Shown here: positions 1 to 64,000 of the stretch, piece after piece
Layout of the letters: every line of letters begins with the position of its first letter
Position numbering within the stretch: the stretch's first letter is position 1
Assembly (NCBI GenBank): GCA_026413225.1
Contig: CM048553.1
Location: 131,128,190-131,192,189 of the forward strand
Reading direction: 5' to 3'
Origin: Otis tarda
Lineage: Eukaryota > Chordata > Aves > Otidiformes > Otididae
DNA: 64,000 bases
Notes under the pieces: model-generated
Database searches by the model: none
The model's input: the letters and a program-made list of their open reading frames with translations, nothing else
What the model was told of the DNA's origin: nothing
Made by a program: the position numbers and the translations under genes

Positions 1-1764
1 GAACTGTACCTCATGTTAGCCCAAAACCTGTAGTGCTTGAGGTAAAAGGAGTGATAAAACGACTATGAAAACTTTCCTATCAGTATACTCGTTATGTGGG
101 AAGGATGCTTTTGTGATGATACAGGGAATCAAAGTAGTTATTCAGAGATTCATTTTTGGTCTAACAATCAATTAATGACCCCAGGTCACAGAACTCTATT
201 TTTTAATACCTCCTTATCTCTAAGCAGCTTAGGATAGCGATGGCCTCTTGGTCCTTTTCTTTCCTTCTTTTTTTTTTTTTTAAAAGATGTCAAGTGTCAA
301 GGAAATTTATATTTGAGATTTGAAAAAGCTCTGCATCTTCTACAAGAACAGGAATACTTTGATTAATTTTGATATGTTTTCATTGACAACAGTATAAAAA
401 TTATTGCTTACAGTAATGTGTCTAAAATGCTGTCAGCCAGCTTGGTAACTGGGCTATTCAATTTACCACCAACGTATCACTCAGAGCTGCTGTTTGCTTC
501 AGAGTCCAGCAGGAGGTGTCAGCAGAAAAACACTTTGTGTTTAACGTAAGATGTGAATTTTGTTTTGGCATTGGAGATTTATGCACTTGCAAAATGTTAT
601 CAACAACATCTGGTGGTATTTCCATCCTGTCCCACTTATGTTTGTCAAATTCTGAAGATTTACAGGTGTTTAATGAAATGACAAATAAATAAATATTTTA
701 GTTTGGCTAACAAGAAATTAAGTATGATTCCAAATTCATTCTATTTAATTGTCTAGTATGAGTGAAATCCAATAAATAAATGAGTAAATATTTTTATTAT
801 GTCAATTATTAAAGCATTTCATCTTCAATTTTCAGGTGATGTAGATGTTTGCAAAATCTTATCTATAGATTCCTTGTGTTCCAACTTAGTATCTTAATTC
901 ACAGTTATCCATCCATCTGTGATTTTAATTGTTAGTTTTGTTTTGGTTTATTCTGGTTTGTGACCTTTTTTTTTTTTTGTTCTTGCTACCTATACTTTTT
1001 TTTTTCTCCTGTTCCCCCCCCCCTCTAAAGTGGAGGTCTGAGACCATCCTCTAGATGCTTTGTAAGAGCTTCTCCTTCTCTGAATGGACAAAGTTCATTT
1101 CTTCCAAGGGCTTCAGTTGAAGAGTTTCCTCTTAACATAAACATCATGTTCAGATTCATAAAGCTGCAAATAACACCCTAAGTACTGATACTCTCATTAC
1201 AAGTAATTCCTGAAAGAAGGTACAAATCTCACTTTTACTATAAATCACTTGTATGTTTTATGGAATTATCTGTGTCATCGACTGTCTTCATAGTACCACA
1301 AATTGATATTTTTAAGGTTCAAATTAGAACATATATGACCAATTGAGAATTTTTACTGGATTTTGCAGTTCTTGTTCTTCCAGACTTACATTTGACACAA
1401 CAGTAGGTAGCCTTATTTTAATATGACATATAAGGTATCAATGGCAGTGGCAGAATCAACTAATTATTTGTGTATTGTCATTTTACCTGATTTCAGATTT
1501 GCTGACTAGAATTTTAAAAGCTTTGTTTTAAGAAGTGGACAAGAGTAGTAGAATATCAGTTTTGATGTGATGGCAAGCCCTGAATGATACTATAAAATTT
1601 TTCAACTAAAATTTTAAGTACCTGTCTCCTCTTTTCTAGCTTTGTGTGTTGCCATCTCACAGGGATCCACATTACTCTTTCTTTGCTGCTGGACTTCTAC
1701 TGGGTTAAAATCCTTCTATTATACTGACCAGTTCTGTAAGTTTATCTAAAAATTTTTATCCAGT
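1..1764. other. AT-rich non-coding DNA, no gene recognised
   Basis: I see no long open frame and no recognisable repeat family here. There are T-homopolymers near 267-281 and 968-980 and a short C-run near 1013-1022. The DNA is typical AT-rich avian intergenic or intronic sequence. An intron of a very long gene cannot be excluded from sequence alone. Confidence 0.6.
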
Positions 1765-1937
1765 TGTCGTGGTTTTGTTAGTGAGGGGGGGCCTAAGGTG
1801 GTAGCTTCTGCAGGAAACTGCTAGAAGTCGCTCCCCTTTGTTTAGTGGACTTGGCCGGGCCTAGGGCGGACCTGCTGCTGGCCAAGGCCGAGCCAATTGG
1901 TAGCAGAATGTTCCGTGATAACGCCTCTGCGATAACG

Positions 1938-1944
1938 TATTTAA
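1938..1944 (+). promoter_or_regulatory. TATA-like box of left-arm LTR
   Basis: TATTTAA sits just upstream of a purine-rich stretch, about 175 bases into the LTR. The same box recurs at the matching place in the other copies (14703-14709; reverse complement at 3591-3597 and 30735-30741). Conservation across copies supports a core promoter role, but activity is inferred. Confidence 0.5.
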
Positions 1945-2713
1945 GAAGGGGAAAACAGAAAAAAAAAGAGAGAAGAGAAGATGTGAAGAAGCTGAGCGGG
2001 GGCGGAGGCGCAGAGGGAGAGGCGCAGGCCTCATGGGCCTTGCAGGCCTCACCCTCTGGCCTCTTGCCAGGCGGCCGACTGGGCCCGACTCGGCCCGGCC
2101 CGGCTGCAAGAAGTGGAGAGGAGATGAGAACTGAATAAGATGTAAAAAGATCCTGAGAGACATCTACCACCCTGTTGTGAGGAACGGCTGCAGACGCCAA
2201 GGTCAGTTCAGAAGGAGGGGGAGGAGTAATGCGGCTCCTGGCCAAGATTCCCCTGCAGCCTGTGGTGACGACCATGGTGGAGCAGGTTGTCCCCCTGCAG
2301 CCCATGGAGGTCCACGGAGGAGCAGAGATCCACTTGGAGCCCGTGAAGGACCCCGTACCGGGGGAGGTGGATGCCTGAAGGCGGCTGTGGCCCGTGGAGG
2401 GCCCGCTGGGACAGCCGTTCTGGAGAGACTGTACTCCGTGGAAGTGATGACCCACGCCGGAGCAGTTCCACGAAGGACTGTGGCCCGTGGGAGGGACCCC
2501 ACGATGGAGCAGGGGAGGAATGTGAGGAGTTCTTCCCCCGACCATGAAGCAGCGGCATGAAACAACGTATGATGAACTGACTGCAACACCCATTCCCTCT
2601 TCCCCCCTGTGCCGCTCGGGGGGAAGGTAGTAGAGATAATGTTAAGCTTGGGAAGAGGGAGGGGTGGATGGAGGTTATCTTGTTCCCTGTCTCATTATCC
2701 TGCTGTTTGTAGT

Positions 2714-2719
2714 AATAAA
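2714..2719 (+). terminator. LTR polyadenylation signal AATAAA
   Basis: An exact AATAAA is followed by TGAATAG and a T-rich tract. It is conserved at 15483-15488 and, inverted, at 29941-29946. It lies in the loop of the palindrome, so the left arm keeps it and the truncated right arm lacks it. Confidence 0.6.
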
Positions 2720-2902
2720 TGAATAGTTTTCCCCAAGTCGAGTCTGTTTTGCCCGTGACGGTAACTTTAAGGATTTCTCCCTGTCCTTATCTCAAACCTC
2801 GAGCCGTTTTTCCTTATATTTTCTCTCCCTGTTCTCTCGGGGGGTGGGGGGAGTGAGAGAGAGACTGCGTAGTCTGGTCCTGATCAGGGCTGAACTACGA
2901 CA

Positions 2903-2907
2903 GTTAT
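2903..2907. other. Five-base junction filler between inverted LTRs
   Basis: GTTAT separates the last base of the left LTR (ACA at 2900-2902) from the first base that pairs with the left arm (2908). It matches neither the LTR continuation nor a primer-binding site. It may be non-templated filler or a trace of template switching. Confidence 0.55.
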
Positions 2908-3770
2908 TTCCCCCCCGAGCGGCACAGGGGGGGAAGAGGGAATGGGTGTTGCAGTCAGTTCATCATACGTTGTTTCATGCCGCTGCTTCATGGTCGGGGG
3001 AAGAACTCCTCACATTCCTCCCCTGCTCCATCGTGGGGTCCCTCCCACGGGCCACAGTCCTTCGTGGAACTGCTCCGGCGTGGGTCATCACTTCCACGGA
3101 GTACAGTCTCTCCAGAACGGCTGTCCCAGCAGGCCCTCCACGGGCCACAGCCGCCTTCAGGCATCCACCTCCCCCGGTACGGGGTCCTTCACGGGCTCCA
3201 AGTGGATCTCTGCTCCTCCGTGGACCTCCATGGGCTGCAGGGGGACAACCTGCTCCACCATGGTCGTCACCACAGGCTGCAGGGGAATCTTGGCCAGGAG
3301 CCGCATTACTCCTCCCCCTCCTTCTGAACTGACCTTGGCGTCTGCAGCCGTTCCTCACAACAGGGTGGTAGATGTCTCTCAGGATCTTTTTACATCTTAT
3401 TCAGTTCTCATCTCCTCTCCACTTCTTGCAGCCGGGCCGGGCCGAGTCGGGCCCAGTCGGCCGCCTGGCAAGAGGCCAGAGGGTGAGGCCTGCAAGGCCC
3501 ATGAGGCCTGCGCCTCCCCCTCTGCGCCTCCGCCCCCGCTCAGCTTCTTCACATCTTCTCTTCTCTCTTTTTTTTTCTGTTTTCCCCTTCTTAAATACGT
3601 TATCGCAGAGGCGTTATCACGGAACATTCTGCTACCAATTGGCTCGGCCTTGGCCAGCAGCAGGTCCGCCCTAGGCCCGGCCGAGTCCACTAAACAAAGG
3701 GGAGCGACTTCTAGCAGTTTCCTGCAGAAGCTACCACCTTAGGCCCCCCCTCACTAACAAAACCACGACA
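2908..3770 (-). mobile_element. Right arm: truncated inverted ERVL-like LTR, - strand
   Basis: This is the reverse complement of the left arm from its first base to about position 2625. It includes the TATA-like box and the GC-rich core but lacks the last ~280 bases (polyadenylation signal and U5-like tail). It ends at AACCACGACA, the inverted LTR 5' terminus. It differs from the left arm by only a few substitutions (for example at the bases equivalent to 1854) plus small length changes in G/C runs near 2910-2933. Confidence 0.85.
3591..3597 (-). promoter_or_regulatory. TATA-like box of right-arm LTR
   Basis: TTAAATA on + is TATTTAA on -, the mirror of 1938-1944. Transcription from it would run leftward through the right arm, the loop and the antisense of the left arm. 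Confidence 0.45.
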
Positions 3771-6700
3771 CCAGTATATGGTAAAAAGTCACTAAATATT
3801 TCTACTACATAGTTTTCAAAAGTATAAAGCATGACATTTTACCCATTTTCATCTGAACTTAGACCAGTAGTCACTTCTGAAACATCACTGTCAGCATTTC
3901 CAGACACTGCATGTCAACTCTGCCTGAAGCAAAGATTGCTTAGAAGACTGGTCAGAACAGGACAATGTTCTGATGTTTTCTGCATTTAATAGGTTAGGTA
4001 GCTGCACAGAGTCAGTAGACTCCTACCTGGTTAAAATGTCTATATTCCCTTTCTTCTACCCCTTAAAGTGATTTTCTCAAGGATTACACAAAATGTTATA
4101 AGATCTAGTACTGTAGATTTGCCATATCTACTACATGACATTTCTCCATGAATTATTTCAGCTTCAAATTTGATTCTTTCAAAATATTGCTTATTAACAT
4201 TGTTGACTTTGATTGAGTAGCTGCAGTCTCTAGCTCAAGGATTCTTTTTACTGACACATTTTTAATTTTGTGAATCAAATTTGTGAATTCTGATATGGCT
4301 GAAGTGCTAGAAGAAGTACTCAAGATAGATAGGCCAAAGACCTTTGAAAATGAGAACTAGATTATGAATTGAAGCTGATATTTAATGGGCCACTTGTATA
4401 ATAAGTAAAGGACAGATGTCTCTTGTCCTGCTTCTTTTAGCTTTGAAGAAACAGAATCAGCCAAACGATTTTCCAGCCAATTAACACTGCCTTATAATTG
4501 ACTGTATCTCTCTATTGCGTACTTCGTGTAGGATGGATAGTTACATACATTTGATCTGATGTGCCACAGTTGTTCCAGTGGCCTTGATGATAATGTCGAC
4601 TTGCACAATGACATTTGTTGATGGTTGATACAACGCTTCAAATGTAAAGCTATATTTGACTACAGTTCTAAATTTTAAGTAATAGCATTTACATTCATAG
4701 ACTGAGAGGAACAGCACATTAATATTTTTTTTATTAACTTCTTTATGATCATTCTTTTTTTCTCTGTTCCCTTGAGTAATGCCTGCTCAGACCTATGTCT
4801 ATTGAGTCTCTTCACCCTGCAGGCAACTGTCACAGGGAAGACAGAAATTTAACAGTTACATGCTAAATGACTGGATATATTCTTTTCAGGAAAAAAAAAA
4901 ATAAAGAATCTCTTCCAGAAGGCAAATTGTGGTGTGAATAATAACAAGATGACATGTTATTCCCCTTCCTCATGATTTTTGGAATTCAGGGAAAAATTTT
5001 AGAAGGGTATAGCCTAGTGGTTTAAATCTTTTAATCTGAAAATTCTTTTATATAATGAATTACTAAATACAAATTTCATGTTAATGTGCACATTGTAGCT
5101 TCTGTATATAGGTTGACTATTTAGAGCCCTAAATATTTCATGATTAAAAAAAAAACCCTGAATGTATAACTGCTATAAAAAATACTGAAGTACTTAAAGG
5201 AGCTGTACTATAAAAGACAAATCTATCTAAAAGCTATTCAAAGGACTAAAAAGTATTCGTTGGTAAAATATGCTAAAAGTTCAGACTTATTGACACAGTC
5301 GATCTTCTAAATTCCTCACTTCATTGCTTAATAAAATGTAGGATGCAAGCTATCTAACATATCTGACATGACTGATTATCTATAGAAAATACTTCTTGGA
5401 ACATTACTACAACGAAGCTTTCAGATACTTTGCTAATTTCTAAATAAGGCATAGCTCTATACATATATTTATTTTTAAAAAATGCAATTCTTAGTCTCCT
5501 GCTGCTGAGAAGCTATGAATGTCAAGTACTACAATTACAACTTATTTTGAATCTTCACAGCGTAACAGAAAACAGTGGGAGACTTGCAGCAGGTAAATAT
5601 TTTGATGTTTTAAAAAAAACGTCGTGGTACTTCATTCTACTCTTATAGCTGACAAATCCTCGGCTAGACTAGTTATGTAGGTAACAGAGTGCTCCTTTAC
5701 TTTTTTGTATGCCATTTAGGGTCTTAATTAGAGAATAATAAAACATTAAAATAACCAAAGACTTTTAAGCATCCTTAGCAAAGGTTTTGATATTTTTGGA
5801 CATCTGAACCACATAAACTCTACTAAGATATAGAACAGAAAAACAGAGCTTTATCAAATTCTTTGCCTTTCAAAGACTGAAAATTATACTGTGAATGAAT
5901 TGTCTTGTATGAAATGCATATGTATTTCAAAATACATGATAAGGTCTCTTTAGTCTCATCCTCATCATTTATAAATACCAAAGAAAATGTTCTATAGCAT
6001 TACTATGGGACAGCCTGTCTCTTTCTGTCTACTTTGAACTTTGAGCCGTATTTAAATAACAAATTTGAACTTGCTTGACATGTAATTCTGGCTTGAACAG
6101 GATATAATATTTTAAACACATTTTCCAAAAGTCTTTGTTACATACAATCACAGCTCAAATATCATGCTTGAAAAGAGTTTTGCAAACTTTGACATTGTCA
6201 TCTGACCAGCCAAACCATGTTTGAAATTGTTATCACTACTGCATTTGTAAGTGAGCTCAAAGCTCAGTGTAGACAACCTGACAGGCAGCTTCTTCGAAGT
6301 ATTGTGTCTTAGTAACCTTAAACATGGCTTTTCCTTTTGAACACTTTAGTAGTCGAGATAAAGTGGAAGCGTTTTGGCATCTCCACAGTCTTTGATCCAG
6401 TCTTTGGGAAAAGTAGTGCTGAAATGCCCCTAGTTCTGAATTATATAAACCATGCTACGATGACAGCTATCTGTCCTTTCCCCCAACCCCCCTTCCACAG
6501 TCACTAAAAGGCCTTCATTTAAACTGCAAATTTCATAAGGAAAAGAAAAAAAAATAGTCTAAGTGTTTTTAAAAGTCCTAAAATGTCATAAAGGCTACCA
6601 CAGAAATAAAATAATAAATAATATTGTCTTAGACTTCCTACCATTGCTGCAGCTCACTCATACTCCTTGTAAACATGCTACATCTGTTTCAGCAAATTCT

Positions 6701-8294
6701 ATGAAATTGTCCTGAAAATGCTTCATTATTTCCATTAAGAATTCAGAGTCTCCATTAACATTATGAAAATAATATTAACTTAAAAATCTTTCTCTCTATC
6801 TTGGTTCTTGGAAAGTATGAAGGACTACTGTGTTTTCACTTTATGGATATCGCTTGCCTCTTAGTTTGCCTGTTGTCTACCTGATTTCAGGAAGTTAAGG
6901 ATGTTCAAAGGAGAAGAGGAAGACCTGGGAGTAGTAAAGTGTTACTGAAAGGAATAAGTAGGAAAATTGTGAGGAAGCTACTAAGGCTATGACTTCAGCT
7001 AGTATAGCCATGTCTGTTATTCTCAAACAAAGTACCAGGATAAAAAGATGGTTGTCAGAACTTGGGCCTAGAAGAAGTTTGGCATTTTTAGTGGATGACA
7101 CCAAGTCCATGAGAGATTACAAGGGCTTGAAGGATACATACTGCTAAGTTATAAGTAAAATAGCTTTTTTCTTCAGTCAGTGATAGGCTAAGATATCAGG
7201 ATTAGGATGTCAAGATCATCTGAAAGCTTACAGAGAAAACAGCCTTAAAATTAGCAATTGAAATTTGTTCTCTTGATTGAAAAACAGGTGACTATAACCT
7301 AAAGATCTGTTGTGAGTGAGGGAAGCCTGAGTTTCTTCCCAGAATAAGATTTAGCAGGTCACATCTTTCACCTCAGTGAGACCTTGAAAAGAGATTAAAA
7401 GGAATCCAAGATGCAAATCACTTGGTAACTCTGACAAAAGTTTTTAATGCAGCCTTGCCATAGAAATTGACAGGGTCTATTGAGAGGATGAATTCACACC
7501 ATATTTCAGAAATCCAGCATATCAGAAACTAAGACAGAAAAAGTTAGGTTCTTCCTTCACATTTTCTCTGCTACAGCATGATTCTTGAAAGTTATTGCAT
7601 TTTCATATTCAGTTTATCTCAAAACTTCTTTCTCCAGTCACCTCAATATGCATTTTTTGTCACATAAATTATTTTCTGACAGTGGCAAATAGGGAAAAAA
7701 GACAATATCCCACCTACTTCTTGTTAGTCAGTGCAGGGTATGGTGAGTACAGTGGCAAACAGAGCTCCAACCAGTGAACTTCTCCCTCTGCTTTACCATA
7801 TGAGGAAAAGCAGGAAGAGAAATCTAGAAATCTATCACCAATAACACCACTAACATCACTGCTGGAGCATTCACTGCTGCTGCCACGAGTGCCATGAAGC
7901 TATTACCCCCTGACTCCTATACCATGACCATTTCCTAAACTGTTGCTCTGTGTTGTCCTCACCACAGGATTTGGGATGTCTGAGGTCAACAGGTGCACTT
8001 CACACTACTTGGCACAATATTACTCCTATCTCACCCAAAAAGACAGCCCCCATTGCCCACAGATTCTCCACCACACACTGCTGTGAGAAGGACTTTGAGG
8101 TTTGGGAATAAAAGGCAATATCCTCTATATTTCTACCACAGTCCTGTTTATTGTTACCTCTAATGTTGACTTCTCCAGCTCCACATGTGCTCCTTCCTTA
8201 CTCTCCTGGGTTCTTCCTTCCCTCTCCCTTTGCTATTGTACATGTTCTTTCTTCCTGAGTTCATCCTTTTTGCTTCCACCCACATCTGGATTCT
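3771..8294. other. AT-rich non-coding DNA, no gene recognised
   Basis: I recognise no repeat family and no convincing exon. Open frames here are under 80 residues and low-complexity. Poly-A/T tracts are scattered (for example near 4889-4901 and 5146-5156). 7830-8080 is somewhat more GC-rich but shows no motif I can name. Confidence 0.6.
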
Positions 8295-9592
8295 GGCAGT
8301 CACATGTCAGTACCTGGGAAAATTATGGAGCAGGTCCATAATGACAGATACTATTTGAAGGCACAGGAAAGATAAGAAGACTTACGGGAAAAACCAACGC
8401 CTATTTACCAAAAGTAAACAATACTTAACCAAACAGATTGTCTTCTATGATTAAATGACTGGCTTAGTAAATTAAGGGAGAGTTATGTAGATATAATTTA
8501 CCTTGATTTTATTAAGTGTTTGACACTGCTTCCTACAACATGCTTGTGGACAAGCTGATAAGATGGAGTGGAGAGATGGGCCACAAAATGGATGGAAACC
8601 TGGTTAAACTGCTGAGCTCAAAGAGCTAATGGCTCAAGGTCGAACTGGCAGCCTATTAGGAGTGGAGTTCCTTGTAGGGTGATACTAGATTCAATATCTT
8701 TACAGATTATAGATTTAACAGGATTGAATGCACTTTCACCAAGTTTGCAGAGGACACCAGACTATGCTGAAAGGAAGAGCCACAGTACAGAAAGGCTGGA
8801 AGACTGGGCCAACGGGAATTGCATGAGGTTTAACAAAGATAAATGTGAAGTCTTGGACCTGGAACAGAACAATCCCAAGCAGCAAAACTGGCTGGGGTCT
8901 GACTGCAGTGTAGCCCTGCTGATAAGGATCTGAGGGTCCCAGGAAACAGCAAGCGGAATGTGAGTCAGCAGATGCCCTTGCAGCAACAAAGACAAACCAT
9001 ATCATAGGCTTCATCAGAGCAAGAGTTTGGCCAGGAGATCAAGGGATGTGATTATTCCGCTGTACTCAGCACCTGTTAGGTTCCTTAGAATACTATGCCT
9101 ATGGGATAATACATTTTGTTTTCCTATGCTTCAGAAGAGAAACTGGTAACATTGACAGAGTCCAGTGGAGAGCCACCAAGATGGTTATGTTGTTGGGTAA
9201 CTTGACATACGAGGAAAGACTGAAGTATATGGATTTGTTCAGGCTACAGAAAAGAAGGCTTTGGGAAAATCACAGTTTGACAATAGCTCAAAGTTTAAAT
9301 ATAGAGAAGACAGGGCTTTCTCTTCACAAGTATGCACAGGACAACAGGCAATGAGCACAGATCACTTCAGAGGAAATTCCAGCTGACACAGGAAAAAAAA
9401 ATCTCAACTATGACAACAATTCAACATTGGAATATGTTACCCAGGGAAGTGGTGGACTGTTTCTCACTGGAAACATTCAGGACTTGGCTTCACAGGGGCC
9501 TTGATAATCTAATCTAAGGCCCTGCCTTCAACAGAAATTTGGAAAAAATGTTCTCCAGAGGTCCCTTCTAACCTAGTCTTTTCTGTGATTTT
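8295..9592 (+). mobile_element. Old, broken CR1 LINE (reverse-transcriptase part to 3' tail)
   Basis: Degraded CR1 pol sequence that lines up in order with the young copy at 44411-46252. About 8308-8340 matches the VPGKVMEQ region. 8500-8535 matches the motif A region (YLDFIKCFDTA-like). 8720-8760 matches the SKFADD region with the frame lost. 8800-8870 matches the RLERWAN..MKFNKDKC region. 9140-9250 matches the RVQRRATKM and YEERL region. 9425-9520 matches the HWNMLPREVVD...RLDNLI end. The 3' end has the decayed octamer TTTCTGTG at 9580-9587. Many indels and stops make it non-functional. The start is approximate because the 5' edge fades into unique sequence. Confidence 0.8.
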
Positions 9593-12500
9593 TCTTATTT
9601 TATCTATTCTCTCTTCTGTTTTCCCATTTTTTCCAATCTTCTTTCTCCCTCATTCCACTACCAGCCTCAGTATCACCTGAGCAGCTACAGTTTTTATTTC
9701 ATCCTTCTAAAACCTACCATCAACTCCAGTCCTTACTTACTTCTTAATGAAATTCTTCCCCCTACACATCCATTTACAAGGAGAGTGCCTACCAACACTG
9801 TGTAACCTGTGAGAGGGGACTGGAGGTAGGCTGAGGAAGGGGAGTCCTAATCTGGCGCTTATACCAATGGTAAAGAAAATATTTCTCTTTTTTTTTGCCT
9901 GTCCCTTGGCTAGGAAAAAGCATTTGACAGGATGGATCAGAGAAGCCAACATAGCACCCTGTGGGCATTCAGTTTCAATACAAATTCACAGAATCCATTC
10001 AGTGCAGTAGACGGTTATGAAAAACTCATCTTAGGCAAGGAGTATGTCAGGTCCACTTATTATTTGGTCAACTCTATTCTGTTGTCACTTAGCTGACAGT
10101 GTCACTGTTATTATTGTGTACTCTGCCAGAAATAATGCCACTGGTTCTAAGAGAACCAAACTTGTGAAAGATTCTACTGAAGTATACCATTGCTGTCCTC
10201 TTTGTGACATAAGAGTCGGATGGCTGATAGGGTAAAGAAGTCTGTTAAGTTACCTGCTCAGAAGCCACCTTCTGTCTGGTTTAGATGCACTGGCAGGTCT
10301 AGCCTGGTGCTTGGGGCTGTATACCGGTAAGCTCTCTGTTGCTTGCTGCTCTATGTGTATCACAATTCTGAACATAATTCCTCTTTGGCTACTATTTGAA
10401 ACAGGCTGAAGGCTAGGGTACCTGAGTGGTTACAGGAGTGGCTAAAAATGAGGTGATTCTTTTCCCTTTGGAGAAGATGACTCATCATCATACAGCTATT
10501 ACTGGCCTTTTTTTGCATACTGTCTCAGTGTCTGCCTTCCCATAATATTGACGAGGCTCTAGAAAAATGTTGAATTGGGTTGAAGAGTCATGTAGATAAG
10601 GCTACACTACAGAAAAAAATATTACATCCAATGTGTCACCTTAGTAATGTCTCCCCTCTCATGCACAAGGACTTCTGTGGACTGCATGACATCCAGTAAA
10701 TGGAACCTGAAATCTTGCTGTAGAAACACTTATGCATGCTAGCAAACCCTTAATTCAGTTTCCTTGCTACTGTATCCCACTCGAATCCAAAGAGTTCTAT
10801 CACTGTGAACAACCACAAGACTGAAGAGAAGCATAGTGAAGAGAGATCTAAGCAAGCTGTTCATGATCCTAGCCTCACAGTAATTGGGCTTATTTATTTG
10901 GACTATTTTTGCTGACCAAAAGCAACAAAACCTGACTGGTCTTCACTAGGCTTGACTACCTTGGAACTAGTATAGCAGTGTTCTCATTGCATCAGTCCTA
11001 ATAAAATTCTAAAGATCCGTGCTTCTGCTCAACAAAGTATTTAGGACTTAGCCTGATTAACCCACAAATTAGATAACCTATTATGGGTAGCTGAAAGCTC
11101 GTGTTTGTTGACAAAGGATTAATCTTTTCCTAGAAATGTTAGTAAGATTTCCATCACACATGTGTGTCTGGGTTGGTATGGATGAACTGGCAGTAGTTGT
11201 TAACATGTGAATAGACCTGCAATCTTTATACAGAACTTGTAAGGACTGCTGATGAAGAAGGCTCTTTGGTGTGGGTAGGTGGTTATCTGTATGACCATAG
11301 CCTTTCTCTTCCTTAAGCCCAAGTAAGAAGTACGCAAATAAAAACTCTGTGACTGCAACTGAAGGCAAAAGGCCAGACACTTGACAGAAATACAGGTAAG
11401 AAACCCAGACAAGGAATCTCAGCCAGAGTGGAGAAAATTGACCTCTAGTCTGGTGCTTTTTTCTCCCAAATAACAGAGAATACTCTATTTGTATTCTCAG
11501 GCGGGTATAATCCAAAAGGTTAGGAGAGCATTATATATTTATGGTTGTCATTATCTTTGTAAAATATTATTGATTTTCAGGGTTACTGTTTTTAATTACA
11601 ATGTAAATGATAACATTTAAAAATATATTATTTTATCACAACAACATCCTTAAATTACTTTTCATTTAATATAAGGAAATAACTATTACATTAAATTAAC
11701 CCCTCTATAGCAACCTGTGGTGCAGATCTTTGAACTCTTAATTTTTCTATCCGTTGTCCCAGCTACTAGTCTGAAACATCTGAGTTGCACAAGCAACAGG
11801 AAGAAATCCTCCCTCGTGTGTTATATATTTGTTTCATGTTTACCATTAAAGTTATGAAAAAAAAAACCAAACAGTTATTAACATTAATGTGTATTCTTCT
11901 GATTTTGTCAGCAAATTGAGATATTTAGTAAAAATCTGTAAAAATATCTGTAAAATATCTGTAAAAATAAGACTAAAAGAGCAACAGCACTTCAATTTAT
12001 ATCTAGACTGGACAAGTACAGTATCAAATTTTTAAGATTTTTTGGCCATAATAGATATCATGTCTAGTGTTGACTCAATGAAGACTCTGCTATTATAATG
12101 AATCATGATCTTATGGAAGGCTAGTCATCCAAAAGAAAAACTTTAAAAAAGTATTTGAGTGAACAGTGCCTGAGATCACAGCACTAAGTTGCTTTCCAAT
12201 GAATATGGTGTTAAATTCAAAGCTTTCATTCTCTGTGAGATTGACTGAAATTTCCTGAGAGACTGCTTCTCCCTGCATGGTCATAAGCATTTGCACAGCT
12301 GCTAAAGGTTTTTGGCAGCTGCCCACAACCATGGAACCACATCTGGAGCAAATCTAAGTGACCATAAATTTCAGTACCTTCAGAACAAAACAGTGAAACC
12401 TACTTCTCTCACCTAGCACTACCAAAGCCAGAAAATAAGCCAATTAATTCCTGCTGTTTGGATGGATGGAAAGAGAAAAACAGAGAACTTTTTGTCTCTT

Positions 12501-14529
12501 CCTTAGCAGATATGCAAGATGCTTTAAAGGGAAAAGGGACAGAACATAAACTTAGATAACTAGAGTCTGATCTGGGAAATATGAGCCAAAGCCAAAGCAG
12601 CTAATTCAATTCCAGTGATTCAGAAAATAAAACCTTACTTGATTTAAATCTTAAGGGCAAAGTTTAGAATTTTAGTCTTCTTTTACAGACCATCTTTATT
12701 CACGATAGACAGCATGCTTTCTTAAGGAGAACACTATCTCTTAAAAAAAAAGTACTAGACCATTATCACATTTTTAATTGCACAGATAAATAAACTCAGT
12801 AAACAATACAGCTGTGCAGTTTGCTATTGAATAACTCAAAACTTGGGATGTAATTAAAATTTAAACTTCTAAAGGGAATTTGAATCTTGTATCTATGAAA
12901 TATATAATTTTATATATTTCATGAGACTTTTTTGATTAGGTTGACATTATACTATTGTTTGAAATGAGCCCCATAAGGTGAAATTGAGATGTTGAGAATG
13001 AGAGAGAATGTATAATTTATAAACTCTACTTAATAAAGTATATGTTAAGTACAGCTCTGTGTGGAAAAGTCCTTTAAGGTTATTTATAGTTTGATATATT
13101 ATATTAGAGTTCTTCTTAATAATAGAGTTATCTTACCATTGTAATTGAGCCTATCAGTCAAGATTACATAGGACATTTTACATGTCTGAAGGAAGGTGGC
13201 AAGGCAGAGCTATGAATCTGCAGCAAGTACCGAAGTTAGGAAGACAATCAATACTATTGAACCACAGTATATTCTTAACTTAAATTTTCCAAATCATTTG
13301 AGTCTGGAGTTATGTTTTATGATTTTCCAGAATTACCAGTCAGATCTCAGTGACCAGCTACCTCTGTTAACTGGGGTTTTTAATATGGATTTCAAACCCA
13401 AGATATTGAGTCAGCCATGAGAAAATGACAGAAAGAACCTGGTCTTTGGGGGCAACTACATGTAGAGAACTGAGATCTGAATAACAATCTCTCTGCATAA
13501 ATAATCTCTATGTTATTCAAAGTGAGCCAAAGAATGACATCACATGACCTGTTGAACTGTAGCAGAAATGTTTTCAGCCAGGCCCTGAGATAGCTTCTCT
13601 TAGCTTCCAGCAAGTGTAGGTTACTGTAGATACTAAGCTTCAGAATCTATTTATTTATCAAAGGTTTGGATCCCTATATAGAAGTACCAAGCTCCTCCTG
13701 AAAGCTTCTCAACTTCTGCTGAAATAATTTCAGAGTTAGGAAGATGAGGGACAAAGAACTCAAAATTCATATTTTCAAAAGTATATAGTTGATTCACTCT
13801 TATTTAATCCCTAGAAATCAGACTTTAATGTCTACATATGTTTATCTAAGTAATCATCCCAAATTTATCTGCAAAGTTTCTGGCAGATCAAATTTCATGT
13901 TGGCATTTAAGACTTGTTTGTACTCAGCCATGATTAAATATTTACTCACAAGTAAAATCAATAAAATATTTGGGTCAGAAAAAAATTAAGGAGGGGTGGA
14001 GTAGAGAGAACAGGGATAGATAAACTTGTAGTGGAAGAAGGAGATAAAGAGGACATATATGTTTCTTGCTTCACTGTTATGGAGCTATATAATCAGCTTT
14101 TAAAGTATAGTAATGAAAAGAATGAGATTTTGGAGAACATAGGAGAAGAAGAGTTGAAGTTTCCAGGAAATCCACTACAGGTTCTCCTCTTCTGGTTCTT
14201 TTACTTTGAAGTGAAGATCAAGTAATGTCATTTCAGAAGGTGGTACAGTGCTGTAAGAACAGCAAGAAATCTGAAGACTCAATATTTTTGATTGATTGTG
14301 TAAGAAAAGAGGGCTTTTTTGATGTTTTGGGAAACTGAGGTTGTTTGGTGTGGGTTTTTCATGGTTTACTTATTAAATTAAGGATTTTTAAACAGGAATA
14401 ACTACAGGGAATGTTGGATGTAGTCTTCATTGGTTTCAATTTATATGAAACTTTTATTAGTCAGAATTATTATTCTTCTGCATTGCTTTCAGCTAGTTAA
14501 GTATATATAATATTCATACAATAGAATGT
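9593..14529. other. AT-rich non-coding DNA, no gene recognised
   Basis: There is no recognised gene. The longest open frame (11081-11515, - strand) resembles no family I know and has no supporting context. A short tandem repeat lies at 11935-11969. The last 5 bases (AATGT) are the left target duplication of the next LTR. Confidence 0.6.
11935..11969. repeat. Short tandem repeat, three ~12-bp units
   Basis: Three consecutive units begin TCTGTAAAA (12, 11 and 12 bases). Confidence 0.7.
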
Positions 14530-14702
14530 TGTCGTGGTTTTGTTAGTGAGGGGGGGCCTAAGGTGGTAGCTTCTGCAGGAAACTGCTAGAAGTCGCTCCC
14601 CTTTCTTCAGTGGACTCGGCCAGGCCTAGGGCGGACCTGCTGCTGGCCAAGGTCGAGCGGATTGGTAGCAGAATGTCCCGTGATAACGCCTCTGCGATAA
14701 CG

Positions 14703-14709
14703 TATTTAA
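14703..14709 (+). promoter_or_regulatory. TATA-like box of solo LTR
   Basis: TATTTAA lies in the same context (ATAACG upstream, GAAGGGG downstream) as in the palindromic copy. Confidence 0.5.
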
Positions 14710-15482
14710 GAAGGGGAAAACAGAAAAAAAAAGAAGAGAAGATGTGAAGAAGCTGAGCGGGGGCGGAGGTGCAGAGGGGGAGGCGCAGGCCTCCTGGGCC
14801 TTGCAGGCCTCACCCTCTGGCCTCTTGCCAGGCGGCCGACTGGGCCCGACTCGGCCCGGCCCGGCTGCAAGAAGTGGAGAGGAGATGAGAAGAAGTGAAT
14901 AAGATGTAAAAAGATCCTGAGAGACATCTACCACCCTGTTGTGAGGAACGGCTGCAGACGCCAAGGTCAGTTCAGAAGGAGGGGAGGAGTAATGCGGCTC
15001 CTGGCCAAGATTCCCCTGCAGCCTGTGGTGACGACCATGGTGGAGCGGGTTGTCCCCCTGCAGCCCATGGAGGTCCACGGAGGAGCAGAGATCCACTTGG
15101 AGCCCGTGAAGGACCCCGTACCGGGGGAGGTGGATGCCTGAAGGCGGCTGTGGCCCGTGGAGGGCCCGCTGGGACAGCCGTTCTGGAGAGACTGTACTCC
15201 ATGGAAGAGATGACCCACGCCGGAGCAGTTTCGTGAAGGACTGTGGCCCGTGGGAGGGACCCCACGATGGAGCAGGGGAGGAATGTGAGGAGTTCTTCCC
15301 CCGACCATGAAGCAGCGGCATGAAACAACGTATGATGAACTGACTGCAACCCCCATTCCCTCTTCCCCCCTGTGCCGCTCGGGGGGGGGGGGAAGGTAGT
15401 AGAGAAAATGTTAAGCTTGGGAAGAGGGAGGGGTGGATGGAGGTTATCTTGTTCTCTGTCTCATTATCCTGCTGTTTGTAGT

Positions 15483-15488
15483 AATAAA
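15483..15488 (+). terminator. LTR polyadenylation signal AATAAA
   Basis: An exact hexamer about 190 bases before the LTR end, conserved with 2714-2719. Confidence 0.6.
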
Positions 15489-15671
15489 TGAATAGTTTTC
15501 CCCAAGTCGAGTCTGTTTTGCCCGTGACGGTAACTTTAAGGATTTCTCCCTGTCCTTATCTCAAACCTCAAGCCGTTTTTCCTTATATTTTCTCTCCCTG
15601 TTCTCTCGGAGGGTGGGGGGAGTGAGAGAGAGACTGCGTAGTCTGGTCCTGATCAGGGCTGAACTACGACA

Positions 15672-18600
15672 AATGTCAAACCAGAATTCTCTTTCTGGTG
15701 TCATTTCAGTAAGGTCAGCCACATGAATAACGCGGAGGATCATAGAAAAAGGGTCTTATAGGATCTACAATTAACAGAAATAACTAGGGTGGTTTTTTTT
15801 GTTACATATATTTCTATAGCAAAAGAGTGATATCTGTAAGCTTTGGAAATCATATAGGTAGCTTCAAAAAGGGACAGTAAAAACCAGAATCATAACTGAA
15901 GCTATGAATCGTTTTTATTCCTGCACTACCATTCTTATCTCTAAATTTGCCATTGCTTATGCCACTGATGGCATAAGACATCCTTTCCTTTTTTTTTATT
16001 GATCCTCAAACAAAAATCTTCCATAGGAAAATAAACAATATTACAGCTTTGCAATGTATTGGGACATCCAGCTTTACCAAGAGGAAGACAGTTTAACATC
16101 TGTTCCTTTCAAAGTCATAGGGAGCAGGTGCATAGCAGAAAATCTCAGCATTAGAAAAAACTGAATTCTGATAGGTTAGGATTTATGATGCTATCAGTAG
16201 TGACTCCTTCTCCACAAGATAGTTTCCTCTTCATGTATGATTCAGTCCCTTTACTGCCTCTATTATCCTGTTTATATTTTGTTTCATCACTCCACACAAA
16301 CAACAAATTGCTTGCTGATTTGAGAATAGTGAGCTATCTAATTTCTTCCATGTTGTCTTCATGAAAGAAGTATGATTCTTGGCTTGATCCAAAAAAAACC
16401 AACAATCCTTACCTTCAGTACCTCTTCAGAATCCTGCCTTTTTATGTTATCAGATTTGTTACTAAATGTGTATGAGGTATTTGGGGTTAGTGTGTATTTA
16501 CAATTTATCCAAGGTTACTAATCATACACTGCCTTCAGTACTCTCCTTCATATTTGATTTCAGGTTTTTTTTTTCCTTTGACTAGACCTCAGTACTGCTA
16601 CTGGAATTAAATTAATGGTAGATGTTTATGCAGAAGACTTCAGAATCTATGTAAGATACTACATCCTTCTGGACTAGCACTTAGAAAACCAAAATTCGTT
16701 AAAAAAATATTTTGTATAACTTCTCTTTAGGATTATTTTCCTTAAGGGCTAGATTGTTCTTTCCCCTCAAAAGTTAACAAACAGGCTATTTGAAATAAAA
16801 CATTATATTCTGCTACACAGGACCTGAGCATCTGTCATTTGCTGCAGAACATCCCTTCTTTTTTTTTTAATTATTTTTTTGTCAACAAACTATAGATGGA
16901 GAAAGGCTGCATGAAGGGTTTATAGTGACCAATATGCTTGTGGAGACCAGAGATACTGTTTTGTGGCCTAGAATGGAGAAAAAATACATTTTGCTAAAAC
17001 CTGAAATTCTTTAAACAAATATATTTTTCATTGTTATTGTACCAGGAATATACATATGCTCCTGCATCACCTCTTTTCTCACAAATATAAGTTTTTTTTT
17101 TGTTTTTACAATCTTACAGTCTTTACTTCTTCTAATGTTGGGTTGCCTAGATTCACCTGCATCATCTTATTAATGTTTTTAATATGCTACACATGGCTAG
17201 AGAGATACATATATATCCAATCATTTAGCTATGTTTCTGTCTACATCTTACCCTCACCTCAAAAAATTCAGATATCAAGCTCCAGACCAGTACCTGCAAT
17301 TGAAGTTTTGGCAATATTATACTGTTATCTAGAGAATATAGAATAGTAGTAGTTGAATACAACATTCAGAAAATTTTAGTTTCACAATGCATCCGATAAC
17401 CATTCCTAGTATTTTAAAATAAATTCAGTAGGTAAAAATATTCAATAAATATCAGAAGTGAATAAAAAAATCTATGTGCTATATACAGTATCTACTATTG
17501 CTATTAGTTTCTCAAATCACTAAAGGAATCTATATTGAATCTTGCTGTTTTGATTGATGCTTTCTTTCCCACTAATAAGGTCCTGTTTTACTAGTCCTGG
17601 TTCTCCTATCTGACACTATTTTCTATTCTGGTAAATTATATTTTGTTTACTTAACCTCTACCTTAGTTTTAATTGAATGAGACGTCAAACTGCATGTAAT
17701 ACTCCAGTGAGCAGTTAAAGCATTACCATTCTTCCATGCAAGTACTGAAATAATTTCTGTAATGAATAAAATACTTCTTGTTGAAGAGGTCTAATGCTAG
17801 GGAAATGCTTGCAGGTTCTTGTGAAGAGTTTCATATAAGATGTTATCTGATAAACAAGTAGTAAAAATAATTTCAAATGTGTGAGAAAACAAATTTGCAT
17901 TATTAGTGTTACTTTTTAATTATATTTTTACTCCAGGTTATGGGATCACTCATTCTTTTGCTCTTAGCAATTTACTGACTTCCCTTAACAACACTGCTTC
18001 TATTAATACTGAATGTATGATTTAAATGAACTATTTGGAAAGTGAGATATGACTTCTCAGGTCTTATTTAAATCTTTTTGAAATTTAAAAGCTATGGATA
18101 AGACCCACATGAAAAAGACTTGCAGAAGTGAGTGTCAAATTTTTCATTTTTCTTCTTGAGGCTGGCAAAAATTTATTTCATTAGAAAGAGGGTTTTTTTT
18201 TTTAGATTTTCAGAAGAATGCATTCTAATCCTTATAGCAGTTTTTAATTTTAGGCAGAGAGTTTAAATTGTATATTACTATAAATAACTGTCTAAAGGTA
18301 GAATGAAAAAAATAGGAATTATTTTTTGCTTAATTCTGTAGAAATGTATTGTTTTTTCAATGTGTCTCTATTTAGATAAATCTTTTGAAATAGAGCAGAA
18401 GGTTCATTTGCTGTATTTCATGTGTATGTTATGACATCAGTTTTTCATAGTTCCATGCAATCTCCATTAAAATGAATGGGCAGTTGATTCCTGCCAGAAA
18501 ATTCAGACATGTTGGACAAACTTAGCTGAAGATATTAATCATCTGGCAGTGAAGTGGTTAGTTGTATTTGTATTTAGTGTAGGTGTAATTAAGCTCCAAA

Positions 18601-21600
18601 GCTAACACTTTAAAGTTAACACCTCATTAAAATCAGTGGACAACGTTTACACCTTTCTTCCTAATTTTGCAGTATTTTGGGCTGCTGACTGACATAAATT
18701 GAGAAATCTATTTTCAAATACAAAGAGCTAGAAATAGCGAATAACACCTTGAAGTCAACGAGCAAACTCTTGAGAGCCATCCTTGGTCAGTCTTTGCTCA
18801 TGTTCATGACAATGTTACTTATGTGATTTACAATAAGATTCATTTACCCAATAAATATTAAAGATTTTAGATTTCAGGATTTTTTTTTTCCCTGTGGCAA
18901 AGGGGAACCCAGTTTAAAAATGTAATGGGGAAAGAAGAAGAGAAAAATCTTAACATTAAGTCATGTGTGACTTTGGCAGGTCTTGGATCCTAAACACCAG
19001 ACTTTACTTTGGACTTTTTAAACTTAAAGTGTTTGCCTAGTAGCTTTTGTTTAGTATAAATAATAACAATCATCACTTAAGAAAATGAATGTGCTGCTGC
19101 ATTATATTATTTGGAAACTATCACTGCCACTTCCAAATGAACGTGTATTTCCCTCACATAACTCAAGAAGTAATTGTGTTGTAATAGAGCAGTGGAGCAC
19201 CATAATCTTGATAAACTATTTGTTTGGAGGCTTTTCCTACAAATATTTGAAGAAAGGTTTCATTCCCGAGATTACAAAATGGTCATGATTTTGAGACCCA
19301 GAATTATAGTGACAGTGCTGTTATAAAAGTGTGTGCTAAGATGTTGGAAGAAAAAAGATCTGAAAGAAAATATAAATTGCCAGAAATGTTGTCCACTATA
19401 GCATTACAAAATAAAACTTAAGTTAAAGCATAGAGGTTAAAACAAACTGAAGAAGAATGGTAACTTAATACATGATAAATCCCATTATATAATAGTTGGT
19501 CAGCACTATGCCACTATCCTTTTATAGGGTGAAAATTAAGGAACTTGGAGATACTGGAATGACAACAAACACATAAAGGAACCACAGAAAAGAGGAGATT
19601 CCAAGAGCTTAATAACACTGCTGGAAAAATGCCAGAGGTGGATTTATAAACCTTCTATCTACAGGCTGAAGGAATTATTCCAAGGAGCCTTAGGTAGCAA
19701 TGTATGTATTGGATCATATTTAACTATGTGATTTTCTTGTGGGTAAATGTTTTCATGAGCTCTATTATAATGTTTTACAAGTAAAGTAAATGTATGAGAG
19801 CAGTATAATTTATTTTCTAATGAGGGATCAAGTAGTTTATTTCTATTGTACATGTTATTACAGTGACTGAAACATGCTGTGGGAGAGCTGCATGATGAGC
19901 AGTCACATCTTGCTAACACATCTTAGATGATAAACAGATGGAGACTACAGAGACATTCCCTGTTAGGATAAGTAGGACAAATTATTTCACAAACATAATT
20001 AGCATAAATTACTATTTAAGAGCTTTGAGTTTTTCTTTTAATAGCCTCCTCCTCTGCCCCTTAACAGTCATGACCTTGGCAGCTTGAGTCTTCAAGAGCA
20101 GCTAGAATTATGATGGGTGGATGAAGCTCTAAAGGGATAGAAGTTTAGCTTGGAGAAGTACCAAGAAGTTTGGATACTAATCTTAGATTTATTCAAACTA
20201 ATCCTTGGAAGTCTCGCTCCTTCCTCTTCCACATCTTTCCTCCTCCTCCCCTCAAGACTGACCATGTCTTTTTTCAAGTTTCGTGCTTGCACTGACACTC
20301 TCCTTTCACACTCCTTTTGGAAATTTCACATCTGGTATTGCTTTATGCTTCCTGTTATTTTAAAATCACATATAGTGGGATGTCCCTGAGCCAGGGATTT
20401 CTCAAGAAGGCTTAGCTACTTGTCCTAGTGAAGTCTCACAGCTAGTGAGACGTGAAATGGCAAAAAGTGAAAGAGAATTGTCAGGGCCATGAACTGAATT
20501 TGATATACATTTTCTGTACAATTTAAGGACAAAAAAAAAAAAGGGACCATGAAACCTCTAGTATGAGCTCCTGTGTGAAGTAAACAATAGATTTTTAGTT
20601 CCTTAATGCTACATTGAACCCAATAACTTGAGTTTAGCTCAATAACTCAATAACTTCGAGTGTATTTTCCAGCAAAGCATCCTATCTTTATCTAAATACA
20701 GCAAGAGATGAAGCTACTTCCCTCATCCTCACTGATAACTATTCATGCTTTCTTTAATTTGAGTTTGTCCCTGTTCAGCCTCTAAACATTCATCCTTAGT
20801 CTTTCTTTGCCAGATTACAGATTGTTTAGGAGCCTAGTCTTTCTCTCCATTAAGGCATTTCCATGCAATTATAATGTATCCCTGATCTTTTTGTGCATGT
20901 GCGTGTGTGATATCTAAGCAAACAGTTATTTAAGTATCTCATGCTTGAGCTTTTTTCTCCAGATGTTGAATAATTTTTATTCTGCATACTTTCAAAGCAT
21001 TCAGTAATTGTTTGGAAATGCAAACTGGAACACCAAAAATAAAGTTGCCTCTCTAATCCTATTCAATAGTCTCCCTTTACATATCAACAGATCAGATTGT
21101 CCCTTTCTGCCATGGCAGTTAACTGGAGGCTCATATTGAATTACTTGTCAATGGTGAACACTTTGGTTTAAGAGGATAATTTATGATACTCTGGAAATGG
21201 ACCTTGAACTTGATAAAGTCTTGAGATGGAACTGTATTCACCTTTCTCCTTCCCCTAACAACAGAAAACTCAGAACCATGCATGTAAATAAAAGGGTCAA
21301 AATCCAGTCCATTTTTAGAAGAAAGTTGATAGAGTCAGGACGAAAGAGAGAGGCAAACTTTTATTCTCCTTTGTTTTCCCATAAAAATGTGTATGACTAT
21401 CTCTAACAGGACATAAGCTATGCAGTAAACTGGAATTATCAACTTTTTAACTTTTCTAATGTCTGGCCTGATTGGAGTTCCTTATTCCTGCAAAAACATA
21501 GATGTGACTTTGACTGCATTAAAATATACATTATTTGAATTGGTTCAGTCATCAAGTGATACAGATCACTTCCCATGACTGCCTGTCTTCATTATTTACC

Positions 21601-23059
21601 ACTGTGCCAATCTTTGTGTCATCCCATAAATTTTATCAGCTCTGATTTTATCTTTGCTTCTCAGACAACTGATAAATATTGAAGGGTGTCAAGCCTGATA
21701 TGAACCCCTACTGCAACTCTTAGAAGCAGCCTCAGTTGATTAAGATTCCCCACTGCCTGCTACTTACTAAAATGTCAGCCTATTCTAAACCCATTTAATT
21801 TCAATTTACCTTGACAAAAATGTACCTTGTTAAGTAATATTGTTAGGAGGCAAACATTAAGAGAAGTATTCAGATAATTTCTAGATATATTTAGTGTTCA
21901 GGAAAGTGAGGGGCTAATTGTTTGGCTGAAACATATGGAAAGTGAATTGGGCTGAATATTCTTCTCGATTTGTCTTGGTCTGAGATAACACTGTAAGGCT
22001 AGTTCTAACCTAGTGTCACCAACGTGTCATGGAGATATATCATCAAATATCACAGGTCACAATACATACCTTCAGCCTGTACAAAGTAGAAGAAATCACT
22101 GTTTCAACTCTCACAGTCAACCAAGAATTGAACATATGTTCTGCTTTTCAGTAGTAGTAAGAATAACATTTTTAATAACCAAATGTTCTCACAGCATCTC
22201 ATCTGAAGACGTCATAAGAAAAGCAAATTTTTTTTTCAGTTGAAGTATCTAAAAGAATTAGCTCATAAAAGGGAGAAGGCAAAATTCTAGGACTGATGAC
22301 TTGATTAATTACCTGCCCATGGTTTCCAAGTAAAGATGAGCTAAAGTCATTTTGCCGTATTATAAGTTCATATAAGCCTTATCAAAATGATACTTCCTGC
22401 TATATACAATCTGATGCTCTATGCAACAAGGTTTTGAGGAAAGTGCAGAATAATTTTTCCAGCTGGGGATATGGTCGCCACAAAGTGATTTGGACTTTGG
22501 CCAGAACATTATAGTTAATAGTCCTGCTTTTGTGAAAGGTGGTGTGGGATTTTTAATGACAAGCTAGTTGAGAAGGGTTGAATTTTACATCTCTTCCAAA
22601 GAGAGTTTTATGAAACTGGTAAAAGGTTTTATTTACTTTTACTGAAAGCGTTTGTACAAAGGTGGATAACTGGCACCTCTAAACTATATACAGTATTTTT
22701 AGAAATGTAAACAACAAATGATCTTTCCAAATTTCCCTCATCTTTCTAGATTGTCCATAGACTTCCTTCAGGCTATGAATATGGCAGGAAGTAAAGTGTT
22801 ATTCCCTCTCTGCTCTTATTAGTTTCAGTCTGTTTTGCAGTATCCTTTGGTTTAGGGAGAAGTTTTGGTTTTATGCATGCTCCCTGCCATGTGAAGGCAT
22901 TACCTTCTGTTCTTTTCCGTGTGATTTCTCTTCCTCCCTCTCCTGGTTTCTTCCACTTCCCTAGGTGAGAAGCAAAAGTGGAAAAAGCAGGGGTTTCCAC
23001 TCAGTTGTAAGACAGGATGCACTCTGTACACTGAGCAGAGAAATTTTCAACCACAGCTA
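15672..23059. other. AT-rich non-coding DNA, no gene recognised
   Basis: No repeat family or exon is recognised. Open frames are short and low-complexity. 18470-18720 carries several TAATTA/TTAATC-like cores and might be a conserved non-coding element. Homopolymer tracts lie near 15794, 16566, 16859, 17093, 18191 and 20529. Confidence 0.6.
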
Positions 23060-23125
23060 CAGGGCCATCTTTAGAGCTTCAGGTGCCCCAAGCAAGACTA
23101 GGTAATTGTGCCCTGGGATGAGGTC
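23060..23125. mobile_element. Possible hAT-type DNA transposon end (tentative)
   Basis: The sequence starts CAGGGCCATC and continues with GTGCCCCAAGCAAGAC. This resembles the CAGGGC...GCCCC-rich terminal inverted repeats of some vertebrate hAT elements. I could not find a convincing matching inverted end or an 8-bp duplication, so this is a resemblance only. Confidence 0.2.
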
Positions 23126-26100
23126 AGAGTTGGTTTAACAGAAGGTTTCAGAACCAAAAATGAAAGCTTTTGTATCTCAGTTCAGAGGAAAGATAACCAT
23201 TAGAAGTACATCTCAGTGTCACATTGTTAGACAGAGATGTTATTAACATCACTGATGTACATGTGTAGTAAGCCAGAGGCACAAAAATGCTTCCATATGG
23301 CTAAAATGTACACACTTGGGCAATGCCAGTTGACATTTTACATTTAAAGGGACAGAAGTGACTTTCTGCGGTAGACAAATGAGCTCAAAGAATACTTGCC
23401 CCTACCAGTGCCCCTTCCACTTTGGTATCCCATGTGGACACTTGTTTAGAGTTCCCCTAAGGCTGACCCTGCAGCTAGAGTGTGTACAGAAGAAGATTGC
23501 CTACTATGTGAGAAGGAGGAGCAGAGGGTTCAGGCCCCTAATCAGCAATGACATTTCTGTTTCCTGACACTGCAGAACGAGGAACAAGGGGTCATTCCAC
23601 CTAGGAAACTCAAATGCAAACCTGCCAATTAAGAGAAACTTATAGTTAGAAGGAATGTCACAAGCAAAGATATAAACACACAGGAAGAACAAAGGTATTT
23701 TTAAAGATAAGTGAAGAAAATAATCAAGAACTGATGCTCTAGGGAAGATATAAAAACGAAACTAAACAAAACAAAAAAAAAATCCCCAGCAAAACTAAAG
23801 TATCTCTGTGCACGCTGAGAAAATAGTTTTAAAATGTACCAAATACCCTATAAGAAAGTAAGAAAATGAAGCTGCTGGGTATTAGGTTGAACAAAGTAGA
23901 GATCAAAGATGATACGCTACATGTAAATGTTACATAAAACTCTGTTATAGATGGTGGAGACTAAAGAATCTAAATTTTGCTGAGAATTCACTCTCCAATG
24001 TTATCTCTGTGAGATAAACAGGAAGAGAAAGATAAGGTATTTACCTTGATACCTTAAAATGAATTGAAATTGTGAAAAAATTTAGAACAATTTATAAACA
24101 TATTCAAATGCACACCTGCAGAATTTAAAAATGGGAGAGAAGGGATAAAATTGTTTCTTTTTTTTAAATTTTTTTTTAGCTGGTAATCTCTTTATCTCTC
24201 CTTCTCCCTTCCTGGACTATTTCGGTATTCTGCTATAAGTTGTTTCTTACTGTGAATCAAAATTAGAAAAAATATTTGGTCAATTCACTTACACAAATTA
24301 TTCTTAATACTCGATAATAGGACAAAGACTATGTAAAACAAAACTTGGAGTAGAAATTAATAGAAACTCACCAGCTGCGGAAAGAATTACAAACTTGATT
24401 TTATATCTTAGATATAATCATCTAATTTGTAATCATGTTTAAATGTTAATAATACTATTTTCATATTTTTTATAATTTTTTTTTTGCTTTAAAGACATTT
24501 TGTACTATCTTTTAAAGAAGTATGACAAGAATAACTTGAAAAAGCATTAGATTTTTGGTGTTTTACTCCTAAAAAGCATCAATGTATATATGGAATATAT
24601 ACTTGAAAAGGTTAGTGGAATTGACTGAAAATGGAAAAAGTGCATTTTTAGGAATGTGAAATACAAGTTTAATAGTTTTCAATGTTTCAGTTTGTGATGC
24701 TACTCTGTATTCTGCATTCAGAGGTGTCTAAAAGCCCTTTTAGTTTTAACGTCTGCCAGGCATACATTGGTGGTAGAATGTGGTCACAGAAAAATAGTAT
24801 GTATTACTTGAGTCTTCTTTTTCTTTTTTTTTTTTTTTTGCAGTGGGAAGCTTCCATGCTTAAGGTTTAATACCATTGCCACCAGAAAATCCAGCACTCT
24901 AGACTGGGGAATTATGCCCACATTATAATACACCTCTCAGAGACTACAAAGAAAAAAAAATCATCAAAAATAGATAAGAGTTGTTATAAATTCCTCCCAT
25001 TTATTTCTTGTAGCTATGTAGAATACCAGTGGCTTTGTGGGGGAATTTACTGGGATGTTTAAAAAGATACTGAAGGAATGAAAAATGTTACAGCTGAGTC
25101 ACTGAGCCCCTTTCCCTTCTAGAAGACTCAGTTATGAGCAGACAGCAGAGGTGATTGCACGTGTGTTAAAAAGATATGGTCAGCTATTTAAACCTATATC
25201 AAATGTCTTGGACTCTTTGCCTGAGCCCAATCAAGTACATAATTCAACTACTTTACTTAAAAACAACTACTGATATCTCTAGACAATAACGGCACTTTCT
25301 TACTATCATACATGATTGATATTAATTTTTATTGCTAGAGGAGTTGGAGATGTCTCAGCTAAGGAGATCTCTACATTAAAAAAATCAACAAGATATGCTC
25401 CTCTCATTCATATCCCCTCTCACATCTTACATTGTTGTTTCTACTCTTGTCTTAGGAAGAAGCATTCAGGGCAGAACAGCTGGAAAAACTTTTGGCTGTT
25501 TTCTTCCTGATAGAAGTCTTTCTCAGAAATTGTTGCCCCTCCTTTCTAATTAGAGAACACATGCATAATGGCATTAAAAAGCTAAAGATTTAATTAAATT
25601 ACATTTTCTTAAAATCTCTATGCTTTACTACAGAGATAATGAAGCTCTTCCTATTTGTATTGGCCTGAATTTTTGTTCCACAATTTACTTCTACTTCTTG
25701 TGTAGACATTTTTTTCTGATTACTGATTGAGTATATACAACTTATTATGTTATAGACAACAATTACAGGAAATATTTTGGTTTTACTTTTAAAGTGAATA
25801 ATTTCATAAAACATTAAAATAAATTATCTCCTAATACAGAACCAAAAGTGGTATGCATTGATAATATAGAATTTAGGCAGACTTAAAAAAAAAAGGAAAA
25901 ATTAAATAGTGTTCTCAACATGGCAATATTTGAAGCATCTCTGTATTCCTACAATGAACGTAAAAAAAGATTAAATATTTCTCTTTTAAGTTTCAGTGGT
26001 ACATTTAGGCTGCTATTAATTTCTTAGACAGGTTAGAGAGGAAAATATCAGCAAGAGAGGAAATAAAATCATTCAAAGACAAGAAATCTTGAAACGTTCT

Positions 26101-26449
26101 GTTTCTTCAGTTGTTCATTAATAGAATCAACTTGAACCTCTAGGGCCATTTTCATGTAAATACATGCCTCAAAAAGCCAAGTCTTTAACTACACATCAGC
26201 ACTGGAGAGAGTATGCCAGAAACAATTGTGGTAGACTTTGTAAAGCAGCAAAAAAACTTATCACAGGCAAAATATTTGTGAATTAGAGAATTGTACGTGA
26301 TTTGTTGCCAATAAAAGCAAACTTTTGATCACTGACTTGGGTATTGGGGAAAACAAGAATACAAACAATGAGTCAAACTCATATATTCACCCCTTCTCCA
26401 GTGTTAATTGCCTTGATATTTGCCAAGAGTTACACACAGTTGATGATAA
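23126..26449. other. AT-rich non-coding DNA, no gene recognised
   Basis: No gene or repeat family is recognised. A 16-T run at 24824-24839 is followed directly by GCAG and looks like a strong splice acceptor, but no open exon with a recognisable product follows. Confidence 0.6.
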
Positions 26450-26700
26450 CTCCTCTGATGAGGAAGTGAGACAACGAGAGGAGGTTGAGGCAGCTGCGGT
26501 CCCTCAGGGAGGTACCTCCCTCAGTCTGCATCACCCATGGCCACAGTCCCTCAGGATGCCCCTGCCCCGCCATCGGTGGCCAGCAGGCACAGTCCCTCAG
26601 AAGTGTATGTATGCGCCTCTCATCCCCATCCCTAAATACATCTGCTGAGGGGCCTACAGCCTCCTGTTGCCCAGACCTTGTAACTTAACAGCCATCACGA
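26450..26700. repeat. GC-rich island with repeated CAGTCCCTCAG, perhaps a diverged LTR piece
   Basis: The word (C)AGTCCCTCAG, or a one-base variant, occurs at 26497-26507, 26544-26554 and 26590-26600. The same 11-mer occurs in the minus-strand LTR at 30251-30261, whose antisense GC-rich core also has CATGG/GGCC-rich text. A perfect 16-bp palindrome lies at 26506-26521. I infer a diverged relative of the LTR core on -, but I see no LTR termini. A 107-codon open frame here (26325-26648) matches no known protein and is not called. Confidence 0.3.
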
Positions 26701-29700
26701 ACCAGTGGACATAAAAGGTGTCAGTATCCATTCTGGTGTAAGGCAGTGAGATACCACTGTTTCCAGTAACACTTAGTTTTTATCCATACAGGTCACAGAA
26801 TCAGTCTGAGCTTCATGTTTTAATAACAGAATTCCAAACATAAATCTTCGTTACTTTTACAGAGGGTTTTAAGCAAAATATTGAATGAATCCTACTCCCT
26901 CTGCTCTCACAAGTAGTTCAGTTGACACCTAAGATGTGTTAGGATTATATTATGCTTTACAATGAAACTGAAGAGTATTTAATCTTGATCTCTAAAACCT
27001 TCTTTGGCTTAGAAAAGCCTAGATTCGATCTTATATTTACAAGCAATCAAAAAAAAAAGCTAAATTTTGTATCAAGCAGTTTTATTTACATGTACATTTA
27101 TTATTGATACATATATTTAGAGAACTGAGAGTAGACTAGGAGGCATACAATAAGTTTTCAAAAAAAGAATATATAGGGTGCTTGTATACAAGTTTACATT
27201 TATGTTTAAATGTCTATTGTACATCCTGAATGTTAATCCACTCATAAGTATATGAAATGCTTTTCTGATATTTCAGAATAACTGTAAGTTGAGTCATATT
27301 TTTGTCTAGAAGCCATTATTTTTGTATGTGATCACCACATCACATAAAGGTGGACTACATTCAAGCAGCTGAATACTTCCAGATATTTCTGTTATGAATA
27401 TTGTTCCAGTATTTGGCTATTTGATATATCTATAACGTATCCCATAGATAGCTAGCATGATGAGATTTTCTGTGTTGCATTTCACTAGAGCTTGTGCAGG
27501 TGTGCTGGGAGAAGATCGCTACACGCCTGCTGTGGTGACCAACTGCTGTTGGTCACTGCTGGAAATGGGAGGATGAGCTGAGTGGGTCTTAGGCTTAACC
27601 TGGATAAATGCCACTTTGCACTGTCTCGTCCAATCAGATTAAGATGTTGCAAAGAAGAGCGAATCAAAGACGTCAAGTCTTATTGTAGGGAAGAGAAGTT
27701 ATTGTACACCCACTGTTTTCTCCATCCTTCTTTCAGCACTTGAGATGGACATATGGCTTCCACCCACTTGCAAAACTACATACTCCCCATACATCTCTGA
27801 GGTATGAACCTGGAAATTTAAATGAGTAAACAGCAGTAAGGTCAAGCTTCTTAGGCTTTAAGTTGAAAGGAAAAGCTCACAATCAGTAAGGTCAAGGCTT
27901 TTTTTACTACTTGACTTTTGGAGAAAGCAAACTGAATGATCCTTTAGAATCAAAAAGAAATGTATCCTGAATTTCCCTCCTAAAGAAATAAAAAGTAAAT
28001 AAGAATATCATGCTAAGGAATTAAAAAATACCTCTGTTGCAAATAATAAAAATGTAGCGGATTTTTTTTTCTGATCTAATTTGCTAATTCTCTTTTGGTG
28101 AATTTTATATTTAGTAAGTAAATTTTGTTGTTTTAGCAGAAAGACCAATTACATGAGTAGTATGGTAATTAGCTATTGCAGTAATTTGAAGTCTCTGATG
28201 AAAAAGGTGCACAAAAATAAAACTAAAATTAGAATCTAAACTAAAACTTAGTGAAACAAGAGCAATGACTCCAGACATATTTCTTTAGAAACAGAATCAG
28301 ATATTCCTTCTCTTCTTTATATAAATAATTTTTAATTAACTCAAGTTCATCAGTTAAAATGTAATGAATAAATTAAAATTATATTTTTTCAACAGATAAA
28401 TGAGTCCATGAAAGTGAAAAAATATTTCTACAATCAGTAGATGAAAACTCATATAATCTGTCAACATTTGTTAGGAGTTTTCATAACTACTATTATAATT
28501 CAGTACCTCAGTAATAAAAAGTTCCTGGAATCTTTTCCTTGCTTCCATAATGACCTAGAGGTTTTCCATTCTGTTTGCCTTCTAGTATTTTCTTGCAGGT
28601 ACTGTTGTTTTTTTTTTAAATACATCTGTTCTGATATAACTCCTTCTTGAAGTTATCCAGACTGTACAGATTCATTTTTATTTTATGGAAGCAAAGAGTT
28701 TGATCTACTTTGTGTTAGAAGGACATCTAACTGATTTTTTTCATCTATGTCCAGTATGTAAGACATATGGATTCATTGTGGCAATAGCTTTGGTTACCTC
28801 TTGAAGAACTCATTTTTATTCAGTCATCCATGAAGTACAGTGACTAGCTTGAATGACAAGTTCACTTTCACAGACTCTATCCAAGCTATGTTTGGCAAAT
28901 GAATGAAAAACAAACAAACAAAAAAGAGAATATTTCAAATATATGTATTTTTCACATATGTAAAAGAACTATAAAAAAAAAGGGGGAAAAAATCCCCTCA
29001 AATAAAAAAACCAAAAAATATCCCTGCCTAATATCACTGAATTTCTGCATAGAATAATCTAGTTCATCTTCTGTAGGCAACACCTATGTTTTCTTTCCTG
29101 AAGGTTTTACTTTTAGTATTTTTAGGAATCGCAAGACAGGTTTACAGCTCCTTTTTTTTTTTATTTAGACTCTTATTTTTCATATCCCATTACACTTAAT
29201 GACATTAGAAACCTGCATTTGACTCTAGGAGCTATGAAACTGGCTCAGTATATTGCATACAATGCAAATAACTGGAAATCAAGTGGTGAGAGCAGGAGAC
29301 ACATTAATTATTCATAGAACTAAATGTATTGAAGAGCCCACATTACAGCTCACAAAGGAATATCTCTGAGTCCAGTGAGGGGAGGAGTAACTGCCTTCAA
29401 ATCCAGTTAAAGTGCACCTGACACACAAGAGGATGGTTCTCAAAGTGACCGTGAGAATTTTCAATAAAAGCTAGGGTTTTTAAAGAAGTTTCTCATGCTC
29501 AAATCCCAGTGAAAGTTAGTGAGATATGGGAATTTAATTCCCTTTTTCAAATCATAGCTCAAACAAGTGGAAAGGTCTGACCTACATTTTATTTTGAATT
29601 TCTGCCTATCTACCCTTGTTAAGAATTTTATAACATTTACCACTGTATCTACATGTATTGTGACTGAAGCCTTGTTAAACTATAGGGAAATCCAAGACTT

Positions 29701-29759
29701 CTGGGGAAAGTGCTAATATGTTTACTGTGAACGGACACAAAAAAAAGGGTCTTCCAATG
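26701..29759. other. AT-rich non-coding DNA, no gene recognised
   Basis: No gene is recognised. 27480-27720 is locally GC-richer and holds a 9-bp stem hairpin (27535-27556). The last 5 bases (CAATG) are the left target duplication of the next LTR. Confidence 0.6.
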
Positions 29760-30902
29760 TGTCATAGTTTAGCCCCACTTGAAACCAAGCTACGTAGTTT
29801 TTCACTCACTCTCCCCACCTTCTGAGAGAATGAAGGAGAGATAATACAAGAAAAAGCTTGAGGTTTGAGATAAGGACAGGGAGAGATCACTGAAGTTACT
29901 GTTATGGGCAAAACAGACTCTACTTGGGGAAAACTATTTGTTTATTATTATTAATAAAATCAAAGCAGGATAATGAGGAAGATAACAAAACAAATTCCTC
30001 CCACCCCTCTCTCTTCCCAGGCTTAACTTAATTTCAAATTATCTCTACCTCCTTGCCCCACTCCCCAAGAGGCACAGCGGGGAAGAGGGAATGGGTGTTA
30101 TGGTCAATTCTTCACTTGTCAATTTACACTGCTCCTTCCTCCTTGGGGGAAGAACTCCTCACATTCCTCCCCTACTCCATTGTGGGGTTCCTCCCACGGG
30201 CCACAGTCCTTTGTGAACTGCTCCAGTGTGGGATCCTTTTCCACGGGGTGCAGTCCCTCAGGAACCAACTGCCCCATCATGGGCCCTCCACCAGCCACAG
30301 CCTCCAAGCATCCACCTGCCCTGGCATGGGGTCCTCCATGGGCTGCAGGTGGATCTCTGCTCCTCCATGGGCTGCAGGGGGACAGCCTGCTTCACCATGG
30401 GCTGCACCATGGGCCGCAGGGGAATCTTGGCCAGGAGCAACATTACTCCTCCCCCTCCTTCTTCCCTGACCTTGGCATTTGAAAACGTTCCTCTCACAAG
30501 AAATTCTTCACAATCGGCTCAGGCAGACGCCTCTCAGGTTCTCTTCACATCTCATCTCCTCTCCACTTCTTGCAGCTGGGCTGGGCCAAATCAGGCCCAG
30601 ATGGCCTCCCAGCAGGAGGCCAGAGGGTGAGGGCCACAAGGCCCACAAGGGTCGCAGCTCCCCCTCCCTGCCTGCACTTCTCCTCCTTCACATCTTCCTC
30701 TTTTTTTTTTTTTATTTTTTTTATTTTCTTCTTCTTAAATATGTTATCACAGAGGTGTTATGACTGTCTCCAATGAGCTTGGCCCTGGCCAGCAATGGAT
30801 CTGCCCTAGACCCAGCTAAGTCCACCAGACAAAGGGGAAACTTCTAGAAACTTCTCACAGAAGTTGCCAGCGTAGCCCCCACTGCTATACAAAATCAGCA
30901 CA
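29760..30902 (-). mobile_element. Older solo LTR of the same ERVL-like family, - strand
   Basis: Read on -, it aligns along its length with 14530-15671 but is clearly more diverged. On + it starts TGTCATAGTTT (inverted LTR 3' end) and ends AAAATCAGCACA (inverted 5' end). A perfect 5-bp duplication, CAATG, flanks it at 29755-29759 and 30903-30907. The inverted AATAAA is at 29941-29946 and the inverted TATA-like box at 30735-30741. A T-rich tract at 30701-30723 replaces the A-rich run of the younger copies. Many former CpGs read TG or CA, as expected from long-term methylation decay. Internal sequence is absent. Confidence 0.92.
30735..30741 (-). promoter_or_regulatory. TATA-like box of older LTR
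   Basis: TTAAATA on + is TATTTAA on -, at the position equivalent to the other copies. It remains intact despite the copy's divergence. Confidence 0.4.
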
Positions 30903-31986
30903 CAATGTAACATTAATCATTTTTAACATTGTATCAGTGAATCCCAGGATGAGCTTATGTATATGGATGGCAATTTTCATCTATAGTTTCCTTCTGTATT
31001 TTACAAATATTCATCCATAGTTCTCAATCTTCTTTTTTCCAGCTTTTACTTCACTAAAAAGTTATCAAATGGTGTAAGTGGATTAAAGACTTCTAACATT
31101 AGGTCTCCAGTAACCCTCAGAAGCAGGCAAGAGATCTATGGACCACATGTTACTCTAAATAAAAGAAAACATGAATAGATTTCACTGCAACAGTGCTGCA
31201 TAAATAATGACTACAGATATTTTTGTTGCTAAGAATCTTCTAGATGAGGGATATTTCATGGTTTCTGCACATTTTATTACTTAGTATCTTTTTACAGAAA
31301 ATAGTACTGATTTATCTCAAATGTCTACTTTCCTAAAAGTGCCTAAAAATGAATATTGTATTCTTAGTATCAGTCTATGCCCTAAGGTGTATTATTAGCT
31401 ATTGCTTGTAGGGATGATGTTGCTGCTTGGATAAGCAAAGCCTTTTCAGTATGCATTAATACAAACATATAATAGAATTACAAAGTTAGTTGATACTTCA
31501 TATGGATTCACTGAATATTACCAACCTTATAGAGATGATAAACATTCAGAACTTCTGTGTTTTGGGTACGTCCTTTTCCTGAATTAGCCAGAACTTCCCA
31601 TAGTTTTCTATTAGTGAAAAATAATAGAAAAATAGAGATACTATCTTTCTTTCTTTTTCCTATTTTTGACTGCAGGAGTGTTTAATAGTCTAGAAATTGC
31701 CAAAAAAAAACCCTGCAATTTGATTCATTTACTTATGATTTTTCAGATGAAAGTGAAGACTTAACTGCTGCAGGGAAATACTACATAGTTTAAACCAATT
31801 CAGAATTGAAGTGACTTATTAATTTATTAACAGCATAGAATTAACTAGCAATCAGTGAACTATGTATTCAGAGTCAATATTGGTAAAATAATGGATAAAC
31901 TACATCAGTAGAGACTTGGAAAAAGTTAATAAAAACCTGCAAATTTCCAGACACCCTTCTATAACTAATCCCAAGAAATTCTAACT
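30903..31986. other. AT-rich non-coding DNA, no gene recognised
   Basis: It begins with the right target duplication CAATG. No gene or other repeat was seen. Confidence 0.6.
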
Positions 31987-32036
31987 GTGCATGTACACAC
32001 ACATATACATACACACACATGTGCACACGTGCACTC
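31987..32036. repeat. Alternating CA/TG-rich tract
   Basis: An imperfect purine-pyrimidine alternating run (ACACACACATATACATACAC and on to CACGTGCAC) about 50 bases long. Such tracts can adopt Z-DNA and are often polymorphic. Confidence 0.6.
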
Positions 32037-32240
32037 CCTCGTAGGTCTTGGAGGCTCAGACCCCCCTCATCGGGACATGAGGGACCCCTGCCTGCACAAC
32101 TCTGCTGTGGGAGGACCCCAGCCCTGTGCCATCCCTCTTTACCCCAGAGGTGACAGCCCTCATGCATCCAGGGTGCGGGTCCCGAGGGTACACCTATGCT
32201 AGCTGCACACGGACGCTGGCAGCACCTGTGGAGAGGGGGT
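32037..32240. other. GC-rich island of unknown origin
   Basis: About 200 bases are sharply GC-richer than the flanks and keep several CpGs. I see no LTR termini, CR1 motifs or convincing open exon. It may be a fragment of an endogenous retroviral LTR I do not recognise, or a regulatory element. Confidence 0.35.
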
Positions 32241-33467
32241 CATGAGACCACTTCTCAGCTACTGCTGTCTCCTCCACTCTCTCTCTCCCCACTGTCACAA
32301 ATTTTCATGCTTATTTTATACTTCCTTTCACATTGAGTCCTTCTTTGTCTCCAACACCTTTTTGAAATGCCCTGATTACCATTTCATCTGGCTGATGCTA
32401 ATATTTCTCTTTATTATAATCAGTTTTGAGTAAATACGCTGCAGATAATTTTGCATATTCAATCCATGTACACACTGTGTACACCTCCATCTTTATGGTA
32501 ACAAATATTGATAACCAGGCTGTTTGCCAAAGGTGGGCCATACAAGTGAACCCAAACATACAAAAAACATTTTTAAGCAATAGTGTATCATCTTGGACAA
32601 TGGTTTTGCTGGTCTTTAATTCTACCATTGCCCCAAATATCTGTACTATGTTAATCTGATGCACAAGAAACCACACATAGTAATACTCTGGAGCAATGTA
32701 TTAACATAATGACTTTAAGCATTACATTTGACACTAACAGTGTAGAGTGCATTTTTTTTCTCTTACGAGTTGTTTAAGAAGGAAATTCTCCTTTTTCCCA
32801 CGATTATGACACTGTCTTAGGTGTAGTTTATACATATGCATTATTCCCTTTGTCACAGTTCTGAGCTCTGGTGTAAAGATGATGGTGCAGCACCTCATAC
32901 CTATTTCCATGTTGCTTTAGTGAAGAGAGAAGTGGTAATTTACTACACCAGCAAATGGTTAAAAGTAAAATGGCATTATATTAAAGTAGTGGAGGCAAAA
33001 ATCCGTGTGTCTTCAATCACCCTCTGCTTCTCAGTGTACATTACATTAGGGAAGGAAGGAAGTTGGAGTATTCACAATCTGTGAAAACCTGGAATGCCAG
33101 GGTTTGGAGGTTTGATTTGGGTTTTTTTCACTGTTTCTCACTTCTCTGCAAAGTATATAAATTTCTGTATCCACATAGTATCTAATATCATTGAACCTCA
33201 ATCTAGGCCAGTTGGTAACTCTTTACAAAAATATTAAGTACTAATAAAACCTATCCTCCTTTTTAACAATATTGTACCTTTACTTTTGATGTATGTACTC
33301 CTACTTATTTACGCCCAATACTGCTTGCCTTTGCTATTTGTCTGTCCTTAGTTATGTCTCAAATCTGTGAACAAAATGTGTCAGTATCAGCTCTCCATGA
33401 CTCAGAACACGTTTTGCTTCCTTTTTACGAAGTTAATATTTGTTTTGCTTTTTCTTCAGATTCCCTC

Positions 33468-33498
<31 letters not shown>

Positions 33499-36400
33499 CC
33501 AAAAAACACAGTACAGGAGGCATTATATCTACTGCTATCTTAATAATCAAGTAGAAGTTTTTCTTTGGACTACATATAGAAAGTATTTGATAAGGCTTTT
33601 TCCTCCTGTTTCTCAAAAAATATTGAAAAAAAAAAGCAAGCTTAAAATGCTTTTATAATATAGAATTTACAAGTTTAATATGTCTAATCCAGAGTGATAA
33701 CAGTAAATTTAAAACTTTTAGTGGCTCAGTAAGATTATTCATTTTTTATACCACTGAGAAATAGATCAAAAATCAAAGGGAAAACTTTACTGACCTAATG
33801 CCAATGAGCGTACATACTGTGGACTTAGTGGAAGAGAACCTACAATCCTGTTCTATCTTTGTCCTTATAAGAAAAAGGTCATGCAAATTCTAGTGCTCGA
33901 AAAAATATATTCTCTTGCATTTGCATTTAACATTCCAGTTGATTGGTATTAGCATTAGGTTAAAATATTTATGATACTTGTTCTGGATAAATTGCATCAA
34001 TATAATTTATTATTTAAGAAGAAGTGAGAATAATCTGTTTCAGTGAAGATAATATTGTTATTCACGCTATTCTGATGAATACTAGCTTTAAACAAGTGGA
34101 AAAATGTTAAGTCTTTGTATACTCTTCATTTAGAAATCTGTAACAATGTTATGATTTTAAATATCCTTTAATTTAGAAGAGGATACTCAAAAAAGAGAAG
34201 GATTAAAATGTGTAAAAAGAAGGAAGATGAATATGCCCCGCAGACATCACCAGAGTACAGTCTGTCACAGATGTACCACTGTGTTGGCACTGGGTCAATC
34301 AGATTAGCCCTTAGTGGATTTTACAGTCCTTCAATTGTTTAGAATATCGTGGATTTTCCTTGCAAACGCATTTTAAAAACACAATAATAATGACAATAAA
34401 GCATTTGGTTTTACCTGTATGTAATATAGATATTATTCCATTAGTGGAACCTAAATATTACTGTGATAACTCAAATAAAGGAAAAACCTCCCAAGAATTT
34501 AGAGTTAGCAATTGGCTAAAATAAAAATATACAAGAGCTTTGAATTTAAAAGAGTTTTATAATATTTCAGCAATTATTTGCTTAGCATCATTCTGCACAA
34601 ATATAGAAAGTACATCCAAACTCTAGTTTACACAATGAAGCTTACCCAAATGATGCTAGCATATTTCAGATATATAACACTGTCTACGGCCAAGCAAATT
34701 TTTACATTTCTTTTAAAATACTACTTTATCCCTGGGTAATTATCAAAGAAAGAGTTTATGAAAGAAATTTGCATTAAAACCTGATCAGAATACACAGGAG
34801 GAGTGAATGTTTGTAATATGCAAACTGTAAAAAGAGAGATGAAGGAAATAATCAGACTTAATAAAGCCATTTGAGATAAATTTGTGTGCTAAGAAAGAGT
34901 ATGGGAAACGTTGGAATTTGAAAATTTGGAACAGATGATACAGAATCAGAGAGTAATTCAGATGATTGTGGAATGGGCAGCATTTTTTTTTTTTTGTGGT
35001 ACAGACAGAAAAGAAAACCATCAAGACTGCAAACAGTGACAAAACTTGGCATCAGTAGCCAGATCAGTGAAAAGCAGGTTTCAAGTCTTGTGTGAGAGAA
35101 ATGTTTTGAAGTTGCTGGTCATAATGTTATCAGGAAAAGGATCAAAAGACTTTAGGAAAAATGAAGAGAATACCACATTGAGATTGCAGTAATTTCAAAT
35201 GAGAAATTGTTATGAACTTACTGGGAGTTATGTAAAACAAGAACTGGGAAGATGTTAAGAACAGCCAAAATATCTGGGAGTCACGAACACAGAACCCAGA
35301 AAAAGAATAGTTCAATGATGACACTAGGGAGCAAGAAAAGCACAGTGCGAAGAGATAAAGCAAAAGGAGAAATAAGAGAAGTAATGACAAAATTGGAAAC
35401 AAACAACTAGTTTCTTGGTTAGATGCGAAGAAGTTAGCATAAACATGAAATTTTGGAGAATAAATGAAATAAAGGAACTGTACAGAAGGAACATTGTCCA
35501 GAATGGTTTTTTTAAGCTTTATCTGCAAACAATGTAGATAATATGGATGCATCAAATCAACTGGCAAGGAATCAAACACAGACAAATAAAGATAAGAATG
35601 CAAAGCTTAACTGTAGTTAAAAATGAAGAATAAAATCAAAGAGGATATAGTTAGAAAATATGACCACATAAAAAGTTGAAGAAAACTTGTGACAGAGGAA
35701 AAGTAGGACAATTTTTGAGAGGGCATGTTTAAGAAGCTTGGTTTAATGACTGGTACAGAGCATCAGGGAGGTGAGGAAAGATGTGAAAAGCAGTGAGAGA
35801 GCTGGATAATTTTTACTGAAATATGTCATATATCCATCATGAGGAATCTGGCAAGACCTTATAGGAACTGAATGTAGAAAGAAAACCAAATTGTTTCCTG
35901 TCTGTTGTGAAAGAAGCCAGATTGTTGTGGTCTTTTTGTACAGGAGCAGAGTAAGAATGGGATTCAAAAAGAAGCAGAAGCGAGAGCAAGATCAGGGTTT
36001 GGGATTAGGGTGCTGCAATAGGACTACCTCAAGGTACTGTTGTTGAAAGAATTGCCAGAAGAGAAAGTATCTTTTTAGAGGAAGGCAGCTATTAAGTAAA
36101 ATAATATTAAAAAGTCAGTCTAGCATTTCCTATGAACATTTACAACTCTTTTGACACTGAGACATGTTTTTCAAAGCCTGTTCCAACTTCTAGTTTTTAA
36201 AGCTTGCTGAAGCATTCAGTAGTTTTTGTCCACTTTGTTTTTCTGTAGTCTTTATATGACGGTCTCCATACATTTCCCATTCCATGAACATTGCAATTGG
36301 GTCTATGAAGATTTGTACTGACCTCATTGTGTCATCAACTTGACATTATAATTTCATCTCCAGAGAAACACTGAAACACTTTTCATCATAATTTGATATT

Positions 36401-39400
36401 GTAAATGTGGTGACCATAGATAGTAATAAAAATTCCTTGCAATTGCATTTTGACATCATAATGTAATCTCCATAGTTTTCACTTGACATTGTGATGAGAT
36501 TGTGGCAATGCTAACTTTGTATGAATGAAGCTGGGGCCATACAATGAAAAATTTGAAGTACAGTTTTGTGCATAGTGAGCAAATGGTTATAAATATATAT
36601 ATATTTTATCACAATTAAATTTTTGTTAAAAATTAGAACACATTCTCTATCCATCTGAGAAATGGAGATCTAGAATGGTCCTTTAAGTGGGAAGATGAGA
36701 TAACTAATCGCTTTTCAGATATAGCTTTAGCAACTATTAAAGAGAAAATATAGCATAGTTTGTGCTGTAATAGAGGCTTGGATACTGTGACTGGAAAGTC
36801 CTTCCCAGTTCCATTATATTTTCAGGCATGTACTTCTACCTTAGTTCTTGTGTAGTATAGGAATAGGAGACAAATTTAGAATGTTTATAAAAGAATTTTT
36901 CCATCTAGAAGCCAATGAATCTAATTTTAAACACATAATTGAAAGTATCATGCATATTTCTTAAATCATGAATCTCATGTACATCAGCTGTGGTGTAAAA
37001 AGGTGTCTGGTGTAGGCCTATTCGATTCTTTAACTTCAGTGTTTGAGTTGTTATACATAGTAACAGAAAGCTTTAAAAAGTGACTTTAATGCTCCTAAAT
37101 TAGTCATTAATCTAATATGAACTGGAATGACATTTTTTAAAAGTCAAAGCATTGCTGATTTTTGGTGGAATCCAAATTGACAACCTCCTGGTAAAATACA
37201 TTTATCTTATTATTAGACCTTCGAGGCACTATATTACTTGTAACCTTTACTTAAAGCATTTTCCTACAGAAAAATCCTTCTGATTTTTTACACACAGGGA
37301 AAAGCAAATATTTAAAAAGTAATAAAAGATACTATCCCAAGATTATAACCATAGTACTAGACAGACAGATACCTTGGAGTGTTGATCGTCTTTTTTTTTG
37401 TGAAGAAAAAGGTACCTCTTTTCTAGAGGTTAATTGATGGGACTTGAATAAGGTGTAGATATAACTTCCTGTATTTCACAATCTGTCATTTTTTTTGTAT
37501 GTTTACTTCACTTGTCTATTTTTCCTGAAGAGATAGTCTTTAGGTCACCTTCTTTTTCTTTTAGGCGTGAATAGATAATATATTATAAGTGTAGAATCAT
37601 GTAAAGTTGTAGTGGGATGAGTAAAGTATAGGCCTAGATCTGTACAGTTCGAAAGTCTAGTCCTAGCACTTGAACGAATTCACTTCAACTTCCTGTGCAG
37701 TTTTAGATGACAAAGCTTGCTTGACCTGCTGGCAGAAGCACATAAAACATCTGGACTACTTTATTTGAAAACAATTTTATAAATTATTAAAAGAGAAAAA
37801 AAAGGAACAGTTTTAATCAATAGTCAACAGCCATGATAATGGTCTTTTCCTCAGTAAATTATGAAAAGTGGTGGGTTTTTTTATTTCACCTCTGTATCAG
37901 TGAAATAATTGTTTCTGTCCTCTTCTGTGTCTTATAAATACAGTCAAGATAATAAGGCTTTCAAATATCATGGTTATCAAGGATATGTACATAACTGATT
38001 ACACTGATTTGTTTACAAAGGTGTTAACTGAAGAGTGTATTTCTCATGAGGATAATAATTATTTACCTCTGTAAGACATTTAAAACATAATAGTGTACAG
38101 GACAGGCTTAGAACCTTTCAAAAATCAACTGGAAGAGGATTAATGTATTAAATATATAAAATATATTTTAAAATAGTTTTAAATGTGTAAATAACTGTTT
38201 TAGGATGTAGCCATTGAGTCATATTACTATAGAAAAATTTAAAAAAAAAGAAAAAATGTAAAGTAACAATTGATACTTCTTAGCAAAGGTGTTTACATTT
38301 CATTTTCAAACCTAATTCTGCATTGATTCTGTATATGTATGGTACCTAAATAACAATTACTTTTTTCCTAAATGACATAAAAATGATTTTTTTAAAAGAA
38401 TTGTGTTTCTTTGAAGAGATTGTGAGGTTTCTATGTTAAAGTGAAATAGACTGAGGTTCAAAGCAAAAAGTTAAAATGAGCATAAAGAATGAGTGAGTAG
38501 ACAGTAACTTTGGAGAGAAATTGTGTATTTCCTGGGACCTGTTTCTAATTATTTTGATGAAGTTCAGAAAATTAGCTGGTGCACTAGCAGATACATTTTT
38601 TCATTTGCACTTACTTTCATGAATATGGACTATTGTGACACAGGATAGCACCAGTACAAGTATACTGTGAGAACTTGTTCTTGCACTAGGGAAGGTTAAA
38701 ACTCTCTTCAAAATTAAGCTATTTTATTTATATTGGAACATAAATTTACTTTAATTGTAAATTAGTATTAGAATGCTGATGACATAAAAAGCTGTGATCT
38801 GAAGTATGGAAATAAATAGCTGATATATTGAAATATACTTTTATTTTAATTTTGAATGCATCATAAGTCTTTTAAAATTTTTATTACTATTGAATAATGC
38901 AGTGATTATATAAATTTTATTATTATTTTGAGTAAGTTTTTAATAATTTTGAAGATGTGTAAATATGAATTGTTGATCAAAATCATGTTGTTAGCATTGA
39001 CTTGAATGCTTAAAAAAATCGTATTTAATTCTCATAGAATTGCATACAAAAATTATAGTGTATTCTGAATGGGTAGTAAAGAACTTGGATTTTCAGGATG
39101 GAGAGAGAACTTGTCTTCTGAAGAGGAAATGCAACTTTTCAGAAGAACAATTTTAGGCCTTAAGATATTACCTGAATACGTCTCATTTCTTCAGGTAGAG
39201 TGTATAATCCATCCAGACCAATTACAGCAACTAGGTTGACGAGTTCTCTCAAAAGTCATCTGTGCTTTTCCCTAATCCCTTTACTGGGGCACAGCTTCTT
39301 CACTAGTGGTCTGACAGGTAGTCTGCCAAAAGGAAAGCATTTTTAAATGGCCATTAATTCCAAAATGCTTATCTCCAATGGACAGAGATTCTTTCCGCAG

Positions 39401-42400
39401 TCAGTTGGGAAAAGGGATTGAAGTCTGCTGGACTGAACATTTCTACCTCAGGAATCCCCATTGCACTGATACTGGGTTGAATCCCTCTCATTATTACTTC
39501 ACAATTGAGATGTGGGCCCAGAAGAGTCCTTGCCAAGATAAATATTTACTTTTAACAAAAGTATGAGTGGCTACAAATGCTATCTGCCACTTCCATCTAG
39601 ACCTCACAGATGAATGGGGGATGTGGTTAGACTTGAACCAAGCAGCGGGGGGAAATTTTATAGGCAAGCAGTGTGTCAGGTCTGAAGTATCATTCCTTCT
39701 CATGTTATGCAGTGTGCTGAGCTTGTTTCAATAGACCATATACAATTCTATGAGTAAAAATAAAAATTGTCAGAGTTTTAGTTTACAAAAATCTTGTAGA
39801 GTACCCACAACATTGTATATGAAGTTGGTTTTACATGATTTCCACGTAAGATCATAGTTGATAAGGTGCACTGTGGTCACAAAGAGTTCAGGCAATAATG
39901 CAGTTACGAATCCAAGTATTTAATGCTGGTATGTTAAGGCACTTTATTTTGTAGAAAATATCCTTTCATTTTCTGTGGGTTTTGTTATTTCACATTCCAG
40001 AACTCTTTTAATAGAGACTAAGAATCAGTTTACATGTGTGATGAAAAAAATATTTATGCCTGTCAGAATTAATATACAGTAAACGTACTCAGCTTTGCAG
40101 ATCTCAATTTTCTGATTTTTTAGGATAATACTTTAATTACTAAAATAGTTTAAGACTTACTTCAGTGCTCATACTGCCTTAATTCAGTACACAAGCAGGG
40201 CAATTGATGTGAATCCCAACATCTGGCAATCAGAATGCTTTAATGAGTTGCTTTTTAAAGAAATGTCTGTCTGCCGGAGGGGTCTATAATGCAATTAGAC
40301 ACATTAGCACTTTCTCAGTCATTTGTGGATATTTTTCACAAGAAAATGTGATTGGTGCAAGCTGTAAAATGTTTGCACTTTTGAAAGATGTAAGAATTTA
40401 TTCTCAAGTGCTAAACTATCTGCCATAGTGTACAGACTTACAGGCTTCTTTGGCCAAAATTTTTTTTTTTCAGCTGCAAGCTCAGCAAAAAAAGTTGTAA
40501 TCAATAGAGTAAACAACTTTGAATATATAGGCTGCTAATGAATTATTTAAAATTAACATTAACTATCCAAATTTAGAGAATTTATTGAAAAACAGAGAAA
40601 CGTCTGCATATCATTCTTTGTCACAAGTAATACAATTTGGAAAGGATTAAATTCTTTTTATTTTTAAGGTTCTTTTTTCAATTGGCTTTCTTATCTTAGA
40701 CATAGTTTACTGGAATTGTTAAAGTACTGATTAATTTCATTCTTAAAGTACATAAGTAAAATTTCAGGCCTTTTTAATTAAACATATGAACACACAGCAA
40801 CAGTTTAGCAGCTTCATATCTGTATCCACATCCTAAAGCTCCTGAATATTCAGTAGTGGGAGCAAAAACTGATCCTCTTGCTTCAGTGGAAATTGTGCTG
40901 GTGTTAATGCTGAAAATTCTGCATTCATGCTGTGGCTTTTGAGAGCACCAAACTTCTGAGAAAATTAGATTTAGTGGTTAGAAACAAAATGCTTACAATG
41001 GTAAGTTTAAAGATGTACATTTATACATGACTATATGCATTTTATAAATATTTTAATTATATATATGTGTAGACATGAAACAAAAATGTACAAGGCTATG
41101 ACTGTGTGAATAAAGCTTTTGATCTACAAGACAAAATAAAATTAAGCTTAAAAATATATTGGATATTTGCATAGTATGACAACATATAGAAACCTACTTA
41201 CAATTATTTCATTAAGAGGTAAAACTATTGTCTTCAGAAATTACATAATTTAAACTTTTGTTACAGAGAAATTTATCACAGCTTTTTAAAATAAATGCAG
41301 TCGTGTGAATAAAGTGAAAATTTGATTGTAAGTATTTTTTTGCAGTTGAGTTTCTAAAGTGTTAGGACAGATTCAAACTGAAACACTGAACTTCATGTGC
41401 TTTTTGCCAACAACCTATGAATATAATTTCTGCTGATTTAAGACTCTGATGTCAGGGCAGTAAGTATGCAATTAGCTTTAGTTTAAGTGATAGCAACATG
41501 CTGTAAATAAGATTCTTAATTGTGTTTGCAAGATTAAAATTCAGTCTAATTGTTTTTTTCCCTTACTTCTTTGGTGGCTTTGTGGTATATTCGCATTGCT
41601 ACCTCTAAATGAATGTCAACTTGTTTTACCTCGACTGCAGCCAATCGATACTTCATTAGGCTGAATTGTCTTGTGCCCATGCAACCTTGAAGCTGTGGCT
41701 TAATTACCACCCGTATTATGCAGTGGCTCAGAGAGCTGTGCTCAGCTGTGTCAGTTTTGAACAAAAGCCATGCTGTTGCCTGTATTTAGGAAAAATGGAC
41801 TTTTGAACTAAAGAACTGTAATATTTTCTAAGTTAACAATTCATAATGATAACCTCTTCAATAATGTGTATGTCAGTTTTCAGTAAGTTTACATTTGAAT
41901 AGATTTCTGCATATTGCAAAACTTCAAAAGACAAGTACCTTTGCTTTTCATGTTCAACCCATCGTTGATTTAAGATAATTTTAAATTAATGGCAAAATAA
42001 CATTCATCTGAAAGAGAAGACAGGAGAAAGTGCAGTCAAATGGCAATCATGACAAATGACATCTCTTGTCTGAGAGTCATTTTTCCTCACTAGACTGATT
42101 TGTCATCCCTACTTTTGACATTTTTCATCCTGCTATGAAATCACATTGACAGAATAAGATATTTCTACACTTAACAGTGGCCATAGAAGATGGCTCTCTG
42201 CCTTCATTTATTTTTTGTATTACATTTAAGGGTTTATAAAATTTGTAAGCAACTAAATTCTGATGACGAATTTCATTTGCTTTATAAAATATAAAGTTCA
42301 CACTGGCCTAGAATCATAAAGTAAATGTTGCTGTTTAATTTGCATCAGGTCATTATACAACCTACAGCAAAGCATACCTCTTCGTGAAAAAATTTTCCAC

Positions 42401-44410
42401 TTGGGAATACTGTCTTGTTCGAAGTGAGGATTATCAAAGCCAGCTGTAATAATAAGTATAAACTACCTAACTTTAATATATTGTGTCCATTGCCTTTGAC
42501 AAGTTTAAAGACCTGTGTATAGTATTTGCAATTTCTTACTTCTGAACAACAAAATGTAAGGCTCATTCACTACGAAATATCTTATATCCATACAAACAGA
42601 TACAATTAACATTTCCCTCCATATAATACAAACTATATGGAGGTCACCAGCATTTTCTTTTAAGTTATGAACAAGGATAGACTCAAATACAGTCCAGAAC
42701 TGCAATTCTGAGAGATCACATAAATGCAATGGGAAATACAGTGATTTTTACCAGTGGTAAAGACTGTGATTTTTCTTTTTTGTTTGTTTATTTACTTGTT
42801 TTGCTTGTTTGGATGTTTTTAGTTTTGTTTTTATCAACTGTCTCCTGATTATTCTTCTACAGAAAAAAGCATACATAACTGTGCCTAATCAATCTGTGCC
42901 TAATACCTTACTGAAGATGAGGCACTCTGACCACAAAATAGGAAGGTCATTGCCTTAAGCAAGCCATGTTTGGAAGCTCAGAGTCTGACATCCCCCTTTA
43001 AATTTCTTTTACAAAAATCCAGTGAAGGAAAATGAAAGATCTCTGTTTGAGAAAATCTTTTTTTGATTTGTCTGACTATTGTGCTTTACTAATCAGATTT
43101 GTGGCTAGATATCACAGTATCTTCCAGCGTTCACATCAGACAACCAGCTACGAGTAACCTCTAATGCTGTTTCTAATTATCAGCATGTTGAGAATTTTCA
43201 CACCCTTTATAACATGGAAATGTTACTCGTTATACATTCCTTCTGTGTACAGTCTAGCAGACATCAATTGTAGATCAGGCCTATAAAATACGCCAGCATT
43301 TGTACCAACAGTGTGAGACTGCAACTTTGTGCCAGTATTCATGTGTATTCTGTTGTCTATTTGCATGTACTGTCTCTTCTATTATAGCAAAGTATAAACA
43401 AAAAACTTTCATCTACTTAATTAGCAAAGCTTGTATAATGAAGCAGATATTTTATTATTACTTTCCTTTTGAATGAAATAAGGTGGCCATCTTTTTTATC
43501 CATGTTTGGTGCAGACTTCCTCTGACTGTTCTTCTTCTTCCCCCATATTTATCTTCTAATAGATTTCAGGCAAGGTTCAAATCATCGTCTTGTAAGAATG
43601 AAGATAACATCTCTGCAGAATTGACCCCCATCTTAGCAAATGCAGACGCAAAATATGTAGACAATAAAAATCCCTCCTGCCTATTATATAGAAAAAAAAA
43701 AAGAAAAAAAAACCTCTGCTCCAGTCCTATGCATTTGAAGTGCTTATGGATGAAGATTTTTACCTTATTTGACGAAAATTTAAAACTCTTTGCATATATA
43801 TAGAGGTGTGACTTACAAAAAGGGGATAGTGTTCATTCCTACCTCTAGATCTTTCTTGAAGTTGGAAAGAGTCTATCTGACTTCTGTTAAAACAACTTCT
43901 TATTCAAGTTTAGATCGCTACATGTGAATGTGGCCATAATCAAAAAAGAGGATAGGATAAAGGTGTAGTTCGCCATTCTCATCTAAATGAAAAAAAGTAA
44001 ATTTGAGAAGTTTCTCTTTGTGCTTAGTGCTTCACAGAGTTGTTTCTCCATATCAATACTTCTGTCACTTCTTCTATTCTACTGAATATATGAGGAATAG
44101 AAAGACATAGTAATGAGAGTGGTTGATTCCATCAAATATTAAGAAAGATGTATTTGAATCTGTATAATGAATTACATCTGTTCATAAGAATCTTTTGAGC
44201 AACTTGCTTAATATCAAAATGGTTATTATTTACTTGTAAGATTTAAGGAAATCAGTTTCCTATATAACTACATTGCTGTAAACATTATACAGCCACAAGC
44301 AATCAGGAATACAACATATAGTAAGTTCACTCTTCAGTAATGCTTTGTGATGATCTATCTCTCTTTACCCTCATGGCTTCCTCCAGTGGCAGACCAACTT
44401 AAAATGGTAA
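32241..44410. other. Long AT-rich non-coding stretch, no gene recognised
   Basis: About 12 kb without a recognised gene or repeat family. Homopolymer and (AT)n tracts occur at about 33468-33499 (T-rich), 34983-34996 (T) and 36592-36604 (AT). The 35142-35603 minus open frame is Leu/Phe/Ser-rich, from an A-rich + strand, and is not credible as a gene. 41540-41775 stands out as a possible conserved non-coding element. Confidence 0.6.
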
Positions 44411-46159
44411 AATCTGGCCAGGGATATAAAAAGTAACAAGAAAAGCTTTTACAGGTATGTAGGGGACAAAAGAAAATCCAAGGAGAATGTAGGCCCCCTC
44501 CGGAAGGTAACGGGTGTCGTGGTTACCCGGGATGTGGAGAAGGCTGAGGTACTCAACGACTTTTTTGCCTCAGTCTTCACTGATAAGGGCTCTTGTCTCC
44601 CCACCCAAGCTGTGGAAGGCACAGGCAGGGACTGCGAGGATGAAGAACCGCCCACGGTGCTCGAAGAGCAGGTTTGGGATCATCTAAGGAACTTGAAGGT
44701 GCACAAGTCCATGGGACCTGATGAGATCCATCCACGCGTCCTGAGGGAACTGGCGGATGAAGTTGCCAAGCCACTGGCCATCATATTTGAGAAATCGTGG
44801 CGGTCTGGTGAGGTCCCCAATGACTGGAAGAGAGGGAACATAACCCCCATTTTTAAAAAGGGGAGTAAGGAAGACCCGGGCAACTACAGGCCGGTCAGCC
44901 TCACCTCCGTGCCTGGCAAGGTCATGGAGCAGATTCTCCTGGAAACCATGCTAAGGCACATGGAGAGCAAGGAGGTGGTTGGTGACAGCCAACATGGCTT
45001 CACCAAGGACAGATCGTGCCTGACCAATTTGGTGGTCTTTTATGACGGGGTAACAGCATCGGTGGACAAGGGACGGGCAACAGATATCATCTACCTGGAC
45101 TTGTGCAAGGCATTTGACACTGTCCCGCACGACATCCTTCTCTCTAAACTAGAGAGGCATGGGTTCGATGGATGGACCACTTGGTGGATAAGGAGTTGGC
45201 TGGATGGCCGCACTCAGAGAGTGGTGGTCAACGGCTCAATGTCCAAGTGGAGACCGGTCACCAGTGGCGTCCCTCAGGGGTTCGTGTTGGGCCCGGCCCT
45301 GTTCAACATCTTTGTCGGCGACATGGACAGTGGGATAGAGTGCACCCTCAGCAAGTTCGCCGATGACACCAAGCTGTGTGGTGCCGTCGACTCGCTGGAA
45401 GGGAGGGATGCCATCCAGAGGGACCTTGACAGGCTGGAGAGGTGGGCCCGTGCCAACCTCATGAAGTTCAACCAGGCCAAGTGCAAGGTCCTGCACCTGG
45501 GTCATGGCAATCCCAGGCACAAATACAGGCTGGGCGGAGAATGGATTGAGAGCAGCCCTGAGGAGAAAGACTTGGGAGTGCTGGTAGACGAGAGGCTCAA
45601 CATGAGTGGGCAATGCGCCCTTGCGGCCCAGAAGGCCAACCGCATTCTGGGCTGCATCAAGAGGAGCGTGGCCAGCAGGTCGAGGGAGGTGATTCTGCCC
45701 CTCTACTCTGCCCTGGTGAGACCCCACCTGGAGTACTGCGTCCAATTCTGGAGTCCCCAACATAAGAAGGACATGGACCAGTTGGAGAGGGTCCAGAGGA
45801 GGGCCACAAAGATGATCAGAGGGCTGGAGCACCTCTCCTATGAGGACAGGCTGAGAAAGTTGGGGCTGTTCAGCCTGGAGAAGAGGAGGCTCCGGGGAGA
45901 CCTGATAGTAGTCTTCCAATACCTCAAGGGGGCCTACAGGAAAGATGGGGAGAGGCTGTTCAGTAGGGCCTGTTGTGATAGGACTAGGGGTAATGGGTTT
46001 AAATTAGAAGGAGGTAGGTTTAGATTAGATATTAGAAAAAAATTTTTTACAATGAGAGTTGTAGAGCACTGGAACAGGTTGCCCAGAGAGGTGGTGGATT
46101 CCCCATCCCTGGAAATGTTCAAGGCCAGGTTGGATGAGGCTCTGAGCAACCTGATCTAG
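44411..46159 (+). pseudogene. CR1 reverse transcriptase, 5'-truncated, reading frame open
   Basis: The C-terminal part of CR1 pol, open from 44411 to the TAG at 46157-46159 (over 580 codons). Because the 5' part is missing there is no genuine start codon. Numbering from the GTG at 44519, the fingers region includes [10 protein letters not shown] (121-130). Motif A is [11 protein letters not shown] (192-202, catalytic D194). Motif B is VPQGFVLGP (251-259, with F where S is usual). Motif C is FADD (280-283, D282 and D283). All three metal-binding aspartates are present. The C-terminal CR1 region (RVQRRATKM, then [11 protein letters not shown]) is complete. No promoter or endonuclease is present, so it cannot mobilise itself. 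It is a dead copy with an undamaged enzyme core, which implies recent insertion. Confidence 0.9.
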
Positions 46160-46230
46160 TCAGGGATGTCCCTGCTTCTTGCAGGGGGGTTGGACTAGAT
46201 GACCTTTGAAGGTCCCTTCCAACTCTAACC

Positions 46231-46252
46231 ATTCTATGATTCTATGATTCTA
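46231..46252 (+). repeat. CR1 3' octamer tail
   Basis: Two perfect ATTCTATG units and a partial third unit (ATTCTA) mark the CR1 3' end and its priming site. Confidence 0.9.
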
Positions 46253-48109
46253 ACTTTTCCCCATTATATTGTGGGTGTATTGACAGCACCTGTCATGCAT
46301 TCTAATACTATGAGGGAAGAAAACTTTTGCTGTAATATGAAGAAAAATTATGTTCTGTACTGAAAGAATGTGTACATCTCAGCATTAATCCAAGTTCAAT
46401 CTGGTAGGAACTATGAATTTTTTTTTTAATGATTCAATAATTGGTGGCAACAAAGTACCTGGTCCTGTTTACTAGAATATTAAACCACAAGGGACACTCA
46501 TGTAACATCAAAAACCAAAAATGAGTGTTTAGGGACATGTTTTACCAATACTAAAGTTATTATCAAGGTAGATTTTTTTTTTTTATGTCAGCTGCATTAT
46601 ATCTTCAAAATCACTTCCTGAAAAGGTAATGCTATATTGAACAATATTCACCTGGAAAAATGTACATTCTACAATGATGAAATAATGAAAGGCTCTGGAT
46701 TTATGCATTTTCCTTGACAGAGAACAGAGATTAGTAGTGGTCTTTGATGACTAAAATATGAGCAGTAAATGGTAAATTGTCTCTTGATTTTGTAATATTC
46801 CTATGTGTATATGAGCTGTAACAGTTAATCAGAACACAAAGGACCAAACTGAACTGGAGACAAGTGATTTACTAAGATTGGATGACATGGGGCAAAATTC
46901 ACAGTTACTGCCCTTGCTTACTTAACGGATAAAAGAAGGTAATAAAAACTTATATGTATTCTAACAGATTACCTGTAACTTCCATTGTTTTTCACATTTC
47001 TTTCCTTGCTAATAAGACCAAATAGAAAAGTTACGACCCATTTTACTTTTACTGATCATCTTCCTCATCAGAGATGGGACTGAAGTGTATGAGCTACAAT
47101 TCAACAGCAATGTGCATCACTCTCATGAGTGGTATATGTGCCCTCATGTGATACTGGAATGTAAAAGCAGGGCATTAGGGAGTAGGGAAGAGAATTCTTC
47201 ATGTCTACAATAATGATTAGACAGATATAAAATACGTTATCTTAGGGGATAACAATTTAAAGTTATTGGGATGGAGAAAAGAACCTTAAAATATTTTTAG
47301 AGTGGGAGAAAATATTTCTGAGGGAATAAATAAAGAATTAAATTTGCTTTGTTTCTGAAAAAAAAAAAGATAATAGGGAAAGGCTGTCATAATACTTTAT
47401 AAATGCTCGAAGGTGTGTTTATAAACTTTAGAGAAAATTCAAAAGAATTAATGAATCAGTAAGCTGAAGTAAAGCACATTAGAACTATAAACTTGTGAAA
47501 TTTATCTACAAATATTTCTGTGGCAAAACTGAAGCTATAATTTAAATTAATCCAAGTTACTGACCTCAAGATATGGTTAACTGAGTGAAAACTAAATGAC
47601 ACTCATGTACCTTAGGTCAGACTGGACAATCTTAATTGTTCTTTCTGAGTTTAAGATATATGAATATATATGAATATATAATGGTCCACATTAATTCAGT
47701 TAAATACCACACAAGGCCTCACTGTTGGCAACGATAAACTAAACTCACATCCAAGTACATTGAAATATCTTTCTGAATGTCTCACCCTAAACTCTTCCCA
47801 CTAAAAAGGAAAAAAAAAATGTTATCTAGTTGCAAGTTGATTTCAGGATATAAACAAAGGCAGGTAAATTTTCATTATGAATTGTTTTTATTACATAACT
47901 GGCAGTAAACTACAGAAATAGACAATAGTCAGGAGTAAACATTGCAAGCTGAGCCAATATAATAAGGTTATTTCATCTCATCTGCCAGAGAGCAATGTTT
48001 TTATTATCACAGAAGAATAATGTTTGAGAACTTGTTAAAATATTAGTATTATTTAGTGCACTTAAGAAATGTTGGTAAACAGAAAAATTTTATTCAGAAT
48101 GTATGTTAG
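46253..48109. other. AT-rich non-coding DNA, no gene recognised
   Basis: No gene is recognised. A short tandem (ATATATGA)n lies at about 47656-47681. The last 5 bases (GTTAG) are the left target duplication of the next LTR. Confidence 0.6.
47656..47681. repeat. Short tandem repeat (ATATATGA)n
   Basis: About three units of an AT-rich octamer. Confidence 0.6.
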
Positions 48110-48734
48110 TGTCCTGATTTCACCTGGGATGGAGTTAATTTTCTTGTCAGTAGCTGCTGGGTTTTGGATTTAGTATGGGATTTGGCATGTGAAGAATGTT
48201 GATAATACACTGATGTTATGAGTTGTTTCTAAAGAGACCAAGGACACTTTCCAGCTTCCCAGGTTTCACTAATGTGCAGGTGCAGGAAGCTGGGAAGGAT
48301 ATAGCTGGAAGAGTTGACCCAAATTGGCAAAAGAGGGTATTCCATGACATAAATATCACGCTCAATATGTAAGTGGAAGTGGGTGGGTGAGCTGGCTGGC
48401 TTTTCTCTTGCTGTTTGGAATCATTCCAGGACAGTTTTCCGGGTTTTTTTTCACTACATGATTGCTGCTCTGAATGAGCTGTATCAATCATCAAGTCGTC
48501 AAGTGATGAGAAATTGTGTATCATTCATTTTGCATTTTTTATTATTCCTATTATTATTATCTTTATTTTTATAAATATATTATTATCTTTTCCTTTGCTA
48601 TCCTAGTAAACTGTCTTTATCTCAGCCCACGAATTTTGTTTTCTTCCTGATTGTCTCCCACATCCCCAGGGGACAGGGAGAGTGAGTGAACATCTGTGTG
48701 GTACTTGATTGTTGACTGGGGTTAAACCATGACA
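48110..48734 (+). mobile_element. Solo LTR, avian ERVL type (second family)
   Basis: The element runs from TGTCCTGATTTCACC to AACCATGACA, 625 bp, with a perfect 5-bp duplication GTTAG at 48105-48109 and 48735-48739. The opening (TGTCCTGATTTCACCTGGGA, then GAGTTAATTTTCTT) is the typical start of avian ERVL LTRs as I know them. The 3' part shares the CTGTCTTTATCTCA block (48611-48624) and GGGAGAGTGAG text with the 1.14 kb LTR family, so the two families look related, the long one carrying an additional GC-rich core. No internal proviral sequence remains. Confidence 0.88.
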
Positions 48735-51036
48735 GTTAGCTACAGTATGTCTTCAGTTAAATCACTGAGCAGATTTGAATGAATTGTCAACATGTAATTT
48801 CTAAGTGAAAGAATACTGATTTTTATCTTTGAAAGCTAAAGTGTGTTTAAATCATATAATTTAAAAAATATATAAATAGTATATGCAACTGAACTTTAAA
48901 TTATAAGGATATTGATAATTCTTTTCAGTATTAATTCTAACTTAAACATGCAGTTTATTAATTGATATTAAAACTCAGCTTAATATAAAGTTTATTTGTT
49001 TTCTTTTTAAAAAGTAACAATAAAATGTCTAGCAATTATTACTATATTTAATAATTTATAACATTGCAGATAGAGAGAGAGGTGAACAAAGCTGGATATA
49101 ATAAAAACTCTCATTGTTTCATACAATTTAAGGCCAGAAAGTTCAAAATATCATCTAATCTGACCTTTTGTATATCACCTGAGATAAACTCCCAGTGGAT
49201 CTTAGCTCAATCATATACAAACTGTGAACTAAATCTACTTTCATTTTTAGGGACTTAACTGAGTAATTTTCATTTAACTACATTGTTGTTTCCAATTAAC
49301 TAAATAATTTTCTTTGTTCATCTTTAGAACTTCTGGTTCTGTTGTAGCTGGAGGTGGATCCACTGTGAAAGTGGTTCTTTCTGGGTGAACTCGTGTTTTG
49401 AGAAGACTGGAATATGAATTTGTTTCCATGGCTGGGTCAGGATATGAAGCCACTCTGGAATTGATCTATAAGCACTATTCCAACCAGTTTTGATAATAAA
49501 CTTTGTTTCATCTTTTTTTTTTTTTTTGAGTCGTAGAGATAATGGAATTACAGTGCCCATTCCCATGACACGTTATGGCAAAAAGGGTATATGCTTCTGC
49601 ACACTTGCAATCTATGGATGGACTGTGGAGCCTTGTGCCTTGTGCAGTTCTCACTGAGCCTTTAGTTGGACTTTAGTACCCACATCAAACTTCATCCATT
49701 GCAAATAAATGTTTCTAGACCAATTTTGCAACCTCTAGTTCCTTGGCATCTTAGCTTTCAGGTGGTGTCAAGCTCCTAAAAAGTCACACAAAACAGAAGA
49801 GTTTTTGGAATGGAGTTCTAGGTGTGTTCACATGAGGAATTTCAGGATGGCAGCATTTGATACTGAAAAAGACACTCAATGATGAAGTCAGAAGCAGTTT
49901 AGGGAAAGGTGTCTGTCAGAATGGTTTTGTGTGTTTCAAAACCTTTTCTGATGTCCAACTTACCCGAGTAAAATTGTATTTCTCCTGGTTTGTCTGGGTT
50001 TGTTATGGATGATAAGGTGTTTTTTGCTGGTGCTGTTACTGGTGTACATACATAATCAATATTACATATTAATTCCCTCCCCACTCCTTTCCAAGATTAT
50101 AGTGAGAAAATGACAAAAATATGAACAAGGCTATCCTTAGCTTTTGAAAGATTTTTCTTTTAAATGATGTTTTCTTTAAATAATTGTTGTAGTGTGAGCA
50201 CCTACGAGTTCAAGGAACTTGCTGAGGCACATTATGTGGTCTTTATGATCTGTCACTTTCATCTTTCCTGCTATTCCTTGGCTTATTTTGTTTTATTTAG
50301 TATAGAAAAAAGCTTTAAAACTAGTTTTAAATAATTACAAATAGATTTGCCTTTTAAGGTCTTTCTTCTAAAGTTACCTGTGAACTGTTGCATTAATCGG
50401 TGTGCAACTAAATCTGTACAGAGGCAGTAGGGTGTACAGACTCAGTGACTTCTTCTGTAGCCTATTTCATAGCCAATATTTTTCTTTCTTGTTTTTAAAT
50501 GAGAGTTAAGTGAATATAAATCTGATGGACTATATTATAAAAATAGAGAGAAAAAAGATTGATGAGCAATGTTCAACACATTAATTCTAGGATAATCATG
50601 TGTAAGGAAGGAATATGTAAATGTAGTGATGATTTACCAAAATGAGTATATATCTTGCAATTCAGCTTGTCACATGGTGCTCGAGGCAAGAAAATAAGAC
50701 AAGCATCGTTTAGATATTTAGGGCCAAATTCTGCTTTTGTTTTAAGAAGATGGATTTAAGTTATTTACTTATGTAAGGGCATTATTAGACACTTTGAGTG
50801 GCTTAGTGCATTGAAAACCATAGGCAATAAAACACCACGTGAAATTTTATCATCATTCAGACAGTAGATTCTTCTGAAAAAAAAAATCATGGAAATAGTT
50901 AAAAGGTTTAGCATATCATGCAGTATCAGATGAAGCAGATTCTGGAGTATCACAGGAAGAAGAACTGCCTTAGGTAAATATCGAAAAGATGTACAACATC
51001 AAGAAACTCAAAGCTCATTCATTGATGGTAAGCATG
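48735..51036. other. AT-rich non-coding DNA, no gene recognised
   Basis: It begins with the GTTAG duplication. A 15-T run near 49514-49528 is the only notable tract. No exon or repeat family is recognised. Confidence 0.6.
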
Positions 51037-51090
51037 TGCTGTGGTTTTGTTTAGTGAGGGGGGGCCTAAGGTGGTAGCTTCTGTAGGAAG
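51037..51090 (+). mobile_element. 54-bp stub of the long ERVL-like LTR (5' end only)
   Basis: The first ~54 bases of the LTR, from TGCTGTGGTTTTG to CTTCTGTAGGAA, with only a few changes from 1765-1815. The rest of the LTR is absent and the sequence passes directly into unique DNA. No target duplication is evident around the stub. Confidence 0.85.
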
Positions 51091-51561
51091 GACTCAATCA
51101 TTTAAAATAATGATTTTATAAGGAGTATATGTAGGCATGTTGGCACTATTTACTGTAGACATTTGACTTAGATGTCTAAGTTATGAGCTTTATCTCCTAA
51201 AGTTCTAAATAAAATTAATGGAGAGAGCCACCTCCAGCACATCAGAATAGGAGCCTATCTTTATACTCTTTATATCACTTCCTGGTTGAGTCTTTCTCTT
51301 CCATTGACTGTATAGAAAGCTTAGATGCCTGAAATAGGTGAAATGATTACACCTGGAAAAGTTAAAATTATTATTGGTGTATATTATAATTCCATCAAGG
51401 ATAGAAATGAGCAGTAATAGTGATATACATTCCTAGATAAGAGAATACAGATTATAGTCAAAACATGCTAATCTTAAAAATAATTATACAATGTTCAGAA
51501 GTAAGGAATTGCTCATGGGATTGGATAAGTTTGGCTGTTTTGTGAGGTCTAATTTTTAATA
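51091..51561. other. AT-rich non-coding DNA between LTR stub and CR1
   Basis: No feature is recognised. It may contain the original 3' flank of the deleted LTR. Confidence 0.55.
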
Positions 51562-52399
51562 GATGCCATCCAGAGGGACCTTGACAGGCTGGAGAGGTGG
51601 GCCCATGCCAACCTCATGAAGTTCAGCCAAGCCAAGTGCAAGGTCCTGCACATGCGTGGCAGCAACCCCAAGCACAAATACAGGCTGGGTGGAGAATGGA
51701 TCGAGACTAGCCCTGAGGAGAAGGACTTGGGAGTGCTAGTAAATGAGAAGCTCAATTTGAGCCAGCAATGCGCCCTTGCAGCCCAGAAAGCCAACTGCAT
51801 CAAGAGGAGCATGGCCAGCAGGTCAAGGGAGGGGATTCTGCCCCTCTACTCTAGTCTAGTGAGACCCCACCTGGCGTACTGTGTCCAGTTCTGGAGCCCC
51901 CAACATAAGAAGGATGTGAACCAGTTGAAGAGAGTCCAGAGGAGGGCCACGAAGATGATCAGAGGACTGGAGCACCTTTCCTATGAGGACAGGCTGAAAG
52001 ACTTGTTGGGGCTGTTCAGCCTGGAGAAGAGGAGGCTCCGGGGAGACCTTATAGTGGTCTTCCACTACCTAAAGGAGCCCTACAGGAAAGACGGGCAGAA
52101 ACTGTTCAGTATGGCCTGTTGTGACAAGACTAGGGGTAATAGTTTCAAAACAGAGGGAGATAGATATATATTAGACATTAGGAAAAAAAAATTTACATTG
52201 AGGGTGGTGGAACATTGGAATCAGTTGCCCAGAGAGGTGGTGGATGCCCCATTCCTGGAAACATTCAAGGCCAGGTTGGATGAGGCTCTGAGCAACCTGA
52301 TCTAGTTGGAGATGTCCCTGCTCCTTGCAGGGGGATTGGACTAGATGACCTTTGAAGGTCCCTTCCAACCCAAACCATTCTCTGATTCTGTGATTCTAC
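51562..52399 (+). mobile_element. 5'-truncated CR1 LINE (C-terminal pol and 3' tail)
   Basis: It begins abruptly at GATGCCATCCAGAGG, equivalent to about 45407 in the young copy, and ends with the octamers ATTCTCTG and ATTCTGTG (52377-52392). The frame is open to the TAG at 52303-52305. It encodes the post-palm part only (DLDRLERWA..., then [12 protein letters not shown], then [11 protein letters not shown]). Against the 44.4 kb copy it lacks the four residues RILG after QKAN and has DLLG in place of KLG; both changes keep frame. The catalytic motifs lie upstream of the truncation and are missing. Confidence 0.93.
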
Positions 52400-52928
52400 A
52401 GACTAGCACAAAATTAAAATTGAAATAAAGTTTAATGTGAAGTTCTAAGATAGCTTAAAATTAAGAATTGCTGTTGATGACTGTGAACAACTCCAAAGAA
52501 ACTTACTGCTATTTTTTTATTCTCTTCAAAATGTAGAAGACCCAGTGCCTAATAAAGTTTGCAAGCAATATTTCAAGGTATAAATTATGGTTTTTTGCTA
52601 ACTACTACTTCCATGTTAGCTTGACAGCTGACCCTCAAATTAAAAACCTATGTAACAAATTCAACATCTAAAAAATAACGACATACGTAAAAAATAGTTT
52701 ATTGGTCTTAATTTCTAGAGTAATATACTGCAAACTTACAGTACATAACTTCCATATTTCTTCTAACATTCTTAAAGAGTTTGAGGGATTGTAGACTTGC
52801 TTTGACATCCAAGACTGCTTGCAGGGTAAGTGAACCGAAATGCTTCCTTAAAGCTCACTTCTTCAACTTTCTTGCTGGGAAAGATGCTTTCTATCAATTC
52901 AGTTTTCAAATTGAATTCCCATAAGACT
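52400..52928. other. AT-rich non-coding spacer between two CR1 fragments
   Basis: No gene or repeat is recognised. Confidence 0.55.
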
Positions 52929-53124
52929 GAATGAGGGTGATGAAACACTGGAACAGGTTGCCCAGATAGGAGGTAGATGACCCATCCCTGGAAACATTCT
53001 AGGCCAGGTTCATGGGGCTCTGAGCAACCTTATCTGGTTGGAGATGTCCCTGCTCCTTGCAGGGGGGTTGGACTAGATGACCTTTAAAAGTTCCTTCCAA
53101 CCCTAACTATTCTATGATTCTACG
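52929..53124 (+). mobile_element. Short CR1 3' end
   Basis: About 200 bases cover the HWNRLPR end of pol, the stop region and the CR1 3' UTR (TTGGACTAGATGACCTTT), ending ATTCTATG ATTCTACG at 53109-53124. Small indels break the frame. Confidence 0.92.
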
Positions 53125-56100
53125 AATGCATCCCAAGAGAGAAAGGAACTTGAGCTCTTATTAGGACAAATCAAAAGCGCTTGCTGACTCTACGTTTTAG
53201 ATAAAATGGGCAAAACTTTTTGCTTCTTTAAAGAATGTTTGTGAGACTACCACTACTAGTTCTCTGGTAGCTAGATGATGCACAGAAGTGTATAGATCTG
53301 TAACTAACATCAGTAATAATTTCCATTTCTCTTTATCTCATGGGTGATGAGCTGATGCCTTTAACCCCAAAGTCCCAGGCTTGGTCCCTGTAGATGACTC
53401 AAGCAGGCTTGCCTTCTTGGCTTGTAAATGCTGCTACCAACAGTCTTAGGCTCATTCACAAGTTTTTGCATAATACAGTGAGAAGGACAGTGTTTTCACC
53501 CTATGGGCTGCACCTCATAAAATACAGTGTATTTCCCCATAGAAGTTATTTCCATGGCTGTAGTGTTAGAGGTCTGTATTCTGACCCTTATGGGTACAGC
53601 TCACTCAATAATCACTTAGGAAAATGGGAATAAATTAAAATGAGAACCCAGGAAATGTTTGTGCAATAATTTGACACTGCAAAAATGTACTTATGGGCAT
53701 ATTTACTGTGTACATAATAGTTCCAGTGCTGACTTTTAACAGTCCTACTTGGCGACAACTATCTCTTTAAGAATTTGGCATTTTACAATTTGAAACTGAA
53801 GATCATAGAGCCAAGTGTAGGAGATGTTGCTTGTGTGTGTGGTAAGTGGAGGACTGTGCTTCTGTAAGCTTCAAAAGGTCAGAGCTTGATTTAATAAACA
53901 TATCTTCCCAGAAAACAAGCTTTCTTCTTGAATATGCAACATCGTTAGAGAACTACGTTTCTAGAAACATTGCTAAAAAGTTTGTGAGATTTTTAGCTGT
54001 ATCCAGTGCTGTCTTTAGTATTCATACTTGAGTTTTAATAAGCCAATATCCTTAAAATGGTATTGCCTGATCTGCAGGCTTTAGATCACCTTTGCCTTAT
54101 GCAGTACAACCTATGAAGATGCAAACCTGGGATTCCCTTGTATTCCATATGTCTTTATGCTCCACTCTAGGATATCTGTTCATCACTAGCCTAGCAGTTC
54201 CCTTGTTGATTTTTACTAATAATACCTTACAATCCCTCTTCTTGCTCACTAGCCACCAGTACTATAGCATTACTGATATAAATGCCCTTAGCCCCTTTGT
54301 ATAATTTCTGCTTTTGCCTATGCTGGCTACATCACAGGACAAAACATCCTACTCAGGTACTCCTTATGTTTCCCTCAGGTCATGATGCCTCTGAGACAAG
54401 GTGATTGTTGTCCACTGGAAAGAATATGCTATTCTCATATCCTTGGATGACCAGTAGGACTTGAAGAATTTTCTGATATGAAACTCACCTTTCATGTTCT
54501 CTGATAAGACACCTGTCTTCTTTCTCATTGAACTCTGGCCACTCTCAGCTTGTTTGGCTTCATAGCCAATATACTTGTGATCAGAAATCATTGCTGAGGT
54601 AGTAATCACAGGCACAATACAGTACTTCGGACACCATCTGTAAGTCCACATGACGTGTTCATTGATTTTGCTGGTGTAAAGCCTAATTCGAGGCACGTGA
54701 CACTAGTAAAACATATTTCTGCCTCCTTTAGCAGACTTCAGAAGATCATAATGGGTACTCACACCAGTTATATTGTCTGAATAAGTGATGGACACATATT
54801 CAGGATTTCTAGATTTTTTTTCAATTAGTTTAAAAAGACTACGAACACTCCTTCTCTATAACATGCATTTAGATCGAGACTAGTACTTTAAGTGTTTTCT
54901 AGACTTCTGTTTCTTTAGCTGTGATGTGTGTACTTGGCAAATACTGTGCCTTGCTGCACCTTCTGTAACATTTGTTGAGTCAGAGGAGAGGTTTTTTTAT
55001 AAAAACTGTTTATAAACTAACCTAAGAAGCCATTCCAGGACATCTTCACAACACTTAATTGTTTTGGATTACAGGAGAGAAGACTAGTCAACAAAGACAT
55101 ATTGAAATATCCCAATATCATCAAATTGTTAATCATATCGAAATGAAAACATTATAACCGTCATGCCCATGCACACTGTTGCCATACTTTCCTCTTGCTT
55201 GTTCTCATCTTCCTCCAACTGGTGACCAAGACAATGACTATCTGAACTATCACAGAAACTTTAGAAGAGGGGACTGGAAAAGTAGACAAGAGGAGGAGAG
55301 AAAACAAGATCTAGTCTGTTTCTACCATGTGGTTAGATCCCAGTGGATATGTCCTGATGTTTCATATTCTGCTGGTTCAAAATTCTCCTTCAAACATACA
55401 CAGACAAATGAGATGACATTTATTTTTTATATACAGTACTTGGGGCCAAAATACATCCATCCCAGATTAAGTTAGCCTGGAGTGCAATACACTTTAGTCT
55501 GGATCTCGTTTCAGGTTGTTTGTTGATTTGTGGATGATAGGACAGTTTGAGGAAGTGCTGTGCACTTAGAAGGGCTCTGCTAAAGCTGGAACCCACCCCC
55601 TGCAGCTTGACACATCATGAACTGCTGCTCTTAAATAATTTACAAAACCACTCATATCCTACGTCCTTGAAATTGAGCAGGGAGAAGGAACCGAGGTTAA
55701 GGAGAAATACCAAGTATCAAGCTCTCCACAGTACAAGTTCTCAATAACACTTCCAAGATACCTGCATGACTTGAGAGGTACTGTAAATAGATCGGAGGAT
55801 ACTCTTGCATATGACTAAATATGTAGATATTTTCCTGAGACAACTCCTGTGACAAAAGACAGGTCCAGGGAGTGTTTTTGAATATCATATTTAAGATTAA
55901 GAGTGTGTCAAAAGCAGATACATCTGGATGCAAGCAAGGAGAAGGCCAGAGTTATAACTGATAGAACCACAAATTTTGAGAACCTTCACAAGAAAGTATA
56001 GGACTTAGTGAATAATTTTTTTTTTTCATAGCATTTATCAGTATATCAGATCATGAATTCGATAAAGTGATCCTGCACTGAGATGGATTCTGATGCTAGT

Positions 56101-58206
56101 CACCAAAACTTTAATTGCCTTTTAGGCTGGTTGGGTCATGAGTTCTGGTGCTAGCAAGCTGTGTTTGCTGAGATATAGATTAATTCATTAAGTTAGGTAA
56201 AATTTCATACAAAGAACTGAGTAAAATCTAGTAGCTGAGGCATTCTGACAGCTACCACATAATTTCAATAGAGATAGTCCTGCTACCGTCCTGTAAGTTC
56301 TGTGGGGCCCACTGGGTTCAGTTATCATTTTGGCATGACTTTAACATGAGAAATTTAAGTCAGAGAAGGGAAATAATTATTTTTGGAGCTTATAAGTTAG
56401 CTTTACTTGGATAGGTTTTCCTTGAGTAAGTACCTTGACCAAATTTCGAAGGCTAGCTTCAAACAATGAGCTATATTAGAGTTTAAAAATATACCAAGGT
56501 ATGTCATATGCTAAGAACTATTAACAGTCATAAGATACTGCCTGCTCCTCTATAAGAATAAAATAAAAATATTGAATAAGTATAACTTAAATATTACTAA
56601 GGAAATTGAATATCATCAAGGATAGCTCTTATACTGTGTGTTTCTCTGCTGAATGAAAGACAAAACCAGGGAATGGTCATTGTTAAAAATTGACAGTTTT
56701 AGAAAGAATTAAGAGAACTGGAGGAGAGAGTGATGCTCTAGATCTAAAGAAAGATTTGGCTACAACTACAGTATATGGATCCAAGAGAAATGGAGATGAA
56801 ACAATCATTTGCTCAGGAAAAGGTTAGCAACATATAAACAAGATGGTGAAAATAAAATAAAAAATAGAATTTGCTATAGTCCAACTGATGTGAAGTATTG
56901 ATTTCTATAAGGAACTCTGTAGCATAAAAAGACAAGAACAAAAATGTGTTGCTCAAATGATAGGTTCAGAAGATTTCATACCATCTAATCAGACTGAAAA
57001 AGAAGGCAGAATGATTAAAGTAAACTAGCTTTAACTGAAAAGTGCAAAGTTAATATCTCTGGTCTGCTAGCGTACAAAATTTCAGACGTAAAACATGGAA
57101 TCAGGCCTTTGATATTCTAAACAGATTTGATTTTGGCTTTGGACATGTAAGAGAAAAAGGAAAATATTACAGATTGACTGCTAGTTTATAATCAGCATAT
57201 ATAATTTTATTTCAGAATGTAAATATCAGGAAACTGGAGCAAAGGTGATAAAGAAGGAAATAATTATGCAAAGTTTGAAATTGTTTGGCAACAGCTTGTG
57301 TAAGTGAAAAGATTCCTGAGACTGAGTATGGGCTCATGCTGTTTCCCTGTATGAAGTCCTAAGCACTTCCATGCAGCACTAGCTCTATCAATTTTTCAAA
57401 GAAAAATGGAAATTTAATGGTAAACCCTTTGTAACTTGCCAAGTAGTTTCAAAAGGTCACTTGAATAGGCCTACATTGAACTGCTTTTGGTTAGTAGTCA
57501 AGCCATCAAATCACTTCACTTGAACAGGGGAGTCAAAAGAAACTAAAAGACACAAGGTGAAGTATCCGGAGGAGAACTTGACCTGTAAAAGAGTTGGAGC
57601 AAAACAACGGTATGGATCCTGATTAAAATTTGTTTCAATCCAGCTATGATGATTCGTGCTAATAAAAGACTTATCTGTCATTATGGCTTTGTGGCCATGT
57701 AGAATAAACTCAAGATTCATCCCAAAGAGATGGAAAGGCTGATAGCGCAGCTACACAATGGATGGTAAACATAGATTATTTCTAGGGAAGAACAGTACTG
57801 AAAAAAGTCAAGAGTCTTCATAAAAGAAGATTTATCTATATATATTAGGGCTTTTGATGGTTAATTTCATATACTGAACAAAATACATTTCCAAGGAGGG
57901 CACAAAGCAGGTTAAACAGAGGATTAAAACAAGAATCAATAATTATCTAAGTAAAAAGTGGTGATGGACAGTGGTCTGGACAGTGAGGTCAAAGGGTATT
58001 TGCCAGAGTAGAAAGTTTTGGACCTTGTTTAAAGTTCTTGAGGATCAGTTTAGGCTTCAGACATAGTATGTGTTCATGTGGCTTAAGTTACTCTTGCTAC
58101 AATGAGTACTGGATTTTGCTGAGAAAAAACACAGCCAATAAAAAGACAGAGATAGGAAATTCAAAGTGTTTTCTTTAGAAAATATGCAAATATGTGGCTC
58201 TGGCAA
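53125..58206. other. AT-rich non-coding DNA, no gene recognised
   Basis: Only short, low-complexity open frames occur, and there is no recognised repeat family. A T-run lies near 56017-56026. Confidence 0.6.
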
Positions 58207-58502
58207 TTTAATGCAACTAAGGCATAGTCATAGGACAAGGGGTGAGGACTTGAAACGGAAAGAGGGTAGGTTTAGATTAGACATAAGGAAGAAATTAATT
58301 CCTGTGAGAGTGGTGAGGCATTGGAACAGGTTGCCCAGAGAAGTTGTGGATGTCCCATCCCCGGAAGTGTTCAACGCCAGGTTGGATGGGGTTTTGAGTG
58401 ACCTGGTCTAGTGGAAGGTGTCCCTGCCCATGGCAGGGAGGTTGGAACTAGGTGATCTTTAAGGTCCCTTCCAACCCAAACTATTCTATGATTCTGTGAT
58501 TA
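58207..58502 (+). mobile_element. CR1 3' end of a different subfamily
   Basis: About 295 bases cover the end of pol (FRLDIRKK, then [11 protein letters not shown], then LDGVLSDLV) and the 3' UTR, ending ATTCTATG ATTCTGTG at 58483-58498. The frame is open to the TAG at 58409-58411. The 3' UTR reads CTGCCCATGGCAGGGAGG where the other copies have CTGCTCCTTGCAGGGGGG, a compensated change in the same stem-loop, which suggests a separate CR1 subfamily. Confidence 0.9.
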
Positions 58503-60140
58503 TAAGAATACTGAGTTTTATTACTTGAGCTAATTCAAAGCTGTAATTCAGTTTTTACCATCAAGATATGCAAAAAAAAAAAAAAAGCCTAGCAAAGACT
58601 GGAAAATCTGGCTGTTGCATAACTTAGATGATAGAAGCAATTCAAAGATTAAGTTTATTTGGTGAAAATTAAGCACTGCAACCTTTTCTTCATACTACAA
58701 TAAAAAAAAAAGAAATTACACCAGTGAGAAATATTTTTTCTTTTTTTTCATCACTGTCATAAACATGAAGAAGATAATGACAAAGAATATATAGTCTAAG
58801 CATTTGTCTTATCTTGTGCTAGACCTCAGCATCTCAGCTGATCATCATAGGATCTCTCTGTAGTCAGTGGAGAGAAATACAAATTTTTAGGGGGTGATTT
58901 GTCTCATACAGTTTAGAGATTTATGATAGGCATGAAATGGATAGCAATCCAAAAGTGTCTCTCTCCATTTACAGGGCAACTCAGACATATTCTCAGATTT
59001 GTGTACTTTCTGGATCCCAGTTCTTCAGTTTCTTATGCTTATGTCCATACCATGAGGTCTGCCTCAACTTCTGCATGTTTAATGGCATTTCTGAAAGTAT
59101 AAATATCTACCCCAGGAGGACAGAATCAGGTGCTTTCTGATAATGATGAGATTTTCCTTCTATTTTTTTTCTTGTAAATTGTCTAGTAATTTTCTAGTAG
59201 AAGTTAAGTATCTAATTTTCCACACAGGATAGTTTGAACACTATTCTTTGAAAAAGAGAATGAAAATTAGTGTAGTAGTATATGCAGTATACTTGGACTG
59301 TACTTTATATAGAAGCTGTCTGGGAACACTGAAGGGCTACAGTTCAAAATACAAAACATGAAGTGATGAATTCAACAAAACAAAATAGAAAAGGGAAAAT
59401 GCTTTCAATAAATTTCAGCTTTCTTGCAAATAGAAGTCCTTACAGATTTTGTGAAACTCCATAAACTTTGAAACAGAGGCCACCAGCAATATCAATTTTG
59501 GATGAGCTTGAGCAGAAGTAATTAATATAAATCAAGAATATACATATGTATATGCGTATAGAGAGAGAGACTCAGAAGATGCAGAAGAGTGAAACCAGTC
59601 TAGTAAAGAAATAAAATATTTTAGTTATTTAAATACATCAAACCAGCTTTACTCTGGGGAGAAGGATTTGAGAAAGATAGTAGAAGCAGACAAAGAAGTT
59701 GAATATAGACTTATTGAGGTATCCCAAACAGAACCCTGACTTCTGATTATCTGTAAGCATAAAACTTGAATTGGATCTTGGAACAACAGTATTAGGCTGA
59801 ATATGAATATTGCCAAGCAATATGAGATATGTCAAAAGAAAGAGAAAATAAACTTGAACTCCAGCTGAAAAAGTAGCAGGTATTGCAGGAACATAGAGAT
59901 ATTTGTGGGCAGGGAGTGAGGGGTGGTTTGTTATACATAGTCACTCTCTGGAATATATTGCGAGGGAGAACACTGAAGCCACAAGTAAGAAATATTTAGG
60001 CTGTAAGTTCTTTGGGGCAAAGGTTGGTTCTTCTTATCTGTTTGTACAGTGCCTTGACTAATAGACCCTTGTCTTTGTACACAAATAATAGCAGGGTTTC
60101 TTCACAGAGTTATACACCTATGCATATGCATATAAATAAA
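58503..60140. other. AT-rich non-coding DNA, no gene recognised
   Basis: A-run near 58571-58584. No exon or repeat family is recognised. Confidence 0.6.
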
Positions 60141-60157
60141 TACACACACACACACAA
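60141..60157. repeat. (CA)n microsatellite
   Basis: About eight CA units just before the polypurine tract. Confidence 0.8.
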
Positions 60158-60175
60158 ACATATATGTAACTGTTT

Positions 60176-60453
60176 CAAAGAAAAGAAAAGAAAAAGAAAA
60201 AGAAAAGAAAAAGGAAAGGAAAGGAAAGGAAAGGAAAGGAAAGGAAAGGAAAGGAAAGGAAAGGAAAGGAAAGGAAAGGAAAGGAAAGGAAAGGAAAGGA
60301 AAGGAAAGGAAAAGGAAAAGGAAAAGGAAAAGGAAAAGGAAAAGGAAAAGGAAAAGGAAAAAGGAAAAGGAAAAGGAAAAGGAAAAGGAAAAGGAAAAGG
60401 AAAAGGAAAAGGAAAAGGAAAAGGAAAAGGAAAAGGAAAAGGAAAAGAAAAAC
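60176..60453. repeat. Polypurine microsatellite, (AAAGG)n then (AAAAGG)n
   Basis: About 275 bases of pure A/G on +. An irregular AAAAG/AAAAAG lead-in (60176-60210) passes into about 20 perfect pentamers (to about 60308), then about 22 hexamers (to about 60446). A single extra A near 60358-60362 makes one 7-mer. A 170-codon Lys/Glu/Gly/Arg open frame across it (60012-60524) is a by-product of the repeat. Confidence 0.95.
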
Positions 60454-61059
60454 TGATAAATTGGAAAATTCAGATAGATAGGATTCTAGGCTTTAGTACC
60501 TCCTTACTCATTCACAGTTCCTGAAGGATATAACATACTCCTTTATTTACTTGCAGTTTCTGCATCATATAACAAGGCACTTGTGGTAAGAGACGTATCT
60601 CAAAAGGTTTGGAGTTTGGGAATAGATTCAAACTATTCAGATTGTGTTGGTCAGTAAAATTGGTTAAAAATCTCATGAGAACAATGTTCTCACATGAGAT
60701 TTCTGGTATTTTCTTCTCTGAGTCAGATCATAAATACTGCAAGAACAATTTTTTTTCAGAAGTATTTCTGCAGTTCTGTTCTCAGGTGGAAATTAGAAGT
60801 ATGGTGGTGCATAAAAATGAATAATAATGGAGATAAAAAGTTAGCAAAACATTTGAGAAAGTTTTTAAAGATCAGTTTTAAATTTTGGTGAAGATTCAAA
60901 GACTCTCTGTTTTTTTCCAGTGCCACTCTTTGGAAGTCATGCACCCTCATTTTTATTCATACTTCACATGTATTACTGTAGATCGCTAATATTCCATCTA
61001 TATGTATGTGCTATCAGTTTATTAAGGTTTTAATTATATAACTTTTCATGTTTGGCTTG
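60454..61059. other. AT-rich non-coding DNA, no gene recognised
   Basis: No feature is recognised. Confidence 0.55.
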
Positions 61060-61420
61060 TGATCCTCTCTTCGCGCCTTTAAGAAAGGTTCTATTCAACA
61101 GCTTTTGATCTGCTGGGAGCTTAAGGACTGAGTTGCCACTGCTGCTGTTTGCCAGCAGCAAAGGGAGCTTGGATATGGTATGACTTTAACTCCTGACCAT
61201 GGAGACTGATAGGCCATAAGATATTAAGCTCCCGCCAATTTCTATTTTCTCTTTCAGAGATTGCTAACCTCATCTCCCCAGGGTCTGCAACTCCTGCCAG
61301 CCTTTAAACCAGCAGGAGTAATATCTGTCTCTAATTTGTAATTACTAGGGCTCCATCACAATGAGCTGGATCAAGCATTGTTGGTGCTTGCCTTTATTTA
61401 ATTAGTGAGCATGTGCATTT
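61060..61420. promoter_or_regulatory. Candidate conserved non-coding element
   Basis: Less AT-rich and less repetitive than the surroundings, with clustered transcription-factor-like words: TAATTAC at 61340-61346, TTTAATTAG near 61396-61404, GCTGCTGTTTGCCAGCAGC near 61141-61159, and GGGAGCTTAAG. No open frame or repeat match was seen. The call rests on texture only; conservation was not measured. Confidence 0.22.
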
Positions 61421-62119
61421 GTAGTGGTGAGAAGTACAACTAGGTGGAAACACAACCTCATTGCTTTAAAGTTATTTTTCTGTTTCTCTTTTTTCATGTG
61501 TCTTTCAGTTGCTATATCCATAACATACAGCAGATCATTATCAGTAGTGTTAATAATATTCAGTGCTGTGCATATTTTTCAACAAAATTTGTATTGCGAA
61601 AGAAACAAGGATAACACCTTGTAAAATTGAAACAGACAGTCTACTCCTGAATTCTTACCTCTTCCCTGTGCCTACTCCCTATTATTAATGTATATTATTA
61701 CTTCAAGTATGTCAGAAAAAGAGACAAACAGTCAGAGGCAGAAATTTCTCCCTAATTCACTCTGCCTAGCCAGCAAAATGTAACACAAAATTATTCAGGG
61801 GAAAAATACAATTTTCTGTCATCTCTGCCATACACTGATAACAAAGCTACAGGCTAATATGTTTTGATACTTTTGTCACTCGTTTATCATGTGACCTTTC
61901 ATGCTATCATTAATACAGCTGGGGGACAGAGCAGATACACTGAAATAAGGGTGTGGAGAAGTCAGATTGCTTCTCTAACAACTAATGGTCAGTCACAGCA
62001 ATTTATGCTTTTCTTCAGTATAGCACTGACTGAAGAAGAGAAATTGTTATTAAAATTTGATATTACTGTCTATGCTCTGCCATATAGAATTTGCAACTTT
62101 TAGCTATGATGGAAATACT

Positions 62120-62148
62120 GGGGGGGAGGCGGGGGGAGGGGAAGGGGG
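62120..62148 (+). other. G-quadruplex-forming motif
   Basis: Four G-runs of 7, 6, 4 and 5 are separated by loops AGGC, A and AA. This fits the G3+N1-7 rule for intramolecular quadruplexes with very short loops. Confidence 0.7.
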
Positions 62149-63468
62149 TTAATAAATTTCCCTTTGAATTATGATATTAATACAATACAACATGCTTGCT
62201 CAGATATTCAAAGGTTATACATGGGGAAAAATCATATTCAGGACACTACAACACTGGATATTAGTCATAGTCCAGAACTGTTATATCCAAGAAAAGTATT
62301 TTAATAACATGGGTCCAATTACCTTGCATCGGCTAAATTAAAACAGTTGAGTTTTGGCGGGGGGGGGGTGTTTACAAAATTCCAGCTACTAATAGTGTTG
62401 CTTACTATTCAGTAAGATTTTCAGAATATCCAAGACAGTGTAATGTGGGGTTTTTTTTACATGTGTATATCTTTTATGATAAATGATACCTGGTTTAGAT
62501 TTGCATTTGGCTTTACACCATTTCTGACAATGGTCTAGCTTTTTATGTTTCCTATAGAGTCTGGTTTGTTAAAATTCCAATATAAAACTAATTTATATTT
62601 GACATTAATGAGTTACAAAATGTTTTATACAGTACATCAGAGCTGAGAGAGAACTTTACAGCATTCTAGTAAAAGCAAATTACTTCTGAGTGCAACCATT
62701 ATGTAAAAAATGAAAAATCTTTCACTAACCTAAGCTACTTGTCCTTTCAAAATCCTGTGATTTTTAATGTTTATATTAAGAAAGGATTGAAAATTTAACA
62801 AAGCCATTTTTTCTCTTTTACATCTATTGGGGGATTGTAATTTAACTACTTGGAAGAGATCTTTTTCCTCAGTGTGCATGTCTGTGCCAGGTCAGAGTAA
62901 ATCATTATATTCATTGATAAAGCATCATTAAAATAATTTAATTATTTAAAACATTAAATATGCTGCAAACTAATCTATTTCAGAATTAAATAATGGTTTT
63001 TTTGAGCATGGCTTCCTTGGGGAGTATTTTTTTAAATGCACTAGAAAGTGACCTTTACATGTGAAAGAAAATATGTAAGGATGAGTTTTGAATAGGAGGA
63101 TTTTTAAATAGGTCCCAGAGAGAGGTTTGTACACTTGAAATGAATCTTTTTGCATTAGATCTGATTGCAAAGTGAAAGTTTACATTTCTCATTTCAAGTG
63201 TAAGGATCTAATTTCTGTTAAGCATATGCAAATGAATAATTGAAATGACCAAAGTATCAATTGACTTAAATTTGACTGCTTCTGTGAGTAAACTCACATG
63301 TGTTTGCAGAAGTGAAGTCTAAATATATTCATGAAAAGAGTGGATGTATTAGCACTACCTAGAAATATGATTTGCTAATTGCATTACTTAATACTTTGTC
63401 ATAAACAAACTCATTAACATGTACTGTTTAATATTTTTAGCATGCATATTCAAATGGACTGCATACTG

Positions 63469-63507
63469 TATGTATATAAATATTTTTATATATGCATATA
63501 TATATAA
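63469..63507. repeat. TA-rich alternating tract
   Basis: Imperfect (TA)n/TGTATATA text. Confidence 0.6.
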
Positions 63508-64000
63508 AGTGAATTCATCTATTTGCATTCTTAGTATCTGATTGTCTACATGGATAGTAGATAAAAAATGAAAAATCTGTTAAAGTCATGCAAACTTTAG
63601 AACATTCTATAGCAGTACTTTCATAGGAGGTAAAGGATTTTCACCTTCTAGTATTGCTGTAACAATTTTTTTGACAATATTCTTACTGTATTAGTATCAC
63701 TTCTGATTTGTTAATAATTAATAAGAGTCATTTCTGAAGTAATTAATGAGAAAGAATGCAAGCAAGCATAATCCTGTTAATATAAAGAATTCAAAATTGT
63801 GTAAACCCATCATAAAGTAATTATTAAAGTGGTAAAGACATCTGTAAGAATGCTAGTTAAGTACAAAATAATTACTCAAAAATACTTTATTGTGCTGATG
63901 TTACCCATTAAATTAAAAGAATATTGTGTAATATTCATATATTAGAAAATTAGTTCTCCCTTTTTCTCAAATACTAGCCTTAGAAATGGAATCTCATGAA

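Follow-up and report, generated by a model that had tools for sequence, protein, structure and literature searches.

The closest described relatives of the element considered here are misdirected products of retroviral reverse transcription. In HIV-1, minus-strand strong-stop DNA can prime itself in a TAR-dependent manner (Guo et al. 1997, cited in PMC4668388), and there, as for our Otis tarda element, strong-stop DNA mis-primes when strand transfer is hindered; in HIV-1 it is minus-strand DNA ending in R, with heterogeneous by-products, whereas our element has plus-strand DNA terminating at the spacer, carries U3 on the outside and is integrated in the genome. HIV-1 strong-stop cDNA can also transfer homology-independently to random positions, so that, as here, one breakpoint is fixed at the strong-stop end and the other varies; the account in PMC10986323 places this at the first transfer in vitro, with internal deletions, and describes neither a palindrome nor integration. 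For Rous sarcoma virus integrase, U3 ends alone are described as sufficient for concerted integration in vitro, as seems to be the case here, although that system uses purified enzyme and gain-of-function U3 donor ends (PMC3579926). That two paired U3 ends would suffice is suggested by the single-U3-end donors outlined there. A solo LTR, like our element, is flanked by a 5-bp duplication and lacks a coding interior, but it consists of a single LTR with a U3 end on one side and a U5 end on the other, and it lacks the spacer; origin as a solo LTR by LTR-LTR recombination is rejected for our locus because both outer ends are U3 and a 7-nt spacer is kept. The "palindromic LTR" of 2-LTR circles denotes a short junction between U5 and U3 in circular DNA; it has only the wording in common with our element, a whole-LTR palindrome in the chromosome. 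Twin priming of LINEs inverts the 5' part during reverse transcription within one duplication, but with a different enzyme and with no LTR, integrase or fixed tRNA-primer boundary. Among the matches listed from open-licence PMC articles (titles and abstract starts) there was no report of integrated whole-LTR U3-U3 palindromes, which does not prove that none exists.

The window, i.e. the whole stretch of 64,000 nucleotides of O. tarda contig CM048553.1 that was analysed, carries a complete LTR (U3-R-U5, 1138 bp, TGTCGTGG...CTACGACA) at 1765-2902 on the + strand, delimited by genome matches. It has TG...CA ends (TGTCGTGG from 1765, CTACGACA at 2895-2902) and aligns over its full length with other genome copies. 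The 7-nt spacer GTTATTT (2903-2909, +) separates it from an inverted partial LTR at 2910-3770 (- strand, LTR 859 to 1, locus L029), which is 99.5% identical to the left arm and ends with the U3 terminus CCACGACA at 3763-3770. A repeat finder recovers the inverted pair as 1757-2607 and 2928-3778 (851 nt, 99% complementary). The arms differ by 3 substitutions over 859 aligned bases plus one inserted C, and chance is not a plausible origin for them. Identical CCAGT copies at 1760-1764 and 3771-3775 enclose both arms as a single pair. The preliminary description had proposed just this arrangement, namely a complete LTR and a truncated inverted copy lying tail-to-tail, bracketed by one CCAGT duplication and with U3-type termini at both outer ends, and all of it is borne out. 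The junction (2908-2911, +) breaks between TT and CC, with 2 nt of microhomology (TT) to the acceptor strand. The second breakpoint, LTR 859 (window 2623), falls inside the 3' arm of a 9-bp stem-loop (CTTCCCCCC / GGGGGGAAG, 2599-2626, +) predicted in R by a centroid fold, in which the spacer's final bases remain unpaired. As a whole, the fold, computed for the 3' portion of this strong-stop strand, is unremarkable (z -0.73, not significant). AATAAA at 2714-2719 (+), read from the sequence as the probable polyadenylation signal, puts the R/U5 border probably just downstream.

The identity of the spacer fixes where the left arm ended. Proviral copies of the family read CTACGACA-GTTATTT-TGGCGCCCAACGTGGGGC, with one extra T in one subfamily, and they carry a tRNA-Lys primer binding site (PBS). 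The 7 bases between the window LTR and its inverted copy are thus the LTR-PBS spacer rather than filler, and the element stops just before the PBS. Minus-strand DNA begins with the base that pairs with the spacer's final one. Since GTTATTT is the spacer, the left arm equals plus-strand strong-stop DNA (U3-R-U5-spacer), and this DNA ended where minus-strand DNA starts, adjoining the tRNA primer. At another locus (L092) a copied tRNA lies at the spacer and PBS (Rfam tRNA, 48.6 bits), with the anticodon CTT, which we take to be Lys. That GTTATTT is the spacer had escaped the preliminary description. The family is a candidate class II (ERVK, betaretrovirus-like) endogenous retrovirus, as suggested by two traits of that class, its Lys PBS and its duplications of 5 bp.

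The family is very numerous, with 3686 first-look candidates in the genome. Besides its own inverted arm, the 40 best genome matches of the window LTR (self excluded) include 39 copies with 97-99% identity. Identical 5-bp flanks are present in 28 of 39 ordinary copies. The window arms, 3/859 apart, were compared with 28 other copies, drawn from the best genome matches together with the second LTR copy inside the window; the nearest of these differs by 10 (range 10-20). This comparison with ordinary copies covers the window arms, and the other palindromes described below were compared among themselves.

As the preliminary description had proposed, other loci with the same palindrome in their own duplications were sought in the source genome, and they were found. 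Using queries that all contained the spacer, we count seven U3-U3 palindromes, the window included. All have U3 at both outer ends, one breakpoint at the spacer|PBS border and a variable second breakpoint; the exactness of the first breakpoint comes partly from ascertainment because palindromes broken elsewhere would escape such queries. The second breakpoint lies at about LTR 660 in L035/L082 (duplication fitting CCACA with 2 bp lost), at LTR 737 in L073 (perfect CAGAT) and at about LTR 957 in L087 (perfect CAGTG), and in the leader near the polypurine tract in L034/L083 (perfect CCTAT), L084 (perfect CTTAA) and L075 (without a 5-bp duplication). Altogether five duplications are perfect, one is damaged and one is missing. 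The inverted segment of L034 and L084 comprises a complete LTR together with the spacer, and its borders on either side therefore coincide with the ends of strong-stop DNA. Among the six palindromes compared (all but L087), five have arms that are 0-5 substitutions apart, against 14-34 between left arms of different palindromes, and five of the six have arms that resemble each other more than the arms of other palindromes. The arms of L075 differ by 32/1117, exceeding the distance of its right arm to L034 (27). Junction microhomology is 0-2 nt, and short LTR fillers are present in L034 and L075. A foldback or MITE-type DNA transposon is rejected, given that the arms are LTRs and that the second breakpoints of the seven differ (a more complex locus, L030, shares that of the window).

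We consider the insertion to be probably a by-product of reverse transcription of a tRNA-Lys-primed endogenous retrovirus, used by integrase as a normal substrate. Plus-strand synthesis would start at the polypurine tract (the U3 start), copy U3-R-U5 and the 7-nt spacer, and halt where minus-strand DNA begins, leaving the tRNA, perhaps already removed, uncopied. Normally, 18 nt of the tRNA primer are copied. Lacking a copy of the PBS, the DNA could not undergo the normal second strand transfer, and the free 3' end may then jump to a different plus strand starting with U3, guided by 0-2 nt of homology, or fold back on itself, and copy the acceptor back to its U3 5' end. As a snap-back hairpin would by itself offer a single end, the scheme requires a further strand or molecule. 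Both ends of the completed duplex would bear a U3 integrase site and neither a U5 site, and integrase would insert it as a single unit with the usual 5-bp duplication. Of this scheme, the anatomy, the nature of the spacer, the duplications and the recurrence are observed, whereas which strands took part, the removal of the tRNA, the jump and the synthesis of the second strand are inferred. A self-primed minus-strand strong-stop product, folded back at R with the spacer and U5 outermost, is rejected, as U3 is outermost and the spacer central here. Mirror-image copying most likely preceded entry into the genome. Integration of a two-U3-ended DNA as one unit, as originally proposed, is supported by the single duplication, the near-identical arms and the further palindromes that have duplications of their own. 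The accompanying proposal of self-priming or template switching stands as to an origin in reverse transcription, which the breakpoint at the start of minus-strand DNA supports, and can be confined to the 3' end of the strong-stop plus strand, be it by a self-jump, by a jump to a second plus strand or by end joining. Guidance of the jump by non-templated C's was also considered, for CC is present in the first four of four junctions (window, L035, L034 and L030), but it was found in only two of six later ones (CC in L075 and L076, GG in L073, AT in L084, CA in L080 and L087), against a background rate of 0.145 in the inverse LTR when the first base is not T. It was therefore rejected and survives as a weak hint.

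The strongest competing explanation, which we regard as unlikely, is that a single integrase complex attached two separate cDNAs by their U3 ends to both target strands, after which host end joining linked their inner ends; the left cDNA would be a strong-stop duplex ending at the minus-strand 5' end, and the right cDNA a broken LTR. This would yield an identical anatomy with the same duplication, and end joining suits the junction microhomology and the fillers; moreover, concerted integration with single-U3-end donors is reported for purified Rous sarcoma virus integrase in PMC3579926. However, near-identical arms demand the same source for both molecules. Locus L076 also argues against it: it has ordinary U3...U5 ends and a single duplication (CCCTC), but inside it the same spacer breakpoint is joined to an inverted leader-PBS-spacer-U5, a join that is easier to make before integration; switching before integration is the simplest reading of that locus. 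A very unlikely further reading is that the event is not always a fresh accident, and that some lineages may inherit the inverted junction and recopy it as palindromic or hairpin RNAs. It is the diverged L030 (90% identity over a 101-base junction query) in which LTR 859 is joined to the same spacer.

A secondary rearrangement is highly improbable in our assessment, be it the flipping of a proviral LTR between its short terminal repeats (TGTCGT/ACGACA) followed by deletion of the interior, or template switching at a replication fork that copied the LTR inversely. The two LTRs of a provirus are identical when inserted. Because 6 bp are common to the two LTR ends in inverse orientation, flipping could stop exactly at the duplication. 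Nevertheless, the inverted LTR of L034 and L084 carries its own spacer (AAATAAC), which the 3' LTR lacks and flipping cannot create, and breakpoints at spacer|PBS and the U3 start are borders of reverse-transcription intermediates, unlike those of random repair; we therefore reject the flip. An assembly artefact, such as a fold-back read, would generate a palindrome, and our evaluation rests on assembled sequence, but its chance is remote and we reject it because the symmetry ends exactly at the element ends, the flanks differ, there are private differences between the arms, and separate duplications exist at several loci. Two independent insertions in opposite orientation, nested or adjoining, are conceivable in so numerous a family, but their probability is negligible and they are rejected in view of the single CCAGT pair with no duplication seen at the inner junction, the closeness of the window arms relative to each of the 28 other copies, and the spacer common to seven such cases.

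To our knowledge, failures of retroviral strand transfer have been seen mainly in vitro and in infections of short duration. In this genome one such failure has left a series of fossils that are datable and exact to the base, in which plus-strand strong-stop DNA without a copied tRNA primer was probably joined to a second plus strand. Locus L074, an LTR with the spacer and 11 nt of the U5 end between GATGT flanks, shows that LTR-sized cDNA seems to be insertable. If the class holds, some solo-looking LTRs such as this one may originate as LTR-only cDNA and not by recombination, an integrase of germ cells is indicated to accept a pair of U3 ends, and intermediates of reverse transcription would be readable from genomes with many young LTR elements. 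Inverted LTR pairs could, in addition, yield double-stranded transcripts.

The window, 64 kb out of a 1.198-Gb genome assembled in 116 contigs, carries the palindrome much as the preliminary description had drawn it. A complete LTR of 1138 bp (TGTCGTGG...CTACGACA) forms the left arm at 1765-2902, the seven bases GTTATTT lie between the arms at 2903-2909, and the right arm (2910-3770) is an inverted LTR that runs from LTR position 859 to position 1 and finishes in the terminus CCACGACA. These coordinates bear out the proposed tail-to-tail arrangement of a complete LTR and a truncated inverted copy, with a U3-type terminus at both outer ends, and the single pair of CCAGT duplications lies directly outside both ends, as had been claimed.

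The two arms differ by 3 substitutions in 859 bases plus one inserted C (4/860 in a second comparison, with one difference sitting at the join), and 28 other LTR copies (27 loci among the best genome matches, and a second copy within the window) show 10-20 differences from them. Both arms carry a common haplotype; at LTR 367, for instance, both have C, against G in 27 of the 28 other copies. Two of the three arm differences are private, at LTR 254 in the left arm and LTR 640 in the right arm, with all 28 others in the other state. The third, at LTR 88, is variable among the other copies (16 C versus 12 T), C being present in all five copies that match the states at LTR 93, 124, 130, 131 and 148. 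Because the haplotype is shared and the differences are mostly private, both arms most simply descend from a single template. At about 2e-9 neutral substitutions per site per year, a difference of 3/859 would put the palindrome at roughly a million years, provided that there has been no gene conversion between the arms.

Several other features were recorded in the window. The second copy of the LTR (14530-15671; 14525-15676 with flanks) is a plain solo LTR with the duplication AATGT. A 582-codon open frame at 44411-46159 (+) matches Pfam RVT_1 (E 3.2e-35) and presumably belongs to a LINE. Imperfect 29-bp repeats at 30332-30406 (TCCTCCATGGGCTGCAGGGGGAC), which by eye look like a part of the LTR, are probably an older LTR, and a hexamer array of GAAAAG (about 49 copies) occupies 60180-60452.

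Proviral copies of the family show the 5' LTR followed by GTTATTT and then TGGCGCCCAACGTGGGGC, which we take to be a tRNA-Lys-type primer binding site (PBS); one subfamily has GTTATTTT in place of GTTATTT. A short non-autonomous form (L032, L047, L050, L052, L056, L072 and L085) consists of about 310 nt of PBS, leader and polypurine tract between same-strand LTRs whose starts are about 1.45 kb apart. The identity of the primer is supported by one locus, L092 (G000:C1:19721980-19722160), where LTR, spacer and PBS are followed by the body of the tRNA primer, copied past the usual 18 nt. Its sequence from the PBS on matches tRNA in Rfam (48.6 bits), with the anticodon CTT read by eye and, as the first base past the PBS, a C where we would expect T in the tRNA; inverted spacer and five bases of the U5 end come next. 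Minus-strand DNA starts at the border between spacer and PBS. Since GTTATTT is the spacer between LTR and PBS, the left arm plus spacer of the window element, which runs right up to the PBS and includes none of it, stops where minus-strand DNA starts, and by its sequence reads as plus-strand strong-stop DNA that lacks the usual copy of the tRNA.

The preliminary description had suggested looking for the same structure at other loci, and six more U3-U3 palindromes were found in the genome, making the window one of seven. The census comprised a junction search, in which 40 of 1374 candidates were scored, together with two pattern searches that gave 16 and 84 matches; all queries included the spacer, so the census covers palindromes that carry it. 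Six of the 16 matches to CTACGACAGTTATTTV are such palindromes: the window (L077), L073, L075, L082 (= L035), L083 (= L034) and L084. Among the others, L080 (around G000:C4:59553549) has a U5 terminus, in the form of a U5 hairpin, at its left end, a 56-nt inverted U3 terminus at its right end and the duplication CTTCC; L076 has ordinary ends, inverted pieces inside and the duplication CCCTC; and L074 (around G000:C1:163133885), an LTR and spacer followed by 11 nt that repeat the U5 end, with the duplication GATGT, is possibly an LTR-only cDNA insertion that annotation would call a solo LTR. In L072 and L085, both of them ordinary elements, the T run is shorter. The remaining five (L071, L078, L079, L081 and L086) have a complete, near-complete or truncated LTR and then unplaced sequence; in L081 (around G000:C4:60107536), CTGTCATA follows LTR and spacer, GCATT stands on both outer sides, and no CA closes the right end.

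For CTACGACAGTTATTTTH, 79 of 84 matches end in T, like the subfamily with the 8-nt spacer (of these, L019 and part of one in L092 were read). The five others include the seventh palindrome, L087, with L088, whose PBS is mutated, and L089-L091, which run on into sequence not recognised by eye. The PBS-end control GGCGCCCAACGTGGGGCV gave 85 matches, 74 of which have A next (taken for a subfamily variant; one lies in L076). No U3-U3 palindrome was visible in the 181-base stretches of the 11 with C or G next. These 11 include L092 and L094 (G000:C1:163719220-163719400), where a join within 2 nt after the 18-nt PBS copy leads to about LTR position 654 in the same orientation, as placed by eye.

Each palindrome has one complete LTR plus spacer, tail-to-tail with a second strand that starts in U3 (in L087 the complete LTR is deduced from both ends and the junction, the middle not being among the bases read). 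The second breakpoint lies at LTR 859 in the window, about 660 in L035, 737 in L073 and about 957 in L087; for L034, L084 and L075 it falls within the leader, close to the polypurine tract. At the join, L034 and L075 have 10-14 nt matching LTR sequence; a preference for CC there broke down on new cases. The window's junction, LTR 859 to inverted spacer and U5, recurs in L030, a diverged complex element (G000:C1:71048532-71048631, minus), at 90% identity over 101 bases, which may reflect a shared hotspot or shared descent. Duplications are perfect in the window (CCAGT), L073 (CAGAT), L034 (CCTAT), L084 (CTTAA) and L087 (CAGTG), and damaged in L035 (CCACA on the right, CCAC on the left, 2 bp lost). 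At L075 (around G000:C1:168124749) no 5-bp duplication is present between the flanks TTTTC (left) and GTTTA (right); eight bases, ATGTTTTC, close the left flank and reappear 9 nt into the right. Arm-to-arm substitutions number 2/669 in L035, 5/739 in L073, 4/1140 in L084, 0/1142 in L034 and 32/1117 in L075, with 1-8 gaps per palindrome in the six compared (all but L087). Because left arms of different palindromes are 14-34 substitutions apart, we take the palindromes as independent events.

The repeated unit is bordered by the U3 start and the spacer-PBS boundary, and plus-strand strong-stop DNA has its two ends at these same points. L034 and L084 have an entire LTR with spacer as their inverted segment, and in L076 the spacer-anchored inverted join most simply predates integration, because ordinary ends and one duplication enclose it. 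We therefore favour an origin in which reverse transcriptase, at the free 3' end of a strong-stop DNA, would jump onto a plus strand, and the resulting duplex with two U3 ends would then be integrated. The earlier proposal that integrase joined a cDNA with two U3 ends is thus the favoured one. As for self-priming or template switching, an origin in reverse transcription is likewise favoured, and the sequences do not separate intramolecular fold-back of strong-stop DNA, an intermolecular jump to another plus strand, and end joining between two molecules that each have a U3 end. An intermolecular jump would suit the unlike arms of L075, but the 5-bp duplication is missing there, and for that reason L075 may have a different history. 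A flip of a 3' LTR could not yield the inverted segments of L034 and L084, because a 3' LTR carries no spacer.

In the parts of the literature searched, we found no published account of integrated U3-U3 LTR palindromes. The nearest mechanisms found there are the self-priming that minus-strand strong-stop DNA undergoes (PMC4668388) and jumps that HIV-1 strong-stop cDNA makes independently of homology (PMC10986323). A possible model for L075 is offered by aberrant integration events where host enzymes apparently insert a viral end that is defective (PMC5041404). The integrase of Rous sarcoma virus carries out concerted integration with donors that have a U3 end (PMC3579926), which suggests that two U3 ends are usable.
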